Shown here: positions 1 through 64,000 of the stretch, one piece after another
How positions within the stretch are numbered: position 1 is the stretch's first letter
How the letters are laid out: the number at the start of each line of letters is the position of its first letter
NCBI RefSeq assembly: GCF_040026395.1
Contig: NZ_CP157278.1
Location: forward strand, 3,968,001 to 4,032,000
Reading direction: 5' to 3'
Origin: Pedobacter lusitanus
GTDB taxonomy: Bacteria > Bacteroidota > Bacteroidia > Sphingobacteriales > Sphingobacteriaceae
DNA: 64,000 nucleotides
Program-made: the position numbers and the translations under genes
Notes under the pieces: model-generated
Seen by the model: the letters and a program-made list of their open reading frames with translations, nothing else
Told to the model about the DNA's origin: nothing
Database searches by the model: none

Positions 1-1
1 A

Positions 2-502
2 CTGGTATCGGATAGGTATGTGAAAAATATGCATGTTGCTGAAGAGATCGTTCAGGACATGTTTCTAAAGATATGGGAAGATAAGGAGCTGTTGCTTTAT
101 GTGAACTCCGTTAAAGCTTATCTGTACAGAAGCGTTGTTAATGCTTCTATCAATTATATCAACAGACAAAAAAACATAGAAAAACATCATCTTAAAATAG
201 CTGAGCATTTAACAGATGACGATATTGACATCATTAATGAACAAAATGAGTTAATCGTACTTCTTTATAATGAAATAGAGCAATTACCCGAAAAATGTCA
301 GAAGGTTTTTAAATTAAGCCGCCTGGAAGGCCTAAAATACAGGGATATAGCTGCTGAATTATCGATTTCTGAGAAAACAGTTGAAAATCATATGAGTAAT
401 GCCCTGAGGTTACTCAGATTGCGCGTGATTCATAATATACATGAAGAAGATCCAAAAAGTAAGGCTAAATATTTCTCTTTACTGTCGCTGTTTCTGTATT
501 AA
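2..502 (+). CDS. ECF-type RNA polymerase sigma factor, 5' end cut by the window edge
   Basis: Sigma-70 family factor of the extracytoplasmic-function group, which directs RNA polymerase to target promoters. The frame is open from base 2 to a stop at 502. The GTG at 20 is the first start-like codon, but the residues before it read on smoothly, so the true start lies outside the window. The visible part begins in late region 2 (VAEEIVQDMFLKIWED). The C-terminal half is region 4 (EQLPEKCQKVFKLSRLEGLKYRDIAAELSISEKTVENH), a helix-turn-helix that reads the -35 element. The next gene is a FecR-type anti-sigma factor followed by susC/susD, so this is probably the FecI-like half of a pair that controls that uptake operon. 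Family is clear; the target promoter is inferred from context. Confidence 0.9.
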   Translation: MVSDRYVKNMHVAEEIVQDMFLKIWEDKELLLYVNSVKAYLYRSVVNASINYINRQKNIEKHHLKIAEHLTDDDIDIINEQNELIVLLYNEIEQLPEKCQKVFKLSRLEGLKYRDIAAELSISEKTVENHMSNALRLLRLRVIHNIHEEDPKSKAKYFSLLSLFLY

Positions 503-601
503 AGACTGTTTTTCTAATTGTTTTAAATAAATATCATTTTTTTGTAAAATAGACTAGGGGTTTTTGGGTGGTTATTTGTCATCCTTACAAAACCAACTAA
601 C

Positions 602-1567
602 TTGAAAGACAATTTAACCTTTCAGAATATTATTCTGAACCATTTTAATGCCCCTGAAGATGAAGTTCTGGCCCGGCAGGTTGCTGACCTCAGAAAACTG
701 TCAGAAGAAAATGAAAGAATTTTTCAGGAGACCAGAACTATTTGGGAATCTGCTGTTTTAACTAAAAGACTGTATGAAATAGATCCTGTCAGCTCGGCCA
801 GAAATTTCAATGCACGTTTAACTGATAAAGGTCATCAGAAGACGAGGTCTTTTGGCTGGCTTAAAATTGCGGCTGTCATTGCAGTAACTGCCAGTGCCGG
901 TATTTTCTTCTATCCCAAAAAAACTCCGGAAGTGCCTTTCTTAGTCAGGGAAACCAAACAGCAGATAGATTCGGTTTTTTTGAGTGACGGTACTAAAGTC
1001 ATTCTGGCTGAGAACAGCCGGATTAAGTATCCTAAAGTATTAGCAGATACTGCACGTGAGGTGATTTTAGTCAAAGGTCAGGCTTTTTTCAAAGTACATC
1101 ATGAAGTAAAGCGGGCTTTTAATGTCCGGGTGGGGCAGTCGAAAGTTACCGTACTGGGAACATCCTTCAATATTAACTATCATCATGCTTCTATCAAACT
1201 GGCGGTGAGTACAGGTAAAGTCATGTTTACCCCAAATGCGATTAGCTCTTCTGCTATTCTGATAGCGGGACAGGCAATCAATTACAGTGAGTCTCAGCAT
1301 AGAATGGAATGGGAAAACGGCTCGAATTCGACTTCATGGATCACGAAAGAGCTTGTCTTTGTGGATATGCCACTTGAAGAAGTTTGCAAGCAGGTTAGCG
1401 CTTATTATAACGTGAACCTGGTAGTTCATGATCAGATGCGCAGTGCCAAAAAGTTCAACGCCAATTTTAAGGACAGCAGTCTTAAAGAAATTCTAACCGT
1501 ACTGAAACAGACCTATAAAATCAGAATCGACTCCAATGAACATCAAATTACTATAAATAACCTATAA
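602..1567 (+). CDS. FecR-family anti-sigma factor
   Basis: Inner-membrane anti-sigma factor of 321 aa. Cytoplasmic N-terminal part, one transmembrane helix at about residues 86-104, then a periplasmic FecR domain (about 118-215, with the pattern SVFLSDGTKVILAENSRIKY and GQAFFKV) and a C-terminal DUF4974/STN-like domain (about 250-320, LVFVDMPLEEVCKQVSAYY). In this family the periplasmic part receives a signal from a TonB receptor and releases the sigma factor. The start is taken as TTG at 602: no ATG or GTG lies in frame between the stop at 545 and this point, and the family usually begins near here. It sits 99 bp after the sigma gene and 35 bp before susC, so sigma, anti-sigma and receptor probably form one regulated unit. 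Confidence 0.9.
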   Translation: MKDNLTFQNIILNHFNAPEDEVLARQVADLRKLSEENERIFQETRTIWESAVLTKRLYEIDPVSSARNFNARLTDKGHQKTRSFGWLKIAAVIAVTASAGIFFYPKKTPEVPFLVRETKQQIDSVFLSDGTKVILAENSRIKYPKVLADTAREVILVKGQAFFKVHHEVKRAFNVRVGQSKVTVLGTSFNINYHHASIKLAVSTGKVMFTPNAISSSAILIAGQAINYSESQHRMEWENGSNSTSWITKELVFVDMPLEEVCKQVSAYYNVNLVVHDQMRSAKKFNANFKDSSLKEILTVLKQTYKIRIDSNEHQITINNL

Positions 1568-1602
1568 CAAATCAACTTAAACCTAATAACTAACAACCAA
1601 TT

Positions 1603-4600
1603 ATGGAGAAAAACTACTCAAAAAAAATGCGTAAACTAAAGTATGGCCTCATGGCTATGCTGATGTGCATTATTTTTTGCACCTCTTCTGCAATGGCAGA
1701 AGAAGCGCAGCGTGAAGCACTTAAAATCGAAAGATTAGATAGTTATCTGAAAAAAATTGAGCAGGCTTACCAGGTAAGTTTCGTTTACGATGCTGCTCAG
1801 ATTAATAAAGCCACAAATCTTGAAGTTCCGGCAAAGCTGGTTTCAATTAGGGCTGACCTGGAGCCCCTGAAGGAAAAAGGGATCAATTATAACATTGTAG
1901 GGAAACAGGTGATTCTAGTAAAAGTCCCGCTCCAGGTTATAAAACAAATGATTACTGTTACCGGCCGTATCACCTCTAAAAAAGATGGCGGATACCTTCC
2001 GGGAGTAAGTATCAGAGAAAAAGGGGCCAGAAATGCGGTTTCCAGTAGTGCTCAGGGTGAATACGCGATTAAAGTTCAGGATAATGCAGTGCTTACGTTC
2101 AGTTTTATCGGTTATAAAACTGTAGTTGCGGAAGTAAATGGCAGAACTAAGATTGATATTACCATGGATGAGGATGCCGGCCAGCTAAATGAAGTAAGCA
2201 TTGTTTCTAATGGATATCAGGATATTAACAAAAAACTGTTTACCGGCTCATCTACTGTGCTAAAGGCTTCTGATGTAAAACGTGATGGTATTACTGATGT
2301 GAGCAGAATGCTGGAAGGCCGGGTTGCCGGTGTATCTGTACAAAACGTATCTGGTACCTTTGGTGCTGCCCCTAAGATCCGTGTCCGTGGTGCAACTTCT
2401 ATTACAGGTGATAACAAGCCATTATGGGTTGTTGACGGGATTATCCTGGAAGATGTGGTAAATATTTCCAACGAGCAGCTTTCTACCGGAGATCCTTCTA
2501 CTTTGGTGGGTTCGTCTGTAGCAGGTTTAAACCCTGATGATATTGAAAGCTTCAACATTCTGAAAGATGCTGCGGCAACTGCTCAGTATGGTGCAAGAGC
2601 GATGAACGGTGTGGTTATTATTACGACCAAAAAAGGTAAAAATACAGATGGTAAACCTGTTATTTCCTATACAGGTAACTTTTCAAGTTATATGAAGCCT
2701 TCTTATAACAATTTTGATATCCTGAATTCTGCAGATCAGATGAATGTTTATCTGGAAATGCAAAACAAAGGGTTGTTAAATCATGCTGATGCTTCACGCG
2801 CTGAAAATGGTGGCGTTTTTACTAAAATGTATAATCAGATGTATATCTATAATCCTTCAACGGATTCTTATGCATTGAGAAATGATGCACCAAGTCAGAA
2901 ACAGTTTTTACAGCGTTATGCAAATGCAAATACGGATTGGTTTGATGTATTATTCAAACAATCATTTATGCAGGAGCATTCTGTAAGTATTTCTTCAGGT
3001 ACTCAGCGTTCAAAAATCTATGCTTCAACCAGTTTTCTAAAGGATAATGGCTGGTCTATTGGTGATAATGTCAAACGTTTTACAGGTAATATCCGTGGAA
3101 ATTTTGAGATCAATGACAGATTAAGCGTTGAATTAATCACCCAGGGATCTATCCGTGATCAGAAAGCTCCGGGTACTTTAGGCAGAAAAGGAAATCCCGT
3201 ATATGGAACATATGACCGCGATTTTGATATTAACCCTTTCAGTTATGCTTTAAATACCAGTCGTACACTGACTCCTTATGATGAAAATGGTAACCGTGAG
3301 TATTTCACCCAGAATTTTGCTCCTTTTAATATCCTCAATGAACTGGAGAATAATACATTAGAACTTAATGTTTTAGATTTAAAAGTGCAGGGAGGGTTAA
3401 AATATAAAATAACTGATAACCTGAAATACTCTTTTGATGGGGCATATCGTTTTGCCAGAACCAGTCAGGAGCACAAGATAACTGAACATTCTAATATGGC
3501 TGAAGCTTACCGTGCAGGTATTAGTCCGCTGGATGCGACCATTAAAAGGAGAAACAGATTCTTGTACAAGAATCCGGATGATCCTAATGCATTGCCGGTT
3601 TCTGTATTGCCTTTTGGTGGATTCTATAATACCAATGATGATAACATTACCAATTACTATGTGCGTAATAGTTTAGAGTATAATAAGGTATTTAATACAG
3701 ATCATACCGTAAATATTTTTGGTACACAGGAATTACGCTATATCGATCGTCAGAATAAAACTTTTGATGGTTATGGTTATCAGTATGACAAGGGGGGAGT
3801 ACCGTTTATTGATCCTGCTATCGTAAAATCAAATGTTGAAGGTGGTTTCAATTATTACAGTATGGGATACCGTTACGAAAGGTATCTGAACTACTCGTTA
3901 AGAGGTGCCTATTCTTATAAAGGAAAGTATGCTTTTAATGCGACAGGAAGATATGATGGTTCAAACCTTTTAGGCGAATCTACTACTGCCAGATGGTTGC
4001 CTACATGGAATGTGTCGGGTTCATGGAATATCGATACTGAAAACTTCATGCAGAATGCAGCGATTAAAAAGATAGTTAACCGTGCGACTTTACGTGCGAC
4101 TTATGGTTTGGTTGCAAGTATGGGAGATGCGACAAACTCAAGTCTTGTCGTAAAGAGTATGGCGACCAAACGTCCTTATCTGACTGAAAAGGAAACCAAA
4201 CTTTATATTTCAGGTTTGGAAAACTCTGAGCTGACTTTTGAAAAATTGAATGAATTCAACATAGGTCTTGATCTGGGTTTATTTGATGAACGCCTTTCAT
4301 TAACTGTAGATGCCTACAAAAGAAAAAGTTTTGACCTGATCGGTGAATTCAGAACAGGTGGAATTGGTGGTGAAGCAGTGAAAAAAGCTAATTATGCTGA
4401 TATGAAATCTCAGGGTATTGAGGTTGCACTTGGCGGAACAGTTCTTAAAGCAGGTGATTTTAACTGGAAAACACAGATCATCTTTGCACATAACACGAAT
4501 AAAATTACCAACCTGAAAAGCCAGCCGCTGATTTTTGGGCTAACTGGTGCTGATGGTGGTGCTCTGGAGGGATATGCTCAAAGAGGATTATTCTCCCTGG

Positions 4601-5238
4601 ATTTTAAAGGGCTGGATCCGAAAAATGGTTCACCAAGTTTTATCAATGAATATGGACAAGTTGGAAATGATATTAACTTACAAAGTAATCAGGTTCAATA
4701 TTTAAAATATGAAGGTCCGGTAGATCCTACTTATACAGGAGGTTTCTCTAATACTTTCAAATATAAAGAGTTTACCTTATCGACTTTAATCACGTTTGCT
4801 GCAGGAAATAAAGTAAGATTAAACCCTGCTTTCAAAACCTCATACAGTGACCTGGATGCCATGCCCCGCGGCTTTTTAGACAGATGGGTATTACCAGGTG
4901 ATGAATTGAAAACGAACTGGCCTTCTATTCTTGATAAACAACAGGCTGCGGCTTTTGAAAGAATATATGCTTATAGTAACTATAATTATTCTACAGAAAG
5001 AGTTGCAGATGGTGGTTTTGTGAGAATGAAACAAATCATATTAAGTTATGCAGTTCCGGCAGCATTCTCGAAAAAATTAGGTTTTACTAATTCGTCGCTG
5101 AGTTTTGTTGGAAACAACTTATTCCTGATTTATTCAGATAAAAAGCTAAATGGTCAGGATCCTGAGTTTTTTGGCACAGGAGGAGTAGCCCTGCCAATCC
5201 CACGTCAGTTTACATTATCATTAAAAGTAGGATTCTAA
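1603..5238 (+). CDS. SusC/RagA-family TonB-dependent outer membrane receptor with STN domain
   Basis: Outer-membrane TonB-dependent transporter of 1211 aa, the barrel half of a SusCD uptake pair. Order of parts: signal peptide ending near SSAMAEE (about residue 33), STN signalling domain (about 40-105, LDSYLKKIEQAYQVSFVYD), carboxypeptidase-regulatory-like domain (about 117-200, ITVTGRITSKKDGGYLPGVSI), TonB-box-like LNEVSIVSNGYQ, plug (about 210-345, including VRGATSITGDNKPLWVVDG and ILKDAAATAQYGARAMNGVV), then the beta barrel ending in FTLSLKVGF. The STN domain is the part that contacts a FecR partner, which fits the upstream anti-sigma gene. The substrate is unknown. No polysaccharide-degrading enzyme is nearby, so a glycan substrate is not supported here. 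Confidence 0.95.
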   Translation: MEKNYSKKMRKLKYGLMAMLMCIIFCTSSAMAEEAQREALKIERLDSYLKKIEQAYQVSFVYDAAQINKATNLEVPAKLVSIRADLEPLKEKGINYNIVGKQVILVKVPLQVIKQMITVTGRITSKKDGGYLPGVSIREKGARNAVSSSAQGEYAIKVQDNAVLTFSFIGYKTVVAEVNGRTKIDITMDEDAGQLNEVSIVSNGYQDINKKLFTGSSTVLKASDVKRDGITDVSRMLEGRVAGVSVQNVSGTFGAAPKIRVRGATSITGDNKPLWVVDGIILEDVVNISNEQLSTGDPSTLVGSSVAGLNPDDIESFNILKDAAATAQYGARAMNGVVIITTKKGKNTDGKPVISYTGNFSSYMKPSYNNFDILNSADQMNVYLEMQNKGLLNHADASRAENGGVFTKMYNQMYIYNPSTDSYALRNDAPSQKQFLQRYANANTDWFDVLFKQSFMQEHSVSISSGTQRSKIYASTSFLKDNGWSIGDNVKRFTGNIRGNFEINDRLSVELITQGSIRDQKAPGTLGRKGNPVYGTYDRDFDINPFSYALNTSRTLTPYDENGNREYFTQNFAPFNILNELENNTLELNVLDLKVQGGLKYKITDNLKYSFDGAYRFARTSQEHKITEHSNMAEAYRAGISPLDATIKRRNRFLYKNPDDPNALPVSVLPFGGFYNTNDDNITNYYVRNSLEYNKVFNTDHTVNIFGTQELRYIDRQNKTFDGYGYQYDKGGVPFIDPAIVKSNVEGGFNYYSMGYRYERYLNYSLRGAYSYKGKYAFNATGRYDGSNLLGESTTARWLPTWNVSGSWNIDTENFMQNAAIKKIVNRATLRATYGLVASMGDATNSSLVVKSMATKRPYLTEKETKLYISGLENSELTFEKLNEFNIGLDLGLFDERLSLTVDAYKRKSFDLIGEFRTGGIGGEAVKKANYADMKSQGIEVALGGTVLKAGDFNWKTQIIFAHNTNKITNLKSQPLIFGLTGADGGALEGYAQRGLFSLDFKGLDPKNGSPSFINEYGQVGNDINLQSNQVQYLKYEGPVDPTYTGGFSNTFKYKEFTLSTLITFAAGNKVRLNPAFKTSYSDLDAMPRGFLDRWVLPGDELKTNWPSILDKQQAAAFERIYAYSNYNYSTERVADGGFVRMKQIILSYAVPAAFSKKLGFTNSSLSFVGNNLFLIYSDKKLNGQDPEFFGTGGVALPIPRQFTLSLKVGF

Positions 5239-5248
5239 AGAGAACAAC

Positions 5249-6712
5249 ATGAAAAAAATATATATACCGTTTCTTGCATTGGCTCTGGTCTCTACCGGAG
5301 GCTGTAAAAAATTTCTGGAACATTCACCAGATCAGAGAACACAAATAAATTCTGTAGATAAAGTTGCACAACTATTAACCAGTGCTTATCCGGAGTCTAA
5401 CTTTATTGCTTTTGCTGAGGCAGCATCAGATAATATGGAAGATAAAGGACCTCAGGTAACAAATCAGGAGAGATTTGTTACACTGCCTTATTTCTGGCAG
5501 GACAATCCGGATAATTCTCAGGATACACCTACTGATTACTGGAATGGAAGTTATGCGGCTATTGCTGCTGCAAATGAAGCATTGGCGGCTATTGAAAAAG
5601 CTGAAGATAAAACTGCATATCAGCCCTATAAAGGGGAAGCTTTACTGGCGCGTGCTTATGCACATTTCATGCTGGTTACGTTGTATTCAAAAGTTTATAA
5701 CCCGGGAGGTGATAATACTTCTCCGGGGATTCCTTATGTTACCACGCCCGAAAAAGTGGTGAACGGACAGTATACCCGCGGAACAGTAGCTTCAGTATAC
5801 GCGCAGATTGAAAAGGATCTGGTTGAAGGCTTACCATTAATTAAAAACAGTGCTTATGGAACTCCAAAATATCATTTCAATATAGCAGCAGCACATGCTT
5901 TTGCAGCAAGATTCTATTTGTTCAAAAAAGATTATGCTAAAGTAATAGAGCATGTAAGTGCAATTTCATCAGGTAATGCCTTTGCAGGGATTATCAGACC
6001 ATGGAGTACCCGCTACCTGAATTATTCAGGAGCTGAGATGTATACCAATTTCACCATGGCAACAGAGCCTTCTACTTTGCTCCTGATAGAAACAGCTTCT
6101 TCGTGGGCAAGAACAAGAACTAACCGTTATGGATTTGGCCAGACACTGAATAATGCAATGTTTGGCATTGCCAATGTTACCGGTAAGCGATGGGTGCATT
6201 CAGTGTATAATTACAGTGTGCCAAATTATTCACTTTTAAAATGGAACGAGTATTTTGTTAAAACAAGTCAGAATGCAACTATTGGGGAGCCTTATACAAT
6301 CGTTCCGGTATTGACTACTGATGAAGCCTTAATCAACAGAGCGGAAGCTTATGCTGCTACCGGACAAAATGAACTGGCCATTCAGGATCTGAATACTTTT
6401 GCGAGCACAAGACTTGCTAATTATAATGTAGTGTCTGATGGACTTACATTAACTAAGATTGCCAGTTATTACGGTACTTCGGATGTTAAACAAGGACTGA
6501 TTTATACTGTGCTTGACTTTAAGAAAGCCGAATTTGTAATGGAAGGTTTGAGGTGGTTTGATATTTTGAGATATAATCTGCCGGTTAAGCATAATGTTGT
6601 AGCAGCGAATGGAAGTTCTACTACTATAGAATTGAAAGCTGACGATCCGCGCAGGCTGTTCCAAATGCCATCACAAGTTGAACTGTCTGGTATATCACTG
6701 AACCCTAGATAA
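5249..6712 (+). CDS. SusD/RagB-family nutrient-binding lipoprotein
   Basis: Outer-membrane lipoprotein of 487 aa that forms the lid of the SusC-type barrel and captures substrate. It has a lipoprotein signal with lipobox STGGC (Cys19). The body carries SusD features: TPR-like repeats such as YKGEALLARAYAHFMLVTLYSKVY and, near the end, KAEFVMEGLRWFDILRYNLPV followed by DDPRRLFQMPSQV. It starts 10 bp after susC and is clearly in the same operon. Length is typical of the family. The ligand cannot be told from sequence. Confidence 0.93.
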   Translation: MKKIYIPFLALALVSTGGCKKFLEHSPDQRTQINSVDKVAQLLTSAYPESNFIAFAEAASDNMEDKGPQVTNQERFVTLPYFWQDNPDNSQDTPTDYWNGSYAAIAAANEALAAIEKAEDKTAYQPYKGEALLARAYAHFMLVTLYSKVYNPGGDNTSPGIPYVTTPEKVVNGQYTRGTVASVYAQIEKDLVEGLPLIKNSAYGTPKYHFNIAAAHAFAARFYLFKKDYAKVIEHVSAISSGNAFAGIIRPWSTRYLNYSGAEMYTNFTMATEPSTLLLIETASSWARTRTNRYGFGQTLNNAMFGIANVTGKRWVHSVYNYSVPNYSLLKWNEYFVKTSQNATIGEPYTIVPVLTTDEALINRAEAYAATGQNELAIQDLNTFASTRLANYNVVSDGLTLTKIASYYGTSDVKQGLIYTVLDFKKAEFVMEGLRWFDILRYNLPVKHNVVAANGSSTTIELKADDPRRLFQMPSQVELSGISLNPR

Positions 6713-6718
6713 TTAATT

Positions 6719-8065
6719 ATGAAAAATATATTTAATACAGGTGTTTTTACACTCATCATTTTAATGGCACTGGCTTCCTGCAAAAAGGAAGAAAAATTAA
6801 ATGCGAATCTGAATATCATAGATAAAAATATTATTGATAAAACCGCCCGGGATTTGTGGCTGGAAAACAATTATTTGATTCCTTATAACATAGAAACGAA
6901 ATATAGATTTGACCGTTTTGAGCTGGACAATGGAAAGAATATTACTCCTCCGGATGAGTCGCAGGTTATTCCTATGATGGAAACTGTGAGGGATGTATGG
7001 ATTAAGCCTTTTGAGAAGATCGGAGGAGCTGATTTTATTAAAAGAATTTCTCCAAAACAATTTGTTCTGGCAGGTAGTGCTGCTTATAATCAGGACGGAA
7101 GTATCACACTGGGAACTGCTGAAGGTGGTCGTAAAATCGTATTGTATGTAGTTAATACTTTTGATAAAACTAACCTGGCTTCTGTAAAACAAGCTATTCA
7201 GGTTATCCAGCATGAATACACCCATATTTTGAATCAGACTGTAGATTATCAGACAGATTTTCAGACTATTTCGAAAGGTGGATATATGGGTAACTGGCTT
7301 TTAGGAACTCTGGCAGAAGCAAGAGCACTGGGCTTTATTACACAGTATGCAAGAGCGGCTCCTGAGGAAGATTATGCTGAAATGTCGTCCAATATGCTTA
7401 TGATGGGTCGTGTGGCTTATAATGCAGCTGTAAGTACAGCTCCTGCTGATGCGCAGGTAAAGTTGAAAAAGAAAGAACAATATGTAGTAGATTACTTTAA
7501 GTCTGCCTTTAATATTGATTTTTATGCTTTACAGACTGAGGTGCAAAATGCATTATATAATATAAGTACTCCGGTATTAGCTAAGCTGATCGGACCGGGT
7601 ATTGGCTATACTACCATGTATTCTAATCCGGGTAAAGACGCCAATCAGTCAGCTGAATTTGCAGACTTGTGGAAAACGGCTGCGACAAATATGACTGGTG
7701 CCGGATTTAGTTTGCAGGATGTAAAGATGACTTTCAAGGCAGCAGGTACGATGACGTTAACTTATAGTTTTACCCGGGGTACTACAGTATTTTTTGCTGA
7801 TGCTGATTATACAATCAAGATAGATGCTGCGGGTGTAGCCACCCTTGCTTTGGTGACTCCTCAGCCAACGACGACTACTTATGGTAATATGACTTTTGTA
7901 GCTACGCAAATGGCCGGAGTTAACAACTATTTCAAAAATAATAAATTCAAAATTGACTGGATCAATACAATTATACCGGGTAATATTGGTGGTTTAGGGT
8001 CTTTGGGTGCGTTTTATAAGCAGACTGACCCAAAGTCGTATTTCTATGGTGTTATGGGACAATAA
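6719..8065 (+). CDS. Substrate import-associated zinc metallohydrolase lipoprotein (HExxH)
   Basis: Putative surface or periplasmic zinc peptidase of 448 aa. A lipoprotein signal with lipobox ALASC (Cys21) is followed by a segment containing the zinc motif HEYTH (His165, Glu166, His169). This matches a Bacteroidota group of HExxH lipoproteins that sit directly after SusC/SusD genes. The gene begins 6 bp after the susD stop, so it is co-transcribed. A role in trimming a peptide or protein substrate before import is inferred from the motif and operon position. No third zinc ligand was assigned with confidence. Confidence 0.82.
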   Translation: MKNIFNTGVFTLIILMALASCKKEEKLNANLNIIDKNIIDKTARDLWLENNYLIPYNIETKYRFDRFELDNGKNITPPDESQVIPMMETVRDVWIKPFEKIGGADFIKRISPKQFVLAGSAAYNQDGSITLGTAEGGRKIVLYVVNTFDKTNLASVKQAIQVIQHEYTHILNQTVDYQTDFQTISKGGYMGNWLLGTLAEARALGFITQYARAAPEEDYAEMSSNMLMMGRVAYNAAVSTAPADAQVKLKKKEQYVVDYFKSAFNIDFYALQTEVQNALYNISTPVLAKLIGPGIGYTTMYSNPGKDANQSAEFADLWKTAATNMTGAGFSLQDVKMTFKAAGTMTLTYSFTRGTTVFFADADYTIKIDAAGVATLALVTPQPTTTTYGNMTFVATQMAGVNNYFKNNKFKIDWINTIIPGNIGGLGSLGAFYKQTDPKSYFYGVMGQ

Positions 8066-8081
8066 TTTAAAAGATAAACAA

Positions 8082-9398
8082 ATGAAAAGAATCATCATAT
8101 ATGCTTTGCTATCCATAGGAGTATTTTCTGGCTGTAAAAAGAACAACGAGATACTGGTGGATGGAGAAAGACCAGAAGACAGAGTAGCTGAGGCACTCAC
8201 CAAATACAGTGACCAATTAACAGATAGCCCTTACGGTTGGAAGGCCTATTTATACCCGGCAGGGGGCGGCGGGTTTTCATTCTATCTGAACTTTACCAAA
8301 AAGAACAGGGTAACGATGTATTCAGATTTGGATAATGGCCCGGCAACGACTGCTAAAGAAAGCTCATATCGCTTAAGAGCAAGTATGAATCCTTCTTTGG
8401 TATTTGATACTTATAATTACATGCATATACTCGCTGATCCGGATGCAAGGGTATTTGGAGGAACACCGGGATGGGGTTTGTATTCTGATTTTGAATTTAA
8501 CTTTGGAGTACAGACTGGTGATACTTTAAAGCTAACCGGTAAATTGCTGGACAGTAAACTGGTTATGGTGAGAGCAACCAAAGCTGAGCAGGATGCTTAT
8601 AACAATAAAGGTCTGCTGACTTCATTAGTGACTTCAACAGATTATATCGCTGCGAACAGTACATTGTATACCAATATTGACGGGGCGGTTAACTTACAGA
8701 CTATCTTTGATTATTTTCAGAAGAAAATGACCCTGGTATGGGATGATAAGGGAACGATCAGTTCTGCGATCAGCCCTTTTGTTTTTACACTAAACGGCAT
8801 ATTACTGCAGGATCCTGTTTCCTATAAAGGTAAACTGCTGAGGGAGTTTATATGGGATGCAGCAACGCAGGGATTTTATACTACTGTTGATGGGAAAAGA
8901 TTTGATCTGAAATCATCTCCTTCACCATTATTACCATTAAATGCACTGATAGGGATCAACTATACTTCGGTAACAGTCCCTAATGGAACTACTTATCCGG
9001 GATGGTCTGCAGATTTTATAGCCAGAAGAGCTAAGGCAGCATCAGGTACGCTAACGAGTGGGTACAACCTGAGACTGGATAAGATGGCTTTAGTATTTAA
9101 TGTGAACCAAAGCATGCTGACATTAACCGCAGACGTATATCAGACTGCAAACAAATTTCTGGCTATCTATCCTTATAGTTATACCAAAACTCCGGCAGGA
9201 GTGTATAAGTTTACTTTAGGGGCAATGAATGGTAATGCTTCGGTAATTGCTACTGCGATGGCACCGCTGCTCAGTGAAAGATTAGGTGCTGATACCTTTA
9301 CCCTGGATTACTTTACGAATCTAACTAACAAACAGGTATTGGGTCAGTTTAAAAGTGTTGAACACCCTGATTTTGCATTTACGGGTACGCTACAATAA
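8082..9398 (+). CDS. DUF4302-like lipoprotein of the SusCD operon
   Basis: Lipoprotein of 438 aa. The ATG at 8082 is chosen because it puts a signal sequence with lipobox FSGC (Cys18) at the N-terminus; the open frame before it only overlaps the end of the previous gene. The mature start (NEILVDGERPEDRVAEALTKYSDQLTDSPYGWKAYLYPAGGGGFSFYLNF) resembles DUF4302 proteins, which recur beside HExxH lipoproteins in SusCD operons of Bacteroidota. The function is unknown; an accessory substrate-binding role is a guess from context. It is the last gene of the operon and is followed by a strong terminator. Confidence 0.75.
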   Translation: MKRIIIYALLSIGVFSGCKKNNEILVDGERPEDRVAEALTKYSDQLTDSPYGWKAYLYPAGGGGFSFYLNFTKKNRVTMYSDLDNGPATTAKESSYRLRASMNPSLVFDTYNYMHILADPDARVFGGTPGWGLYSDFEFNFGVQTGDTLKLTGKLLDSKLVMVRATKAEQDAYNNKGLLTSLVTSTDYIAANSTLYTNIDGAVNLQTIFDYFQKKMTLVWDDKGTISSAISPFVFTLNGILLQDPVSYKGKLLREFIWDAATQGFYTTVDGKRFDLKSSPSPLLPLNALIGINYTSVTVPNGTTYPGWSADFIARRAKAASGTLTSGYNLRLDKMALVFNVNQSMLTLTADVYQTANKFLAIYPYSYTKTPAGVYKFTLGAMNGNASVIATAMAPLLSERLGADTFTLDYFTNLTNKQVLGQFKSVEHPDFAFTGTLQ

Positions 9399-9428
9399 AT
9401 TCTGTCACACCTTGAAAAACAAATAGCT

Positions 9429-9464
9429 AAGCTTCTCTTCTTTAATTAGAAGGGAAGCTTTTTT
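9429..9464 (+). terminator. Rho-independent terminator of the SusCD operon
   Basis: A 13-bp stem (arms 9429-9441 and 9448-9460, one G-U pair) with a 6-nt loop is followed at once by a T run. It lies 30 bp after the DUF4302-like gene and fits as the end of the sigma-FecR-SusCD transcript. Confidence 0.85.
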
Positions 9465-9598
9465 ATTTACCTCTTTACTTTACGCGACACTATTGGGGAT
9501 TTATTTAATGAGTGGGGAAAATAATTCCCCAATTGAGCACTTTTTTCCCCTTATACGATGTATTTAGATCTACCTGGAAATCGGTATATCGCTTTGAT

Positions 9599-9937
9599 TT
9601 AATGAGCAGCAGACTTTTGAGTCCTTATGATTTCATATAACTGAATTATTTTTTTCTGCTGATCGTTATATTTTTCACTCAGTTCATCCAGCTGTTTTTT
9701 TACATCCGGATATTGTTCATCCTGGGCATCTTTTTCTCCGATACGCAGCATATCAATTATTGAAACACCGTATATATCAGCTATTTGCTGAACTTTATAG
9801 AAAGACACGTCTGTTATTCCAGTCTCTATTTTAGAGTAGGCTGTAACAGATATACCCAACTGATCGGCTACAATTTTCTGGCTAATGCAATGTGTGTTAC
9901 GAATTGCTCTAAGCTTTTTTCCAATATTTTGAATCAT
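9599..9937 (-). CDS. XRE-family helix-turn-helix regulator
   Basis: Small DNA-binding protein of 112 aa. Residues about 5-62 are a Cro/CI-type HTH (IGKKLRAIRNTHCISQKIVADQLGISVTAYSKIETGITDVSFYKVQQIADIYGVSIIDML). Residues about 75-105 are a short charged, possibly coiled tail (KKQLDELSEKYNDQQKKIIQLYEII). It is a lone gene on the minus strand, convergent with the uptake operon, with about 1 kb of gene-free DNA on its upstream side that leads to the polysaccharide locus. Control of either neighbour is possible but not shown. Confidence 0.85.
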   Translation of the reverse strand: MIQNIGKKLRAIRNTHCISQKIVADQLGISVTAYSKIETGITDVSFYKVQQIADIYGVSIIDMLRIGEKDAQDEQYPDVKKQLDELSEKYNDQQKKIIQLYEIIRTQKSAAH

Positions 9938-10533
9938 GTGTTATAGATTTTAACGGGGATAAGAAAATAATGTTTTTCAAAAAAATATTTTTGTTATGTT
10001 AAATGTTGCAAAAGGGAGGCCAAGGAGAAGTTTTGTTTGTATCAAATTTGTTAAGAAAGGTGCCGGATTGTCCCGAAGCAGTACAGTTAGGGGGAATTAC
10101 AGATTTGGGAAATTGTTTATTCCTGATTTGGCGTGCGGGCTGATTTCTGGTTAATCATAATTAAAATAGGCAGATTTGAAGGAGAAATATTGATGCAACA
10201 GGTATTTTATTAACCTTAAGAATAATTTGGAGGGTTGAACGCAGTTTAACGGATGGTTGCGAACTGATATTGTTGCTGTGGGCCGCTGGTTGTATTCAGG
10301 AGATTTTGGGAAGAAAAGGAGCTTTTGTGTATGGTTATGGTATTTTGTTGTATGCTGCCTGTTGATTTGTCTTTTGGGTTCTCTGCGGAATAGCTCTGAA
10401 TTTCGTGTTAAAATTATTACCGGTATCAGATTAATTGGATTAAGTTGTCTGAAAGAAGTGAAATGGTTTCTTTTCGGATATAAATGATAAATCACAAAAT
10501 ATATAAATCCTTTGATGGATTTTGTTTTTAAAA

Positions 10534-10604
10534 ATATATCCGGCTGTGATCCTGATCAGGATTTGCTCATTGATTTTTTTAATGAGGAGAGGCCGGACAT
10601 ATAT
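10534..10604. repeat. Possible three-arm inverted-repeat structure
   Basis: An outer stem pairs TCCGGC (10539-10544) with GCCGGA (10592-10597) and can extend into AT-rich flanks. Inside it are a perfect 14-bp palindrome ATCCTGATCAGGAT (10549-10562) and a hairpin CTCATT/AATGAG (10566-10571 and 10581-10586) with a T-rich loop. Together these would fold like a three-way junction. It could be a structured RNA leader, a regulator site or a mobile-element remnant; none can be chosen from one copy. Confidence 0.5.
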
Positions 10605-10816
10605 CGCAGATTTAGTCTGATGTATTTATATTGAATTACATGTTTTTGTAAAGATGTCGGGTCATCTGGAAACTGGTTTTAGCTTAAATTTTTGTCCTTT
10701 ATATTTTTATAATATCTCTTAGTCTGATTTGCATGATCAGGGAATAATAAGAAGAATTGTATAAAAAAATTGTCTGTAAATTTAGAGTTGTGTTGGTCAG
10801 GTTAATTTAGAATGAT

Positions 10817-10902
10817 AGTACTTAAATTATGCATTTTGGTAGAGTTATTGCACATGGTGCATTTTATATGATTTGAAGCTAAAATGTATTTTATTAAGTA
10901 CT
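10817..10902. repeat. Nested inverted repeats just upstream of the first polysaccharide gene
   Basis: AGTACTTAA (10817-10825) is repeated inverted as TTAAGTACT (10894-10902). Between them is a second inverted repeat TGCAC-ATG-GTGCA (10849-10861). The outer right arm lies 24 bp before the ATG at 10926, in the place expected for promoter or operator sequence. Confidence 0.45.
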
Positions 10903-10925
10903 TTTAACTGAAATCCCACATACAT

Positions 10926-11633
10926 ATGGTAAAAACATACTTGATTATTTTTTTTGTAATGCTTTCAACATTTGCATATTCACAAAGTAATGGTGATTAT
11001 CTCTATAGTGTTGGTGTCAGAGGTTACAGTTATATGCAGATGCCGAAAATTCTGAATCAGACGGCTGGAAATACTTATCTGAATAGTTATTTTAATAGTT
11101 TTATTTTGAAATTTAATGATAATCTGTTCAGTTACAGATTAAATGGAAGCTATTTGAGCAGAAATGAAAACTTTCGAAATAATTGTGATAATTGTGAACT
11201 GGTTATTGGTAAGATGACCGATTATTCTTTTAAACTCGGTTTTGAAAAGAACCTTACTTATTCCAGATTTCAGCCTTACTTTGCCTTAGATCTGGGATAC
11301 AGGTCAAATAAGTTTGACGGAACCTCAAGAAATATCAATCCGATATTAAATGCTCAGGCAGATCAGGCAAATACGGTGATTCCACCAAATCAGATAATCG
11401 CAACAAAAGAAGGCTTTACAATTACCCCTGTTATCGGGATAAAAATCAGTCCTGTTAAACAGATCTCTGTTTTCGTGGAAAGTAATCTGGAATTCTTTTA
11501 TTCTTATGAACGCCAGGAATCTGTATCTCAGGATATATCGAATGTACGTTCTTTAAATAGATTTCATAAAACAGAATACTTGTTTAATCCTGTTTCGGTG
11601 GGCGTTCAATTTCATATCGGGAGTAAAAATTAA
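10926..11633 (+). CDS. Predicted outer membrane beta-barrel protein, function unknown
   Basis: Protein of 235 aa with a signal peptide (MVKTYLIIFFVMLSTFAYSQ). The rest is rich in alternating aromatic and polar strands (FSYRLNGSYLSR, YSFKLGFEKNL, PYFALDLGYRS, FTITPVIGIKI, ISVFVESNLEFFYSY) and ends in VSVGVQFHIGSKN, which suits a small 8- to 10-strand outer membrane barrel. I do not recognise a named family. It is the first gene of the polysaccharide run and its stop overlaps the next start (TAATG), so it is translationally coupled to the RmlD-like gene. Whether it acts in polysaccharide surface assembly is inferred only from position. Confidence 0.6.
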   Translation: MVKTYLIIFFVMLSTFAYSQSNGDYLYSVGVRGYSYMQMPKILNQTAGNTYLNSYFNSFILKFNDNLFSYRLNGSYLSRNENFRNNCDNCELVIGKMTDYSFKLGFEKNLTYSRFQPYFALDLGYRSNKFDGTSRNINPILNAQADQANTVIPPNQIIATKEGFTITPVIGIKISPVKQISVFVESNLEFFYSYERQESVSQDISNVRSLNRFHKTEYLFNPVSVGVQFHIGSKN

Positions 11634-12490
11634 TGGAAAGAAATATTATCGTAATTGGTGGGAACGGGCAATTAGGACAATGCCTTTCTGAGGTTGTTTC
11701 GGGGAAAGAGCAATCGTTTAATTATGTATTCCTTTCTAAAAGTGATTTGGATTTTGTGAATGCTGATGAAGTCTCAAAATTATTTCAGGAATATAATCCT
11801 GTTTTTTGTATAAACTGCGCCGCTTATACAGCGGTTGATCATGCAGAAGAAGATGCTGATAGTGCTTTTGAGATCAATGAGTTTGCAGTGAAAAGGCTTG
11901 CGGAAAATTGCTTGTTATATCACACCACGTTAATACACATCTCCACAGATTTTGTTTTTGATGGCAGCTCAAGTGTTCCTCTGTCGGAGGGCATGATTGC
12001 CAGTCCTGTCAATGTATACGGTTTATCCAAGTTGAAAGGGGAACGAGAGATCCAGAGAATTATGGATCATTATTTTATTATCAGAACCAGTTGGCTGTAC
12101 TCTGAAAAGGCTAATAATTTTGTCAGAACAATGCTGAAACTTGCCCAAAACAGAGATGAACTAAATGTTGTATATGATCAGATAGGTACACCAACTTATG
12201 CAATGGATCTGGCCAGGGTTATTATTTATATCGTACGAAGTAACCAGAAATCTTATGGTCTTTATCATTATAGTAATGAAGGGATTGCTTCCTGGTATGA
12301 TTTTGCAAAGGCAGTTTTTGAGTTTGCTGAAATCGATATGAAAGTTTTGCCTGTTGCTTCTTCGGCCTTTGTGACCAGAGCAAAGAGACCGCATTATTCA
12401 GTGTTGGATAAGACGAAAATTAAGACAATAATGGGGGTTGAAATACCATATTGGAGAGATAGTTTAAATTTCTGTATACAAAATTTTTAG
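11633..12490 (+). CDS. RmlD-family NDP-4-keto-6-deoxy-sugar reductase
   Basis: NAD(P)H-dependent short-chain reductase of 285 aa, cytoplasmic. Cofactor motif GGNGQLG (residues 9-15), catalytic T105 in STDFVFDG, and Y129/K133 in VYGLSKLKGE; NCAAYTAVDHAE is typical of RmlD. RmlD makes dTDP-L-rhamnose from dTDP-4-keto-L-rhamnose. No rmlA, rmlB or rmlC is in the window, and the next gene is gmd. The enzyme might therefore use the Gmd product (GDP-4-keto-6-deoxymannose), or it may complete a rhamnose pathway encoded elsewhere. The start ATG at 11633 shares one base with the previous stop. Family is sure; substrate is open. Confidence 0.85.
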   Translation: MERNIIVIGGNGQLGQCLSEVVSGKEQSFNYVFLSKSDLDFVNADEVSKLFQEYNPVFCINCAAYTAVDHAEEDADSAFEINEFAVKRLAENCLLYHTTLIHISTDFVFDGSSSVPLSEGMIASPVNVYGLSKLKGEREIQRIMDHYFIIRTSWLYSEKANNFVRTMLKLAQNRDELNVVYDQIGTPTYAMDLARVIIYIVRSNQKSYGLYHYSNEGIASWYDFAKAVFEFAEIDMKVLPVASSAFVTRAKRPHYSVLDKTKIKTIMGVEIPYWRDSLNFCIQNF

Positions 12491-12535
12491 AGTGTTTGTA
12501 ATGTTAGATATTTCCCAGTAATCAAATAATTCGCT

Positions 12536-12543
12536 TATCTTTG
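12536..12543 (+). promoter_or_regulatory. Bacteroidota-type -7 box upstream of gmd
   Basis: TATCTTTG matches the TAnnTTTG consensus and lies 27 bp before the gmd ATG, in the 80-bp gap after the RmlD-like gene. No clear -33 TTTG was seen at the right distance, so this may be a weak or regulated internal promoter. Confidence 0.5.
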
Positions 12544-12570
12544 ACCCCTACATAAAAAAATATTAACCAA

Positions 12571-13707
12571 ATGAAAGTTGCCCTAATAACCGGTGTTACA
12601 GGCCAGGATGGAGCCTATCTTGCAGAATTTCTTTTGAAAAAAGGATATTTTGTTCATGGACTTAAAAGAAGATCATCGTTGTTCAATACTGAGCGGATCG
12701 ATCATCTGTATCAGGACCAGCACGAACATGGGGTTAATTTTAAATTGCATTTTGGTGATCTGACTGATTCTACCAATCTGATCCGTATTATTCAGGAAAC
12801 ACAGCCAGATGAAATTTACAATCTGGCAGCCATGAGTCATGTACAGGTGAGTTTTGAGATGCCGGAATATACAGCAAATGCGGATGGTATCGGAACTCTA
12901 AGATTATTGGAGGCTATACGAATTCTGGGGCTGGAAAAGAAAACCCGGGTTTATCAGGCTTCTACATCCGAATTGTATGGTTTGGTACAGGCGGTTCCTC
13001 AAAGTGAAACTACGCCTTTTTATCCGAGATCGCCTTATGCCGTTGCTAAAATTTATGGTTATTGGATAACAGTAAATTATAGAGAAGCATATGGCATGTT
13101 TGCCTGTAATGGAATTTTATTCAATCATGAAAGTCCACTGAGAGGTGAAACTTTTGTCACACGTAAAATTACCAGAGCAGCAAGTAAAATCGCTTTGGGC
13201 CTGCAGAAGTGTCTATATTTAGGGAATCTTTCTGCACAGCGAGACTGGGGGCATGCTAAAGATTATATTGAGGCTATGTGGCTAATTCTTCAGCAGGATA
13301 AGGCTGAAGACTTTGTTATTGCTACCGGGGTGACAACAACTGTTCGTGATTTTGTGAAGATGAGCTTTGCAGAACTGGGTATAGAAATAGAGTTTAGCGG
13401 TAAAGATGAGAATGAGAAAGGTGTCATTATTGATGTTGATCAGAATCTTGTTTTGTCTCTCGGCTTAAATGATACCTACTTAAAACCCGGAACTACAGTT
13501 GTACAGGTAGATCCTAAATATTTCAGACCAACTGAAGTTGATTTATTGCTTGGTGATCCAACGAAATCCAAGACTCAGCTAGGCTGGAAACCAAAATATG
13601 ATTTGCCAATGCTGGTTAAAGAAATGATTCATTCTGATCTGCAACTAATGAAAAAAGATGAGTATTTGAAAGAAGGCGGTTTTAATACGCTGAACCATTT
13701 TGAATAG
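12571..13707 (+). CDS. gmd: GDP-mannose 4,6-dehydratase
   Basis: Converts GDP-D-mannose to GDP-4-keto-6-deoxy-D-mannose, precursor of GDP-fucose, GDP-rhamnose and related sugars. 378 aa, the normal family length. Cofactor motif [19 protein letters not shown] at the N-terminus; catalytic residues T132 and E134 (QASTSELYG) and Y156/K160 ([10 protein letters not shown]); and the family signature [20 protein letters not shown]. No GDP-fucose synthase (fcl) is present in the window, so the reductase that acts next is either the adjacent RmlD-family enzyme or encoded elsewhere. The gene has a possible own promoter and precedes the export genes. Confidence 0.95.
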
Positions 13708-13736
13708 ACCAAAAAATATTACTATAGGTTACCCTT

Positions 13737-16271
13737 ATGAATTTAAAAAAAATAATAGCTGTATTCTTGTTTTTTAGCAGTTTAATGATTTGCCATAGCA
13801 GTTATGCACAAACAAATTATTCTGATGTAAAGGTTGATGAATTGACAGATTTACAGGTGCGTCAGTTAATGCAACGTGCAGAATCTGTTGGTTATAATGA
13901 TGCTCAGCTGGAACAAATGGCCGCTGCCCAGGGAATGCAACCGGGCGAAGTGGTGAAGCTAAGGGCAAGGGTGACAAAAATCAGAAAGGGTAATGGTACC
14001 GAGAATAAGGTGACTGATCAGATGTCAGCTGAAGACTTTTCAGGTAGAACTTATGAAAATGCTGATTCTACAAGCAATAAAAAACGTAATCAGTCTGAGA
14101 ATGCCAGGACTGAATTAAAAGATGCTTTTGGTAACCTGATCCCGAAAATTTTTGGTGCTGAGTTATTCAAAAGTAACGATATGAAGTTTGAGCCAAATAT
14201 GCGGATGGCAACTCCTAAAAGTTATATTATTGGCCCTGATGATCAGTTGTTAATTGATTTGAATGGTGATAATGAGGCAAATTATAAGTTACAGGTAAGT
14301 CCCGAAGGAACTATCCGGTTACAATATGTAGGTTTGGTTTCTGTTGGCGGGTTATCTATAGACCAGGCTATTAATAAAATCAGGGCTGCAATGTCCAAAA
14401 CTTACCCGGGCTTAAAAACGGGAAGAACAACTGTATCAGTGAATCTTGGTAATATCAGAAGTATCAAAGTTACACTACTGGGTGAAGTGGTTAAGCCTGG
14501 TTCTTATACCTTATCTTCTTTATCGACTGTGTTTAATGCATTAAACGCTTCTGGTGGACCTAATGAAAACGGGTCATTTAGAAAAATACAAGTAATTCGT
14601 AATAATAAAGTCGTTTCTACAATAGATGTTTATAACTTCCTTTTAAAGGGTATACAAATGGGAAATATCCGTTTACAGGATCAGGATGTTATTAATATTC
14701 CAGTATATCAGACAAGGGTAGAAATGGCAGGAGAGGTGAAAAGACCGGCTCTTTATGAAGTTTTGAATAACGAGTCACTGGAGGATGTAATTAACTTTGC
14801 TGGTGGTTTCTCCAATAAAGCATATACGGCAAAGATTAAAGTTTTGCAGAATACAAATAAGGAGAGACGCATCATCGATGTAAATGCAGATGATTTTACC
14901 AGATATAATCCATTAAACGGAGACAAATATGTGGTGGAAACTATTTTGGATCGGTATGCCAACAAAGTTGAGATTGCCGGTGCTGTATTTCGCCCTGGAG
15001 AGTATGAACTTGAAAAGGGATTAACACTGAAACAACTGATTCAAAAAGCCGATGGGATTAAAGAAGATGCATTTTTAAACAGAGGATATATTTCCAGATT
15101 AAATTCAGACAATAGTCTTGCATTAATATCTTTTGATCTGGATAAGATTTTAAAAGGGACTGAACAGGATGTGCCTTTAAGAAGAGAAGATAAGGTAACT
15201 ATATCTTCAATATTTGACTTACGGGAAGAATATAAAGTAGATATTAAGGGAGAAGTGAGAGCACCGGGAGTTTTTGATTATGCAGAGGGAATGACTCTGG
15301 AAGCATTGATTCAAATGGCTGGTGGTTTTAAAGAAGGTGCTACCCCTAGTCGTATTGAGATTGCGAGGAGAATAAAAAATAGTAATGTAAACTCAATTTC
15401 TGCCAAGACTGCCGAAATATTAAATGTGAATGTATCAAGGGACTTGAAATTGCAGGATACTACCTTTGTATTGCAGCCATTTGATATAGTATCTATAAGA
15501 AGTTCTGAAGGGTTTCAGATCCAGCAACAAGTTAGGGTTGAAGGAGAAGTCCTTTATCCTGGTATCTATACAATTACCAGAAAAGATGAAAGAATTTCAG
15601 ATGTGATTAAAAGAGCTGGTGGATTAACTATCCTTTCTTTTGCTGAAGGGGCATCCTTAAAAAGACCTGGTGCTGAGAAAGCGGAAGTGGTAGATAAAAA
15701 TGGAAAAATTGTTTCCTCGGGTAAGAATATTAGCGATAAGCAGGAAGAAGAGATGCAGAAGATGGCGAATCTGAAACGTTTACAGGGAGTTGGCGTACAG
15801 GATACCGCGCAGCTAATCAGAGAGGTTAAGATTTTAGGCAGTGATTTAGTAGGAATTGATCTGATTAAAATATTAAAGGATCCTAATTCAAAATATGATT
15901 TGTTATTGGAGGATGGAGATATTATCAGGGTACCTAAGCAATTGCAAACCGTTAAAGTTACAGGAGAGGTTCTACGACCAACAAATATTGTTTATAGTCC
16001 AAATAAAAGTATGAAGCAATATATTAATGGTGCAGGAGGATTTACTTATAATGCAAATAAAAAAAGTGCATATATCCAGTATGCAAATGGGTCAGTAGAT
16101 GCGGGGAGTAGATTTTTGTTTTTCAATAATTATCCGAGGGTGAAACCTGGTGCTGAGATCTTTGTCCCTAAACGTGCACCAAGAGAAAAATTTGGCGTTG
16201 CAGGAATAGCTGCTGTTTCTGCTGCTTTGTCCGGACTCATTACAGCACTTGTACTTATTTTGCGTAAATAG
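13737..16271 (+). CDS. SLBB-domain polysaccharide export protein (Wza-related)
   Basis: Large export protein of 844 aa. Signal peptide ends near SSYAQ (about residue 25). A Poly_export domain follows (about 145-235, YIIGPDDQLLIDLNGDNEANYKLQVSPEGTI), then several SLBB repeats, each opening with a phrase such as KVTLLGEVVKPGSYTL, RVEMAGEVKRPALYEV, KVEIAGAVFRPGEYEL, KVDIKGEVRAPGVFDY, RVEGEVLYPGIYTI and VKVTGEVLRPTNIVYS. The C-terminus has one membrane helix (VAGIAAVSAALSGLITALVLIL). It resembles the long Bacteroidota form of Wza, which carries polymer through the periplasm and outer membrane. It stands before the Wzz-like gene, the usual order. Confidence 0.9.
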   Translation: MNLKKIIAVFLFFSSLMICHSSYAQTNYSDVKVDELTDLQVRQLMQRAESVGYNDAQLEQMAAAQGMQPGEVVKLRARVTKIRKGNGTENKVTDQMSAEDFSGRTYENADSTSNKKRNQSENARTELKDAFGNLIPKIFGAELFKSNDMKFEPNMRMATPKSYIIGPDDQLLIDLNGDNEANYKLQVSPEGTIRLQYVGLVSVGGLSIDQAINKIRAAMSKTYPGLKTGRTTVSVNLGNIRSIKVTLLGEVVKPGSYTLSSLSTVFNALNASGGPNENGSFRKIQVIRNNKVVSTIDVYNFLLKGIQMGNIRLQDQDVINIPVYQTRVEMAGEVKRPALYEVLNNESLEDVINFAGGFSNKAYTAKIKVLQNTNKERRIIDVNADDFTRYNPLNGDKYVVETILDRYANKVEIAGAVFRPGEYELEKGLTLKQLIQKADGIKEDAFLNRGYISRLNSDNSLALISFDLDKILKGTEQDVPLRREDKVTISSIFDLREEYKVDIKGEVRAPGVFDYAEGMTLEALIQMAGGFKEGATPSRIEIARRIKNSNVNSISAKTAEILNVNVSRDLKLQDTTFVLQPFDIVSIRSSEGFQIQQQVRVEGEVLYPGIYTITRKDERISDVIKRAGGLTILSFAEGASLKRPGAEKAEVVDKNGKIVSSGKNISDKQEEEMQKMANLKRLQGVGVQDTAQLIREVKILGSDLVGIDLIKILKDPNSKYDLLLEDGDIIRVPKQLQTVKVTGEVLRPTNIVYSPNKSMKQYINGAGGFTYNANKKSAYIQYANGSVDAGSRFLFFNNYPRVKPGAEIFVPKRAPREKFGVAGIAAVSAALSGLITALVLILRK

Positions 16272-16328
16272 GCAAGGTCTAATTATAGTTCATAAGTTAT
16301 TTGAGAAAGAAGCTTGCAATGGCATAAT

Positions 16329-17396
16329 ATGGAAGAAAATACAGTTGAAAATAAAGATGAAATTTCTTTAAGGGATATTATTGTTAAATGTATCGAATGG
16401 TTTCACTATCTTAAAAGTAAGTGGCTGATTATTGGCCTTTTTGCTTTATTAGGTGGTGGTTTGGGTTTTGTTTATACTTCAATTAAAAAGACAATTTATA
16501 CAGCGACTACTTCCTTTGTTCTGGAAGAAGAGAAAGGTGGTGGTGGTATGGGCTCTCTTTCGGGGCTGGCATCTATTGCCGGAGTAGATTTAGGAGGAGG
16601 CGGCGGATTATTTCAAGGTGATAATATAGTCGAGCTCTATAAATCACGGTCAATGATTGAACAGACTCTTTTAACCGCTGCGATTATACAGGGTAAGAAA
16701 CAGCTGTTAATAGATAGATATATTGAATCAAACAAATTAAGAGATTTGTGGAGTAAACAGCCTGATTTGAAGGGGATTGATTTTTCAGATTCCGCTCATT
16801 TTACTGTTAAACATGATAGTATTATTGGGCAAATTGTTAAAGATCTAAATACCAGAAGCCTCACGGTAAGCAAACCTGATAAAAAACTAAGTATAATCGA
16901 AGTTAAGGTGAAATCACAGGATGAAGCTTTCGCAAAGGCATTTGCAGAGCAAATCGTATCAAATGTGAATGCTTTTTATGTACAAACCAAAACTAAAAAA
17001 TCATTATTTAATGTAAATATTTTGCAGAAGCAAACGGATTCTGTGATGGCAGTAATGAACCATTCTATATATTCCGCCGCTTCGATAATAGATGCTACTC
17101 CTAATTTAAATCCAAGTCGTCAGGCATTAAGAGTCCCCGCTCAAAAATCTCAATTTTCTGCTGAAACTAATAAAGCTATTTTAATAGAATTAGTCAAAAA
17201 TCTTGAAATGTCAAAGATCGCTTTGAGAAAGGAGATACCTTTAATTCAAATCATTGACAAACCGGTGCTACCGCTGGAAAAAGCAAGGCTTGGAAAGATT
17301 AGTGGAATTGTTTTTGGAGCAGTAATCGGATCTTTTTTAATCATTTTGGTGTTAATTTTCAGGAGAATTTTCAAGATGTTCTTAACTCATGAATAG
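16329..17396 (+). CDS. Wzz-like polysaccharide chain-length determinant
   Basis: Inner-membrane polysaccharide co-polymerase of 355 aa. ATG at 16329 (MEENTVENKDEISL) is preferred over the in-frame TTG 15 bp upstream. Two membrane helices flank a periplasmic domain: about residues 32-55 (WLIIGLFALLGGGLGFVYTSI) and near the C-terminus (ISGIVFGAVIGSFLIILVLIF). The periplasmic part begins with the usual YTATTSFVLEE and includes a glycine-rich stretch. Only a few residues follow the last helix, so there is no tyrosine-kinase domain. It probably sets polymer length with the Wzy-like protein at 20888. Confidence 0.88.
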   Translation: MEENTVENKDEISLRDIIVKCIEWFHYLKSKWLIIGLFALLGGGLGFVYTSIKKTIYTATTSFVLEEEKGGGGMGSLSGLASIAGVDLGGGGGLFQGDNIVELYKSRSMIEQTLLTAAIIQGKKQLLIDRYIESNKLRDLWSKQPDLKGIDFSDSAHFTVKHDSIIGQIVKDLNTRSLTVSKPDKKLSIIEVKVKSQDEAFAKAFAEQIVSNVNAFYVQTKTKKSLFNVNILQKQTDSVMAVMNHSIYSAASIIDATPNLNPSRQALRVPAQKSQFSAETNKAILIELVKNLEMSKIALRKEIPLIQIIDKPVLPLEKARLGKISGIVFGAVIGSFLIILVLIFRRIFKMFLTHE

Positions 17397-17401
17397 ATAA
17401 T

Positions 17402-18670
17402 ATGAAGTTAATTAAGACATCGGTATTTTCTGGAATTATTACATTTATAAAGATTGCTGCCGGATTTGTTGCTGCAAAGGTTATTGCAACTATAACAGGA
17501 CCTTCAGGAGTCGCCTTATTGGGACAGTTTACAAGTTTTTTAGCAATTATATTTACTATCTCCAACGGGGCAATCAGTAATGGAGTTATCAAGTACACTG
17601 CAGAATATGAAAATGATAAAGAAAAATTAAAGTCACTTTTCAGAACATCGTGTCGCATATCTCTGTATGCTGCATTGATCATTGGTGTGATTTTAGTGTT
17701 GTTTGCCTCTCCCATATCGAATCTGATACTCTATAGCACTTCTTATGTGAATGTTTTCAGGACATTAGGGCTAACAGTGGCATTTTATTCAATTAATGTT
17801 TTAATGATTTCGATCCTGAATGGGATGAAAGAAATAAAATTATATACGTTAGTTAATACATTAGGAGCTTTATTTGGACTCGGTTTAACAATATTACTAG
17901 TCGTTTTTTTTAAAATTGACGGTGCATTATATGCATTGGTAACTACCCAGACTCTGTTATTAATAATTACTTTTTTCTTAATCCGTAAACTTGATTGGGT
18001 TTCATTAGACTACTTCAGAGGAGCTATAGATCTGGATCTGGCAAAGAAACTTGGGGGTTATGGTATGATTGCACTGGTTTCTGCCTTAACAATGCCGGTT
18101 TCTCAGATCTTATTAAGGAATATGCTTATTCAGAAGCTTGGTGTTGATAGTGCTGGTTATTGGCAGGCTATGATGAGAGTTTCTGATGGATATCTATTAT
18201 TGATAAATACTTCGATTAGTATTTACTATTTGCCAAAATTATCTTCCCTGAAAAATGATATTGATATCAGAACGGAGATCTTTTATGGGTTTAAGATAAT
18301 TTTACCCGTAACTACTCTGGGGTGTGTGCTAATCTATTTTATGAGGTTTTTTATTATAAAAACGTTATATACTCCCGAATTCTTACAGATGGAGAATTTA
18401 TTTATTTACCAATTGCTTGGTGATATTATGAAGGTTGCCTCTTTGATTCTGGGATATTTACTTATCGCAAAAGCGATGGTTAAGACGGCTATGTTTACAG
18501 AAACTTTTTTTGCTGTGATTTGGGTCGTTTTAGGTAGTCTGTTTGTTGATTTTTTTGGACTAAAAGGCATTACAATTGCTTTCTTCATTAATTACATTAT
18601 ATATTTTTTAATTATGGTGTATGTGTTTAGAGAGATTCTGTTTGGTGATTTAAAGAATAAGTTTAGTTGA
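17402..18670 (+). CDS. wzx: Wzx flippase, O-antigen/enterobacterial common antigen translocase type
   Basis: Multi-pass membrane protein of 422 aa that flips undecaprenyl-linked repeat units to the periplasmic face. The N-terminus (KTSVFSGIITFIKIAAGFVAAKVIATITGPSGVALLGQF, then GAISNGVIKYTAEY) resembles WzxE-type translocases of the MATE/MOP superfamily. About twelve hydrophobic helices run through the protein, including IGVILVLFASPISNLIL and FGLGLTILLVVFF. It starts 5 bp after the Wzz-like gene. Presence of Wzx, Wzz and a Wzy-like polymerase supports a Wzx/Wzy-dependent pathway rather than an ABC-transporter route. Confidence 0.9.
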   Translation: MKLIKTSVFSGIITFIKIAAGFVAAKVIATITGPSGVALLGQFTSFLAIIFTISNGAISNGVIKYTAEYENDKEKLKSLFRTSCRISLYAALIIGVILVLFASPISNLILYSTSYVNVFRTLGLTVAFYSINVLMISILNGMKEIKLYTLVNTLGALFGLGLTILLVVFFKIDGALYALVTTQTLLLIITFFLIRKLDWVSLDYFRGAIDLDLAKKLGGYGMIALVSALTMPVSQILLRNMLIQKLGVDSAGYWQAMMRVSDGYLLLINTSISIYYLPKLSSLKNDIDIRTEIFYGFKIILPVTTLGCVLIYFMRFFIIKTLYTPEFLQMENLFIYQLLGDIMKVASLILGYLLIAKAMVKTAMFTETFFAVIWVVLGSLFVDFFGLKGITIAFFINYIIYFLIMVYVFREILFGDLKNKFS

Positions 18671-18680
18671 TACTGTGAAA

Positions 18681-19802
18681 ATGAAAAAAATACTATTGAT
18701 TTTTGGCACCCGTCCTGAAGCTATAAAAATGGCTCCTTTAGTGAAATCGTTTAAAACTTATAGTCAGGATTTTACGGTTAAAGTATGTGTGACAGCCCAG
18801 CATAGAGAGATGTTGGATCAGGTACTTGATTTTTTTGAAATTGAGCCGGATTACGATTTGGATCTGATGAAGCCAGGGCAGAATCTGTTTCAGTTAACAG
18901 CTGATCTTATAAGTGGTCTTAAACCAATTTTAGAAGAGTTTAAGCCGGATTTTGTCTTTGTTCATGGTGATACTACTACTTCAATGGCATCTGCATTATC
19001 AGCATTTTATGCAGGGGTGAAAATCTGCCATGTTGAGGCAGGTCTTAGAACTTTTAATAAATTATCTCCATTTCCGGAAGAAATGAACAGACAGTTAACA
19101 GGTAGGTTAACAGATCTTCATTTTTCACCAACTCATCTTTCTGAGCAAAATTTGCTTAATGAAGGTTGCAAAAGGGAAGATGTTAAGGTTGTTGGTAACT
19201 CAGTTATTGATGCATTGTATTGGGCAACAGAAAAACTAAAAACATATGAAGATGATGAAATAATTGCACTGAAAAAGCTTATAGATCCTGAAAAGAAAAT
19301 AATATTGGTCACCGGACACAGACGTGAAAATTTTGGTGACGGATTTATCAATATCTGTAAGTCAATCAGACATCTGGCAGATCGCGAAGATGTTCAGATC
19401 ATTTATCCGGTCCATTTGAATCCTAATGTGCAGGGGCCTGTTTATGAATTATTATCAAAAACAGAAAATATTAAGTTAATAAATCCGCTGGGATACCCGG
19501 CATTTGTCTGGTTAATGGAAAAAAGCTATTTAATCTTAACGGATAGCGGAGGTGTTCAGGAAGAAGCACCTAGTTTAGGCAAACCTGTTCTGGTTATGAG
19601 AGATAATACAGAAAGGCCTGAAGCAGTTGATGCCGGTACGGTCAGACTGGTTGGAACTAATGAAGAAAGAATCATAAGTGAAGCAAGCTTGTTACTGGAT
19701 AATAAGGAACAGTATGCTAAAATGAGTAAGGCACATAATCCATATGGAGATGGTCTTACTTCATCAAGAATTGTAACTATGCTGAAAGATGAATACAAAT
19801 AA
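18681..19802 (+). CDS. wecB: UDP-N-acetylglucosamine 2-epimerase (non-hydrolysing)
   Basis: Interconverts UDP-GlcNAc and UDP-ManNAc. 373 aa from the ATG at 18681; a GTG six bases earlier is in frame but gives only two extra residues. Family motifs are present: FGTRPEAIKMAPLVK, the aspartate of HGDTTTSMA, the glutamate of HVEAGLRT, FPEEMNRQL, VTGHRREN, TDSGGVQEEAPSLGKPVL and RDNTERPEAVDAGTV. No UDP-ManNAc dehydrogenase (wecC) is in the window, so ManNAc itself may enter the polymer, or the product may be used elsewhere. A talose-type 2-epimerase role is less likely because its partner genes are absent. Confidence 0.93.
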   Translation: MKKILLIFGTRPEAIKMAPLVKSFKTYSQDFTVKVCVTAQHREMLDQVLDFFEIEPDYDLDLMKPGQNLFQLTADLISGLKPILEEFKPDFVFVHGDTTTSMASALSAFYAGVKICHVEAGLRTFNKLSPFPEEMNRQLTGRLTDLHFSPTHLSEQNLLNEGCKREDVKVVGNSVIDALYWATEKLKTYEDDEIIALKKLIDPEKKIILVTGHRRENFGDGFINICKSIRHLADREDVQIIYPVHLNPNVQGPVYELLSKTENIKLINPLGYPAFVWLMEKSYLILTDSGGVQEEAPSLGKPVLVMRDNTERPEAVDAGTVRLVGTNEERIISEASLLLDNKEQYAKMSKAHNPYGDGLTSSRIVTMLKDEYK

Positions 19803-20880
19803 TAAAGGGGGAATTCTGTTTGTCGCTGAGTACCCGAATGAGAGTACTATTAAAGAGGGAATGTCTCAACGGATGATTGCTATTGATGGACAATTTCTTA
19901 ACGACCAACGTGCTTATTTATTTGTATCTCACCGGTTCTTTCTGAAAAAAGAGATTACTCAGATTGCAAATGGTGTCAAACAATATAAATGTAATTTGTT
20001 TTTACATTTCTTTTTTATTCTTAAATTATTGGTAAATAGTAAGTTTATATATTTCCATTCAATTCAGAATGCCCTCCCTATTCTTCCATGTTTGCTATTT
20101 CTTAAGTCAGATAAGCGGATGATTTTAGATATACATGGTGTGGTTCCGGAAGAGCATATACTTGCAGGTCAGAGTTTTAAATCTAAGTTATACAGTATAA
20201 CTGAAAAATATCTCTTTAGCCGGTTGTACTTAGCTATATCTGTGACAGATGCAATGACCAGGCATTTTAAAACTAAATATCCAGATAATCAGGTTAAAAT
20301 GATGACCTATCCTATTCTCCCGTCAAATATTAGAAATGATACATACGATTTAAAAGAGAATGATGACAGGAATTTTGTTAATGTTATTTATAGTGGCAAT
20401 CTGCAGGCATGGCAAAATATAGACCTGATGATTAACGTTATTTCCAATAATTTATCACCTCATGTAAAGTATACGATCCTAACCGGTAATCCGACAGCAA
20501 TGACAAGGGTCCTGACAGAAAATGGATTAAAAGAAGAGAATAATGTTTTCGTTTTCTCTGTATTGCCGGAGTTTCTTGGCGAATACTACAGCAAGGCCGA
20601 TTATGGTTTTATATTACGTGATGATATAACTGTAAATAACGTAGCTTGTCCGACAAAAGTTGTCGAGTATATGCACTATGGATTAATTCCAATTGTGAAG
20701 AGTAAAAATATTGGTGACTTTTATAATCTTGGTTATGAATATCTGGATGTGAAAGATTTTAATGTGGAAACTATCCGCGTGGGAAAAAGTAAAAAGAATA
20801 AGTCTATAATAGCAGAATTAAAAGATAAATGTGACAAGATAAATATTAGATCTTTTTTAATGGAAAATGTTGAATCCTGA
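19789..20880 (+). CDS. Glycosyltransferase, GT4-like
   Basis: Predicted cytoplasmic glycosyltransferase of 363 aa that would add one sugar to the lipid-linked unit. It overlaps the end of wecB by 14 bp, so it is co-translated. The N-terminal half contains FIYFHSIQNALPILP and MILDIHGVVPEEHILAG. The C-terminal half has the GT-B donor-site pattern NVIYSGNLQAWQNIDLMINVI and YYSKADYGFILRDD followed by CPTKVVEYMHYGLIPI. Acceptor and donor are unknown. It is a more divergent member than the other GT4 genes of this locus. Confidence 0.78.
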   Translation: MNTNNKGGILFVAEYPNESTIKEGMSQRMIAIDGQFLNDQRAYLFVSHRFFLKKEITQIANGVKQYKCNLFLHFFFILKLLVNSKFIYFHSIQNALPILPCLLFLKSDKRMILDIHGVVPEEHILAGQSFKSKLYSITEKYLFSRLYLAISVTDAMTRHFKTKYPDNQVKMMTYPILPSNIRNDTYDLKENDDRNFVNVIYSGNLQAWQNIDLMINVISNNLSPHVKYTILTGNPTAMTRVLTENGLKEENNVFVFSVLPEFLGEYYSKADYGFILRDDITVNNVACPTKVVEYMHYGLIPIVKSKNIGDFYNLGYEYLDVKDFNVETIRVGKSKKNKSIIAELKDKCDKINIRSFLMENVES

Positions 20881-20887
20881 TTAACAA

Positions 20888-21940
20888 ATGTTTATTTATT
20901 ACCTGATATTCGTTTTAGCATTCTTATTATGTGGGTTGGACTACGTTAAAGAAAAGAATATAAAGCTTTTTTTTTATGTTCTGTTTTGCATGGTCCTGAT
21001 TTCTTTGCCGGCATTTAGAGAAATAGGTGTTGATAATGATAGTCTCAGCTATAGTGAAATATTCAAATCAACTAATAATTATTCCATAGGCCAAATTATC
21101 TCAGGAAATTACGAAAGTAATATTGAGAGAGGTTTTATGTTGCTGAATAAACTTGTGGATGTATTTGGGGGAGATTTTAATAGCGTACTTTTTATTGTTG
21201 CCTTATTAACAGGTTTATTAAATTATACAATAATTTATAAGATTTGCAGATTCCCATTTACAGCCCTCTTAATTTATCTGAGTTTTTTTTATTTGTACAG
21301 AGACTTTACGCAGATACGATATGGGCTAAGTTGTTCAATTGTTTATTGGGCTATTTATTTCTTTACCAAGAAGAGATACTTTGCATTTGCTTTTAGTTTT
21401 GTTCTTGCTTTCTTATTGCATAATACGGCACTTATTATAATTATATTATTACCACTCTGCTATTTTTTCAAGAACAGATATGTATATCTTATAGCACCAT
21501 TTGTGTGTTTAATAGGGTTATTTATAAACCCATTTCCAATATTACTTTCGCTGGGCGGCGTACCAGAACATATGCAGATTTATTTCAATGAAGAAGGTGG
21601 CGGAGGTATGGTTGTTTCAGTAATTGGAATGGCAATTATGATGATTTATGCTGTATTCTATACCAAAGTTAAATCTGAGAATTTTGATTTCGATATGTAT
21701 TACCGGTTATTGGCAGTTGGTGTCTCTCTTAATTTATTATTTATTCAGGCCTCTATTTTTCAGCGATTTTCATATTTGTTTTTTCAGTTTTGTGTCCTCT
21801 TCCTCCCCAATATGTTAGCCGAACTGCAAAAAATGAAGGATAAATATTATTTTGTTCTTTTACATTTTCTATTTAACTGTTTCTTTGTTTATTACGGAAT
21901 CAAATTAATAGCACCAACGTTAATCAGACCCTACTTTTAA
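20888..21940 (+). CDS. wzy: EpsG-family O-unit polymerase (Wzy-like)
   Basis: Integral membrane protein of 350 aa with about ten hydrophobic segments. EpsG-type marks are seen: FREIGVDNDSLSYSEIF near the N-terminus, ERGFMLLNKLVDVFGGDF, and FTQIRYGLSCSIVYWAIYFF. In Wzx/Wzy systems this protein joins repeat units in the periplasm. It starts 7 bp after the GT4-like gene, in the middle of the glycosyltransferase block. Wzy proteins diverge strongly, so the assignment rests on topology, the EpsG-like motifs and context. Gene symbol is by role. Confidence 0.8.
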   Translation: MFIYYLIFVLAFLLCGLDYVKEKNIKLFFYVLFCMVLISLPAFREIGVDNDSLSYSEIFKSTNNYSIGQIISGNYESNIERGFMLLNKLVDVFGGDFNSVLFIVALLTGLLNYTIIYKICRFPFTALLIYLSFFYLYRDFTQIRYGLSCSIVYWAIYFFTKKRYFAFAFSFVLAFLLHNTALIIIILLPLCYFFKNRYVYLIAPFVCLIGLFINPFPILLSLGGVPEHMQIYFNEEGGGGMVVSVIGMAIMMIYAVFYTKVKSENFDFDMYYRLLAVGVSLNLLFIQASIFQRFSYLFFQFCVLFLPNMLAELQKMKDKYYFVLLHFLFNCFFVYYGIKLIAPTLIRPYF

Positions 21941-21952
21941 TTATTACAAACA

Positions 21953-22867
21953 ATGAAATGTGTAGATATTCTACTTGCAACTTATAATGGTTCTATATAC
22001 CTGGAGAACCAGTTATTATCACTATTAAGTCAAACATATAAAAACTGGAGACTCCTTATTCATGATGATGGTTCGAATGATAATACACTTGAAATCATTT
22101 ATAAATATCAAAAGATAGACAGCCGTATTATTTTAATCGAAGATGAAATAAAAGGAAATGGTGCTGCCTATAACTTTATGCATCTTTTGTCACTGTCTGA
22201 GTCTGATCTGATAGTGTTTTGCGATCAGGATGATATCTGGTTTGAGAATAAGCTGATGCAACTTGTAGAAGGGTTTAACGGGGAATTTGATAAGCCGCTT
22301 GCTGTTTTTTGTAATGGATACGCATATTCAGAACAGAGAGGTATTATTAGTGATAAAATAACAAATGTTTTTCCAAAAGATCTAAATGAGCAATTATTCT
22401 TGAATGCAGGTATTCAGGGTTGTTCATTGATGTTTAATCGTATGCTAAAGCAAAAATTATTGCCATTTTCAGGGTTTATCGTTATGCATGATCATTTTAT
22501 CACTTTAGGTGTATTATGTTTTGGAGAGCTTAGATATGTTGATAAATCCTTAATGCTTTATCGTCAGTTTCATGTGAATAAAGTAACCGCCAATATAGAA
22601 TATAGTTTTGCTAAACGGTTGAAATCCATATTTATAAGTGATATACCTGTAATAGACCGCCGACATAAAGAAGCGTATGAGTCATTTTATGAAGGGTTCA
22701 AAAATGAACTAAATCAGAGTCAGATAGACCTATTTCAGGCATACTTTTTGTACTCAAGGAGCGGCCTGCTTAAACGGCTTTTGATTGTTATAGTAAACAG
22801 ATTCAAGTTATATAATAGCGTATTGGCCTTGCTATTAAAAACAATCACCCGAAAACCTATAAATTAA
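21953..22867 (+). CDS. Glycosyltransferase family 2
   Basis: GT-A fold transferase of 304 aa. The N-terminal nucleotide-sugar domain shows VDILLATYNGSIYLENQLLSLLSQTY, HDDGSNDNT and the metal-binding DQDD in VFCDQDDIWFENKL. The sequence resembles rhamnosyl- and other deoxyhexosyl-transferases of O-antigen clusters (the FCDQDDIW and GCSLMFNR phrases), but the sugar cannot be fixed from sequence. Starts 12 bp after wzy. Confidence 0.88.
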   Translation: MKCVDILLATYNGSIYLENQLLSLLSQTYKNWRLLIHDDGSNDNTLEIIYKYQKIDSRIILIEDEIKGNGAAYNFMHLLSLSESDLIVFCDQDDIWFENKLMQLVEGFNGEFDKPLAVFCNGYAYSEQRGIISDKITNVFPKDLNEQLFLNAGIQGCSLMFNRMLKQKLLPFSGFIVMHDHFITLGVLCFGELRYVDKSLMLYRQFHVNKVTANIEYSFAKRLKSIFISDIPVIDRRHKEAYESFYEGFKNELNQSQIDLFQAYFLYSRSGLLKRLLIVIVNRFKLYNSVLALLLKTITRKPIN

Positions 22868-22869
22868 GG

Positions 22870-23736
22870 ATGCAAATTACTTTATTCACGCCGACATATA
22901 ATAGAGCTTATCTTTTAGAACGTTTGTTCCTTTGTTTGCAGAAGCAGAACTTTGATAGTTTTGAATGGATTATTGTTGATGATGGTAGCACTGACGATAC
23001 TGAGGAGCTTGTTAAAGGTTTCATTAAAGCAGGAGTTACCTTCCCCCTGAAATATATTAAACAAGAAAATCAGGGAAAACATATTGCGATTAACAGAGGT
23101 GTTAAAGAAGCAACCGGGGAATTGTTTTTTATTGTAGACAGTGATGATTATCTAGCTGATGATGCATTGATTTTTATTAGCAAAGAATGGGATAAAATCA
23201 GTGATAATGAGTTATACGGAGGAGTGGTGCCAAATAAATGTATTATAGGTGGAACTTCTATAGGTAATCCGCAATATGATCAGTTGGATTGCAGCACCAT
23301 CGATTTCAGATATAAACGTCATGAAAAAGGTGATAAGGCTGAAGTAATACGTACATCTTTATTTCGTAAATATCCCTTCCCTGAGACTAAGGGTGAGAAA
23401 TTCTGTCCGGAAGCATTATTTTTTAACAGATTGAAGGAATATAAGTTAAGATACTTTAATAAGGATGTCTATTTTTGTGAGTATCTGCCAGACGGGTTGT
23501 CTGCCAGAATATTTAAAATCAGAAAGGATAGCCCTGTAAATGCTTGTCTTTGCTATTCTGAATTATCTGAATGTGATATCCCAATTAAAGAAAGATTAAA
23601 AGCCTGTATAAACTTTTACAGGTTTTACAGATATACAGATAAGAAGATAATGACTCCTGGAGGTGGCTGGTTGTTAAATACGCTGGCCAAATTATTATCT
23701 AATGTGCTTTATATCCTTTCAGACAGGAAAAAATAA
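22870..23736 (+). CDS. Glycosyltransferase family 2
   Basis: GT-A transferase of 288 aa beginning 2 bp after the previous stop. Motifs: ITLFTPTYNRAYLLERLFLCL, EWIIVDDGSTDDTEELV, GKHIAINRGVKEATGELFFIVDSDDYL (DSDD is the metal site). This subfamily is common in capsule and exopolysaccharide loci of Bacteroidota. Donor and acceptor are unknown. It is the second GT2 enzyme in tandem; the two are not close copies. Confidence 0.88.
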   Translation: MQITLFTPTYNRAYLLERLFLCLQKQNFDSFEWIIVDDGSTDDTEELVKGFIKAGVTFPLKYIKQENQGKHIAINRGVKEATGELFFIVDSDDYLADDALIFISKEWDKISDNELYGGVVPNKCIIGGTSIGNPQYDQLDCSTIDFRYKRHEKGDKAEVIRTSLFRKYPFPETKGEKFCPEALFFNRLKEYKLRYFNKDVYFCEYLPDGLSARIFKIRKDSPVNACLCYSELSECDIPIKERLKACINFYRFYRYTDKKIMTPGGGWLLNTLAKLLSNVLYILSDRKK

Positions 23737-23789
23737 CATTTGAGCGGTACGTTTGTTGCCCAACAATATTATACAACAAGTAAAATTTG

Positions 23790-24884
23790 ATGAGTATAAA
23801 AGTTCTTCATGTAATAAATAGTTTAGGTACAGGAGGCGCGGAGAAACTTCTGGTTGAAACTCTGCCCCAGTACGCTGAGCAGGATAGTGAGATTAGTGTT
23901 GATCTTTTACTTTTAAATGGGACGAAAACCCCCTTTAAGAATTTATTGCTGGAAAAATTCTCAGGGAAGATCTTTTCTCTTGGAACTGGGTCTGTATATA
24001 ATCCATTACATGTTTTTGGCTTATTTAAGTATCTGAATAATTATGATATAATTCATGTGCATCTGTTTCCAGCTCTTTATTTTGTTAGTATTGCAAAGTT
24101 TCTGACACGAAGTAAAACTAAACTGATATTTACTGAACACAGTACAAACAACAGAAGGGTAGACTCTGTCTTTTTTCGCATATTTGACAGAATAATATAT
24201 AAAAACTACTCCTTAATTACTGCTATTACACCAGAAGTAAAGCATATGCTGGAAGATAAGCTAAAGCTCAAAAATAGGATCGTAGTGATCTACAATGGTG
24301 TAAATCCGGATAAAATAATCAGTGCAGCTGGAATTCCGAAATCTGAATTTTTCAAACAGGAAGACTCAAAAATTTTAATACAGGTTTCCAGGTTTAGTGT
24401 ACAAAAAGATCAGAAAACTCTTATTAGAGCATTGGATTTACTCCCACCTGATGTTAAATTGCTTCTTGTGGGTGAGGGGGTGTTTCAGAAAGAATGTGAA
24501 AAATTAGTAGAGGAGCTAAATCTGACTAATAGAGTTAGATTTCTTGGTGTGAGAATGGACGTGCCTGAATTGCTGAAAACCAGTGATATTGTGATTCAGT
24601 CTTCAGTTTGGGAAGGGTTTGGATTAGCTGCTGTTGAAGGAATGGCGGCAGGGCGGCCAGTGATAGCATCAAATGTTCCCGGACTTAAAGAGGTTGTAGA
24701 GGGCGCCGGACTACTTTTTCAAAAGGGGGACGAAAAAGCACTTGCTGCCCATGTTATTAATTTGCTGGATGATGACTTTTTTTATCAAAAGGTGGCAAAA
24801 CTTTGTATGGATAGGGCGGATAAGTTTGATTTAAAAAATATGGTAAGTCAGATTATAAACAGTTATAAAAATGTGCAGATATAA
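23790..24884 (+). CDS. Glycosyltransferase family 4
   Basis: GT-B transferase of 364 aa. ATG at 23790 (MSIKVLHVINSLGTGGAEKLLVETL) is chosen over the TTG directly before it. Typical GT4 features: the GTGGAEK loop, IIHVHLFPALYFV, TEHSTNN, IQVSRFSVQKDQKTLIRAL, and the donor-site EX7E region SSVWEGFGLAAVEGMAAGRPVIASNVPGLKEVV. A 53-bp gap separates it from the GT2 pair. The end overlaps the beta-helix gene by 14 bp. Confidence 0.9.
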   Translation: MSIKVLHVINSLGTGGAEKLLVETLPQYAEQDSEISVDLLLLNGTKTPFKNLLLEKFSGKIFSLGTGSVYNPLHVFGLFKYLNNYDIIHVHLFPALYFVSIAKFLTRSKTKLIFTEHSTNNRRVDSVFFRIFDRIIYKNYSLITAITPEVKHMLEDKLKLKNRIVVIYNGVNPDKIISAAGIPKSEFFKQEDSKILIQVSRFSVQKDQKTLIRALDLLPPDVKLLLVGEGVFQKECEKLVEELNLTNRVRFLGVRMDVPELLKTSDIVIQSSVWEGFGLAAVEGMAAGRPVIASNVPGLKEVVEGAGLLFQKGDEKALAAHVINLLDDDFFYQKVAKLCMDRADKFDLKNMVSQIINSYKNVQI

Positions 24885-26229
24885 ATTTCTTCTTCTGATT
24901 ATTTGTCAATTGTTAAATTATCAATTGTCTTTTGGTCAGCAATCAGTAGCTAAAGTGTTAAATGTTAAGGATTTTGGCGCAAGGGGTAATGGTATTACCG
25001 ATGATTATATTCCTATTCAGAAATGTATCGATGAGGCGTTGAAGAATCAAAAATCCAAAGTGATATTCCCGCCTGGAAAATATATAATTTCCAAGGGATT
25101 GGTTGCACATTATATAGCTAATGATCTGGAAATCTCAGGACAGGTGCAAAATAATATCTATCCTACTGTCTCCTGTATTAATCCTGTTTCGGTTTTAAGT
25201 ATCAGGGGCTATCTGGAGCCTGAATCTATCGGAACAGTTTCAATTAACAACCTGAATATAAAAGGGGCATTTGGTAAGTTCCCATATAGTAAATCTAACA
25301 GATTTGTAAATGGAAATCAGTGGTATAGTGGTATCTCTGTTACAGATAAGAAAAGTGCAATAGTTAAGAACGTTAATATTTCTGACATTTATGGAGAAGG
25401 GTTATACATCAGCACGACTAAACAAGTTGATATTCCATTGAAAGCAAGATTCAATAATGTTAGTGTATTAGACTGCAAGGTCATTAATTGCTGGGGTTAC
25501 AATCCGAAATCCGACGATTATGGCGATGGTATTTACATTGCAGATGTTTCTTCTGCTATTATAAAAAATAACCTGATTCAGAATAATTTTAGTGTAACCA
25601 AGCAACTCGGACGTTGTGGAATTGTTATTGAATTCATGGCTGAAAACTGTATTGTATCAGGTAATAAAATCTTTGGGTATGACAGAGGGATACATCTTGA
25701 AGCTGATTATGGCAATCATACAATCAGTCAAAATGTGATCTCGGGATCTGATATGGGGATTGTCCTGTTTAACAGTAGTATTCCCGGACAAAATAAGCCG
25801 GTTAAAATTATTGGCAATACCGTGTCGAATGATGGTTTTCCACGCTTAAACGGGTTAAAAAGAACACGGGATATCCAGGCAATCAGTGATCGTTCTTTAT
25901 TAAATTTTGAGGCTGCAAATAATAGCCGGGCAGGGAGCTTAATTGAGAATAATACCTTTATTATATCAGGTAATTATGATTATTTTTCAAATACCATTGT
26001 CAATATAAAGGCAGATGGTCTTGTAATCAGAAATAATAAATATGAGGTTAGGCAACCGGAAAAATTGAAATACCCGATTCTATATAATAATTATTCTAAT
26101 TCAATCCCCGCTAACGATTCATTTAAAGGAATTAGAATTCTGAAGTTCAAAGCAAAGAGTAAAGTAGAGATTGACAAAGTGAAAAGAACAAATAATTTAA
26201 GTTCGGCGACATTAGAAACAAATTTATAA
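24871..26229 (+). CDS. Secreted right-handed beta-helix protein (pectate-lyase-3/GH28-like)
   Basis: Protein of 452 aa with a signal peptide (MCRYKFLLLIICQLLNYQLSFGQ), so it acts in the periplasm or outside. The mature start LNVKDFGARGNGITDDYIPIQKCIDEALKNQKSKVIFPPGKY is the opening of Pectate_lyase_3 domains. About eight beta-helix turns follow (VSINNLNIKG, AIVKNVNISD, SAIIKNNLIQNN, CIVSGNKIFGYDRGI, HTISQNVISGSDMGI, VKIIGNTVSND). It overlaps the upstream glycosyltransferase by 14 bp. Possible roles are a lyase that trims or releases the polymer, or an epimerase of AlgG type. No catalytic residues could be assigned safely. Confidence 0.8.
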   Translation: MCRYKFLLLIICQLLNYQLSFGQQSVAKVLNVKDFGARGNGITDDYIPIQKCIDEALKNQKSKVIFPPGKYIISKGLVAHYIANDLEISGQVQNNIYPTVSCINPVSVLSIRGYLEPESIGTVSINNLNIKGAFGKFPYSKSNRFVNGNQWYSGISVTDKKSAIVKNVNISDIYGEGLYISTTKQVDIPLKARFNNVSVLDCKVINCWGYNPKSDDYGDGIYIADVSSAIIKNNLIQNNFSVTKQLGRCGIVIEFMAENCIVSGNKIFGYDRGIHLEADYGNHTISQNVISGSDMGIVLFNSSIPGQNKPVKIIGNTVSNDGFPRLNGLKRTRDIQAISDRSLLNFEAANNSRAGSLIENNTFIISGNYDYFSNTIVNIKADGLVIRNNKYEVRQPEKLKYPILYNNYSNSIPANDSFKGIRILKFKAKSKVEIDKVKRTNNLSSATLETNL

Positions 26230-26288
26230 TATAATAATGTTAGGAGGATTAATAGTTAAGTCCTTGAATAGTAAACCCCGGAAGTGGA

Positions 26289-27458
26289 ATGAGCTTGTTA
26301 AATAAAAAAGTAAAGATTATCAGATCAAGTACCGTTGCCTTATCTCTGAATTATCTCTTAAAAGGGCAGTTGAGATTTCTTAATCAGTATTTTGAGATTG
26401 TAGCCGTGTCGGGTAGTGGGAGTGATCTGGATGAAGTTCAAAGAAGAGAAGATGTAAGGGTTATCCCGGTGAAAATGGAGAGAAAGATATCGGTGTTCAA
26501 AGATATTGTATCATTTTTTAACTTATATTTTACCTTTATAAGAGAGAAACCACTTATCGTTCATTCTATTACACCCAAAGCTGGTTTGCTCAGTATGTCG
26601 GCTGCTTATTTTGCGGGGGTACCAATTCGGATGCACACATTCACCGGATTAATTTTCCCAACCCACACAGGGTTCAAACGCCGGATATTGATTGGAATGG
26701 ATAAGCTTTTATGTTTATTTGCGAGTAAAATTTATCCGGAAGGACAGGGTGTTAAAAACGATCTTGTGAAATATGGAATCACTAATAAACCACTAAAAAT
26801 TCTTGCTAATGGCAATGTTAATGGTATAAATCCTGATTATTTTAACCCTGAAAAATTTAATGAAGAGCAAAATGAATCGTTGAGATCATCATTAAATATT
26901 CTTAAAGATGAGATGTTATTTATCTTTGTTGGCCGCTTAGTTAGGGATAAGGGGGTTAATGAACTGGTTGCCGGATTCAAAAAATGTAATGCTGATTTTC
27001 CTCAGGTAAAGCTTTTATTGCTTGGTTTGACTGAAGATGATCTTGATCCTCTCTATCCGGAGACTATCGAAGAGATTAAAAATAATAAGTCAATTATAGC
27101 AGCAGGATTTGTTACAGATGTCAGAGCTTATCTTGCCATAAGTGATGTTCTGATTTTACCTAGTTATAGAGAGGGGTTCCCAAATGTCGTTTTACAGGCT
27201 GGAGCAATGGGCTTACCAAGTATTGTAACTGATATTAATGGTAGTAATGAGATCATTACTAATGGTGAAAATGGATTGATCATCGAAGTTAAGAATGAAA
27301 AAGCAATTGCAGATGCTATGGAACTATTGATTAGAAGTCCGTCTATTATAGATTCTATGAAGAAGAATGCAAGAAAAGAAATTATCGAGCGTTTTACTCA
27401 GGAAATAGTATGGGATGCCATTTTGGAAGAATATAATATGGAGATAAGAAATGTATAA
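26289..27458 (+). CDS. Glycosyltransferase family 4, capsular type
   Basis: GT-B transferase of 389 aa. Features: N-terminal [56 protein letters not shown], a phrase seen in CapM/PglA-like enzymes that act on the first lipid-linked sugar; [20 protein letters not shown]; and [34 protein letters not shown] at the donor site. It overlaps the next gene, the PglC-like initiating transferase, by 8 bp. This coupling suggests it adds the second sugar directly after initiation. Confidence 0.9.
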
Positions 27459-28053
27459 GCTATTTTTTAAACAAACATTGGATATAATTATCGCCTTGGT
27501 TGGGCTGGTCATATTGTTTCCTGTATTTATTATTGTGCTGTTATTGCTATATTTTGCAAATAATGGCAAACCATTCTTCTTTCAGGTCAGACCGGGGAAG
27601 AATGGAAATTTGTTTAAAATTATCAAATTCAAGACGATGAATGATAAACGTGGAAGTGATGGCGTTCTTTTGCCTGATTCTGCCCGTTTAACGGCTGTTG
27701 GAGCTTTCGTTCGTATGACTTCTTTAGATGAGCTGCCACAACTATTAAATGTTATTAAAGGTGATATGAGCCTGGTCGGACCAAGACCTTTATTACCGGA
27801 GTATTTGCCTTTGTATTCGAAAGAACAAAATAGAAGACATGAAGTTCGTCCGGGAATTACAGGTTGGGCTCAGGTTAACGGGAGGAATGCAATCAGCTGG
27901 ACAGAGAAATTTACTCTGGATGTTTGGTATGTTAATAATCTTAGTTTTTGGCTAGATTTGAAAATCATATTGTTAACGATTAAAAAGGTAATTGTGAAGG
28001 AAGGAATTTCTTCTGATACGTCTGCCACTATGGAAAAATTTACAGGGAATTAA
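27451..28053 (+). CDS. pglC: Initiating sugar-phosphate transferase, PglC-like
   Basis: Small monotopic phosphoglycosyl transferase of 200 aa, which moves a sugar phosphate from a UDP-sugar to undecaprenyl phosphate at the inner membrane. One N-terminal re-entrant membrane helix (about 10-36), then [22 protein letters not shown], the catalytic Asp-Glu pair (93-94, [23 protein letters not shown]) and [14 protein letters not shown]. The short form lacking the extra WcaJ domains is the PglC type, which prefers UDP-diacetamido-bacillosamine or similar 2,4-diamino sugars. Neighbouring pglE, pglD and pglF homologues fit that. Substrate is inferred from context. Confidence 0.9.
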
Positions 28054-28112
28054 ACCCAGCTATTCTGCTGTAGTTGATAACCTTTGAAAATTAAAAATAT
28101 AATATTTTAAAA

Positions 28113-29237
28113 ATGAATGATAAAATCTGGCTTTCATCTCCCCATATGGGAGGTACTGAGCAAAAATATGTGAATGATGCTTTTGTGGAAAACTGGATTG
28201 CCCCACTAGGTCCGAATGTAAACGGTTTTGAGGCAGATTTAGAAAAGTACACAGGTGTTGCACATGCAGCAGCGCTAAGTTCCGGTACTGCTGCTTTGCA
28301 TCTTGCATTAATCTTGTTAGGTGTTGGTGAAGGAGATGATGTAATTTGCCAGAGCTTTACGTTTTCAGCTTCTGCAAATCCTATAGTTTATTGTAATGCT
28401 ACTCCGGTATTTGTGGATAGTGAATCAGATACCTGGAACATGTGCCCCATTCATCTTGAAGAGGCGATTAAAGAGCGTCTTGCTCAGGGGAGAAAAGTTA
28501 AAGCTATTATTCCTGTTCATCTATATGGTATGCCAGCAAAGATGGATGAGATATGTGCTATCGCGAAGAAATATGATATTGCTATTGTTGAGGATGCTGC
28601 TGAAGGTCTTGGTTCAAAATATAAAGGTAAGCCTTTAGGGGCCTTTGGTAAATTTGGGGTACTCTCATTTAATGGCAATAAGATTATAACTACCAGTGGT
28701 GGTGGTGCATTACTTTCCGATAATATGGCCGATATAGAAAAAGCACGTTTCTTAGCCACGCAGGCAAGAGATAATGCGCCACATTATGAACATACGCATA
28801 TTGGTTATAACTATCGTATGAGTAATATATGTGCAGGAATTGGCCGTGGTCAAATGGAGGTCTTAGATGATAGGGTTAATCAGAGAAGAGCTGTTCATAA
28901 TTATTATATGAAAGAACTTGGTGATATTAGTGCTATCTCGTTTCTTTTGGAACCGGAAGGGTTTTACTCAAACAGATGGTTATCCTGCATTTTGATTGAC
29001 CCAAAGCATAAAGTAAAGAGAGAGGATCTTCGCCTGGCATTAAATGCTGAAAATATTGAATCAAGGCCGTTATGGAAACCTATGCATTTACAGCCTGTTT
29101 TTATGAACTATCCGTATTATGGAAATGGGATCGCCGAAACTTTGTTCAATACAGGCTTATGTTTGCCTTCTGGATCTAACTTATCAGAAAGTGACCTGGA
29201 AAGAGTTGTAACAGTAATTAGAAGGCTGTTTAAATAA
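28113..29237 (+). CDS. pglE: PLP-dependent sugar aminotransferase, PglE-like (DegT/DnrJ/EryC1/StrS)
   Basis: Cytoplasmic aminotransferase of 374 aa expected to place an amino group on C4 of UDP-2-acetamido-2,6-dideoxy-4-ketohexose made by PglF. The N-terminus (IWLSSPHMGGTEQKYVNDAFVENWIAPLGPNVNGFEADL) is close to PglE. Cofactor residues: SSGTAALHLAL, QSFTFSASANP, VEDAAEGLGS and the PLP lysine at about 190 in LSFNGNKIITTSGGG. It is separated from pglC by 59 bp. Product would be UDP-4-amino-4,6-dideoxy-GlcNAc, the acceptor for the PglD-family enzyme at 31131. Confidence 0.92.
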   Translation: MNDKIWLSSPHMGGTEQKYVNDAFVENWIAPLGPNVNGFEADLEKYTGVAHAAALSSGTAALHLALILLGVGEGDDVICQSFTFSASANPIVYCNATPVFVDSESDTWNMCPIHLEEAIKERLAQGRKVKAIIPVHLYGMPAKMDEICAIAKKYDIAIVEDAAEGLGSKYKGKPLGAFGKFGVLSFNGNKIITTSGGGALLSDNMADIEKARFLATQARDNAPHYEHTHIGYNYRMSNICAGIGRGQMEVLDDRVNQRRAVHNYYMKELGDISAISFLLEPEGFYSNRWLSCILIDPKHKVKREDLRLALNAENIESRPLWKPMHLQPVFMNYPYYGNGIAETLFNTGLCLPSGSNLSESDLERVVTVIRRLFK

Positions 29238-29295
29238 CTTAAATTATTGTTTAAAAAGGCATTGATTTGCTTGACCACATATTGTATAGATTTTT

Positions 29296-30912
29296 ATGAA
29301 AAAATATCTCCTTTATCTTGTTTTTGTATTTTCGGTTTATACTGTCTCAGCACAGGAGCATACCCCAAATCAGAATATGCCTTATTCTTTTCAGTTCTAT
29401 CAGAAATTCAATCAATCTGTTTATGATGTGAATTCCAGATTTCATAGTTCAATTAAAGGGTATTATAGCGATGATACTATATTGGTTGGCCGATTTAAAG
29501 AATTAATGAATATGGGTGTTGATTCTGTTAATCATAGAAGCTGGGTAAGACGAAAACTCACACAGGAACATTTGTTAAATTTTACGGCTGATGATTATAG
29601 TGTGTACGCCGATTTTTTACCTGATCTGCAGCTTGGACGTGATTTTAAGGGGAAAAAGAATACATGGCTAAATACAAGAGGTTTTCAGATTGGTGGTAAT
29701 GTAGGTAAGCAATTTTCTTTCTATGCCAGTGCATATGAGAATCAGGGAGTTTTTTCTGATTATTATACGCAGTTTATTGACAAAAATCAAGTTGTCCCGG
29801 GGCAGTCTTCAGGATACAAGGTTAATAATAAAATCAGGGATTATTCTTATGCAACAGCATTACTTTCTTACACACCAAATAAGTATTTAAACTTTGCTTT
29901 AGGATACGATAAGAATTTTATCGGAGATGGATATCGTTCGATGTTGCTAAGCGATAATACAGCGCCATACTCATTTTTAAGAGTACGTGCATCTTTGGGA
30001 AATGTTCAGTATCAGACTATATTCGCTTATATGCTTGATCCGGGAGCACCGAAACTGACTACCGACAGAAGATTGGGCGATAGAGGGAAATGGATGGCTG
30101 CTCATTATATTGACTGGAATGTGACCAAAAGATTTTCAGCAGGCTTTTTTCAGGCAGTAACGTGGGCAGATGCTGAGCCGGAAGGAAAGAGAGGATTCGA
30201 TTTTAATTATGTACATCCATTTGTTTTTCTGCGATCAATTGAAAGCGCTAATAGTACTTCTCCTGATAAAATGCGTCTGGGTTTTAACCTGAAATATGAA
30301 ATCCTGGATAAAACAGCTATATATGGTCAATTTATGTTTGATGAGTTTATTGCCAAAGAGTTTTTTTCCGGCAACGGTTTCTGGGCTAATAAATCGGCTT
30401 TTCAGATTGGGATAAGAGGATCAGACCTTTTCAAGGTTAAGAGCTTGAATTATCTGGCTGAATTTAATAGCGCAAGACCTTTTACTTATTCCCATAACGA
30501 TAGGGTTTCTAATTATGCCGCCTATAATCAACCTCTTGCAAACCAATTAGGTGCTAATTTCAGAGAGGTGATAGGGATGCTGAATTATACATATAAAAGA
30601 TTTGACTTTAATTTAGAGCTGATGTATGCACGTTATGGTCTGGATCCTGCCGGGATGAATTATGGCGGAGATATTTTCAAAAGCTACGATACCAGGACAT
30701 TAGACTACGGAAATAGGATCGGGCAGGGAATAGGAACGGATTTATATTATTCAGAAGGTAAGGTTGCTTATGTACTTAATCCGAAATATAATTTAAGACT
30801 TGAATTAGGTGGGATTTTAAGAAGAGAAACTAATTCGATTTCTAAAACCGGAACAGCAATGTTTACTATTGGATTACGCAGCACGTTTAGAAATCTTTAT
30901 AGTGATTTCTAG
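29296..30912 (+). CDS. Wzi/RemB-like outer membrane protein
   Basis: Protein of 538 aa with signal peptide (MKKYLLYLVFVFSVYTVSAQ) and many amphipathic strands ending in TAMFTIGLRSTFRNLY, so a large outer membrane barrel. The phrases FALGYDKNFIGDGYRSMLLSDN and RGFDFNYVHPFVFLRSIESAN resemble the Caps_assemb_Wzi group and RemB-type proteins of gliding Bacteroidota. Wzi of Escherichia coli anchors capsule to the cell surface. A surface-attachment role for the polymer made here is likely but not proven. It lies between the pglE and pglD homologues, dividing the amino-sugar genes. Confidence 0.68.
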   Translation: MKKYLLYLVFVFSVYTVSAQEHTPNQNMPYSFQFYQKFNQSVYDVNSRFHSSIKGYYSDDTILVGRFKELMNMGVDSVNHRSWVRRKLTQEHLLNFTADDYSVYADFLPDLQLGRDFKGKKNTWLNTRGFQIGGNVGKQFSFYASAYENQGVFSDYYTQFIDKNQVVPGQSSGYKVNNKIRDYSYATALLSYTPNKYLNFALGYDKNFIGDGYRSMLLSDNTAPYSFLRVRASLGNVQYQTIFAYMLDPGAPKLTTDRRLGDRGKWMAAHYIDWNVTKRFSAGFFQAVTWADAEPEGKRGFDFNYVHPFVFLRSIESANSTSPDKMRLGFNLKYEILDKTAIYGQFMFDEFIAKEFFSGNGFWANKSAFQIGIRGSDLFKVKSLNYLAEFNSARPFTYSHNDRVSNYAAYNQPLANQLGANFREVIGMLNYTYKRFDFNLELMYARYGLDPAGMNYGGDIFKSYDTRTLDYGNRIGQGIGTDLYYSEGKVAYVLNPKYNLRLELGGILRRETNSISKTGTAMFTIGLRSTFRNLYSDF

Positions 30913-31030
30913 GGATTGATAATATATATTATTCATTTATCAGTTTCGGTTATAGTAATGAATTAAGCCTTGTCAGAAGACTAATACGGCTCTTTTGTAA
31001 CGTAAATATATTGTATACTCCATTAAAAGC

Positions 31031-31053
31031 CTCAAATTTTTGTTAAATTTGAG
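31031..31053 (+). promoter_or_regulatory. Hairpin overlapping a possible -7 box upstream of pglD
   Basis: CTCAAATTT (31031-31039) and AAATTTGAG (31045-31053) form a perfect 9-bp inverted repeat with a 5-nt loop. The right arm contains TAAATTTG (31044-31051), a match to the Bacteroidota -7 box TAnnTTTG, about 80 bp before the pglD ATG. No good -33 box was found, so it could equally be an operator or a weak RNA hairpin in the 218-bp gap. Confidence 0.4.
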
Positions 31054-31130
31054 CATTATCACATTAAGAAGTAAGCTATAGTATTAGTAGAGAAGATAAC
31101 TTATCTCGTAGATTTATTACATAAACAAAA

Positions 31131-31775
31131 ATGAAAAATATTGCAATAATAGGTGCTGGAGGATTTGGACGAGAAGTTAAGATGTTAATAGACCAGATAA
31201 ATAATCAGTCGAAAGAATATAACTTATTAGGTTATTATGCTGATGGCGTAACTCCTTCTACCTTGATCAACGGGTATCCTGTTCTGGGTCCGATAGAGAA
31301 CCTGAATAAAGTTGACGAAGAATTATTTGTTGTAGCTGCAATTGGATTACCATCTTTAAAAAAGAAGTTACTGAGTATAATAGATAATCCATTTATATCA
31401 TATGCGACATTAATTCACCCTAATGTTATAATTGGCAGTGACGATGTCACTATAGGTGAAGGATCTATTATTTGTGCCGGAAGTATTATAACAGTGAACA
31501 TTAATATCGGCAGGCATGTAATATTTAACCTTGGTTGTACTGTTGGCCATGATACCATAATTGAAGATTATTGCTCGTTCATGCCATCTGTTAATGTCTC
31601 CGGAGAGGTTAAGATAAAACAGTCTGTTTATGTAGGGACTGGTGCGAAAATTATTAATCAACTGGAAATAGGAGAAAATACAATTGTGGGTGCAGGAGCT
31701 GTTGTCTATAAATCTCTCCCTGCAAACTGTACGGCAGTTGGTATTCCTGCGAAACCAGTTAAATTTCATGATTAG
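31131..31775 (+). CDS. pglD: NeuD/PglD-family acyltransferase (left-handed beta-helix)
   Basis: Acyltransferase of 214 aa. N-terminal Rossmann-like domain binds the UDP-sugar (IAIIGAGGFGREVKMLI). The C-terminal hexapeptide-repeat helix runs from about residue 95 (IGSDDVTIGEGSIICAGSI) to VGIPAKPVKF. The catalytic base is the histidine in GCTVGHD (about 140). PglD of Campylobacter moves acetyl from acetyl-CoA to the 4-amino group of a UDP-sugar. Here the next three genes are ACP, ketoreductase and ketoacyl synthase, so the donor may be a 3-hydroxyacyl-ACP instead of acetyl-CoA. That change of donor is inferred from context. Confidence 0.88.
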   Translation: MKNIAIIGAGGFGREVKMLIDQINNQSKEYNLLGYYADGVTPSTLINGYPVLGPIENLNKVDEELFVVAAIGLPSLKKKLLSIIDNPFISYATLIHPNVIIGSDDVTIGEGSIICAGSIITVNINIGRHVIFNLGCTVGHDTIIEDYCSFMPSVNVSGEVKIKQSVYVGTGAKIINQLEIGENTIVGAGAVVYKSLPANCTAVGIPAKPVKFHD

Positions 31776-31823
31776 AATAAGTAACTCAATAAAATTTATT
31801 TAAAGAAAGCTCAAGATAAGTAT

Positions 31824-32054
31824 ATGGAAGAACAAAAATTTGTGAATAATTTTGCACTTCAATTTGATGAAACGGATTCTGAATTAATTCAGATGGACAC
31901 TAAATTTAAAGATCTTGATGAATGGAGTTCTTTAACTGCATTATCAATAATGGCAATGGTTGACGAGGAGTATGGAGTTAATATAACTGCAGAGGACCTT
32001 AAAAACTCAACAACTTTAACAGATTTATTAAACATAATTAATTCGAAAGTCTAA
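31824..32054 (+). CDS. Acyl carrier protein
   Basis: Dedicated acyl carrier protein of 76 aa, too far from any fatty-acid synthesis operon to be the housekeeping AcpP. The phosphopantetheine site is Ser36 in LDEWSSLTALSIMAMVDEEYG; the usual DSL motif is SSL here. Helices II and III look complete (MAMVDEEYGVNITAEDLKNSTTLTDLLNII). Similar ACPs with a WxSLTAL-type site occur in O-antigen clusters. It is 48 bp after pglD and 3 bp before the SDR gene, so the three are expected to work together. Confidence 0.92.
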   Translation: MEEQKFVNNFALQFDETDSELIQMDTKFKDLDEWSSLTALSIMAMVDEEYGVNITAEDLKNSTTLTDLLNIINSKV

Positions 32055-32057
32055 ATT

Positions 32058-32795
32058 ATGTTCTCACTACAAGGTAAAACATTTCTTGTTACTGGGGCCT
32101 CTTCTGGTATAGGACGGCAAATAGCTATTTCTATCTCAAATTTTGGGGGTAAAGTAGTGGCCGTTGGTCGTGATATTAATCGTATCAAAGAAACATTAGA
32201 TCTCCTTGAAGGAGAAGGACATTCTTATCATCTCTTCGATTTATCCAGTTATAAGGAAATATGTGAATTTGTAAGTAATTCCATAAAATTTGACGGAATA
32301 GTCTTTAATGCAGGTGTAATAGATTATACACCGGTCAAATTCATTACTGAAGAGAAAATGATTAAAATATTTGATCTTAATTTTAAAAGTGTCGTATTTC
32401 TAAGCCAGCAGCTTATTAAAAATAAGTTGATTAATAAAATGGGCTCTTTAGTGTTTATTTCTTCAGTTTCATCAAAACTAGGTGTATCCGGTACAGCACT
32501 ATATGCTTCTTCGAAAGCAGCAATAAATGCATATTCGAAAGTTATAGCATCGGAACTGGCAAATCAAAAAATCAGATCTAATAGTATTTCTCCAGGGATA
32601 ATTGTAACGAAGATGACTGAAAAGGCTATTGAAGTGATTTCTGATGCCTCTGTTAATGATGCTGAAAAGGCCTATCCTCTTGGATATGGGACACCAATAG
32701 ATGTAGCTGGATCAGTTATTTATCTTTTGAGTGATGCGAGCAAATGGATGACCGGGTCTGAGTTAATTTTAGATGGAGGCTTAACGCTGAAATAA
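32058..32795 (+). CDS. Short-chain dehydrogenase, FabG-like 3-ketoacyl-ACP reductase
   Basis: Classical SDR of 245 aa. Cofactor loop TGASSGIG (12-19), NAG in FNAGVID (84-86), catalytic Ser136-Ser137 region (FISSVSS), Tyr149 and Lys153 (LYASSKAA), and the C-terminal MTGSELILDGG typical of FabG-like enzymes. Beside an ACP and a KAS III the likely reaction is NAD(P)H reduction of a 3-ketoacyl-ACP to 3-hydroxyacyl-ACP. A role on a sugar is less likely because sugar reductases of this locus are of the extended SDR type. Confidence 0.85.
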   Translation: MFSLQGKTFLVTGASSGIGRQIAISISNFGGKVVAVGRDINRIKETLDLLEGEGHSYHLFDLSSYKEICEFVSNSIKFDGIVFNAGVIDYTPVKFITEEKMIKIFDLNFKSVVFLSQQLIKNKLINKMGSLVFISSVSSKLGVSGTALYASSKAAINAYSKVIASELANQKIRSNSISPGIIVTKMTEKAIEVISDASVNDAEKAYPLGYGTPIDVAGSVIYLLSDASKWMTGSELILDGGLTLK

Positions 32796-32800
32796 TACTG

Positions 32801-33808
32801 ATGAAAGCAAAAATAAAAGCGATAGCTTACTATCTGCCTGAGACTAATTTAGGGAACGAAGAAATAAACGAGCTTTTTCCTGAATGGTCAGTAGAAAAAA
32901 TTTCGGGTAAAACCGGAATATATAACCGTCACATTGCTGAGGTTGATGAATTTTCATCAGATATGGCTATTAAGGCTGCCGAAAAGCTGTTTTCAGATTA
33001 TGATATCGATCGGAATACTATTGATTTTATTCTTCTTTGTACACAAAGTCCGGATTATATCTTACCTACCACAGCTTGTATCATTCAAAATAAACTGGGG
33101 ATTCCAACTTCATGCGGGGCCCTGGATTTTAATCTTGGGTGTTCTGGCTATATTTATGGGTTAGGGTTAGCTAAAGGACTGGTGCTTTCGGGGATAGCGA
33201 AGAATATTTTATTCCTGACTGCAGAAACCTATAGTAAATTTATACATCCTAAAGATAAAAGTAATCTGACTATTTTCGGTGATGGAGCATCAGCAACTCT
33301 GATTTGTGCTGATGATGGTTTCGCTGAAATTGCAGAGTTCAATTTCGGAACTGATGGTAAAGGAGCTGAAAATTTAATTGTGAAAAAAGGTGGAATTAGA
33401 TTTCCAGGTTTAAGTAATGAAAAAGACGACATTACTGACGAGTTTGGAAATGTAAATAACCCTGGGAAATTATATATGAACGGAGGGGAAATATTTGGTT
33501 TCACTTCTGGCGCAGTGCCAAAATTAGTTCAGAATGTTTTATCTGGTAATAGTTTACAGCCTTCAGATATTAGTATGTATATTTTTCATCAGGCTAATAA
33601 ATACATGCTTAATCATCTCCGGAAAAAGATAAATATAGAAGAAGAAAAGTTTTTCTATTTTTTGAAAGACTGTGGTAATACTGTTTCTTCTACGATCCCC
33701 ATAGCATTAAAAGAAGCTATAAATTCCGGTGATTTAAGTGGAAATATCTTGCTGGCTGGTTTTGGCGTCGGATATTCCTGGGGCGGTTGTGTACTTAAAA
33801 TGCAATAG
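32801..33808 (+). CDS. 3-oxoacyl-ACP synthase III (FabH-like)
   Basis: Beta-ketoacyl synthase of 335 aa. Catalytic triad visible: Cys114 (NLGCSGYIYG), His263 (IFHQANKYML) and Asn293 (CGNTVSSTIP); C-terminal GFGVGYSWGGCVL. KAS III enzymes condense a short acyl-CoA with malonyl-ACP. With the adjacent SDR this gives a 3-hydroxyacyl group, for example 3-hydroxybutyryl, on the adjacent ACP. No dehydratase or enoyl reductase is present, so the chain would stay hydroxylated. It is the last gene of this sub-operon; a 323-bp gap follows. Confidence 0.9.
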   Translation: MKAKIKAIAYYLPETNLGNEEINELFPEWSVEKISGKTGIYNRHIAEVDEFSSDMAIKAAEKLFSDYDIDRNTIDFILLCTQSPDYILPTTACIIQNKLGIPTSCGALDFNLGCSGYIYGLGLAKGLVLSGIAKNILFLTAETYSKFIHPKDKSNLTIFGDGASATLICADDGFAEIAEFNFGTDGKGAENLIVKKGGIRFPGLSNEKDDITDEFGNVNNPGKLYMNGGEIFGFTSGAVPKLVQNVLSGNSLQPSDISMYIFHQANKYMLNHLRKKINIEEEKFFYFLKDCGNTVSSTIPIALKEAINSGDLSGNILLAGFGVGYSWGGCVLKMQ

Positions 33809-34131
33809 TGCGCAATACTTAGAGGAAATGGAAATTATTCCAATTTTATATACTGATTTTACATACACTGGACAAATACTTGTTCATTATTTAGGTCAGA
33901 TGGAATTCTGAACTCCCCCGCTTTATTTAAAAAATGAAATTATTGGTGTTTATTTGAGTTTTTTGTCAAATGATGCTTTTTGTAATCTATAGTTGATCTT
34001 TTTGTACTTTGTTTCATTTGAATTATAACTTATTGGTAATTTTCAGATTGGTGACGGGATAAATGAAATTGGATAATTTGAACTTGGTATGATTTTTTGA
34101 TTAAATTTGTAGATTATTAAAATATAAAATC
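33809..34131. other. 323-bp intergenic region before pglF
   Basis: No gene seen. It is AT-rich, has a short inverted repeat GGAAATTATTCC at about 33830-33841, and its right end carries the pglF promoter listed at 34077-34109. No terminator hairpin with a T run was found after the KAS III gene. Confidence 0.5.
34077..34109 (+). promoter_or_regulatory. Bacteroidota-type promoter of pglF
   Basis: TTTG (34077-34080), 21-bp spacer, then TAAATTTG (34102-34109), matching the -33/-7 pattern TTTG...TAnnTTTG. Transcription would begin near 34115, a short leader before the TTG start at 34132. The last gene of the locus therefore seems to have its own promoter. Confidence 0.6.
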
Positions 34132-36066
34132 TTGTTCAGTCAGATAAACATAGTACCCAGATGGATAATATTTACGCTTGATTTAACGATATGTTTTATA
34201 TCGTTGACATTGGCATATCTAATCAAAAGAAATTTTGATTTATCTACTTTAGATTATTTAGAGTTTAGCAGAAATGTATTGGTTACTACTGTCATCAGTA
34301 CATTAGTTTTCCTAAAGGTGAAAACCTTCTCTGGTATTATCAGATATACAAGTGCTCAGGATACTTTCCGTATCTTATATGCAGTTATTGTAATTAACAG
34401 TACATTTTTTCTGGTTAATATGGCATTCGTTGCTACTGGTAATCTGGCAATAATTCCAAATAGTATTCTTATTATCAATGGTCTTTCCAGCTTTCTGCTT
34501 TTAATCACCTATCGTGTTCTGATCAAGTATTTCTTTATCTATATCAAAAATTTAAAGCTTGATAAGATCAGAGTAATGATATATGGTGCCGGAGAAGCAG
34601 GTGTCGCTACCAAAAGAACTTTTGATCATGATCCTAATGTCAATAAAAATATTATAGCCTTTGTAGATGATGATCAACGAAAAATGGGTAAGACCATTGA
34701 CGGGATCAAAATCCTTGATGCTAAAGATCTGGTAAATCTGATCGTAGAGCATCAGCTCGATGAAATCATTTTCGCTTCATACACGATCCCTAAAGAAAGA
34801 AAAAACCAAATCGTAGACGTCTGTCTTGAAAATGGAATAAAAGTCTTAAACATTCCTCCGCCGAATGTATGGACGGACGGGAAGTTACAACCAACTCAGA
34901 TTAAGAAATTAAACATCGAAGATTTACTGGATCGTAAGTCTATTCATATTGATATTGAAGGAATCGGACATCAGCTTAAAAACAAACGAATACTTATAAC
35001 CGGAGCAGCAGGTTCAATAGGAAGTGAAATTGTTCGTCAGCTGACTAAGTTTGAGATAGGATTGATTATTCTTTGTGATCAGTCTGAAACTGCCTTGCAT
35101 GAGTTATATCTTGAATTAACTGAAACTGCCAAAAATCAAAATTTCCATGCTTTTATAGGGGACGTTAGAGATGAAAAAAGGATGGAACACCTGTTCAGTA
35201 CTTTTAAGCCTCACTACGTCTACCATGCCGGCGCATACAAACATGTACCGCTGATGGAAGATAATCCTTGTGAGGCTATTAAAACTAACGTATTAGGTAC
35301 AAAAACGATCGCAGATAAGGCGGTTAAATACGGGGTTCAGAAATTTGTAATGATTTCCACTGATAAAGCTGTAAATCCTACTAATGTAATGGGAGCCTCA
35401 AAGAGAATTGCTGAAATCTATGTTCAATCTCTTAACAATTCTCTGCATAACAATAATCATATTTTCAGTAACGGATTAAGTTATATCAACGAATTGGATA
35501 TTAAGCCGATTACTAAATTTATCACTACCCGCTTTGGGAATGTTTTAGGTTCCAATGGCTCTGTGATCCCACGATTCAAGCAGCAGATTGAAAAAGGAGG
35601 GCCGGTTACTGTTACTCACCCTGAAATAACCCGTTATTTTATGACTATCCCGGAGGCTTGTCGTCTGGTACTGGAAGCAGGCTGTATGGGTGATGGTGGT
35701 GAGATCTTTATCTTTGATATGGGGAAATCGGTGAAAATCGTGGACCTCGCTAAAAAGATGATTCAATTGGCTGGCCTTGTTCCAAATCAGGATATCCAGA
35801 TTGAGTACTCAGGATTAAGGCCCGGAGAAAAATTATTTGAAGAATTGTTAAATGATAATGAAAATACGATGCCTACACATCATGAAAAGATTATGATAGG
35901 TAAAGTAAGAGAATATGCGTTTGATGAGATCCAGCTTCAGATTTATGCTCTTATAGAGCATGCTAAAAGATGTGATGACCTCCAGGTAGTTACACTCATG
36001 AAAGAATTAGTCAAAGAGTATAAGAGTAAGAATTCTATTTTTGAGGATTTGGATGTGAAATCTTAA
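34132..36066 (+). CDS. pglF: UDP-GlcNAc 4,6-dehydratase, membrane form (PglF/CapD/FlaA1 family)
   Basis: Inner-membrane dehydratase of 644 aa that turns UDP-GlcNAc into UDP-2-acetamido-2,6-dideoxy-4-ketoglucose. Four N-terminal membrane helices (about 10-135), a first Rossmann domain (VMIYGAGEAGVAT, about 148-160), then the catalytic SDR domain (ILITGAAGSIGSEIVRQL, about 287). Active site T410-D411-K412 and MGASK (420-424), the PglF-type replacement of the usual YxxxK; GLRPGEKLFEELL near the end. The TTG start at 34132 is the only usual start after a stop at 34102 and gives the normal family N-terminus (MFSQINIVPRW). It supplies the substrate of the PglE homologue. Confidence 0.93.
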   Translation: MFSQINIVPRWIIFTLDLTICFISLTLAYLIKRNFDLSTLDYLEFSRNVLVTTVISTLVFLKVKTFSGIIRYTSAQDTFRILYAVIVINSTFFLVNMAFVATGNLAIIPNSILIINGLSSFLLLITYRVLIKYFFIYIKNLKLDKIRVMIYGAGEAGVATKRTFDHDPNVNKNIIAFVDDDQRKMGKTIDGIKILDAKDLVNLIVEHQLDEIIFASYTIPKERKNQIVDVCLENGIKVLNIPPPNVWTDGKLQPTQIKKLNIEDLLDRKSIHIDIEGIGHQLKNKRILITGAAGSIGSEIVRQLTKFEIGLIILCDQSETALHELYLELTETAKNQNFHAFIGDVRDEKRMEHLFSTFKPHYVYHAGAYKHVPLMEDNPCEAIKTNVLGTKTIADKAVKYGVQKFVMISTDKAVNPTNVMGASKRIAEIYVQSLNNSLHNNNHIFSNGLSYINELDIKPITKFITTRFGNVLGSNGSVIPRFKQQIEKGGPVTVTHPEITRYFMTIPEACRLVLEAGCMGDGGEIFIFDMGKSVKIVDLAKKMIQLAGLVPNQDIQIEYSGLRPGEKLFEELLNDNENTMPTHHEKIMIGKVREYAFDEIQLQIYALIEHAKRCDDLQVVTLMKELVKEYKSKNSIFEDLDVKS

Positions 36067-36071
36067 AAATA

Positions 36072-36097
36072 AGATATCAGCTCTGTATCTATTTTTT
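36072..36097 (+). terminator. Weak terminator-like hairpin after pglF
   Basis: AGATA (36072-36076) and TATCT (36086-36090) form a 5-bp stem followed by ATTTTTT. It lies just after the pglF stop and overlaps the 3' end of the convergent methyltransferase gene. The stem is short, so confidence is low. Confidence 0.35.
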
Positions 36098-36670
36098 AAT
36101 CCAAAGTTTTAATGCTTCACCTGTAATATGCTGCACTCTTTTATAAGATGGTGGAACATATTCATTGTTGCAGTGATAGGTCGCAAGACGTGTGCCTGAG
36201 GGCTTCTGTTCCAGCAGCTCATAGAACTGGGAGAGATATTCATTGTAGATCTCTTCAGAGATATTAATCAGATTATCTATTGGTTTATAGTGAAACAGGT
36301 TTTCACTGAAAGAATTGTAGAAATAGATATGATCATAATCTTTCATATCCAGTTCATTAAAATTAGCATGAATGAAGTTTACATTAGTAGTCTTTGTTGC
36401 ATTTTGGGCAATAATTGCCTCGTCTACGAGCGCCTTCCTCTGCTCCACACCATGAAAAATGTAATCAGGAAAAATATGGGCAGCCACTATGCAAAATTTA
36501 CCAACACCACTTCCAATATCAAGAATGTTTTTACCAGTGATACCACCTGTAAGGTGTGTAGCAGCCTTTATTGCAATATCAATGGGAGTCCAGTGAATAG
36601 AAGACAACTGTTGGGCTCTCAGTGAGTATAAACTATCAAATGCTGTATCGCTTGAAAAATTGTCAATCAT
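36089..36670 (-). CDS. Class I SAM-dependent methyltransferase
   Basis: Predicted cytoplasmic methyltransferase of 193 aa. The SAM-binding motif I is NILDIGSGVGKFCIVAAHIF (about 49-67), then FHGVEQRKALVDEA (acidic residue of motif II) and NVNFIHANFNELDMKDYDHIYFYNSF. The protein ends with THITGEALKLW-like residues and lacks a recognisable substrate domain. It is convergent with pglF and 112 bp away from the divergent nucleotidyltransferase gene. Substrate unknown; nothing ties it to the polysaccharide genes apart from position. Confidence 0.82.
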   Translation of the reverse strand: MIDNFSSDTAFDSLYSLRAQQLSSIHWTPIDIAIKAATHLTGGITGKNILDIGSGVGKFCIVAAHIFPDYIFHGVEQRKALVDEAIIAQNATKTTNVNFIHANFNELDMKDYDHIYFYNSFSENLFHYKPIDNLINISEEIYNEYLSQFYELLEQKPSGTRLATYHCNNEYVPPSYKRVQHITGEALKLWIKK

Positions 36671-36689
36671 AATAATTTTCTGCCACTAA

Positions 36690-36697
36690 CAAAGGTA
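36690..36697 (-). promoter_or_regulatory. -7 box of the methyltransferase gene
   Basis: On the minus strand TACCTTTG fits TAnnTTTG and lies 19 bp upstream of the methyltransferase ATG. No convincing -33 TTTG is at the right spacing. Confidence 0.45.
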
Positions 36698-36782
36698 CAG
36701 CGTAATTTTATTAATGCGATTAAGCTTCATGAAAAAAGATGGAGTAACTTTTGCTGTTTTGTATTCAATTATTTAAAATTCT

Positions 36783-37691
36783 ATGGATATAAAAAAAACT
36801 TCTCTTGTCATTTTAGCTGCAGGCATGGCCAGCAGATATGGAGGAAACAAGCAAACTGAATCTTTTGGTCCTTCGGGAGAAACCATAATGGAATATTCTA
36901 TTTATGATGCAATAAAAGCGGGATTCGGGAAAGTTATCTTTATTATAAGAGAAGAATTCTCGGCTGCATTTAAAGAAGTTATAGAACCAAAATTAAATGG
37001 TAAAATTTCAACCGGATATGTATATCAGTCACTGGAAAGTTTTAGCGGTGGGAGACAGATTCCTGCGGACAGAACAAAACCTTTCGGAACCTCACATGCA
37101 TTATTATGTTGCAAGGATATACTGGACGGACCATTTGCAGTAATCAATGCGGATGATTTCTATGGTTTCGATGCCTTTAAACAAGCCTATAACTTTCTGA
37201 CTACAGAAATAAAGGAAGATAAATATGCTTGTATCGGTTATGAGCTGAAGAATACATTAAGTGATAATGGATCGGTGACCCGTGGTGAAATTAATGTAAA
37301 TGATCAGAACGAAATTACAGGTATTACCGAACGCAGGGAGATTTATAAGGAAGCTGGTAAAGCCTATACAAAAACCGGGGACACTGTTACAGAATTGCCA
37401 TTGGATACCAAGGTAAGTATGAACTTTTTTTGTTTTACACCCGATTTTGTGAACTGGTCTGAAGCAGAGTACTATAAGTTCCTGGATGAGAATACAAATA
37501 ATCTTAAAGCTGAATTCCTTATTCCTGAGGTGGCAGACATACTGATTAAATCTGGTCAGGGAGTTGTTAAGATGATTCCAACACAAGCTAAATGGTTTGG
37601 GGTAACCTTCAAAGAAGATGCACCAGTAGTTAAGGTAGCGCTGCAGAAGCTTGCAGACGAAGGAGTTTATCCGGTTAATCTTTGGGCATAG
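36783..37691 (+). CDS. Sugar-phosphate nucleotidyltransferase-like protein
   Basis: NTP-transferase fold protein of 302 aa. The nucleotide-binding start is LVILAAGMASRYGGNKQTESFGPSGETIMEYSIYDA; AVINADDFYG carries the metal-binding aspartates; KFGV-like sequence near the end (AKWFGVTFKEDAPVV). Members activate sugar phosphates to NDP-sugars, but this subgroup has no fixed substrate that I know of. It is 6 bp upstream of a PAS-domain gene, which may be co-transcribed although no functional link is evident. Its closeness to the polysaccharide locus makes a precursor role possible. Confidence 0.78.
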   Translation: MDIKKTSLVILAAGMASRYGGNKQTESFGPSGETIMEYSIYDAIKAGFGKVIFIIREEFSAAFKEVIEPKLNGKISTGYVYQSLESFSGGRQIPADRTKPFGTSHALLCCKDILDGPFAVINADDFYGFDAFKQAYNFLTTEIKEDKYACIGYELKNTLSDNGSVTRGEINVNDQNEITGITERREIYKEAGKAYTKTGDTVTELPLDTKVSMNFFCFTPDFVNWSEAEYYKFLDENTNNLKAEFLIPEVADILIKSGQGVVKMIPTQAKWFGVTFKEDAPVVKVALQKLADEGVYPVNLWA

Positions 37692-37697
37692 AAAGGT

Positions 37698-38924
37698 ATG
37701 TTTTCACTTAGAAAATATTGGTGGAGAGTTAAACGTCAGATAGAGCAGGCGGTACTGAGGAATTCTGATCCTTCAGAAGAGGAACATGTTTTTTGGCGCA
37801 AACGACTTTTTACGAATATAATCAGCTATGGGTTTGTCGTTAGTATCATAGCATTTGTTTCTTCTGTGACTTTCGGCTTTTTTGCAGGTAGCACTATTGT
37901 ACAGTGGTTCAACATTGTTTTTGTATTTGCTTTATTATCTATTATTTTCAACAAGAAAATCATGATTCATACCAGGAAAATATTAGCACTTTTTCTTCTG
38001 TACGTGCTGGCGATCATTTATATAGCTGTTTTGGGTTCTGAGGGCCCAGGCGTCCTTTATCTGATTATTATTACCATATTCTCTGCAATGATTTTTCCAC
38101 GTCCGGCTGCTTACTGGCTTGTGGGGTTGAATGTATTGATATGTGCCGGTTTTGGTGCTGTGATCCAGTATAAGCTATTTGAGAGCCCTCTGCTGCAGAG
38201 TTATGATCTCCCTTTATGGGCTTCTTATTCCGGTAACCTTATCTTTGTAAGTCTGATTAGCGTGATGTTGATTAGCAAGGTCTTAAATGGTTTAGAGCAA
38301 ACCATAAAAAAAGAGGCCAGTCTGATCTCCAGACTCGATGCATCAGAGCGTTATTTTCGGAATACTTTTGAAGCGAACCCTGTTCCAATGTATGTATTTG
38401 ATATGGAGAACGGTAATTTCCTTCATGCAAACGAAGCTGCATGTAATAAATACGGCTATACTAAAGAAGAATTCCTTCAGATGAATATTGTGGATATAAG
38501 ACCACAATCTGAAAGCAGCAAATTGATGGATTTGCATAGTATGATTAAGAACAGGGATTATTCTGGGATATTAATTCATATTAATAAAAATAAAGAAGTT
38601 TTTCCGGTAGAAATAGAAACGAATACAATTCGTTTTGAAGAAAGAGAAGCCCGTTTGGTATTAGCTACGGATGTATCTGAGCGGATAAATTATATTAAAG
38701 AAATTGAACGTCAGAACAGGGATCTTAAAGAAATTGCATGGATACAAAGCCACATGGTTAGAGCTCCTCTGGCAAATATTATGAGTTTGACAGAATTTTT
38801 AATCAAATATCCGGGAGAAGACACACAAGAAACCTTAAATTTTCTGAATGATTCATCTCAGAAGCTAAATATGGCCATAAAATCTATTGTTGGGCAGGCT
38901 GGCGGATCTGGTTTAACAAGTTAA
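37698..38924 (+). CDS. Membrane PAS protein with HisKA-like domain but no ATPase domain
   Basis: Protein of 408 aa. About six membrane helices (residues 40-195), a PAS domain (about 216-330, RYFRNTFEANPVPMYVFDMENGNFLHANEAACNKYGYT), and a HisKA-like helix pair with His352 in IAWIQSHMVRAPLANIMSLTEFL. The protein then ends after NMAIKSIVGQAGGSGLTS. A histidine kinase would continue with N, G1 and G2 boxes; none is present, and no such sequence follows in any frame because the convergent kinase gene begins to overlap here by 41 bp. It may be phosphorylated by a partner kinase, act as a dimerisation partner, or be a decayed kinase. Confidence 0.8.
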   Translation: MFSLRKYWWRVKRQIEQAVLRNSDPSEEEHVFWRKRLFTNIISYGFVVSIIAFVSSVTFGFFAGSTIVQWFNIVFVFALLSIIFNKKIMIHTRKILALFLLYVLAIIYIAVLGSEGPGVLYLIIITIFSAMIFPRPAAYWLVGLNVLICAGFGAVIQYKLFESPLLQSYDLPLWASYSGNLIFVSLISVMLISKVLNGLEQTIKKEASLISRLDASERYFRNTFEANPVPMYVFDMENGNFLHANEAACNKYGYTKEEFLQMNIVDIRPQSESSKLMDLHSMIKNRDYSGILIHINKNKEVFPVEIETNTIRFEEREARLVLATDVSERINYIKEIERQNRDLKEIAWIQSHMVRAPLANIMSLTEFLIKYPGEDTQETLNFLNDSSQKLNMAIKSIVGQAGGSGLTS

Positions 38925-40062
38925 GAGCTTCACCTCTGAAAGTAATAATAAAGGTTGTTCCATGATTAACTTTGCTGGTGACATCTATACTGCCCCCCAG
39001 AGATGTGATCTGAGATTTCGTAATAAACAGACCTACACCATTTCCGGTAATATGATTATGGAAACGTTGATGGAGCCCAAATAGCTTATCTTTATTACTC
39101 TTCATATCAATACCCATCCCATTATCTGAAAAGGTTAATGTGCAGGTATTCTGCTCATCTCTGGTTAAGGATACTTTAATCTCTAGCTGTCTGCTATGCA
39201 GGCGATATTTAATCGCATTTGACAAAAGATTCATTAATATGCTTTCCAGATAACTCTTATTAAAAAGGATATGATTACAATCAAAATTGGAAGTTAGTAT
39301 CACGCCAAGCTGTTTGATTTGCTCATTGAATGAATGGCATACTTTTTCAAATATCTTCTGTACATTAACTTTTGTGACCTTTACACCCTGGTTATCTTTA
39401 AGTGTCAGGATATGTGTGAGATCAAAAACTGTTTCACTTAGTCTGTCCGTGGAGCATTTAAACAGATCAACTATTCCTTTATTATAATCATCAAGCAGAT
39501 CAATTTCCAGTATATTAATGAGGCCGATCAGGTTGGCTAATGGTGTCCTCAGGTTATGAGAGATGATATAAACAAACTGATTAAGATCCTGATTCCTTTT
39601 TGTAAACTCCTGAATAAGTAAAGTTTGTTCGTTTTCGCTGTTTATCCGCTCAGTGATATCATTGAATCTTATCATCAGAGCCTGCATGCTATCATCCAGC
39701 ATATTTGTCGCGGTGCCTTCTATCCAGAGATACTCCCCGTGACTGGTTCTGTTCCTCAATTTTAAATTTACAGTTGAACCCGGACTGGAGAGTAACAGAT
39801 GAAATCTTTCTCTTACGTTACTTAAATCTTCAGGGTGTATATGATCTGTAATATTAGTTTGAAGGAACTCATCGTTGCTAAATCCAAATAGTTGTTCAGC
39901 AGCTGTAGTTACGTGAATAAAATCTCCGTTTTTTTTGGTGAAAAATATTAAATCGTTGCACTTTTCAATGATAGAGAGAAAGTTTTCGTTCATCTCAGCG
40001 TAAGCTATCATATGCTTGGTCTTATATCCTGTATCATATCTAAAGTTTTGTCTCATAACCAT
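38884..40062 (-). CDS. PAS-domain sensor histidine kinase
   Basis: Soluble histidine kinase of 392 aa. PAS domain (about 25-140, LSIIEKCNDLIFFTKKNGDFIHVTTAAEQLFGFSNDEF plus a PAC tail ending NDITERI). HisKA with His169 in YIISHNLRTPLANLIGL. HATPase with N box ESILMNLLSNAIKY, G1 FSDNGMGID and G2 NGVGLFITKSQI. No membrane helix. Its 3' end overlaps the end of the truncated PAS gene on the other strand. The kinase core is a close relative of the one at 51020-51823. A second in-frame ATG lies two codons downstream of the chosen start. Confidence 0.88.
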   Translation of the reverse strand: MVMRQNFRYDTGYKTKHMIAYAEMNENFLSIIEKCNDLIFFTKKNGDFIHVTTAAEQLFGFSNDEFLQTNITDHIHPEDLSNVRERFHLLLSSPGSTVNLKLRNRTSHGEYLWIEGTATNMLDDSMQALMIRFNDITERINSENEQTLLIQEFTKRNQDLNQFVYIISHNLRTPLANLIGLINILEIDLLDDYNKGIVDLFKCSTDRLSETVFDLTHILTLKDNQGVKVTKVNVQKIFEKVCHSFNEQIKQLGVILTSNFDCNHILFNKSYLESILMNLLSNAIKYRLHSRQLEIKVSLTRDEQNTCTLTFSDNGMGIDMKSNKDKLFGLHQRFHNHITGNGVGLFITKSQITSLGGSIDVTSKVNHGTTFIITFRGEALNLLNQIRQPAQQ

Positions 40063-40251
40063 TTAAAACTCTAAAATATTCAAACATCCTGACAATTTCT
40101 TAATTTTTTTGTAGATAATGAATAAAATGACCGAGCTTTATTCACATAATTATAGAGATGATGAATAAAAAGAACAACTGTTTACTTTTGAGCAGGATTG
40201 AATGTGGAGAAAAAATTCTATCTTGGATAAATGATCACAAGGCTTTTTCTT

Positions 40252-40285
40252 TTTGACAAAAGAATAAATCTAATAAGTAGCTTTG
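40252..40285 (+). promoter_or_regulatory. Promoter of the GAF-PAS kinase gene
   Basis: TTTG (40252-40255), 22-bp spacer, then TAGCTTTG (40278-40285), a fit to TTTG...TAnnTTTG. The ATG follows 31 bp later at 40317. It would also drive the response-regulator gene downstream. Confidence 0.55.
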
Positions 40286-40316
40286 TATCGTCAAAATTGT
40301 TGACTGAAACCTGCAT

Positions 40317-41825
40317 ATGATTAATATCCCATCACTTAGGAATGAAGCTGACAGAATTGCTGCGCTTTATGTGTTGGAAATTTTGGATACTGGTGAAGAA
40401 CAGGAGTTTGATAATATCGTCAAACTCGCTGCTATTATAGCGCAGGCACCGGTTTCTGCTATTACTTTTGTAGATAAAGACAGGATCTGGTATAAAGCAA
40501 AACTTGGTATTGAGCTGAAAGAAACATCAAGAGATAATTCTGCGACTGATACCTTTCCTTTTTTTGTGGCTATTCCTATAGTCGTCAACAAGAATCTGGT
40601 TATCGGGCATTTAAGTGTCGCAGGTCCAGTACAGGTCACATTAAATCAGGAGCAGCATAAAGGTCTTGCATTGCTGGCGCAGCAGGTTACCAGTTTGCTA
40701 CAATTGAAACTCCCGGTAATTAATAATAGTATCAAAGAATTTTATGAAAGTATCCTGAATAATATTCCCCAGGATATCGTGGTTTTTGATGCCGATCATA
40801 AGTATCTTTTCGCTAATCCTATGGCGATTAAGAACGAAGAATACAGGAAATACATTATCGGAAAAGATGATTTTGAATACGGTGCTTTCAGAAACCGTGA
40901 TCCAAAGATCGCTGAAGCCAGACGCGAGCAGTTCCTGGAAGTGAAAAATACAGGAAAAGCCATTGGCTGGGAAGAAAGCCAGAAAGATCCGGACGGAAAT
41001 ACGATCACTTTTTTACGTAGAATGTTCCCAATGCATGATGAGAATGGAAATTTTATCATGGTTATTGGTTTTGGAATAGACATCACTGAACGTAAACTCC
41101 TGGAAGAAAAACAAACCATGATCATGGAACAGCTTGCTATTCAGAATACTCAGCTGATAGATTTCTGTAATGTAGTTTCGCATAATTTGCGGGGGCCATT
41201 AATTAATATGGCTATGCTTGCAGAATTTATACAGGAAGCTGAAGATGCTGAAGAACAGAAGTTGCTGGTTTCAAAACTGGAACCTGTAATCGAAAATCTG
41301 AAGAGCACGTTTAATGAACTGGTAGAATCTATACAGATCAGACTGGACAGAGATATTAAATTAGACAGACTTAATTTCAGTACCTGTCTGCAGGAAGCCC
41401 TTGATGGATTGTATGTCGAAATTCAAAAGGCAAAAGCAAAAATTAAGGTTGATTTTGAAGATGCTCCCGCAGTCTTGTATCCACATAAATATCTGGCCAG
41501 TATATTTTATAATCTGATCAGTAATGCTATCAAATATCAATCACCTGAAAGACAGTTGTCTTTGAATCTTGCTTCTAAAGTTAAAGAAGGTAATATTGTA
41601 CTGACAGTTCAGGATAATGGACTGGGCATAGATCTTGTTAAGCATAAAGACAATATTTTTAAAATTGGAAAGGTATTTCACCGTCATCCTGATGCCAAAG
41701 GACTGGGGTTATTTATGACCAAAACGCAGGTAGAAGCAATGGGAGGAAAGATTTGGGTGGAGAGTTTTCCAGATCAGGGATCTATTTTTTCTATAGAATT
41801 TGTAAATCAAAATATGAATTGGTGA
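40317..41825 (+). CDS. Sensor histidine kinase with shortened GAF and a PAS domain
   Basis: Soluble kinase of 502 aa. N-terminal GAF-like part (about 10-132, ALYVLEILDTGEEQEFDNIVKLAAIIAQAPVSAITFVDKDR), PAS domain (about 142-262, FYESILNNIPQDIVVFDADHKYLFAN ... GFGIDITERK), HisKA with His289 (CNVVSHNLRGPLINMAML), HATPase with N box SIFYNLISNAIKYQ, G1 VQDNGLGID and G2 AKGLGLFMTKTQV. Compared with the GAF of the hybrid kinase at 59211, the GAF lacks roughly 40 residues in its middle, between ETSRDNSATDTFPF and FVAIPIVVNKNLVIGHLSV. The following response regulator at 41908 is its likely partner. Confidence 0.87.
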   Translation: MINIPSLRNEADRIAALYVLEILDTGEEQEFDNIVKLAAIIAQAPVSAITFVDKDRIWYKAKLGIELKETSRDNSATDTFPFFVAIPIVVNKNLVIGHLSVAGPVQVTLNQEQHKGLALLAQQVTSLLQLKLPVINNSIKEFYESILNNIPQDIVVFDADHKYLFANPMAIKNEEYRKYIIGKDDFEYGAFRNRDPKIAEARREQFLEVKNTGKAIGWEESQKDPDGNTITFLRRMFPMHDENGNFIMVIGFGIDITERKLLEEKQTMIMEQLAIQNTQLIDFCNVVSHNLRGPLINMAMLAEFIQEAEDAEEQKLLVSKLEPVIENLKSTFNELVESIQIRLDRDIKLDRLNFSTCLQEALDGLYVEIQKAKAKIKVDFEDAPAVLYPHKYLASIFYNLISNAIKYQSPERQLSLNLASKVKEGNIVLTVQDNGLGIDLVKHKDNIFKIGKVFHRHPDAKGLGLFMTKTQVEAMGGKIWVESFPDQGSIFSIEFVNQNMNW

Positions 41826-41907
41826 GGAAACTATTTGTGCATTACAATAAGAACAGGAATATTAGCAAATGATAGCTTCGTAACCTTTAAAAAACAATAA
41901 CATTCTG

Positions 41908-42297
41908 ATGAAAAAAGTATATCTCATTGATGATGATGATATTTTTGTATTTCTTACAAAAAAAACGATGCTTAAAGTGTCTGAAAATGTAGAAGTTGAA
42001 GTTTTTTCAGACGGATTACAGGCAATTACTCATCTTAAAGAAATTCAGGATAAAAAGGAATTATTACCTGATATTATCTTTCTTGATCTGAACATGCCTG
42101 TTATGGATGGCTGGGAGTTTCTTGCTGAATATCAGGAAATATATTCTTCTTTTGTAAAGAAAAATGAATTGTATATCGTCTCTTCATCAATCTCCCCACA
42201 TGAGATGGAACGATCAAAAAATATAAGTGAAGTTTGTGAATTTATAATTAAGCCACTGGTCAAAGAAAAGTTTCTGGAAATTCTGGAAAATTTATAG
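41908..42297 (+). CDS. CheY-like single-domain response regulator
   Basis: Receiver-only protein of 129 aa. Acidic pocket at Asp8-Asp11 (YLIDDDDIF), phospho-acceptor Asp60 (IIFLDLNMPVMDGW), switch Ser/Thr in IVSSSIS (about 92-94) and Lys115 (FIIKPL). It has no output domain, so it must act by protein contact or in a phosphorelay. It lies 82 bp after the GAF-PAS kinase and 9 bp before the aminotransferase gene. Confidence 0.9.
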   Translation: MKKVYLIDDDDIFVFLTKKTMLKVSENVEVEVFSDGLQAITHLKEIQDKKELLPDIIFLDLNMPVMDGWEFLAEYQEIYSSFVKKNELYIVSSSISPHEMERSKNISEVCEFIIKPLVKEKFLEILENL

Positions 42298-42306
42298 TTT
42301 TAGAGG

Positions 42307-43476
42307 ATGTTTGAATCCCATTCTGTCAACCTGGATCTTTTAAAGAAACGGGCATTTAATTTGCGTTGGGCTACTGTCCCAGAGGGAATTATACCATTAA
42401 CAGCAGCCGATCCGGATTTTCCGAGTGCACCTGAGATTGCTGAGTCAATAATTCGATTTACTAAAGATAGATATCTCTCCTATGGTCCTCCCGCTGGATT
42501 ATCTGAATTCAAGGAAAGTGTCGCTGCTTATTTTTCCGGCAAGCGTAAGATTCCTGCTCAGGCAGATTTTATATTTCCGGTAGACAGCGCTGCTTTTGGT
42601 ATTTATTTAATCTGTAAGGCTTTTCTTTCGGCGGGTGATGAAGCAATTATTTTTGATCCTGTAGACTTTCTTTTCAGATATTCGACTGAAGCAGTGGGTG
42701 GTGTTGCTGTTCCATTTGCTATTCCACCTGGGTCTGATCACGTAGATTTTGATCTTCTGGAAAAGTTAATTACCAGTAAGACCCGTATGATCTGTCTTTG
42801 TAATCCATTAAATCCTACCGGAAAGGTTTTTAAAAGAGATGAATTACTTAAACTAGGTGAAATAGCCTGTAAACACCGTCTGATTATTTTATCAGATGAG
42901 ATCTGGAGTGATATTGTTTATACCCCTTATCAATATACAAGTATAGCTTCATTAAGTGAAGAGATACGAAACCAGACTGTAACCGTTACTGGTTTCAGCA
43001 AATCTTATGGTTTGGCTGGTTTAAGGATTGGGGCGGTGATGGCCTCCAATCAGGCGCATTATGATCGTCTGTTTGAAGTTTCGCTTCATGGATCTACTAT
43101 CCATGGCGCCAATATACTTTCGCAGGTTGCGGCTACTACGGCATTGAATGAATGCGGCTACTGGCTTGATGGTTTTTTGGTGCATCTTCAGAAAATGAGA
43201 GATCTGGCAGTCAGAGAACTAAATGCAACACAAGGGTTTAAATGTATTTCTCCGGAAGGATGTTATGTCGCATTTACAGATATTACGGGAACCGGAAAAA
43301 GTAGTCAGGAAATTTATCAGCTTTTACTGGATAAGGCTAAAGTTGCGGTAGTACCAGGTGCTAAAGAATGGTTTGGAGAAGGAGCGGAAGGATTTATCAG
43401 AATGAGTTTTGCCACTTCAGAAGAGATTCTGGGAGAAGCATTATTTAATATAAAAACTACGGTAAATAATTTATGA
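42307..43476 (+). CDS. PLP-dependent aminotransferase, class I/II (MalY/PatB-like)
   Basis: Fold-type I PLP enzyme of 389 aa. Features: IIPLTAADPDFPSAPEIAESI, LSYGPPAGLSEFKESVAAYF, CNPLNPTGKVFKRDEL, ILSDEIWSDIVY, and the PLP lysine in VTGFSKSYGLAGLRIG. MalY/PatB relatives include C-S lyases and aminotransferases; the exact reaction is not clear. It overlaps the FAD monooxygenase gene by 4 bp (ATGA), so the two are coupled and may act on one small molecule. It starts 9 bp after the response-regulator gene. Confidence 0.82.
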   Translation: MFESHSVNLDLLKKRAFNLRWATVPEGIIPLTAADPDFPSAPEIAESIIRFTKDRYLSYGPPAGLSEFKESVAAYFSGKRKIPAQADFIFPVDSAAFGIYLICKAFLSAGDEAIIFDPVDFLFRYSTEAVGGVAVPFAIPPGSDHVDFDLLEKLITSKTRMICLCNPLNPTGKVFKRDELLKLGEIACKHRLIILSDEIWSDIVYTPYQYTSIASLSEEIRNQTVTVTGFSKSYGLAGLRIGAVMASNQAHYDRLFEVSLHGSTIHGANILSQVAATTALNECGYWLDGFLVHLQKMRDLAVRELNATQGFKCISPEGCYVAFTDITGTGKSSQEIYQLLLDKAKVAVVPGAKEWFGEGAEGFIRMSFATSEEILGEALFNIKTTVNNL

Positions 43477-44579
43477 AGGTAGTCATCTTAGGTGGGGGAA
43501 TTGCTGGATTATGTATGGGAATCTATCTGCATCAGCATGATGTTGATGTAAGCGTAAATGAAAGACAGCGTTTTACAGCTGTTGGCGGACATGCTTTTCT
43601 GATGCATCACGATGGGATTACGGTGCTGAACGAACTTGCAGCAAACAGTAATCATCCGCTTCCTGGTAAACCGGTATATTCTTTTATACTGAGAGATCCA
43701 AATGGGTATGTAATTACTGAAACACCACTGGAAGACTGGCAGTGTTTTAAGCGGACAGATCTGTTAGCCTGCTTAAATCAGTTCCTGCCTGAATCCAGGT
43801 TAAACAATAACCGCGTGTTTTCTCACTTTATATATGAGCAGAATCAAATCGTAGCAGCTCAGTTTCTGAATGGAGAACGGGAATATGGAGACGTTTTTAT
43901 CGGTGCCGACGGTGCGAATTCGGTTGTTCGTCATCAGATATTCGGAGAAGTGAAGTTTGAATCAGGTAAAGTGAAAGAGGTTGTTGGAATTGTAGAACAT
44001 GCTGAACTGGCTATGGCTCTTCAGGGTAGGTTTACTAAGTTTCAGCAAAAAAATAAGGGACTGTCATTCGGGCTTATCCCTACAACAGGAATAGAAATGG
44101 TGTGGTTTATGCAGTACGATCCATTACTGGATGATATTTCTGAAGGAATCAGTGAGCGGACATCAGGGGAATATCATGAACGGCTCAGTGAGTTATGCCA
44201 CAATCTTTTAAGAGACTTTCCTGCTGAGGTGCAAACAGTCCTGAAACATAATGATTTTCAGACTAGTTATATCTGGAATACCAGAGATTTTGACCTGCTT
44301 CCCCACTTTCACTATCAAAATGTTGTACTGATAGGAGATGCTGCACATGTTGCACTACCTTTCACTAGTGCAGGCACGACCAATGCGATGCTTGATGCGA
44401 AGACTTTGTCCCATTGCATATTGAACTATTCAGATTTAAGTGCTGCATTCACAGCATATTATCAATCCAGAGCAGAGAGTATCCGAGCACATGTTACGTT
44501 GGGCAGAGAACTAAGAGATTCGTTTCTGAATCCATCTTCTTTAGGGACTATACCTCTCATTAGCAACGTATTAAAATAG
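43473..44579 (+). CDS. FAD-dependent monooxygenase (group A flavoprotein family)
   Basis: Flavoprotein of 368 aa. Three cofactor motifs are present: GGGIAGLCMGIYLHQ at the N-terminus (dinucleotide binding), FIGADGANSVVR (DG motif, about 145-156) and VVLIGDAAHVALPFTSAGTTNAMLDA (GD motif, about 285-310). This is the layout of aromatic or enamine hydroxylases of the FAD_binding_3 type. The start overlaps the aminotransferase stop by 4 bp. Together the pair could modify an amino-acid-derived metabolite, but no biosynthetic scaffold gene is nearby and the substrate is unknown. Confidence 0.83.
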   Translation: MKVVILGGGIAGLCMGIYLHQHDVDVSVNERQRFTAVGGHAFLMHHDGITVLNELAANSNHPLPGKPVYSFILRDPNGYVITETPLEDWQCFKRTDLLACLNQFLPESRLNNNRVFSHFIYEQNQIVAAQFLNGEREYGDVFIGADGANSVVRHQIFGEVKFESGKVKEVVGIVEHAELAMALQGRFTKFQQKNKGLSFGLIPTTGIEMVWFMQYDPLLDDISEGISERTSGEYHERLSELCHNLLRDFPAEVQTVLKHNDFQTSYIWNTRDFDLLPHFHYQNVVLIGDAAHVALPFTSAGTTNAMLDAKTLSHCILNYSDLSAAFTAYYQSRAESIRAHVTLGRELRDSFLNPSSLGTIPLISNVLK

Positions 44580-44692
44580 CTTTTATTTTAGTGGATCTTC
44601 TGTCGCTGTGAATGAACAGAATGAACGGAATAGCGCCTAAAGTATTTCTTAACTTTATTTCATATCATTTTAAGTTATTTACGAAATGAAGT

Positions 44693-44702
44693 AAAGGAGG
44701 GG
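44693..44702 (+). promoter_or_regulatory. Unusually strong Shine-Dalgarno site
   Basis: AAAGGAGGGG with a 6-nt spacer precedes the ATG at 44709. Most genes of this window have no such site, as is normal for Bacteroidota, so this gene may be translated at a high or specially regulated rate. It also fixes the start. Confidence 0.6.
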
Positions 44703-44708
44703 AAAACT

Positions 44709-45314
44709 ATGATTAAGGTTGGAATTATTGATACTAATCAACAGAGCAGAAATATGATGCGTGTGATGCTGGATCATCAGCATCAGCATAATTTAAAAGT
44801 AACCCTTGACATCGGGTCTATGGGTGAATGTAAAAAAGTACAGCCATCACAGGAACCCAACGTCACTTTACTGGACATAGAAGTCAATGGAATTGATATC
44901 ATTCCTGACATTTATCGTAAATTTCCAAATACCAATGTAGTCGTTTATAGTAATATACAGGACCATAGCAGTGTGCTTGCCTGCGTTAAGGCTGGTGCAA
45001 TGGGGTACCTGACCAAAGACACCTGTGTGGATGATGTTATTTCAACCATAGTTACCACCTATCGTGGAGGGTCTGTTTTTAGTCCTTCAATTTCCAGAAA
45101 TGTAATTCAGCAGGTACAGCATACAGTAGATTATCAATCTAAGCTGAGCTATAGAGAACGTCAGATAGTTGAAGGCCTGCAGCATGGACTTAGCTATAAA
45201 TTAATAGGCTATAAGTATGGAATCTCCCTGGATACTGTTCGTCAGTATATCAAAAGAACCTATAAAAAGCTAAATATTAATAGTAAAGGCGAATTGCTTG
45301 CTCAATTCAAATAG
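44709..45314 (+). CDS. Response regulator with LuxR/FixJ-type HTH
   Basis: Two-domain transcription regulator of 201 aa. Receiver domain (1-120) with Asp56 as the likely phospho-acceptor (VTLLDIEVNG) and Lys103 (GYLTKDT); GTVxAGAxGYL-like phrase CVKAGAMGYLTKD. LuxR-type HTH at about 140-198 (LSYRERQIVEGLQHGLSYKLIGYKYGISLDTVRQYIKRTYKKLNI). It stands 56 bp upstream of the usher-like gene and in the same direction, so it may control that surface system. No kinase is directly adjacent. Confidence 0.88.
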   Translation: MIKVGIIDTNQQSRNMMRVMLDHQHQHNLKVTLDIGSMGECKKVQPSQEPNVTLLDIEVNGIDIIPDIYRKFPNTNVVVYSNIQDHSSVLACVKAGAMGYLTKDTCVDDVISTIVTTYRGGSVFSPSISRNVIQQVQHTVDYQSKLSYRERQIVEGLQHGLSYKLIGYKYGISLDTVRQYIKRTYKKLNINSKGELLAQFK

Positions 45315-45370
45315 GTTCAATAGGCGGTACTCCTTGTTTTGCAAGGCAGCTATGCTTTTATCATTCTGCT

Positions 45371-48205
45371 ATGATGCATAAAATCGGCTATTTGAAGATA
45401 TTTTGTCTGATTATGTGCTGTCTGACCGGGCTCAGTGTATCCGCTCAGGTAAAATATAATTTTACACGTGATACCCTGGAAATTAAAGGCGGCGAGACCT
45501 TTTCCAACTTGTTGAAGATTACAAATTTTGAAAAAGAAACAATAATTCTCAGACAGGATAGAAAAGAAAAATCATTGTATAAAGGCTTAATCTCATTACC
45601 CGACAGTCTGGTCCTTAAAGCAGGTGAAAGCCGGGTCTTTCCATTAAAATATATCGCTGACAGACAAACTATCAACAGTAACAGCCAGCTTTTTGCACTT
45701 CATCTGATTGCTCAGAAAGAAGGTATTGCAGTACAGAAATCTGCCGGATTTTTGACGCAACTTAGCGATGTTGGTGGTTTAACTATTGGTACAGAAGAAA
45801 ATGAAGTCTATTTAAGCCAGCTGACTAACCAGGCACAAGTTGTAGTTCGCTGTGCAAATAACGGTTTTGTCCCCATCACCTTTAGATTATTGCTATCCGG
45901 TATCCCGGATGGACTGGAATTTACCGGGCAGACTATGAATCTCACCCTACAGCCCGGAACACAGCAGTTATTACCTTTCCTGGCCAGGAATAAGATTAAT
46001 AACCGTATACCAGCAGATTTTACAGTTACCATACAAGCCGTAGATGCCAGCAATAACCAGCTTGCGGTAAAAATAATCCGTATCGTGAATGTAACCAATG
46101 CCAGAAGGTTAAGTATGGGCGGAGATCAGTATAGCGGTACACTGGCTAATACTATTGCCTTTCGCTACGCAAGTATGAGCAGTAATTCATCTTTCTATCA
46201 GCTACAGGCTAATGGCAAAGTTAAAACCGGAGATAACGGATCACTGGAGTACAGATTAAATGCAGATCAGTATCATCAGCCCGGGGTTGACGGTATGAAC
46301 ATCTATAATACTTATCTGGATTACCAGACAAAGGACTGGGGTCTTAAAATGGGAAATATATATGAGAACATTGATTTTAATTTAGGCGGAAGAGGAGTTA
46401 AGGCGAGTTTGAAATTTACCCCCGATGAAGTTTTATCCGTATATGGTGTTCAGAATAACTTCCTTTTATATGATCAGATTAATACAACTATTCCCGGAGC
46501 AAAAATCCTGGCAGTCGATTATAATCTGGTTACCCGGGAAGGTAAGGGCGACAGGCGACTTACTTATGTCCATAGTCATGATTCATTTACAGGACTTGAT
46601 GCAGATCAGCTGAGTCTTAAAGCAGGGGTTAAGTTAAAAAAAGGGCAGTCTCTTTCTTTCGAAGCTGGCTATTCGCTGGAAGAACAGAATGCGATGCGTT
46701 TTAGCCCCAGACAGGGTATTTCTGCGGGAATAAACTATGGGGTGGATCATATAGATTATCAGTTTTCGGGAAGCGGATATTACAGTAGTCCTTATTATAC
46801 AGGATTGAGACGGGGCCTGCTGCTGGGAGATCTTCGCTTAACCCGGAAATTTGAAGATAATAAATCCCTGACCGGGCATGTAAGCATGCAGGTCAATAAC
46901 CCCAGGTATCAGTATAATCTGAATCAGATATTTAATACCGGAATTAATAAAAATGCGGTGTATATCTATGAACTGGGATATAATACCAGGGCCGGGAATC
47001 TTTTCATTGGTTTCGGGCCATATTTTATGAATCAGCAGGTGATAACTTCCGCAATAACTGACATATCAGGTGCTAATGCAGACTGGAAATCATCATCTAT
47101 GCGCTTTGCAGCGAATATGGCTTACAGCGGGCGGATACACAGCTTCTCGTTGACAGCAGACTATGGATATACCTACGTTAATACCTCAGAAAGACCTCTG
47201 GCTCCTTTTCACTCTGTAAAGATCAATACCAGTTATAATATGCCATTCCTTGGTTTCAGCAGTTATATACAGTTAAATCCATTTTATATTTCGGATGTTT
47301 TGTCAGCGACAGCAAATAACCAGTACAGATTATATTCATTCGGGCCAAATGTGCACTTTGATCTTTTACAAAACAGTCTTAATCTTCGCTTTGGGGGGAT
47401 GTATAATTACTATGGTTTTACCCACAGTAATAACTACTCCGTTAACGGTAATCTGAGATATATGATGAAGGGGAACTGGGCGCTTACCGGGGAGTTTTTA
47501 TACACAATAACCAAACAGAAATCACTGATCCCCATTGCTCAGAATACCCCTGTCAATGTGGAAAATCCTTATTTTGAAAACAGACAATTGCGGGTAGGAA
47601 TAGAAAAACAGTTCGGAGCACAAGGAAGGTCCGGTTCAAAAAAACTGGTACTGACTTATTATGAAGATCATAACAGCAACGGAATGCGGGATGCGGGCGA
47701 AGACCCGGTAGCAGGAGTCCTGGTGAAGATAAACGGAGAAGCTGCGCTGACCAACAGCAAGGGGGTGGTTGAATTCAGAGATATGAAGAAGGAGGCCTAT
47801 ACCGCCACAGTAACCAATACAAGAGGCTGGAGCTTACAGGAACCAACGGTAGTCTTTCTGGATAAAAGTAAAAAGATAGAAGTGCCGCTGGTAAAAACAC
47901 AGGCACTGAATGGATGTTTGAAATTAAAAGCTGCGAAATATATAGACGGAGCACCAGTTCTGGCAGGAATAAAAATTAATGCAATAGACCCCAATGGTCA
48001 TGTCCACCAGACCTTAACAGATGATCAGGGGAATTTCTGCTTTTATCTGCCAAGAAATAATTATACAGTATATATTGAAACTGCCGGTATGCCTTTTTCT
48101 ATTGAGAATGAGAAAGAAGAAGTTTCACTTCAGGGAGCTCCTGTGGGGATGTTAACCTTCCTTTATCATGATGAACGCCGGAAAGTTAGTATAAGCAGAT
48201 TCTAG
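45371..48205 (+). CDS. Large outer membrane protein, usher-like barrel with C-terminal Ig-like domains
   Basis: Protein of 944 aa with signal peptide (ending about SVSAQ, residue 26). Residues about 30-240 look like two Ig-like segments with a chaperone-like feel (LEIKGGETFSNLLKITNFEKETIILRQ, LVLKAGESRVFPLKYIA). About 245-760 is a run of amphipathic strands (FRYASMSSNSSFYQLQANGKV, LEYRLNADQYHQPGVDG, WGLKMGNIYENIDFNLGGRGVKASLKF), suggesting a large barrel like a fimbrial usher. The end has an SdrD-B-like repeat (YYEDHNSNGMRDAGEDPVAGVLV) and a second small domain. Convergent neighbours encode PapD-like and pilin-like proteins. Usher role is inferred from architecture and context, not from a firm family match. 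Confidence 0.6.
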   Translation: MMHKIGYLKIFCLIMCCLTGLSVSAQVKYNFTRDTLEIKGGETFSNLLKITNFEKETIILRQDRKEKSLYKGLISLPDSLVLKAGESRVFPLKYIADRQTINSNSQLFALHLIAQKEGIAVQKSAGFLTQLSDVGGLTIGTEENEVYLSQLTNQAQVVVRCANNGFVPITFRLLLSGIPDGLEFTGQTMNLTLQPGTQQLLPFLARNKINNRIPADFTVTIQAVDASNNQLAVKIIRIVNVTNARRLSMGGDQYSGTLANTIAFRYASMSSNSSFYQLQANGKVKTGDNGSLEYRLNADQYHQPGVDGMNIYNTYLDYQTKDWGLKMGNIYENIDFNLGGRGVKASLKFTPDEVLSVYGVQNNFLLYDQINTTIPGAKILAVDYNLVTREGKGDRRLTYVHSHDSFTGLDADQLSLKAGVKLKKGQSLSFEAGYSLEEQNAMRFSPRQGISAGINYGVDHIDYQFSGSGYYSSPYYTGLRRGLLLGDLRLTRKFEDNKSLTGHVSMQVNNPRYQYNLNQIFNTGINKNAVYIYELGYNTRAGNLFIGFGPYFMNQQVITSAITDISGANADWKSSSMRFAANMAYSGRIHSFSLTADYGYTYVNTSERPLAPFHSVKINTSYNMPFLGFSSYIQLNPFYISDVLSATANNQYRLYSFGPNVHFDLLQNSLNLRFGGMYNYYGFTHSNNYSVNGNLRYMMKGNWALTGEFLYTITKQKSLIPIAQNTPVNVENPYFENRQLRVGIEKQFGAQGRSGSKKLVLTYYEDHNSNGMRDAGEDPVAGVLVKINGEAALTNSKGVVEFRDMKKEAYTATVTNTRGWSLQEPTVVFLDKSKKIEVPLVKTQALNGCLKLKAAKYIDGAPVLAGIKINAIDPNGHVHQTLTDDQGNFCFYLPRNNYTVYIETAGMPFSIENEKEEVSLQGAPVGMLTFLYHDERRKVSISRF

Positions 48206-48215
48206 AACACGTTCC

Positions 48216-49613
48216 TCAGGGCGCTACAATAGAATAAGTAATTGTTGTATCATAACTCCCTGCAGCTTTATTCAATAAATTGGAAGTTTGCGTTGATGGA
48301 ATCCTGTATTGAAGATTAAGTAAGCGGTCTATAACAGGATTGGCAGAAGAAATAATGAGTTGCGGGCTTGCAGATAAAACAACAGGCGTAACCCCGGTCT
48401 GACCTGCCATTCCCTCAATAGTAATCACGCCAACCGGTATCTGTACTCCGCCCGAAGAATTTAAAAAAGAACTGCTTGCTTTCACTGTTACATTGTAAGG
48501 TACAGTACTGCTTACCTTAACATGATTTGGCATGGTAGTGGTAACTCCCTGCTGATACTTTGTCACTGTGTTTACAGTGAGCGTTACAGATGGATCCTGG
48601 ACCACCACTTCCATGATATTACTGACATTCACCTGAACAGAACTGTTCATGGTTTTTGATGGCAGGGAAGCCGGGAAAGAAGAAGCCGTTTTAGAAATCG
48701 TATAGACTACAGGAACAGTATAGGTGCCAGCCTGTACAAAATTACTTTTAAGGTTAGCCCCGCTAATACTTAATGTTGAAGTCAGACTGCTTTTATTTGT
48801 GGCAACCACTGGTATACCAGCAGCAACAGTTAGTAACTGGTCACTGGCAGAAAGATTGAGTGCGGCGCCGCCATAGGGTCCGGTAAGTACAGAGCTCATC
48901 AGGTTAACATTATTTGCCGCGGGTAACTGATTATATGGCTGGGTAGTAGAAAATGAAAATGTACTGCTGCTGGCTTTTAGATCTACTAATGTGGGTACTG
49001 TGGTAAAATAATCATTGTTTACATTGCTGCTTATACCCAGGGCATTTCTGAAGGTGGCAAATGAAGTGACGTTAAGTGGTATTGTTGCCGGTGCCAGTGT
49101 GTTTAAAGTGATATAAGCTGGTACATTAAGTGTAAGCGTTGGCGTAGCCGGATTAATCCCACCTGTAAAAGTTAAAGTTGTCGCATAACTTCCGGCCGCC
49201 CAGGCAACCCCCACAGGAGAAACGGTATAATCTACAAGCATGGTGCCGCTTAGCAGGCCAACGGCGACAAAATAAATGTTTTGTGATACACTGGAAAGTA
49301 TAATCTGATTTGTACCAGAAAGGAGATTTACACCACCAATTGAAGTTACCTTCATATTGATCAGGTTTGGAGCTAAAGGAATAGCAGGCAGTGTACCGGG
49401 CGTAGGAGTAAGAGTTGTTCCGCTTGCTTTAGCATTTATTGCAGACAGCAAGCTTAAAAAAGGAGATGCACCACTATTTAAATTGACCAGATAGCTGGTT
49501 TGTCCCGAAATATTTGCTTCAGGTAGGTCGATCGTCAACTGCGCATTGGCATTTCCAACTATAAAACAGTAAAAAACAACACTAAGGGCGATATATAATC
49601 TCTTTTTCAGCAA
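48216..49613 (-). CDS. Secreted pilin- or adhesin-like surface protein
   Basis: Protein of 465 aa, rich in Thr, Ser, Val and Ala with predicted beta-sandwich repeats. Signal peptide MLKKRLYIALSVVFYCFIVGNANAQ. The start is TTG at 49613: an in-frame stop lies just upstream and the signal peptide needs these residues. It overlaps the chaperone-like gene by 32 bp, so it is translationally coupled. The last 35 residues (LLNLQYRIPSTQTSNLLNKAAGSYDTTITYSIVAP in outline) match the end of the 176-aa protein at 50403, so both probably carry the same C-terminal domain. It may be the tip or adhesin subunit. Function is inferred. Confidence 0.6.
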   Translation of the reverse strand: MLKKRLYIALSVVFYCFIVGNANAQLTIDLPEANISGQTSYLVNLNSGASPFLSLLSAINAKASGTTLTPTPGTLPAIPLAPNLINMKVTSIGGVNLLSGTNQIILSSVSQNIYFVAVGLLSGTMLVDYTVSPVGVAWAAGSYATTLTFTGGINPATPTLTLNVPAYITLNTLAPATIPLNVTSFATFRNALGISSNVNNDYFTTVPTLVDLKASSSTFSFSTTQPYNQLPAANNVNLMSSVLTGPYGGAALNLSASDQLLTVAAGIPVVATNKSSLTSTLSISGANLKSNFVQAGTYTVPVVYTISKTASSFPASLPSKTMNSSVQVNVSNIMEVVVQDPSVTLTVNTVTKYQQGVTTTMPNHVKVSSTVPYNVTVKASSSFLNSSGGVQIPVGVITIEGMAGQTGVTPVVLSASPQLIISSANPVIDRLLNLQYRIPSTQTSNLLNKAAGSYDTTITYSIVAP

Positions 49614-50394
49614 CTTTTAAATCATAAGTAGATCCGGCATCAAGCAAAGCAACGGCAAGGAATTTGCCCTTTAAATCAGTTGGTAAATCAACAATAACCC
49701 ATTGTGTTGCATCGGGGAGCATAGCAATGACTTCAGGTTTGATTTTAATTTCTTCTCCTGTTTCTTTATTGGTTAATTCGAAACGGATAAAGGCATCTTT
49801 ATTCAGATTCCCTTTGTTATGTATTTTCAGCGCCAGTCTGCGGCTTTTGTTTTTACCATTATCATATATTCCGCGATCGTCGAACGAAAGGAATTCCAGT
49901 TCCCCGGCATTTAAGCCTCTTGGGACATAATAAACCTGCACACCAACCTCCATTAAGACATTAAGACCAATTTTGGCTGCATTTTTCTGCTGTGCTTCCT
50001 GTTCTTTTACCTGTGTAAAAAAAAGCATGCTGTGCGTTAGCTGTTTTGCGTCTGGCGGAATAGTTAATGACACAATTACCTGTTTATTTTCTCCTGGTTG
50101 TACAGAAACAGCATTTGAAGAGAGCGTTATCCACTTAGCATTCGATAAGGGTTTTGTATTGCTGTCGTAATATATTTTGGTACCCACTGAGTCTCTGTCC
50201 CAGTCCTGTATTCTGGTTATAAAGGAAAGCGTTGTTTTCGAGGTATTACCAAATGTTACAGTTTGACTGACAGTTTCGCCTGGGTTTCCACTAAAAAAAA
50301 TTCTGGAAGGAGAAATAGAAAAGCCTTGTCCACTAGCTGTATTTAGCAGCAGAGTAGCAAGGCCTAAGGTGAATAGAGCAGTTAATAACCTCAT
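49582..50394 (-). CDS. PapD-like periplasmic chaperone-type protein
   Basis: Protein of 270 aa with signal peptide (MRLLTALFTLGLATLLLNTASGQ). Two Ig-like domains: the first (FSISPSRIFFSGNPGETVSQTVTFGNTSKTTLSFITRI ... VQPGENKQVIVSLTIPPDA) has the N-domain pattern of PapD-type chaperones, and the second (about 150-270) includes SRRLALKIHNKGNLNKDAFIRFEL. ATG at 50394 is preferred over the TTG one codon earlier. It lies between the two pilin-like genes and shares 32 bp with the distal one. The first domain also resembles the WxL-interacting DUF916 type, so a strict chaperone role is not certain. Confidence 0.66.
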   Translation of the reverse strand: MRLLTALFTLGLATLLLNTASGQGFSISPSRIFFSGNPGETVSQTVTFGNTSKTTLSFITRIQDWDRDSVGTKIYYDSNTKPLSNAKWITLSSNAVSVQPGENKQVIVSLTIPPDAKQLTHSMLFFTQVKEQEAQQKNAAKIGLNVLMEVGVQVYYVPRGLNAGELEFLSFDDRGIYDNGKNKSRRLALKIHNKGNLNKDAFIRFELTNKETGEEIKIKPEVIAMLPDATQWVIVDLPTDLKGKFLAVALLDAGSTYDLKVAEKEIIYRP

Positions 50395-50402
50395 CAAGAT
50401 GA

Positions 50403-50933
50403 TTATGGTTGTGTAATTGTATAGACGACATTTGTCGCATAAGTTCCGCTCTGTTTGCCAATAAGGGCGGCAGCAGTTGGAATAGAATAATTTACATTAA
50501 AGGCTGTAGCAACAGTTGGAGAGGCAGCAGTAATCAGTGCCTGATTAGTTGTGGTCAGTGCAGGAGTAGCATAAGTTGCACCGGTAGTTGGTGTGCTTGG
50601 ATCTATGCTGACCTGTACAACACTTAAAGGTACCGGCGTTGCATTACCTACAATCGTATTGAATTCGGCAGTAGCTTTTACAGCTACACTATATGATTTG
50701 TTACTGACAACAGTAAAATGATTGGCTTTAGCCACCGTTTTACTTCCTGCATAATCAGCTGCAGTTGAATAATTGAAAACTACGTCAGGAGTTGGCCCCA
50801 ATGTAATGGAGAAAGCGTCTGCCAGTACGATGCTAAGTGGTACATTTGCAGTTACAGTCTGAGCACTGGCTTTCAGGTTGAAAAGAGTGATGACAGCCAG
50901 CAGTGCGGCGATGAGGAGTAGAATCTTTTTCAT
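50403..50933 (-). CDS. Small secreted pilin-like protein
   Basis: Protein of 176 aa, signal peptide MKKILLLIAALLAVITLFNLKASAQ. The mature part opens with TVTANVPLSIVLADAFSITL, continues with FNYSTAADYAGSKTVAKANHFTVVSNKSYSVAVKATAEF and ends FNVNYSIPTAAALIG ... GTYATNVVYTITQP. It has the size and beta-sandwich look of major pilin subunits, somewhat like spore-coat-U pilins of archaic chaperone-usher systems, but no cysteines. It is the first gene of the three-gene minus-strand operon and 5-8 bp before the chaperone-like gene, so it may be the main subunit. Confidence 0.62.
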   Translation of the reverse strand: MKKILLLIAALLAVITLFNLKASAQTVTANVPLSIVLADAFSITLGPTPDVVFNYSTAADYAGSKTVAKANHFTVVSNKSYSVAVKATAEFNTIVGNATPVPLSVVQVSIDPSTPTTGATYATPALTTTNQALITAASPTVATAFNVNYSIPTAAALIGKQSGTYATNVVYTITQP

Positions 50934-51019
50934 GAGCTTTGAAATACGTTAATTACAAAAATATAGCTAAAAGGAATACTAAATCGCTAAAATAATGACA
51001 CATGTTGATGTCACATAAA

Positions 51020-51823
51020 TTATATTGATTTGAACGTAATCGTGAAAGCAGTGCCCTTGTCCACTTCACTATCAACAGTGATTCTGCCCCCCATTGAAGT
51101 GACCTGGGTTTTGGTAATAAACAAGCCGACGCCACTTCCGATAACATGGCTGTGAAAACGCTGATTGAGTTCGAAAATTTTATCACTATATCTGGTGAGG
51201 TCGATTCCTATACCATTATCAGTAAAAATAAGCACTACATTTCCATCCTCATTTTTCCTGGTAATAATTTCGATTCTCAGTGGTCTGCCGGCCGAACTAT
51301 ACTTTATGGAGTTGGACATCAGGTTCATGAGTACACTTTCCAGATAGCTTTTGGGAAACGGAATCATCTCACACAGGAAATCAGTGTGCATATTAATTCC
51401 CAGTTTGAGGATTTGTTTATTGAAATAATTGCAGACTTTTTTAAATATACAGGAAACACTAACGTCTTCTACGATTACTTTTTTATTGCTTTTAATACTT
51501 AGCATTTGTGTCAGGTCATAAATAGTCTCATTCAGCTTGGAAGCTGAATCCCTGAACATGTCTACAATTGTTTTATTATATTCATCCAGATGGTCGTAAT
51601 TGAGAATATCAATGAGGCCGATCAGATTAGATAAAGGGGCACGGAGATTATGTGAAGTAATATAGGCAAACTGATTCAGATCCTGATTTCTGGTAGTCAG
51701 ATCTTCTATCAGCTGATCTCTCTCGTAGATTATTTTATTTCGGGTGATATAATCGCGAAAATTAGTCGCCAATGCACTAAAGTCTGAGTTTTTAATCATA
51801 GTGTCCTTCAATTGAGTTGACAT
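51020..51823 (-). CDS. Histidine kinase without a sensor domain
   Basis: Kinase of 267 aa. A short N-terminal helix (about 1-48) leads directly into HisKA with His58 (AYITSHNLRAPLSNLIGLIDIL). The HATPase has N box ESVLMNLMSNSIKYS, G1 FTDNGIGIDL and G2 SGVGLFITKTQV. There is no PAS, GAF or membrane segment, so the signal must come through a partner. The core is closely related to the kinase at 38884-40062 (both have RNQDLNQF-YI-SHNLR-PL-NLIGL). It lies 86 bp upstream of the pilin-like gene on the same strand, so it could regulate or be co-transcribed with that operon. Confidence 0.87.
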   Translation of the reverse strand: MSTQLKDTMIKNSDFSALATNFRDYITRNKIIYERDQLIEDLTTRNQDLNQFAYITSHNLRAPLSNLIGLIDILNYDHLDEYNKTIVDMFRDSASKLNETIYDLTQMLSIKSNKKVIVEDVSVSCIFKKVCNYFNKQILKLGINMHTDFLCEMIPFPKSYLESVLMNLMSNSIKYSSAGRPLRIEIITRKNEDGNVVLIFTDNGIGIDLTRYSDKIFELNQRFHSHVIGSGVGLFITKTQVTSMGGRITVDSEVDKGTAFTITFKSI

Positions 51824-52064
51824 GAGTTTAAATTCATTGGAGATGTCAGCTATCAGACAAACATCTTGCCATACTCTGATTAAAAAGGCGCGCTGAGCGG
51901 TCTGATTTTACTCCCATTAGGAATAATCAGCGCTTATGACCTGGTATACCGTTTTTTCTTTTATGTAATGTAGTTGTCTGTTTATCAGTATTATGGCTAT
52001 ATGTGTAACGCAATACTTTATTCAAAAACCGAATCATGGTAAAGATTTGCCCAGCTTATTTTGA

Positions 52065-52766
52065 TTATGCATCATTGTTGTTTAATAACAGATGTGCAAG
52101 TGTTGCTTCTGCAGCTGTGTTTGCAGCGAGGCTTAAGATATATTCATCTCTGGAGCCATCTCCTGTATAATCAGTATTTTTATTACCCAGAAGATCGGTG
52201 ACGCCATTCAATGGGTTGTAAATGGTGATTTTTATATCACCTTCTGTAAAACCATTGCTGATCAGCAATCTGTAAGCAGTTTCTGCTTTATTTTCTTCCT
52301 GATAGACCTTTGTGATTATCTGATAGGGGATGTGATCAGTGTAACTTCCATGAGATTTTTTAGCGTCTTCACTCGCCTCGTCAAAATCTTTATGTCCGTA
52401 TACTTCAGAATCAGTCGATACGATGCTATTTCCCTTTTTATAATCTGGCAGTACACTAATCTGTTGTGCCGTAATATTTGGCAGTGTTGCCTGTTCAGTA
52501 TCTTTATTCAGTTCTGCTACACCGACAGGAATTAAAACCTCGCGTTCTTCAATATGCCATACATTTCCTTTAAGGTTGAGTACCAGGTAGCGTACTTTTT
52601 GTTGCTCCCTGTCAAATAATAAATCAGTGATTGTACCTATGAATTGCTGAGCTGAATTGACAACTTTCCATTTAATAATATCTGGCTGGCCATCTTTAAC
52701 CGCAAAAACACTGCTGCTTAATGCGCTTAGATTTTTTATCTCGTGTTCATTCTCTTTGTGTTCCAT
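52065..52766 (-). CDS. PRC-barrel domain protein
   Basis: Soluble protein of 233 aa. The PRC-barrel is at about 25-100 (IIKWKVVNSAQQFIGTITDLLFDREQQKVRYLVLNL ... REVLIPVGVAELN). The C-terminal half is a different segment (ITKVYQEENKAETAYRLLISNGFTEGDIKITIYNPLNGV) that resembles domains of general-stress proteins. Such genes in Bacteroidota are often stress-induced, but nothing in the sequence shows how this one is controlled. Function unknown beyond the fold. Confidence 0.82.
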   Translation of the reverse strand: MEHKENEHEIKNLSALSSSVFAVKDGQPDIIKWKVVNSAQQFIGTITDLLFDREQQKVRYLVLNLKGNVWHIEEREVLIPVGVAELNKDTEQATLPNITAQQISVLPDYKKGNSIVSTDSEVYGHKDFDEASEDAKKSHGSYTDHIPYQIITKVYQEENKAETAYRLLISNGFTEGDIKITIYNPLNGVTDLLGNKNTDYTGDGSRDEYILSLAANTAAEATLAHLLLNNNDA

Positions 52767-53031
52767 AATTAACCTATTATCTGTTTAACACAAACAATTG
52801 AAAACTGCCATTGTTCTTTCCAATCTATCTCAGTAAGCTCATTCGTTAACTGATATCTTATTTTGGTTTAACCGGGTGATGTTTATAACTGTCAATAACT
52901 TTTTTTTTGTATTCGGAGACGTGTCTTAATAATTTAATTTTAACTATTTGTTTATCAGTTGTTTGTTTTAGTGGTTTTTGCTGAGTTAACTATAAAGACC
53001 AGAAATAGCAGGCGTTGATAAGTTTCAATTA

Positions 53032-53065
53032 TTGAGTTATTCACATGAAAATGTGGATAACTCAA
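53032..53065. repeat. Long hairpin formed by two facing DnaA-box-like 9-mers
   Basis: Arms 53032-53046 and 53051-53065 pair over 15 bp with one G-T wobble and a GAAA loop. Inside the arms are TTATTCACA (53037-53045) and TTATCCACA on the opposite strand (53052-53060), both fitting TTATnCACA. It might be a DnaA-binding site, or an RNA hairpin that fits this pattern by chance. Confidence 0.6.
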
Positions 53066-53110
53066 AGGTGTTATGGGTAATGACAGCATTGAAATCAGAC
53101 TATTAGACAT

Positions 53111-53146
53111 AAAAAAGCCCGCCCCTTTTAAAGGGCAGGTTTTTTC
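53111..53146. terminator. Bidirectional rho-independent terminator
   Basis: An A run, an imperfect GC-rich stem (GCCCGCCCC paired with GGGCAGG around TTTTAAA) and a T run. It would stop the minus-strand PepSY-like transcript, whose stop is at 53166, and can work in the plus direction too. Confidence 0.7.
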
Positions 53147-53165
53147 TCTTTATATTGAGGTGTTG

Positions 53166-53477
53166 TTATTGAATTACAACGCCATCTTTGCCAATTTTTA
53201 ATGAAGCTGTTTCTTCACCTTTTTTAGCATCAACCTGATAATATTCAGCTTTTTTAGCATCAGTTATTTTGAATGCTGCAATTGGCGCCCAGTCTTTATA
53301 TTTATCTGAAGTTAAAGTCGCTTTTACTGCATCAGGTAACTCCTCAATTTTAACCGGAGTTTTAGTTGTACTGTCTTGTTGAGATACGATAGCAACAGGG
53401 TTTTTAATATCGTTTGCTTTAACTGTTGAAACTCCTGCGAATGCTAATATGGCTGCACCTAAAATTAAATTTTTCAT
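53166..53477 (-). CDS. Small secreted PepSY-like protein
   Basis: Protein of 103 aa. ATG at 53477 is chosen because it starts a signal peptide (MKNLILGAAILAFAGVSTVKA); the longer frame adds 22 residues that are not signal-like. The mature part (TKTPVKIEELPDAVKATLTSDKYKDWAPIAAFKITDAKKAEYYQVDAKKGEETASLKIGKDGVVI) has the pattern of PepSY-like/BLIP-like domains, which are small periplasmic proteins of unknown role, common in Bacteroidota. It is a lone gene with a hairpin-like repeat in its leader and a terminator just after the stop. Confidence 0.78.
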   Translation of the reverse strand: MKNLILGAAILAFAGVSTVKANDIKNPVAIVSQQDSTTKTPVKIEELPDAVKATLTSDKYKDWAPIAAFKITDAKKAEYYQVDAKKGEETASLKIGKDGVVIQ

Positions 53478-53501
53478 ATTTCTATATTTTAAAAATGTTT
53501 T

Positions 53502-53517
53502 ATACGACGATTCGTAT
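53502..53517 (-). promoter_or_regulatory. Inverted repeat upstream of the PepSY-like gene
   Basis: ATACGA-CGAT-TCGTAT, a 6-bp perfect inverted repeat with a 4-bp centre, lies 25-40 bp upstream of the ATG at 53477. This is a usual place for an operator or leader hairpin. Confidence 0.4.
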
Positions 53518-53827
53518 GAACACATACTAGATAATGATGCCAATGATTTTTATCTATTTAATTAATTGATAATGAGTATTTTAGTTTTTTACTGTACATA
53601 ATTTAGTGTAGAGAAACTCCACAATCTGGTGCCTGTAGAATCAATCAGATTCATTTTTCTAAGCTAAAACGAATTAATGACATCAGTATGCATGTATACC
53701 CTTTGTTAAACGGGAAATTATCCAATGTGTGGTGTTGAGACAATTGTCCCAAATGGAGAGTCCAAATTTTATTTTAATATAAATAATTCATTTATTGACT
53801 AGATTTACACCTTTATATTAGAATAAT

Positions 53828-55666
53828 ATGTGTGGAATAGTAGGATATATAGGTTATAGAGAAGCGTGGCCAATTGTGCTGAAGGGCTTAAAAAGATTAG
53901 AATACCGTGGGTATGACAGTGCAGGAATTGCATTGATTAATCCTGATGGATTGCATTTATACAAAAAAGCAGGAAAGGTTCAGGAGCTTGAAAATTTTGC
54001 TGAAGGAAAAGATCAGTCAGGGACTATAGGTATGGGACATACCCGTTGGGCAACCCATGGTGAACCATCTGATCGGAATTCACATCCTCATACTTCCAAT
54101 GATGGTAAATTAACCATTATTCATAATGGAATTATAGAGAATTATGCTACACTGAAAGAAGAACTGCTTTCAAGAGGCCATATCTTCAACAGTGATACCG
54201 ATACAGAAGTACTGATTCATCTGGTTGAAGAAATCTATAAAAAAGAGAATACAGACTTATTGGAAGCTGTGCGTCTGGCATTACATCAGGTTAGTGGTGC
54301 TTATGCTATTGTAATTATGGACAATGATCATCCTGATCAGCTTATAGCAGCCAGAAAAGGTAGTCCTATGGTGATTGGTGTTGGTACAGGAGAATATTTT
54401 ATTGCTTCGGATGCTACACCAATTATTGAGTATACAAAAAATGTAATCTATCTGAATGATAATGAAATTGCTTTTCTGAAACGTGATGAGTTACTGATTA
54501 AGCGACTGGATAATATCATACAGACCCCTTATATCCAGGAACTGGAACTTAAGCTTGAGATGCTTGAAAAAGGTGGTTATGAGCACTTCATGTTAAAGGA
54601 GATTTTTGAGCAGTCCAGATCTATCAGAGATTGTATGAGAGGTCGTATATATCCTAACGAAGGAAGAGTACAGCTGGGTGGAATCAAAGAATATGCTGAT
54701 AAGCTTAAAAATATAGACCGGATAATTATTGTTGCCTGCGGAACCTCATGGCATGCGGGATTGGTTGGAGAGTATTTAATAGAGGAGTATGCAAGGATAC
54801 CGGTTGAAGTTGAGTATGCTTCAGAGTTCCGTTACAGAAATCCGATTATTACCGAAAAGGATGTGGTTATTGCAATTTCTCAATCCGGAGAAACAGCAGA
54901 TACTATGGCCGCGATAGAAATGGCCAAAGAAAAAGGGGCAACTATTTTTGGAGTTTGTAATGTTGTCGGAGCTTCTATTCCACGACTTACTCATGCAGGT
55001 GTTTATACCCATGCCGGTCCTGAAATTGGAGTTGCTTCTACAAAGGCATTCACCGCTCAGGTAACTGTACTTACACTGATGGCTTTTTATATGGCACAGC
55101 AGAAAGGTACTTTGACACAAGCCAAATTGGTAGAGTTGTTAACTGAACTGGATTGTATTCCTGAGAAAATCACCAAAGCCTTAGCATCTAATGAGCTGAT
55201 CAAAGAGATTGCCCATAAATTTAAAGATTCCAGAAACTGTCTGTTCCTGGGTAGAGGAAGTGGTTTTCCTGTAGCTCTTGAAGGTGCATTGAAATTAAAA
55301 GAGATATCTTATATCCATGCTGAAGGATATCCGGCAGCTGAAATGAAACATGGCCCGATTGCACTGATTGACGAAGAAATGCCGGTAGTGGTGATCGCTA
55401 CTAAAAACTCTTCTTACGAGAAGGTAATCAGTAATATTCAGGAAGTAAAAGCAAGAAAAGGAATTGTTCTGGCTATTGTAACTGAAGGTGATACTGAAGT
55501 TCGTAAAATGGCAGACTATTGTATAGAGATTCCTGATTCAAGTGAGGCTTTCTTACCATTACTGGCTACTATACCATTACAGTTGCTTTCTTATCATATT
55601 GCTTTGTTAAGAGGATGTAATGTGGATCAGCCAAGAAATCTGGCAAAATCCGTAACTGTAGAATAA
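53828..55666 (+). CDS. glmS: Glutamine-fructose-6-phosphate aminotransferase (isomerising)
   Basis: Makes glucosamine-6-phosphate, the first step towards UDP-GlcNAc for peptidoglycan, LPS and the amino sugars of the polysaccharide locus. 612 aa, normal length. The N-terminal glutaminase begins with the catalytic Cys (MCGIVGYIGYREA), with RLEYRGYDSAG and HTRWATHGEPSDRNSHPH. Two SIS sugar-isomerase domains follow (IVACGTSWHAG, SQSGETADT, FLGRGSGFPVALEGALKLKEISY); the C-terminus PRNLAKSVTVE is canonical. Upstream are a TAGATTTA -7-like box (53800-53807) and a palindrome GACAATTGTC (53739-53748). No glmS ribozyme was recognised. A strong terminator follows. Confidence 0.98.
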   Translation: MCGIVGYIGYREAWPIVLKGLKRLEYRGYDSAGIALINPDGLHLYKKAGKVQELENFAEGKDQSGTIGMGHTRWATHGEPSDRNSHPHTSNDGKLTIIHNGIIENYATLKEELLSRGHIFNSDTDTEVLIHLVEEIYKKENTDLLEAVRLALHQVSGAYAIVIMDNDHPDQLIAARKGSPMVIGVGTGEYFIASDATPIIEYTKNVIYLNDNEIAFLKRDELLIKRLDNIIQTPYIQELELKLEMLEKGGYEHFMLKEIFEQSRSIRDCMRGRIYPNEGRVQLGGIKEYADKLKNIDRIIIVACGTSWHAGLVGEYLIEEYARIPVEVEYASEFRYRNPIITEKDVVIAISQSGETADTMAAIEMAKEKGATIFGVCNVVGASIPRLTHAGVYTHAGPEIGVASTKAFTAQVTVLTLMAFYMAQQKGTLTQAKLVELLTELDCIPEKITKALASNELIKEIAHKFKDSRNCLFLGRGSGFPVALEGALKLKEISYIHAEGYPAAEMKHGPIALIDEEMPVVVIATKNSSYEKVISNIQEVKARKGIVLAIVTEGDTEVRKMADYCIEIPDSSEAFLPLLATIPLQLLSYHIALLRGCNVDQPRNLAKSVTVE

Positions 55667-55689
55667 GAATAAGAGTTTTTCTGCTATAC

Positions 55690-55725
55690 AAAAGGCCCCC
55701 GGTTTATTTAAACCGGGGGCCTTTT
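55690..55725. terminator. Strong bidirectional terminator between glmS and dxs
   Basis: A perfect 16-bp GC-rich stem (55690-55705 and 55710-55725) with a 4-nt loop, ending in a T run on either strand. It separates two convergent genes. Confidence 0.93.
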
Positions 55726-55776
55726 ATTTTCCTGTAATTGATATCAAAACAATTTCTCTCTGAAGAGAAATGTGTT

Positions 55777-57705
55777 TTAAGAAGCGATAGTAGCAGTTGT
55801 TCTGCCCACCACCATCTTTTTTACCGTTTCTATAATTCCGGTCTTATCATAACCACAGATTGCCCATAACTCACTCTGTTCCCCATGGTCAACAACCTTA
55901 TCCGGAATACCCAGACGGATTACATTGGCCTGGTAATGGTGATCAGCCATAAATTCCAGAACTGCTGAACCCATCCCGCCTTGCAGACAGCCATCTTCTA
56001 CAGTGATTATTTTTTTATAGCGTTTAAAAACATCATGCAGCAAAGCCTCATCCAGAGGTTTAACAAAACGCATATCATAATGTGCCGGATGAATACCTTC
56101 CGTATTTAGGTCTTTACAAGCTTCAACAGCGAAGTTACCCACGTTTCCGATAGTCAGAATAGCGACTTCCTCTCCATCACAAATTTTTCTGCCCTTTCCA
56201 ACCTCAATAGTTTTGAAAGGACGTTTCCAGTCTACCATCACTCCATTTCCTCTGGGGTAACGAATAGAAAAAGGCCCCATGTTTTCCAGCTGTGCCGTAT
56301 ACATCAGGTTTCTGAGCTCTTCTTCGTTCATTGGGGCAGCAACAGTCATGTTAGGTATACAGCGCATGTAAGCCAGATCATAAGCACCGTGGTGCGTTGC
56401 GCCGTCAGAACCTGCAAAACCTGCACGATCCAGACAAAAAACAACATTTAAGTTTTGTATAGCCACATCATGGATCACCTGATCATAAGCGCGCTGCATA
56501 AAACTGGAATAAATATTACAGAAAGGCAGCATGCCCTGCGTTGCTAATCCGGCAGAGAAAGTAACCGCATGCTGTTCAGCAATACCCACGTCAAATGCGC
56601 GGTCAGGCATTGCTTTCATCATGATGTTCATCGATGATCCCGAAGGCATAGCAGGGGTAATCCCTACAATATTTTTATTAGCCTCAGCAAGTTCAACCAG
56701 TGTATGTCCGAAAACATCCTGGTATTTTGGTGGCTGCGGTTTATCAGTTACAGACTTTTTAATTTCACCGGTGATCTTATCAAAAAGACCTGGCGCATGC
56801 CATTTGGTCTGATCCTTCTCTGCTAATGCAAAGCCTTTTCCTTTAACAGTTACACAATGTAATAGCTTGGGGCCGGGAATATCTTTAAGATCTTTCAGCA
56901 CAGCAGCTAATTTTTTCACGTCGTGACCATCAACCGGGCCAAAATATCTGAAATTTAACGATTCAAAAAGGTTGCTTTGATTCAATAAAGTCCCTTTGAT
57001 GCTCTTCTCTATCTTTTTGACGAATTTATGTGCATTAGGACCAAGTTCAGAAAGTTTGATCAGTACATTTGAAATATCATCCCTGAACCGGTTATAAGAT
57101 TTAGAAGTGGTAATATTTGTTAAATATTCTTTAAGTGCACCAACATTCGGATCAATAGACATGCAGTTGTCATTCAGAATAACCAGCAGGTTTGAATTTT
57201 CAATTCCAGCGTGGTTAAGTCCTTCGAAAGCAAGTCCGGCAGTCATTGAACCATCACCAATTACGGCTACATGCTGACGGTCTTTTTCACCTTTTAACTG
57301 TGAAGCTACAGCCATACCCAATGCTGCAGAAATTGAGGTAGAAGAGTGACCAACACCCATGGTATCGTATTCACTTTCACTGATATTCGGAAAACCGCTT
57401 ATACCATTAAGTAACCGGTTGGTATGAAAGACAGATTTCCTGCCGGTAAGAATTTTATGGCCGTAAGCCTGATGGCCCACGTCCCAGACTAATTTATCAT
57501 AAGGAGTATTCAGAACGTAATGTAAAGCAACAGTAAGCTCTACAACACCAAGACTGGAAGAAAAATGGCCCCCGTTTACGCTAACAGTATCAATGATGTA
57601 CTGACGTAATTCCTGGCTGATTTGTTCCAGATCATCTTCTTTATACTGCTTTAAGTCAGCAGGATAATTTATGTTTGGTAGTAATGGAGATTTGAAGTTT
57701 TCCAT
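55777..57705 (-). CDS. dxs: 1-deoxy-D-xylulose-5-phosphate synthase
   Basis: Thiamine-diphosphate enzyme that condenses pyruvate and glyceraldehyde-3-phosphate, first step of the MEP isoprenoid pathway. 642 aa from the ATG at 57705; an in-frame TTG at 57726 would add seven residues but is less likely. Motifs: [16 protein letters not shown], ThDP site [18 protein letters not shown] ... [50 protein letters not shown], and a complete C-terminal transketolase domain ([13 protein letters not shown]). It is convergent with glmS and divergent from glyA. Confidence 0.97.
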
Positions 57706-57918
57706 GCAGGGTTTAATAGACAACAATATACAAAGTACGGGATTTTAGTTAAGATAAACACAAAATAATAGTCATTCAAATAACAGGAACGTTTTTGGTT
57801 TGAGGGATAGGGCATTTAAGCTATTTAAACCCATAAATAAACTATAAACAATTTGAGCATCTAAATTTCAACAGCTTCTGGTGAAAATGATTATTTTTAC
57901 AAAAATATACTTTGATAA

Positions 57919-59190
57919 ATGGAACGAGATACTTTAATTTTTGATTTGATTGACAGGGAATTAGACCGTCAGGAAAATGGCCTTGAGCTGATTGCTTCAG
58001 AGAATTTCGTAAGCAAACAGGTAATGGAAGCTGCGGGTTCAGTATTAACTAACAAGTATGCTGAAGGCTTACCAGGCAAACGTTATTATGGCGGTTGTCA
58101 GGTAGTTGATGAGGTTGAGAACATTGCGATTGAACGTGCAAAAAAACTATTTGGTGCTGAATGGGTAAATGTTCAGCCGCACTCTGGTGCACAGGCTAAT
58201 GCAGCTGTGATGCTGGCAGTAATACAACCTGGCGATAAGATTCTGGGATTTGACCTGTCACATGGCGGGCACTTAACACACGGTTCTCCTGTTAATTTTT
58301 CAGGTAAATTGTATCAACCACTTTTCTACGGAGTAAAAAAAGAAGACGGGCTGATTGACTATGCAAAACTGGAAGAAGTGGCTTTGGCTGAACGTCCAAA
58401 ACTGATTATCTGCGGTGCATCTGCTTATTCAAGAGAATGGGATTATGCATTTATCCGTAGCGTAGCTGATAAAATTGGTGCATTGGTTCTTGCTGATATA
58501 TCACATCCTGCAGGACTGATTGCAAGAGGCTTGCTGGCTAACCCGCTTCCGCACTGTCATATTGTAACCACAACGACCCATAAAACACTGCGTGGTCCTC
58601 GTGGCGGACTGATCATGATGGGTAAAGATTTTGAAAATCCATTTGGTTTGAAAACTCCTAAAGGGGAAACCAGAATGATGTCATCCGTTTTAGATATGGC
58701 TGTTTTCCCTGGAACTCAGGGTGGACCATTAGAGCATATTATTGCAGCTAAAGCAATTGCATTTGGCGAAGCTTTAAGTGACGAATATCTTGTTTATATC
58801 AAGCAGGTACAGGCTAATGCTCAGGCAATGGCAAAAGCATTTGTGAACAGAGGTTACGGTATCATCTCCGGAGGTACAGATAATCACTTAATGCTGATCG
58901 ATCTGCGTAATAAAAATATAACTGGAAAAGTTGCAGAAAATGCGCTTGAAAAAGCAGATATTACCGTGAACAAGAATATGGTGCCGTTTGACGATAAATC
59001 TCCTTTTGTAACTTCAGGTATACGTGTAGGAACTGCTGCAATCACAAGCAGAGGATTTAAAGAGCAGGAAATGGAGAAAATTGTTGATTTAATAGATCAG
59101 GTTTTAACTAATCCGGAAGATGATGCCCATTTGAGTGAAGTGAGAAGACAAGTGACTGAATTGGTTGCAGGTTTTCCATTATACAAGTAA
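57919..59190 (+). CDS. glyA: Serine hydroxymethyltransferase
   Basis: PLP enzyme that interconverts serine and glycine with tetrahydrofolate, feeding one-carbon metabolism. 423 aa, normal length. Motifs: [58 protein letters not shown], and the PLP lysine in [19 protein letters not shown]. The gene is 192 bp from dxs on the opposite strand and is followed 20 bp later by the hybrid kinase, which may be read through. Confidence 0.97.
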
Positions 59191-59210
59191 CAAATACGGG
59201 TTAATCAATT

Positions 59211-61985
59211 ATGCCAATAAATACAGGAGTATTATCACCTAGTGAAAAGGAAAGATTATGTGCTTTGTACACATATCACATCCTCGATACTCCCGTAGAG
59301 AAAAGCTTTGATAACCTTGCCAGACTGGCAACACAAATATTTAATATGCCCATTGCCTTGATTTCTCTTCTGGATAAAGAGAGGCAATGGGTTAAATCTG
59401 CTGTCGGAACCGAAGTAAAAGAGTTCCCCCGTGAACAATCCTTTTGTGAATATACGATCAGAGGAAATAGTGTATTCGAAATTCCCGACACTTTACAGGA
59501 CAGCCGTTTTGCTGATTACCCCGTAGTCACAGGTACACCCAATGTCAGATATTATGCCGGAGCACCGCTGATTGATGATAATGGATATGCCCTTGGTACG
59601 CTCTGCCTGTTTGATCAGGTTCCCCGTCAACTGAATGATAATCAGAAAGATATTCTAAAGAGTATAGCTGAAGAAGTTGTAGTGCATCTGGTTCTGAAAA
59701 AGAAAGATGAACAGATCCGCTCGAGCGTTACGCGTTGTCAGGAGCTGCTGGATATTACCGGTGTCTCACCGGAAATTCATTGTATTCTTGATTTCAGAGG
59801 AAAGGTTTTGTTTGTTAATGAAGCTGTGACCCGTTTGCTGGGCTATACTGTAGCCGAAGCAATGGAACTGGGGCTTTTAGATGTATGTTATCCTGAAGAT
59901 GTTCCCCGGGTTATCAAAAGTATCGAATCGGGGCTGAAAAGCAATTATAAAGAACTTCATATTGATTTCCGTGTAGTTGGCCGGGATCAGATCATTCGCT
60001 GGATCAGCTGGTCGCTGGTGTCCAAGAATCGCCGCTGGTATACCTATGGCAGAGACATCACCGATAATAAAAAGATTGAGAGTGATTTGATGCGGTTGTC
60101 TTTTGTGGCCAGTAAAGTCAATAATGCTGTAGTGATCAATGACGCAGATAACCATGTAACCTGGGTCAATGCAGCCTTTGAGAAGATAACCGGCTTTAGC
60201 CTGGAAGATGTCAGGGGAAAGCGTCTTGGAGATTTGATTATCGGGCCCAATACTGATCTGGAATTAATTGCAGAAGTAAGAAAACTGACTAAACAACGTC
60301 AGTCTTTTACGATTGATATGCTTGCTTACCGGAAAGATAAGAAGGAAATCTGGCTGTCAGTTTATAATACAGTCGTGCTCGATGACAGAGGTAATGTAGA
60401 CATCGAAGTTGAAATTATTATTGATATTACGGATAAAAAACGGGCAGAAGAAGAGCTTCAGGTCTTGTCTATGGTAGCCAGTAAAACCAATACCGGTGTT
60501 AATATCCAGGATAATGAAGGCATTACAACCTGGGTAAACCAATCCCTTGAAAAATTAACCGGATATAAAAAAGAAGAACTTTACGGACATCATTTAGGTA
60601 ACATTCTCTCTCCGAATTTTTATGATCAGGAGCTGATTGCCACGTCGAGAAATAAGAGCAGGAATAATCAGTCTTACACCATAGAGGTACATGCAGAGAA
60701 AAAGGACGGATCACCGATCTGGTTATCTGTTTCCAATACACCTATTATCAATAATAAGGGAAAAGTTGAACGGCAGATAGATCTGATATCAGATATTACA
60801 CAGCGCAAGCAGGTAGAGAAAGAAATGATTGAGGCCAAAGAACAGGCATTAAAGCTCAGTGAAGCTAAAGAAATGTTCCTTTCGGTCATGAGTCACGAAA
60901 TCCGGACTCCTTTGAATGCCGTAATAGGTATGACACATTTACTGTTGGATAATGACCCTAAAATATCACAGATCGATGATCTGAATATTCTGAAGTTCTC
61001 TGGTGAAAATCTGTTGCATATCATTAATGATATTCTGGATTTTACAAAAATGGAGACTGGTAAAATGGAGCTGGAAGTTTTCCCTTTTAACTTGAAAACA
61101 CTGGCCAATGATATAGTGAATTCCTTGCAGGTAAATGTCAGAAAAAAAGGAAATCAGTTAAATCTGGTTTTTGATCCGCTGATACCTGCACTGGTTTCGG
61201 GCGATAAAAACCGTTTGTACCAGGTCCTGATGAATTTTCTGGGCAATGCGATCAAATTTACAGAGAATGGTCAGATACAGCTTAAACTGAGTCTGGCAGG
61301 AGAGAGCGATGAAAAATCAGTGATCCGGTTTGAGATAGCCGATAATGGAATTGGAATTCCCAAAGACAAACAGAATTATATCTTTGAAACCTTTACCCAG
61401 GCAAAAACTGATATCTCCAGGAAATACGGAGGAACAGGTTTGGGGCTGGCTATTACCAAGAAGCTGCTTCAGATGTTTAATTCAGATATTATTGTAGACA
61501 GTACAGAAGGTGAGGGAACAACTTTTTCATTTGAAATTGCCTTCAGTAAAACAGCAGAATTATCAGCACCTCCCGGAAACAGTACAGAAATGAGTGTTTT
61601 TATTGGCAGGAAAATTTTGGTGGTGGATGATAATGAAATTAATATCCTGATAGCCAAACGCATTTTAAGTAAGTGGGGGCTGGAAATTGAATCAGCAATT
61701 AATGGATATGAAGCTATAGAGAAGATTATGACCGAAAGTTATGACCTGATCTTTATGGACATTAAGATGCCAGGAATAGATGGTTTTGAGACTACCGGTA
61801 TTATCAGAGATATTAGCGGGTCATATTATAAAAACGTTCCTATTATTGCACTGACTGCTTCTACACTTAAAAATGATCATTATAAGTTTAAAGAATGCGG
61901 TATGAACGGACATGTTTTAAAACCGTTTAATCCCGAAGAAATCAAACATCTGCTTTTTGGATTTCTGTCCAGAAAAAAAGAGTAG
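59211..61985 (+). CDS. Hybrid histidine kinase: GAF-PAS-PAS-PAS-HisKA-HATPase-receiver
   Basis: Soluble hybrid kinase of 924 aa. GAF domain (about 15-165, YHILDTPVEKSFDNLARLATQIF ... YYAGAPLIDDNGYALGTLCLFD). Three PAS domains: about 180-290, 295-415 (VASKVNNAVVINDADNHVTWVNAAFEKITGFS) and 418-540 (VASKTNTGVNIQDNEGITTWVNQSLEKLTGYK); the last two look like a tandem duplication. HisKA with His about 562 (SVMSHEIRTPLNAVIGM), HATPase with FLGNAIKFTENG, ADNGIGIPKDKQ and GTGLGLAITKKL, then a receiver domain with phospho-Asp about 850 (LIFMDIKMPGIDGF). No membrane helix. It starts 20 bp after glyA. Signal and partner unknown. Confidence 0.93.
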   Translation: MPINTGVLSPSEKERLCALYTYHILDTPVEKSFDNLARLATQIFNMPIALISLLDKERQWVKSAVGTEVKEFPREQSFCEYTIRGNSVFEIPDTLQDSRFADYPVVTGTPNVRYYAGAPLIDDNGYALGTLCLFDQVPRQLNDNQKDILKSIAEEVVVHLVLKKKDEQIRSSVTRCQELLDITGVSPEIHCILDFRGKVLFVNEAVTRLLGYTVAEAMELGLLDVCYPEDVPRVIKSIESGLKSNYKELHIDFRVVGRDQIIRWISWSLVSKNRRWYTYGRDITDNKKIESDLMRLSFVASKVNNAVVINDADNHVTWVNAAFEKITGFSLEDVRGKRLGDLIIGPNTDLELIAEVRKLTKQRQSFTIDMLAYRKDKKEIWLSVYNTVVLDDRGNVDIEVEIIIDITDKKRAEEELQVLSMVASKTNTGVNIQDNEGITTWVNQSLEKLTGYKKEELYGHHLGNILSPNFYDQELIATSRNKSRNNQSYTIEVHAEKKDGSPIWLSVSNTPIINNKGKVERQIDLISDITQRKQVEKEMIEAKEQALKLSEAKEMFLSVMSHEIRTPLNAVIGMTHLLLDNDPKISQIDDLNILKFSGENLLHIINDILDFTKMETGKMELEVFPFNLKTLANDIVNSLQVNVRKKGNQLNLVFDPLIPALVSGDKNRLYQVLMNFLGNAIKFTENGQIQLKLSLAGESDEKSVIRFEIADNGIGIPKDKQNYIFETFTQAKTDISRKYGGTGLGLAITKKLLQMFNSDIIVDSTEGEGTTFSFEIAFSKTAELSAPPGNSTEMSVFIGRKILVVDDNEINILIAKRILSKWGLEIESAINGYEAIEKIMTESYDLIFMDIKMPGIDGFETTGIIRDISGSYYKNVPIIALTASTLKNDHYKFKECGMNGHVLKPFNPEEIKHLLFGFLSRKKE

Positions 61986-62004
61986 ACAAGTCCCTTACTG
62001 ATAA

Positions 62005-62078
62005 CCTTAAAAACAAAGAGCCGGAAATCTATTACAGAAATTCCGACCCCTAAATTAACGCTCTCAGATAATAAACCA
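62005..62078 (-). repeat. Copy 1 of a duplicated hairpin element
   Basis: Plus-strand order: CCTTAAAAA..AAAGAGCCG, an imperfect hairpin (62022-62045), then the 16-mer CTAAATTAACGCTCTC (62050-62065) and a short tail that also resembles copy 2. Read on the minus strand it is 16-mer, hairpin, then a T-rich end (TCTTTGTTTTT), like the end of a small RNA or a terminator. Confidence 0.65.
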
Positions 62079-62160
62079 GTTTAGGAGCTGATTTGTTTGA
62101 ACTCAAATGATTTTTTTTATAAAAGGGTCTGAATCAGACGAAAAAAGATAATTATGGAAG

Positions 62161-62244
62161 CCTTAAAAGATAAAGGGCCGATATTTCTATAAAGAAAATA
62201 TCGACCCTTACCATCTAAATTAACGCTCTCGAATATATAAACGA
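62161..62244 (-). repeat. Copy 2 of the duplicated hairpin element
   Basis: Same layout as copy 1: CCTTAAAAGATAAAGGGCCG, a stronger hairpin (62176-62207, GGG-CGATATTT paired with AAATATCG-CCC), then the identical 16-mer CTAAATTAACGCTCTC (62215-62230). On the minus strand the hairpin is followed by TTTATCTTTT, so it can terminate the comF transcript. The stem bases differ from copy 1 but the pairing is kept, a sign that the fold matters. Confidence 0.65.
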
Positions 62245-62294
62245 GCATAAAATCAAAATGTTATTCATCAGCATAATTTTTATTGTAAATAATT

Positions 62295-62996
62295 TTAAGC
62301 TGTAAAAGCTATTGCCGCAATAGATAGCCTGCTTAACCCATTGTCCAGCAATATCTTTCCGCAAGCCTCCAATGTGGCACCTGTAGTGATGACATCATCA
62401 ATCAGCAGTACATGTTTGTTTTTCAAAAGCCCGGGCTGAAGAATTTTAAATGCAGTCTGCATATTCTCAAAACGATTATATCTGCTTTTTTTAGTTTGTG
62501 TAGCTGTATTTTTCTGCCGGATGAGCAACCTGGTGTTTACCGGCAGCTGTAAAACTTTAGCTACCCCATCTGCAATGCATTTACTTTGATTATAGCCCCT
62601 GCTGTATGCTTTGCTCCAGTGAAGCGGTACCGGAATAATCAGGTCCGCTTTCATTTCTGATCCGGTTTTCAGGAGTTTTTCACCAAGCATGCAGCCCAGT
62701 AAGTATCCGGCATCTTTCTGTCCTTTGTATTTTAACTGATGAATCAGCTGCTGAACTTTTGTTCCTCCTTTTTTAAAATAAAGCAGGGCGATGACCTCAT
62801 GACAATGAATTCGCCCCCAGAACAGTCTGGCAGCAGGATTTTCAGGATAAAGATGAAAATCGGTATAGGGGAGGTCATACAGACAGCCAGTGCAGATGGT
62901 TTTTTCACCATAAAATAAGGCTGTTCCACAGGCATTACAATAGTCCGGGAACAGTAAATGGAAAAAGTCGGCAGTAATACGTTTAATCAGGAACAT
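62295..62996 (-). CDS. comF: ComF-family phosphoribosyltransferase-like protein
   Basis: Protein of 233 aa. The N-terminus carries a double-zinc-ribbon-like set of cysteines (FPDYCNACGTAL ... TICTGCLYDLPY). The C-terminus is a type I phosphoribosyltransferase domain with VLLIDDVITTGATLEACGKIL. IIPVPLHWSKAYSRGYNQSKCIADG is typical of ComF/GntX. ComF is needed for DNA uptake in naturally competent bacteria, but homologues are present in many species and the reaction is not established. It lies 37 bp downstream of rlmN on the same strand and may share its transcript. Confidence 0.9.
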   Translation of the reverse strand: MFLIKRITADFFHLLFPDYCNACGTALFYGEKTICTGCLYDLPYTDFHLYPENPAARLFWGRIHCHEVIALLYFKKGGTKVQQLIHQLKYKGQKDAGYLLGCMLGEKLLKTGSEMKADLIIPVPLHWSKAYSRGYNQSKCIADGVAKVLQLPVNTRLLIRQKNTATQTKKSRYNRFENMQTAFKILQPGLLKNKHVLLIDDVITTGATLEACGKILLDNGLSRLSIAAIAFTA

Positions 62997-63033
62997 ATGG
63001 TAATGTAATCCCGATTAAGCAGAATCAGTTAAA

Positions 63034-64000
63034 TTATGCCTGATCTTTTACAGCAAGCTGACCGCAGGCTGCATCAATATCTTTACCACGACTGCGTCTG
63101 ATATTTGTATTGATACCCTGACTTTTCAGATAATTAGAGAAAGCATCGATTTTATCTCCTTCAGCATTAATGAAATCTGCAAACTGAATTGGATTATATT
63201 CAATCAGGTTAACTTTGCAGGGTACATGCTTACAGAATTTGGCCAGATCCATTGCATCCTGAATTTCATCATTAAAATTATTGAAGACGATATATTCGTA
63301 GGTAACAGGATTTTTTGTCTTGGCAAAATAGTATTTTAAAGCCTCAGCCAGAACTTTTAAGGTGTTCTGTTCATTGATAGGCATAATTTCATTTCTTTTT
63401 TTGTCATCAGCAGCATGAAGTGAAAGCGCCAGATTGAACTTTACCCCGTCATCACCCAGTTTCCGGATCATTTTAGCAATACCTGCAGTCGAAACGGTGA
63501 TTCTTTTATACGACATATTTAAACCATCAGGAGCAGTAATCCGCTCTATGGATTTTAATACATTGGCATAATTCAGCAGTGGTTCTCCCATACCCATATA
63601 AACGATATTGGTCAGGGGAGCATTGTAGTTCTTTTTCGCCTGCTGATCAATTAATACAACCTGATCATAGATTTCATCCGCATTAAGATTACGTTTTCTA
63701 TCCATATAACCCGTTGCACAGAATTTACAGGTCAAACTACAACCAACCTGAGAGCTTACGCAGGCTGTCATTCGTTCTTCCATCGGGATTAATACCCCTT
63801 CAACGATGTTTCCATCGTACAAACGAAAAGTGTTTTTGATAGTATGATCATTACTAAACTGCGAATTATTTACCTCAACAGCATTGATGGTATAATTCTC
63901 ATCCAGTTTCTTTCTCAGATCTTTAGACAGGTTACTCATTTCCTCAAAAGAACGTGCAGATTTTTCCCAAAGCCACTGGTAAACCTGTTTGGCGCGGTAA
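63034..64000 (-). CDS. rlmN: 23S rRNA (adenine-2503-C2)-methyltransferase, 5' end cut by the window edge
   Basis: Radical SAM enzyme that methylates A2503 of 23S rRNA and A37 of some tRNAs. The ATG at 63939 is internal: the frame continues upstream to the window edge and encodes YRAKQVYQWLWEKSARSFEE, the conserved RlmN segment that comes before MSNLSKDL. Radical SAM cysteines are in CSLTCKFCATGYM; GEPLLNY and SLHAADD follow, and the C-terminal resolving Cys is in AACGQLA. About 50-60 N-terminal residues are probably missing beyond the right edge. Confidence 0.95.
   Translation of the reverse strand, partial: YRAKQVYQWLWEKSARSFEEMSNLSKDLRKKLDENYTINAVEVNNSQFSNDHTIKNTFRLYDGNIVEGVLIPMEERMTACVSSQVGCSLTCKFCATGYMDRKRNLNADEIYDQVVLIDQQAKKNYNAPLTNIVYMGMGEPLLNYANVLKSIERITAPDGLNMSYKRITVSTAGIAKMIRKLGDDGVKFNLALSLHAADDKKRNEIMPINEQNTLKVLAEALKYYFAKTKNPVTYEYIVFNNFNDEIQDAMDLAKFCKHVPCKVNLIEYNPIQFADFINAEGDKIDAFSNYLKSQGINTNIRRSRGKDIDAACGQLAVKDQA

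Follow-up and report, generated by a model that had tools for sequence, protein, structure and literature searches.

The window analyzed here is a stretch of 64,000 nt of Pedobacter lusitanus DNA (GCF_040026395.1, contig NZ_CP157278.1, positions 3,968,001-4,032,000, forward strand), in which a polysaccharide region of 24 ORFs spans 10.9-37.7 kb; two of these ORFs have no Pfam match and one has a weak match only. Within this region, all on the + strand, lie genes for a PglC-like phosphoglycosyl transferase (27451..28053; 200 aa), a PglE-like aminotransferase (28113..29237; 374 aa), a 538-aa protein (29296..30912), a PglD/NeuD-like N-acyltransferase (31131..31775; 214 aa), an acyl carrier protein (ACP, 31824..32054; 76 aa), an SDR that is a putative ketoreductase (32058..32795; 245 aa), a KAS III of module type A (32801..33808; 335 aa) and a PglF-like UDP-GlcNAc 4,6-dehydratase (34132..36066; 644 aa). 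The initial annotation had placed PglE, PglD, PglF and PglC homologues in one locus with an ACP, an SDR and a KAS III, the last three directly after pglD; the ORFs and their family matches bear this out, and the gaps it gave for pglD-ACP-SDR-KAS III (48, 3 and 5 bp) are exact. The PglC-like gene lies just upstream of 28113, where the stretch covered by that annotation begins. The 538-aa protein between pglE and pglD, absent from that annotation, has no Pfam or NCBIfam match, and among the ORFs of the first loci collected it matched the window's own DNA only (the window and L085); it is not part of the ACP-SDR-KAS III module. A promoter and terminator scan gave signal at the level of shuffled sequence, and a repeat search found nothing.

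The sugar-handling proteins are assigned by family and by solved structures. The PglE-like protein (PF01041, 336 bits) has as nearest solved relatives 1o61 (351 bits) and 4ztc (348 bits), which we take to be PglE-type aminotransferases of C. jejuni, and at E<=1e-10 the genome has just one further protein matching it (31% identity); as a member of this family it would make the 4-amino group of the sugar. The PglF-like protein (PF02719, Polysacc_synt_2, 400 bits) is closest to WlaL (5bju, 284 bits), presumably a PglF. The PglC-like protein (PF02397, Bac_transf, 212 bits), whose gene adjoins pglD in many relatives, is likely to transfer the acylated amino sugar phosphate onto the lipid carrier. 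The bacillosamine pathway of Campylobacter jejuni, as generally known, has the same four sugar-handling steps (PglF-PglE-PglD-PglC); its PglD uses acetyl-CoA, and we know of no ACP-SDR-KAS III set in that organism.

The PglD-like protein belongs to the NeuD/PglD/VioB family (TIGR03570, 200 bits versus a curated cut-off of 160.8; PglD_N, 47.9; hexapeptide domains), and its nearest solved relatives are two NeuD-type enzymes, 4m9c and 7txp (VioB). Its catalytic His140, preceded by Gly139, is His in 104/104 labelled homologues; in the PerB entries 4eaa and 4eab the alignment has the equivalent His changed to Asn and Ala. It has no match in the genome except itself at E<=1e-15, and within the polysaccharide region's 24 ORFs it is the sole acyltransferase recognized by Pfam. 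UDP-sugar N-acyltransferases of the LpxD type are left-handed beta-helix enzymes that take a 3-hydroxyacyl group from ACP; the window enzyme differs in being of the NeuD/PglD family, and LpxD models score below cut-off on it.

All the active-site residues that had been named for the three module proteins were located by script: Ser36 of the ACP, Tyr149/Lys153 of the SDR and the Cys114/His263/Asn293 triad of the KAS III. The ACP passes PF00550 (PP-binding; 24.5 bits versus a cut-off of 20.8), with all NCBIfam ACP models below cut-off, and its Ser is shared by 74/74 aligned ACP rows of the module type (overlapping loci contributed a few of these); four PPTase-domain matches occur in the genome, and these proteins could be the activators of the ACP. 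The SDR (PF13561, 149 bits) falls below every listed FabG-specific NCBIfam cut-off (TIGR01830, 138 versus 297.75), its assignment being to the SDR superfamily with the Tyr/Lys motif, and its ketoreductase role is putative. The KAS III, with its triad and a score of 264.9 bits against PRK09352 (cut-off 249), is a KAS III by family, while it scores 251.5 against TIGR00747 (fabH), under the cut-off of 292.1. In the KAS III tree it groups with module clade A and away from 14/14 FabH-like rows, of which three come from its own genome; its lineage is distinct from that of the genome's FabH-like proteins, and it does not group as a housekeeping FabH would. It is the one KAS III of the cassette. The genome's three other KAS III matches (L002-L004) lie elsewhere, and their flanks of ~1.5 kb contain no ACP, SDR or PglD match.

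The comparative search for the module beside pglD in other Bacteroidota shows that ACP-SDR-KAS III recurs across the phylum. Among 151 genomes of the family, 14 have a module-type KAS III (E<=1e-60), and in six of these 14 a PglD homologue (E<=1e-15) lies within ~1.1 kb, against about 0.01 expected by arithmetic under independent positions; the linkage of KAS III to PglD is thus beyond chance. Of 80 loci that were gathered through KAS III similarity and scored for neighbors within 3.5 kb, 76 have an ACP gene on the KAS III strand; among the 62 loci where 3.5 kb is available on either side, 61 have one. A NeuD/PglD-type enzyme occurs in 38/80, or in 13/55 once 25 similar Flavobacterium loci are set aside as one block. 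Nine loci, in the stretches examined, have the bare pglC-pglD-pglE triad; elsewhere the module interrupts the pglC/pglD/pglE array, before or after pglD. In L043 it is an LpxD-like protein (PRK00892, 269 bits) that adjoins the module. This conserved linkage fits a mechanism in which KAS III and SDR would produce a 3-hydroxyacyl-ACP from which PglD would acylate UDP-QuiNAc4N.

The genes, their active-site residues, the conserved linkage and the distinct lineage of the KAS III are observed; on this basis we propose a pathway whose enzymatic steps, donor and chain length are all predictions. With a probability that we put at roughly 0.78, the locus would make a lipid-linked surface-polymer unit, its first sugar being a 2-acetamido-4-(3-hydroxyacyl)amido-2,4,6-trideoxyhexose. 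PglF and PglE would convert UDP-GlcNAc to UDP-QuiNAc4N; KAS III would join malonyl, carried by the dedicated ACP, to an acyl-CoA (most likely acetyl-CoA) by condensation; the SDR would reduce the 3-oxo group; the PglD-like enzyme would move the 3-hydroxyacyl group, most likely 3-hydroxybutanoyl, from ACP to the 4-amino group; and PglC would then start the lipid-linked oligosaccharide. The 3-hydroxybutanoyl group is predicted because the window has a single KAS III.

This mechanism is not new, having been proposed for F. psychrophilum and, for a parallel system, partly tested by deletion in P. syringae; since similar gene sets are described in these fish and plant pathogens, the window adds a further example of an already known type. 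According to the F. psychrophilum report (PMC6519341), the O-polysaccharide carries a dihydroxyhexanamido group, so that the precedent cited in the initial annotation is right; the acyl chain is predicted from synthases WfpC/WfpE and reductase WfpF, the PglD homologue WfpG is predicted to take the group from the ACP WfpD, and the set includes pglE, pglF and the PglC homologue WfpB. Compared by description, the window resembles wfpC-wfpG plus wfpB, pglE and pglF in its functions (ACP, ketoreductase, 3-ketoacyl-ACP synthase, PglC/D/E/F), and it has the general wfp-type gene content, namely ACP, ketoreductase and KAS next to a PglD-type enzyme, with PglE and PglF. Acylated QuiNAc4N is taken as the first sugar on the lipid in F. 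psychrophilum, as it is in our proposal. The window differs from what is described there in that its pglE and pglD are parted by an unrelated gene, and in its single KAS III, as opposed to the two synthases and the 3,5-dihydroxyhexanoyl group of F. psychrophilum.

The viosamine island of P. syringae (vioA, vioB, vioS, vioR, acp; PMC3927599) is also similar by description, with one KAS III, one ketoreductase, one ACP and VioB, an acyltransferase whose substrate is a 4-amino-6-deoxy sugar. It serves dTDP-viosamine for flagellin, whereas the window would serve a UDP-2,4-diamino sugar and, by family and solved-structure matches, has a PglF/PglE/PglC set; the island has a dedicated transferase, VioT, and a methylase, VioM, and its listed genes include no PglC or PglF. 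The earlier proposal that PglD moves a 3-hydroxyacyl group from the ACP to the 4-amino group gains support, at the level of gene content, from the comparative evidence and from two published systems. A small fatty-acid-type line devoted to supplying a sugar N-acyltransferase would extend this kind of surface-sugar decoration to a further genus of Bacteroidota, and the gene set is present in many members of the phylum.

An SDR gene lies within 3.5 kb of the KAS III gene, on its strand, in 71 of the 80 loci and in 56 of the 62 with full flanks. This frequency bears on a very improbable alternative, in which the SDR is not the chain's ketoreductase: an acetoacetyl (3-oxo) group would then be transferred as such, or the housekeeping FabG would carry out the reduction. 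The frequency argues against it together with the vioR deletion in P. syringae, by which the reductase VioR is needed for the modified sugar to appear (PMC3927599). The alternative draws on the SDR's scores, above no FabG-specific model cut-off, and on the 6/76 ACP-bearing loci that have no SDR nearby, among them that of P. hiemivivus (L005), where the order is PglD-ACP-KAS III.

The donor of the PglD-like enzyme requires closer consideration, because PglDs 58-64% identical to it (L179-L181) occur in genomes without the module, so that the donor cannot be read from the sequence of PglD alone. In these genomes the KAS III matches at E<=1e-40 are all FabH-like (31-34% identity); the active-site half of PglD is nearly identical in the window protein and these module-less relatives, and no active-site residue separating them was found. 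This membership of close module-less relatives in the window's PglD lineage qualifies the initial annotation. In favor of the proposed pathway, residue 139, beside the catalytic His, is Gly in 26/27 module-linked PglDs and Ser in 1/27 (acidic 0/27), while among unlinked PglDs it is acidic in 41/77 and Gly in 25/77. Residues 169-172 speak against it: there the form xFGxxS occurs in 13/27 linked versus 1/77 unlinked PglDs; GxGA is kept in the window PglD, in 36/77 unlinked PglDs and in the solved 4m9c, which we take to be an acetyl-CoA enzyme, and in 5/27 linked PglDs. PglD charge as a sign of ACP docking was considered and rejected (mean -1.8 versus -2.0, no difference).

On a first PglD tree of 45 rows (19 linked, 24 unlinked), drawn from the Sphingobacteriaceae family sample and the collected module loci with duplicates, 21 of 25 similar Flavobacterium loci, PglDs <65 bits and PglDs <185 aa left out, the linked rows all lie on one side (1 change; 0/500 shuffles as low), with support for the split of only 44/71. 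A clean split was rejected when the phylum-level sample broke it: that tree (101 rows; 22 linked, 77 unlinked) gives 4 changes versus 20 in shuffles, and its 36-row fork with all linked rows also contains 13 unlinked ones, including the window's nearest module-less relatives. For this tree L233 and L240, whose stretches end before the ACP, were labelled linked by hand; the ACP came to light in longer stretches of these contigs, L323 and L322. With five weaker linked PglDs added there are 5 changes versus 24 in shuffles, and 27 unlinked rows fall within the smallest side that takes in every linked row. Module linkage is thus clustered on the PglD tree, yet PglD sequence alone is non-diagnostic.

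These module-less relatives, and the near identity of their active-site half, are what favors an ordinary acetyl-CoA N-acetyltransferase that makes diNAcBac, with ACP-SDR-KAS III serving another acceptor or pathway; another acyltransferase could moreover be hidden in the three ORFs of the polysaccharide region with no or weak Pfam match. We nevertheless judge this reading improbable: no other acyltransferase is recognized in that region, the module in relatives is wedged into pglC-pglD-pglE arrays or lies beside other acyltransferases, and a set of the same functions in F. psychrophilum makes a dihydroxyhexanamido sugar (PMC6519341).

As to chain length, the preferred 3-hydroxybutanoyl group must be weighed against a longer or branched 3-hydroxyacyl product, from a KAS III that acts twice or starts from some primer besides acetyl-CoA. 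A two-round product, 3,5-dihydroxyhexanoyl, is described in a related system (PMC6519341); the window, however, has just one KAS III and one SDR, and in P. syringae the one-synthase island goes with a C4 group, 3-hydroxybutanoyl (PMC3927599). Further evidence comes from the widest KAS III tree (FastTree, 108 loci, KAS III ORFs >100 bits, clades cut by named reference rows), in which 46/50 two-KAS III loci pair an additional B2-type enzyme with A (42) or B1 (4); the window has no B2. A longer chain is therefore unlikely, though it keeps some weight, and one extension is likelier than the two that would yield dihydroxyhexanoyl, given one KAS III.

The four exceptions in that tree are A+A (L075, L076) and A with an unplaced type (L051, L057). 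B2 rows have an A or B1 partner in 46/48 cases and stand alone in two, and a lone KAS III is A in 47 loci and B1 in seven. These counts come from loci collected mostly by A-type similarity, many closely related and some the same place twice (e.g. L027/L322, L031/L323), with ORFs <250 aa or running off the stretch left out, so that a few second KAS genes may be missing. The loci of the two earlier trees were hand-picked; in one, pairing was 20/20 with L075, L051, L057 and L076 left out. Because 46/50 two-KAS III loci show this pairing, a chain-length code for the acyl group of surface amino sugars in Bacteroidota can tentatively be suggested, at less than even odds: A or B1 alone would give C4 3-hydroxybutanoyl-ACP, addition of B2 would give a second round and C6 3,5-dihydroxyhexanoyl, one reductase would serve both rounds, and the module would be interchangeable among kinds of acyltransferase (NeuD/PglD, LpxD-like, short hexapeptide, possibly GNAT/MBOAT). 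The pairing rule is possibly a new point, and if it holds, acyl groups of many unstudied polysaccharides would be predictable from sequence. Such groups matter for antigenicity: in F. psychrophilum, LPS antigenicity varies between strains with different predicted R-group genes (PMC6519341).

The co-occurrence of pgl genes with ACP, SDR and KAS III genes in one locus, reported in the initial annotation, is confirmed; when the ORFs and residues were re-located, all of the gene coordinates, intergenic gaps and active-site residues claimed for the window genes proved correct. The surrounding genome is complete (6.05 Mb), and the polysaccharide genes span ~10.9 to 37.7 kb of the window. They encode two enzymes of RmlD and GDP-mannose-dehydratase type, a protein for SLBB export, a Wzz-like protein, a flippase, a UDP-GlcNAc 2-epimerase, an EpsG-type polymerase and several glycosyltransferases, followed in order by PglC, PglE, unknown protein, PglD, ACP, SDR, KAS III, PglF. 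The ACP passes its Pfam cut-off narrowly (24.5 against 20.8), and the serine at position 36 is conserved in all 74 module-type ACPs aligned. The protein between pglE and pglD (29296-30912; 538 aa) begins like a signal sequence, is rich in aromatic residues and gave no Pfam or NCBIfam match; it is perhaps an outer-membrane barrel, a guess from its sequence. Within 10001-42000 the polysaccharide locus has mostly 31-37% G+C versus 38-42% in most of the flanking DNA, consistent with acquisition or rapid exchange of the locus. Outside the window the genome carries many large multi-domain carrier-protein genes with repeated PP-binding domains and open frames of up to 7839 codons (C1:1189000-1322000, 2048000-2110000, 4953000-5019000 and 5938000-5966000), and looks rich in NRPS/PKS-type clusters.

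Conservation of the module was assessed in the best 80 of 228 loci by similarity to the window KAS III. On the same strand and within 3.5 kb of the KAS III gene, an ACP is found in 76 of the 80 and an SDR in 71 (61 and 56, respectively, of the 62 loci with sufficient flank). In 38 of the 80, a NeuD/PglD-type enzyme lies near the module KAS III; 25 of these form a block of similar Flavobacterium loci, and with this block left out the count is 13/55. Proteins of other kinds can also lie beside the module, for example an LpxD-like enzyme (locus L043) and proteins of the GNAT-domain (L059), short hexapeptide (L050) and MBOAT (L060) kinds. The other three KAS III matches in the window genome have no ACP, SDR or PglD match within the fetched flanks (~1.5 kb). 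In Pedobacter hiemivivus (L005:9075-11008) a pglD-ACP-KAS III array is 71, 67 and 76% identical to the window counterparts, and the fetched 21 kb hold no SDR, pglC, pglE or pglF match.

The arrangement acp-sdr-kasIII beside pglD, for which a search in other Bacteroidota had been proposed, does occur there. Of 296 genomes sampled across the phylum, 79 have a PglD at E<=1e-18, and 14 of the 90 PglD places listed are module-linked (the window, one in genome G035, which is placed in the same genus, and 12 of the 88 others fetched, in two of which the ACP shows only in longer stretches of the contig). Among 151 genomes of the family, 47 have a PglD homologue (E<=1e-15) and 14 a module-type KAS III (E<=1e-60), with a PglD homologue within ~1.1 kb of the latter in 6 of these 14; in L119 and L126 (family genomes G020 and G124) a hexapeptide protein below the survey PglD threshold adjoins the module KAS III. 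The fetched stretch of nine loci (L092, L094, L095, L097-L100, L105 and L111) has a bare pglC-pglD-pglE triad, whereas in others the module is inserted into this order: pglC-pglD-ACP-SDR-KAS-pglE (L006, L076 and also L008, where pglE is in two pieces), pglC-pglD-ACP-KAS-SDR-KAS-pglE (L063), pglC-pglD-KAS-ACP-SDR-pglE (L178), pglC-KAS-ACP-SDR-pglD-pglE (L203, L269) and pglC-ACP-KAS-SDR-pglD with pglE downstream (L317). In Mucilaginibacter sp. dw_454 (L076:4543-14201) two complete KAS-ACP-SDR modules surround one pglC-pglD pair.

Module linkage and two published systems make the construction of a 3-hydroxyacyl-ACP by KAS III and SDR, for transfer by the PglD-like enzyme to a 4-amino group, the best supported reading, as initially proposed; the chain length, stereochemistry and donor of the acyl group we infer. 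A mechanism of this kind has already been proposed for Flavobacterium psychrophilum and Pseudomonas syringae. According to PMC6519341, the R1 group of the F. psychrophilum O-polysaccharide is 3,5-dihydroxyhexanoyl, which bears out the group named in the initial annotation; the genes assigned to it, a prediction from gene content that accompanies a solved polymer structure, are wfpC and wfpE (synthases), wfpD (ACP), wfpF (reductase) and wfpG (PglD homologue), together with pglE, pglF and wfpB (PglC homologue). PMC6519341 also describes strains without the R1 genes that carry another PglD homologue, which resembles the module-less PglDs of this survey. In P. syringae pv. tabaci, PMC3927599 reports that loss of vioR, a neighbor of vioS (KAS III), acp and vioB, removes modified viosamine from flagellin, and proposes N-(3-hydroxy-1-oxobutyl)viosamine intermediates. 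One synthase accompanies C4 and two accompany C6 in these two cases; because the window, like P. syringae and unlike F. psychrophilum, has a single KAS III, 3-hydroxybutanoyl is predicted. It would be placed on the 4-amino group of UDP-QuiNAc4N, and PglC would load the acylated sugar as the first sugar.

PglD by itself does not reveal the acyl donor, because the window PglD lineage contains both module-linked and module-less kinds. The PglDs of L179-L181, 58-64% identical to that of the window and among its nearest in the phylum-wide sample, have no module, and do not differ from it in the active-site half; KAS III matches in their genomes (E<=1e-40) are FabH-like (31-34% identity), and L180 is a pglC-pglD-pglE-pglF array. 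At L179:1911-3534 the PglD (62% identical) follows formyltransferase-like and PIG-L deacetylase-like genes, which hints at other N-acyl chemistry within the lineage. In a set of 104 labelled homologues, the position preceding the catalytic His is acidic in 0 of 27 linked PglDs (Gly 26, Ser 1) versus 41 of 77 unlinked ones (Gly 25; Fisher p ~1e-7, on related rows). Of fetched PglDs flanked by pglC and pglE, all four linked have Gly, and the 25 unlinked have Glu or Asp (18) or Gly (7). The residue is Asp in PerB (4ea7) and in pilin glycosylation protein 4m98, Ser in VioB and Ala in 4m9c, all presumably acetyl-CoA users. Given these counts and structures, Gly139 of the window enzyme is compatible with a larger acyl group, which is not proof of one.

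In a tree of 70 KAS III proteins the window enzyme groups within module clade A; none of the 14 FabH-like rows, which include three from its own genome, joins it there. A second tree (72 rows), extended by places from a B-type query in the 296 genomes, divides the module enzymes into groups A, B1 and B2; each of its 20 two-KAS cassettes combines one B2 with one A (16) or B1 (4), and 20 of 21 B2 rows lie in such cassettes (exception, L312). B-query matches at >=50% identity occur in nine genomes, with a second KAS III adjoining in eight of the nine. Because the loci of the second tree were hand-picked, the analysis was repeated on 108 loci (KAS III ORFs >100 bits), 50 of which have two KAS III genes: A+B2 in 42, B1+B2 in 4, A+A in 2 (as a tandem in L075, split over two modules in L076) and A with an unplaced type in 2 (L051, L057). 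Single-KAS loci are A (47), B1 (7), B2 (2) or unplaced (2; L190, L192). Of the findings, this pairing rule, drawn from sequence comparison, is the one that may be new, and it can be tested. Within the two-KAS cassette of L009 a Rieske-type ring-hydroxylating oxygenase homologue (8926-10011) precedes pglD and might hydroxylate the acyl chain; 360-366 aa ORFs occupy the same place across Flavobacterium loci L009-L033, the family having been tested in L009 only. The solved KAS III nearest to that of the window is PDB entry 3gwa (354 bits; next, 207), named only 3-oxoacyl-ACP synthase III; it could be a member of the module-type group to which the window enzyme belongs.
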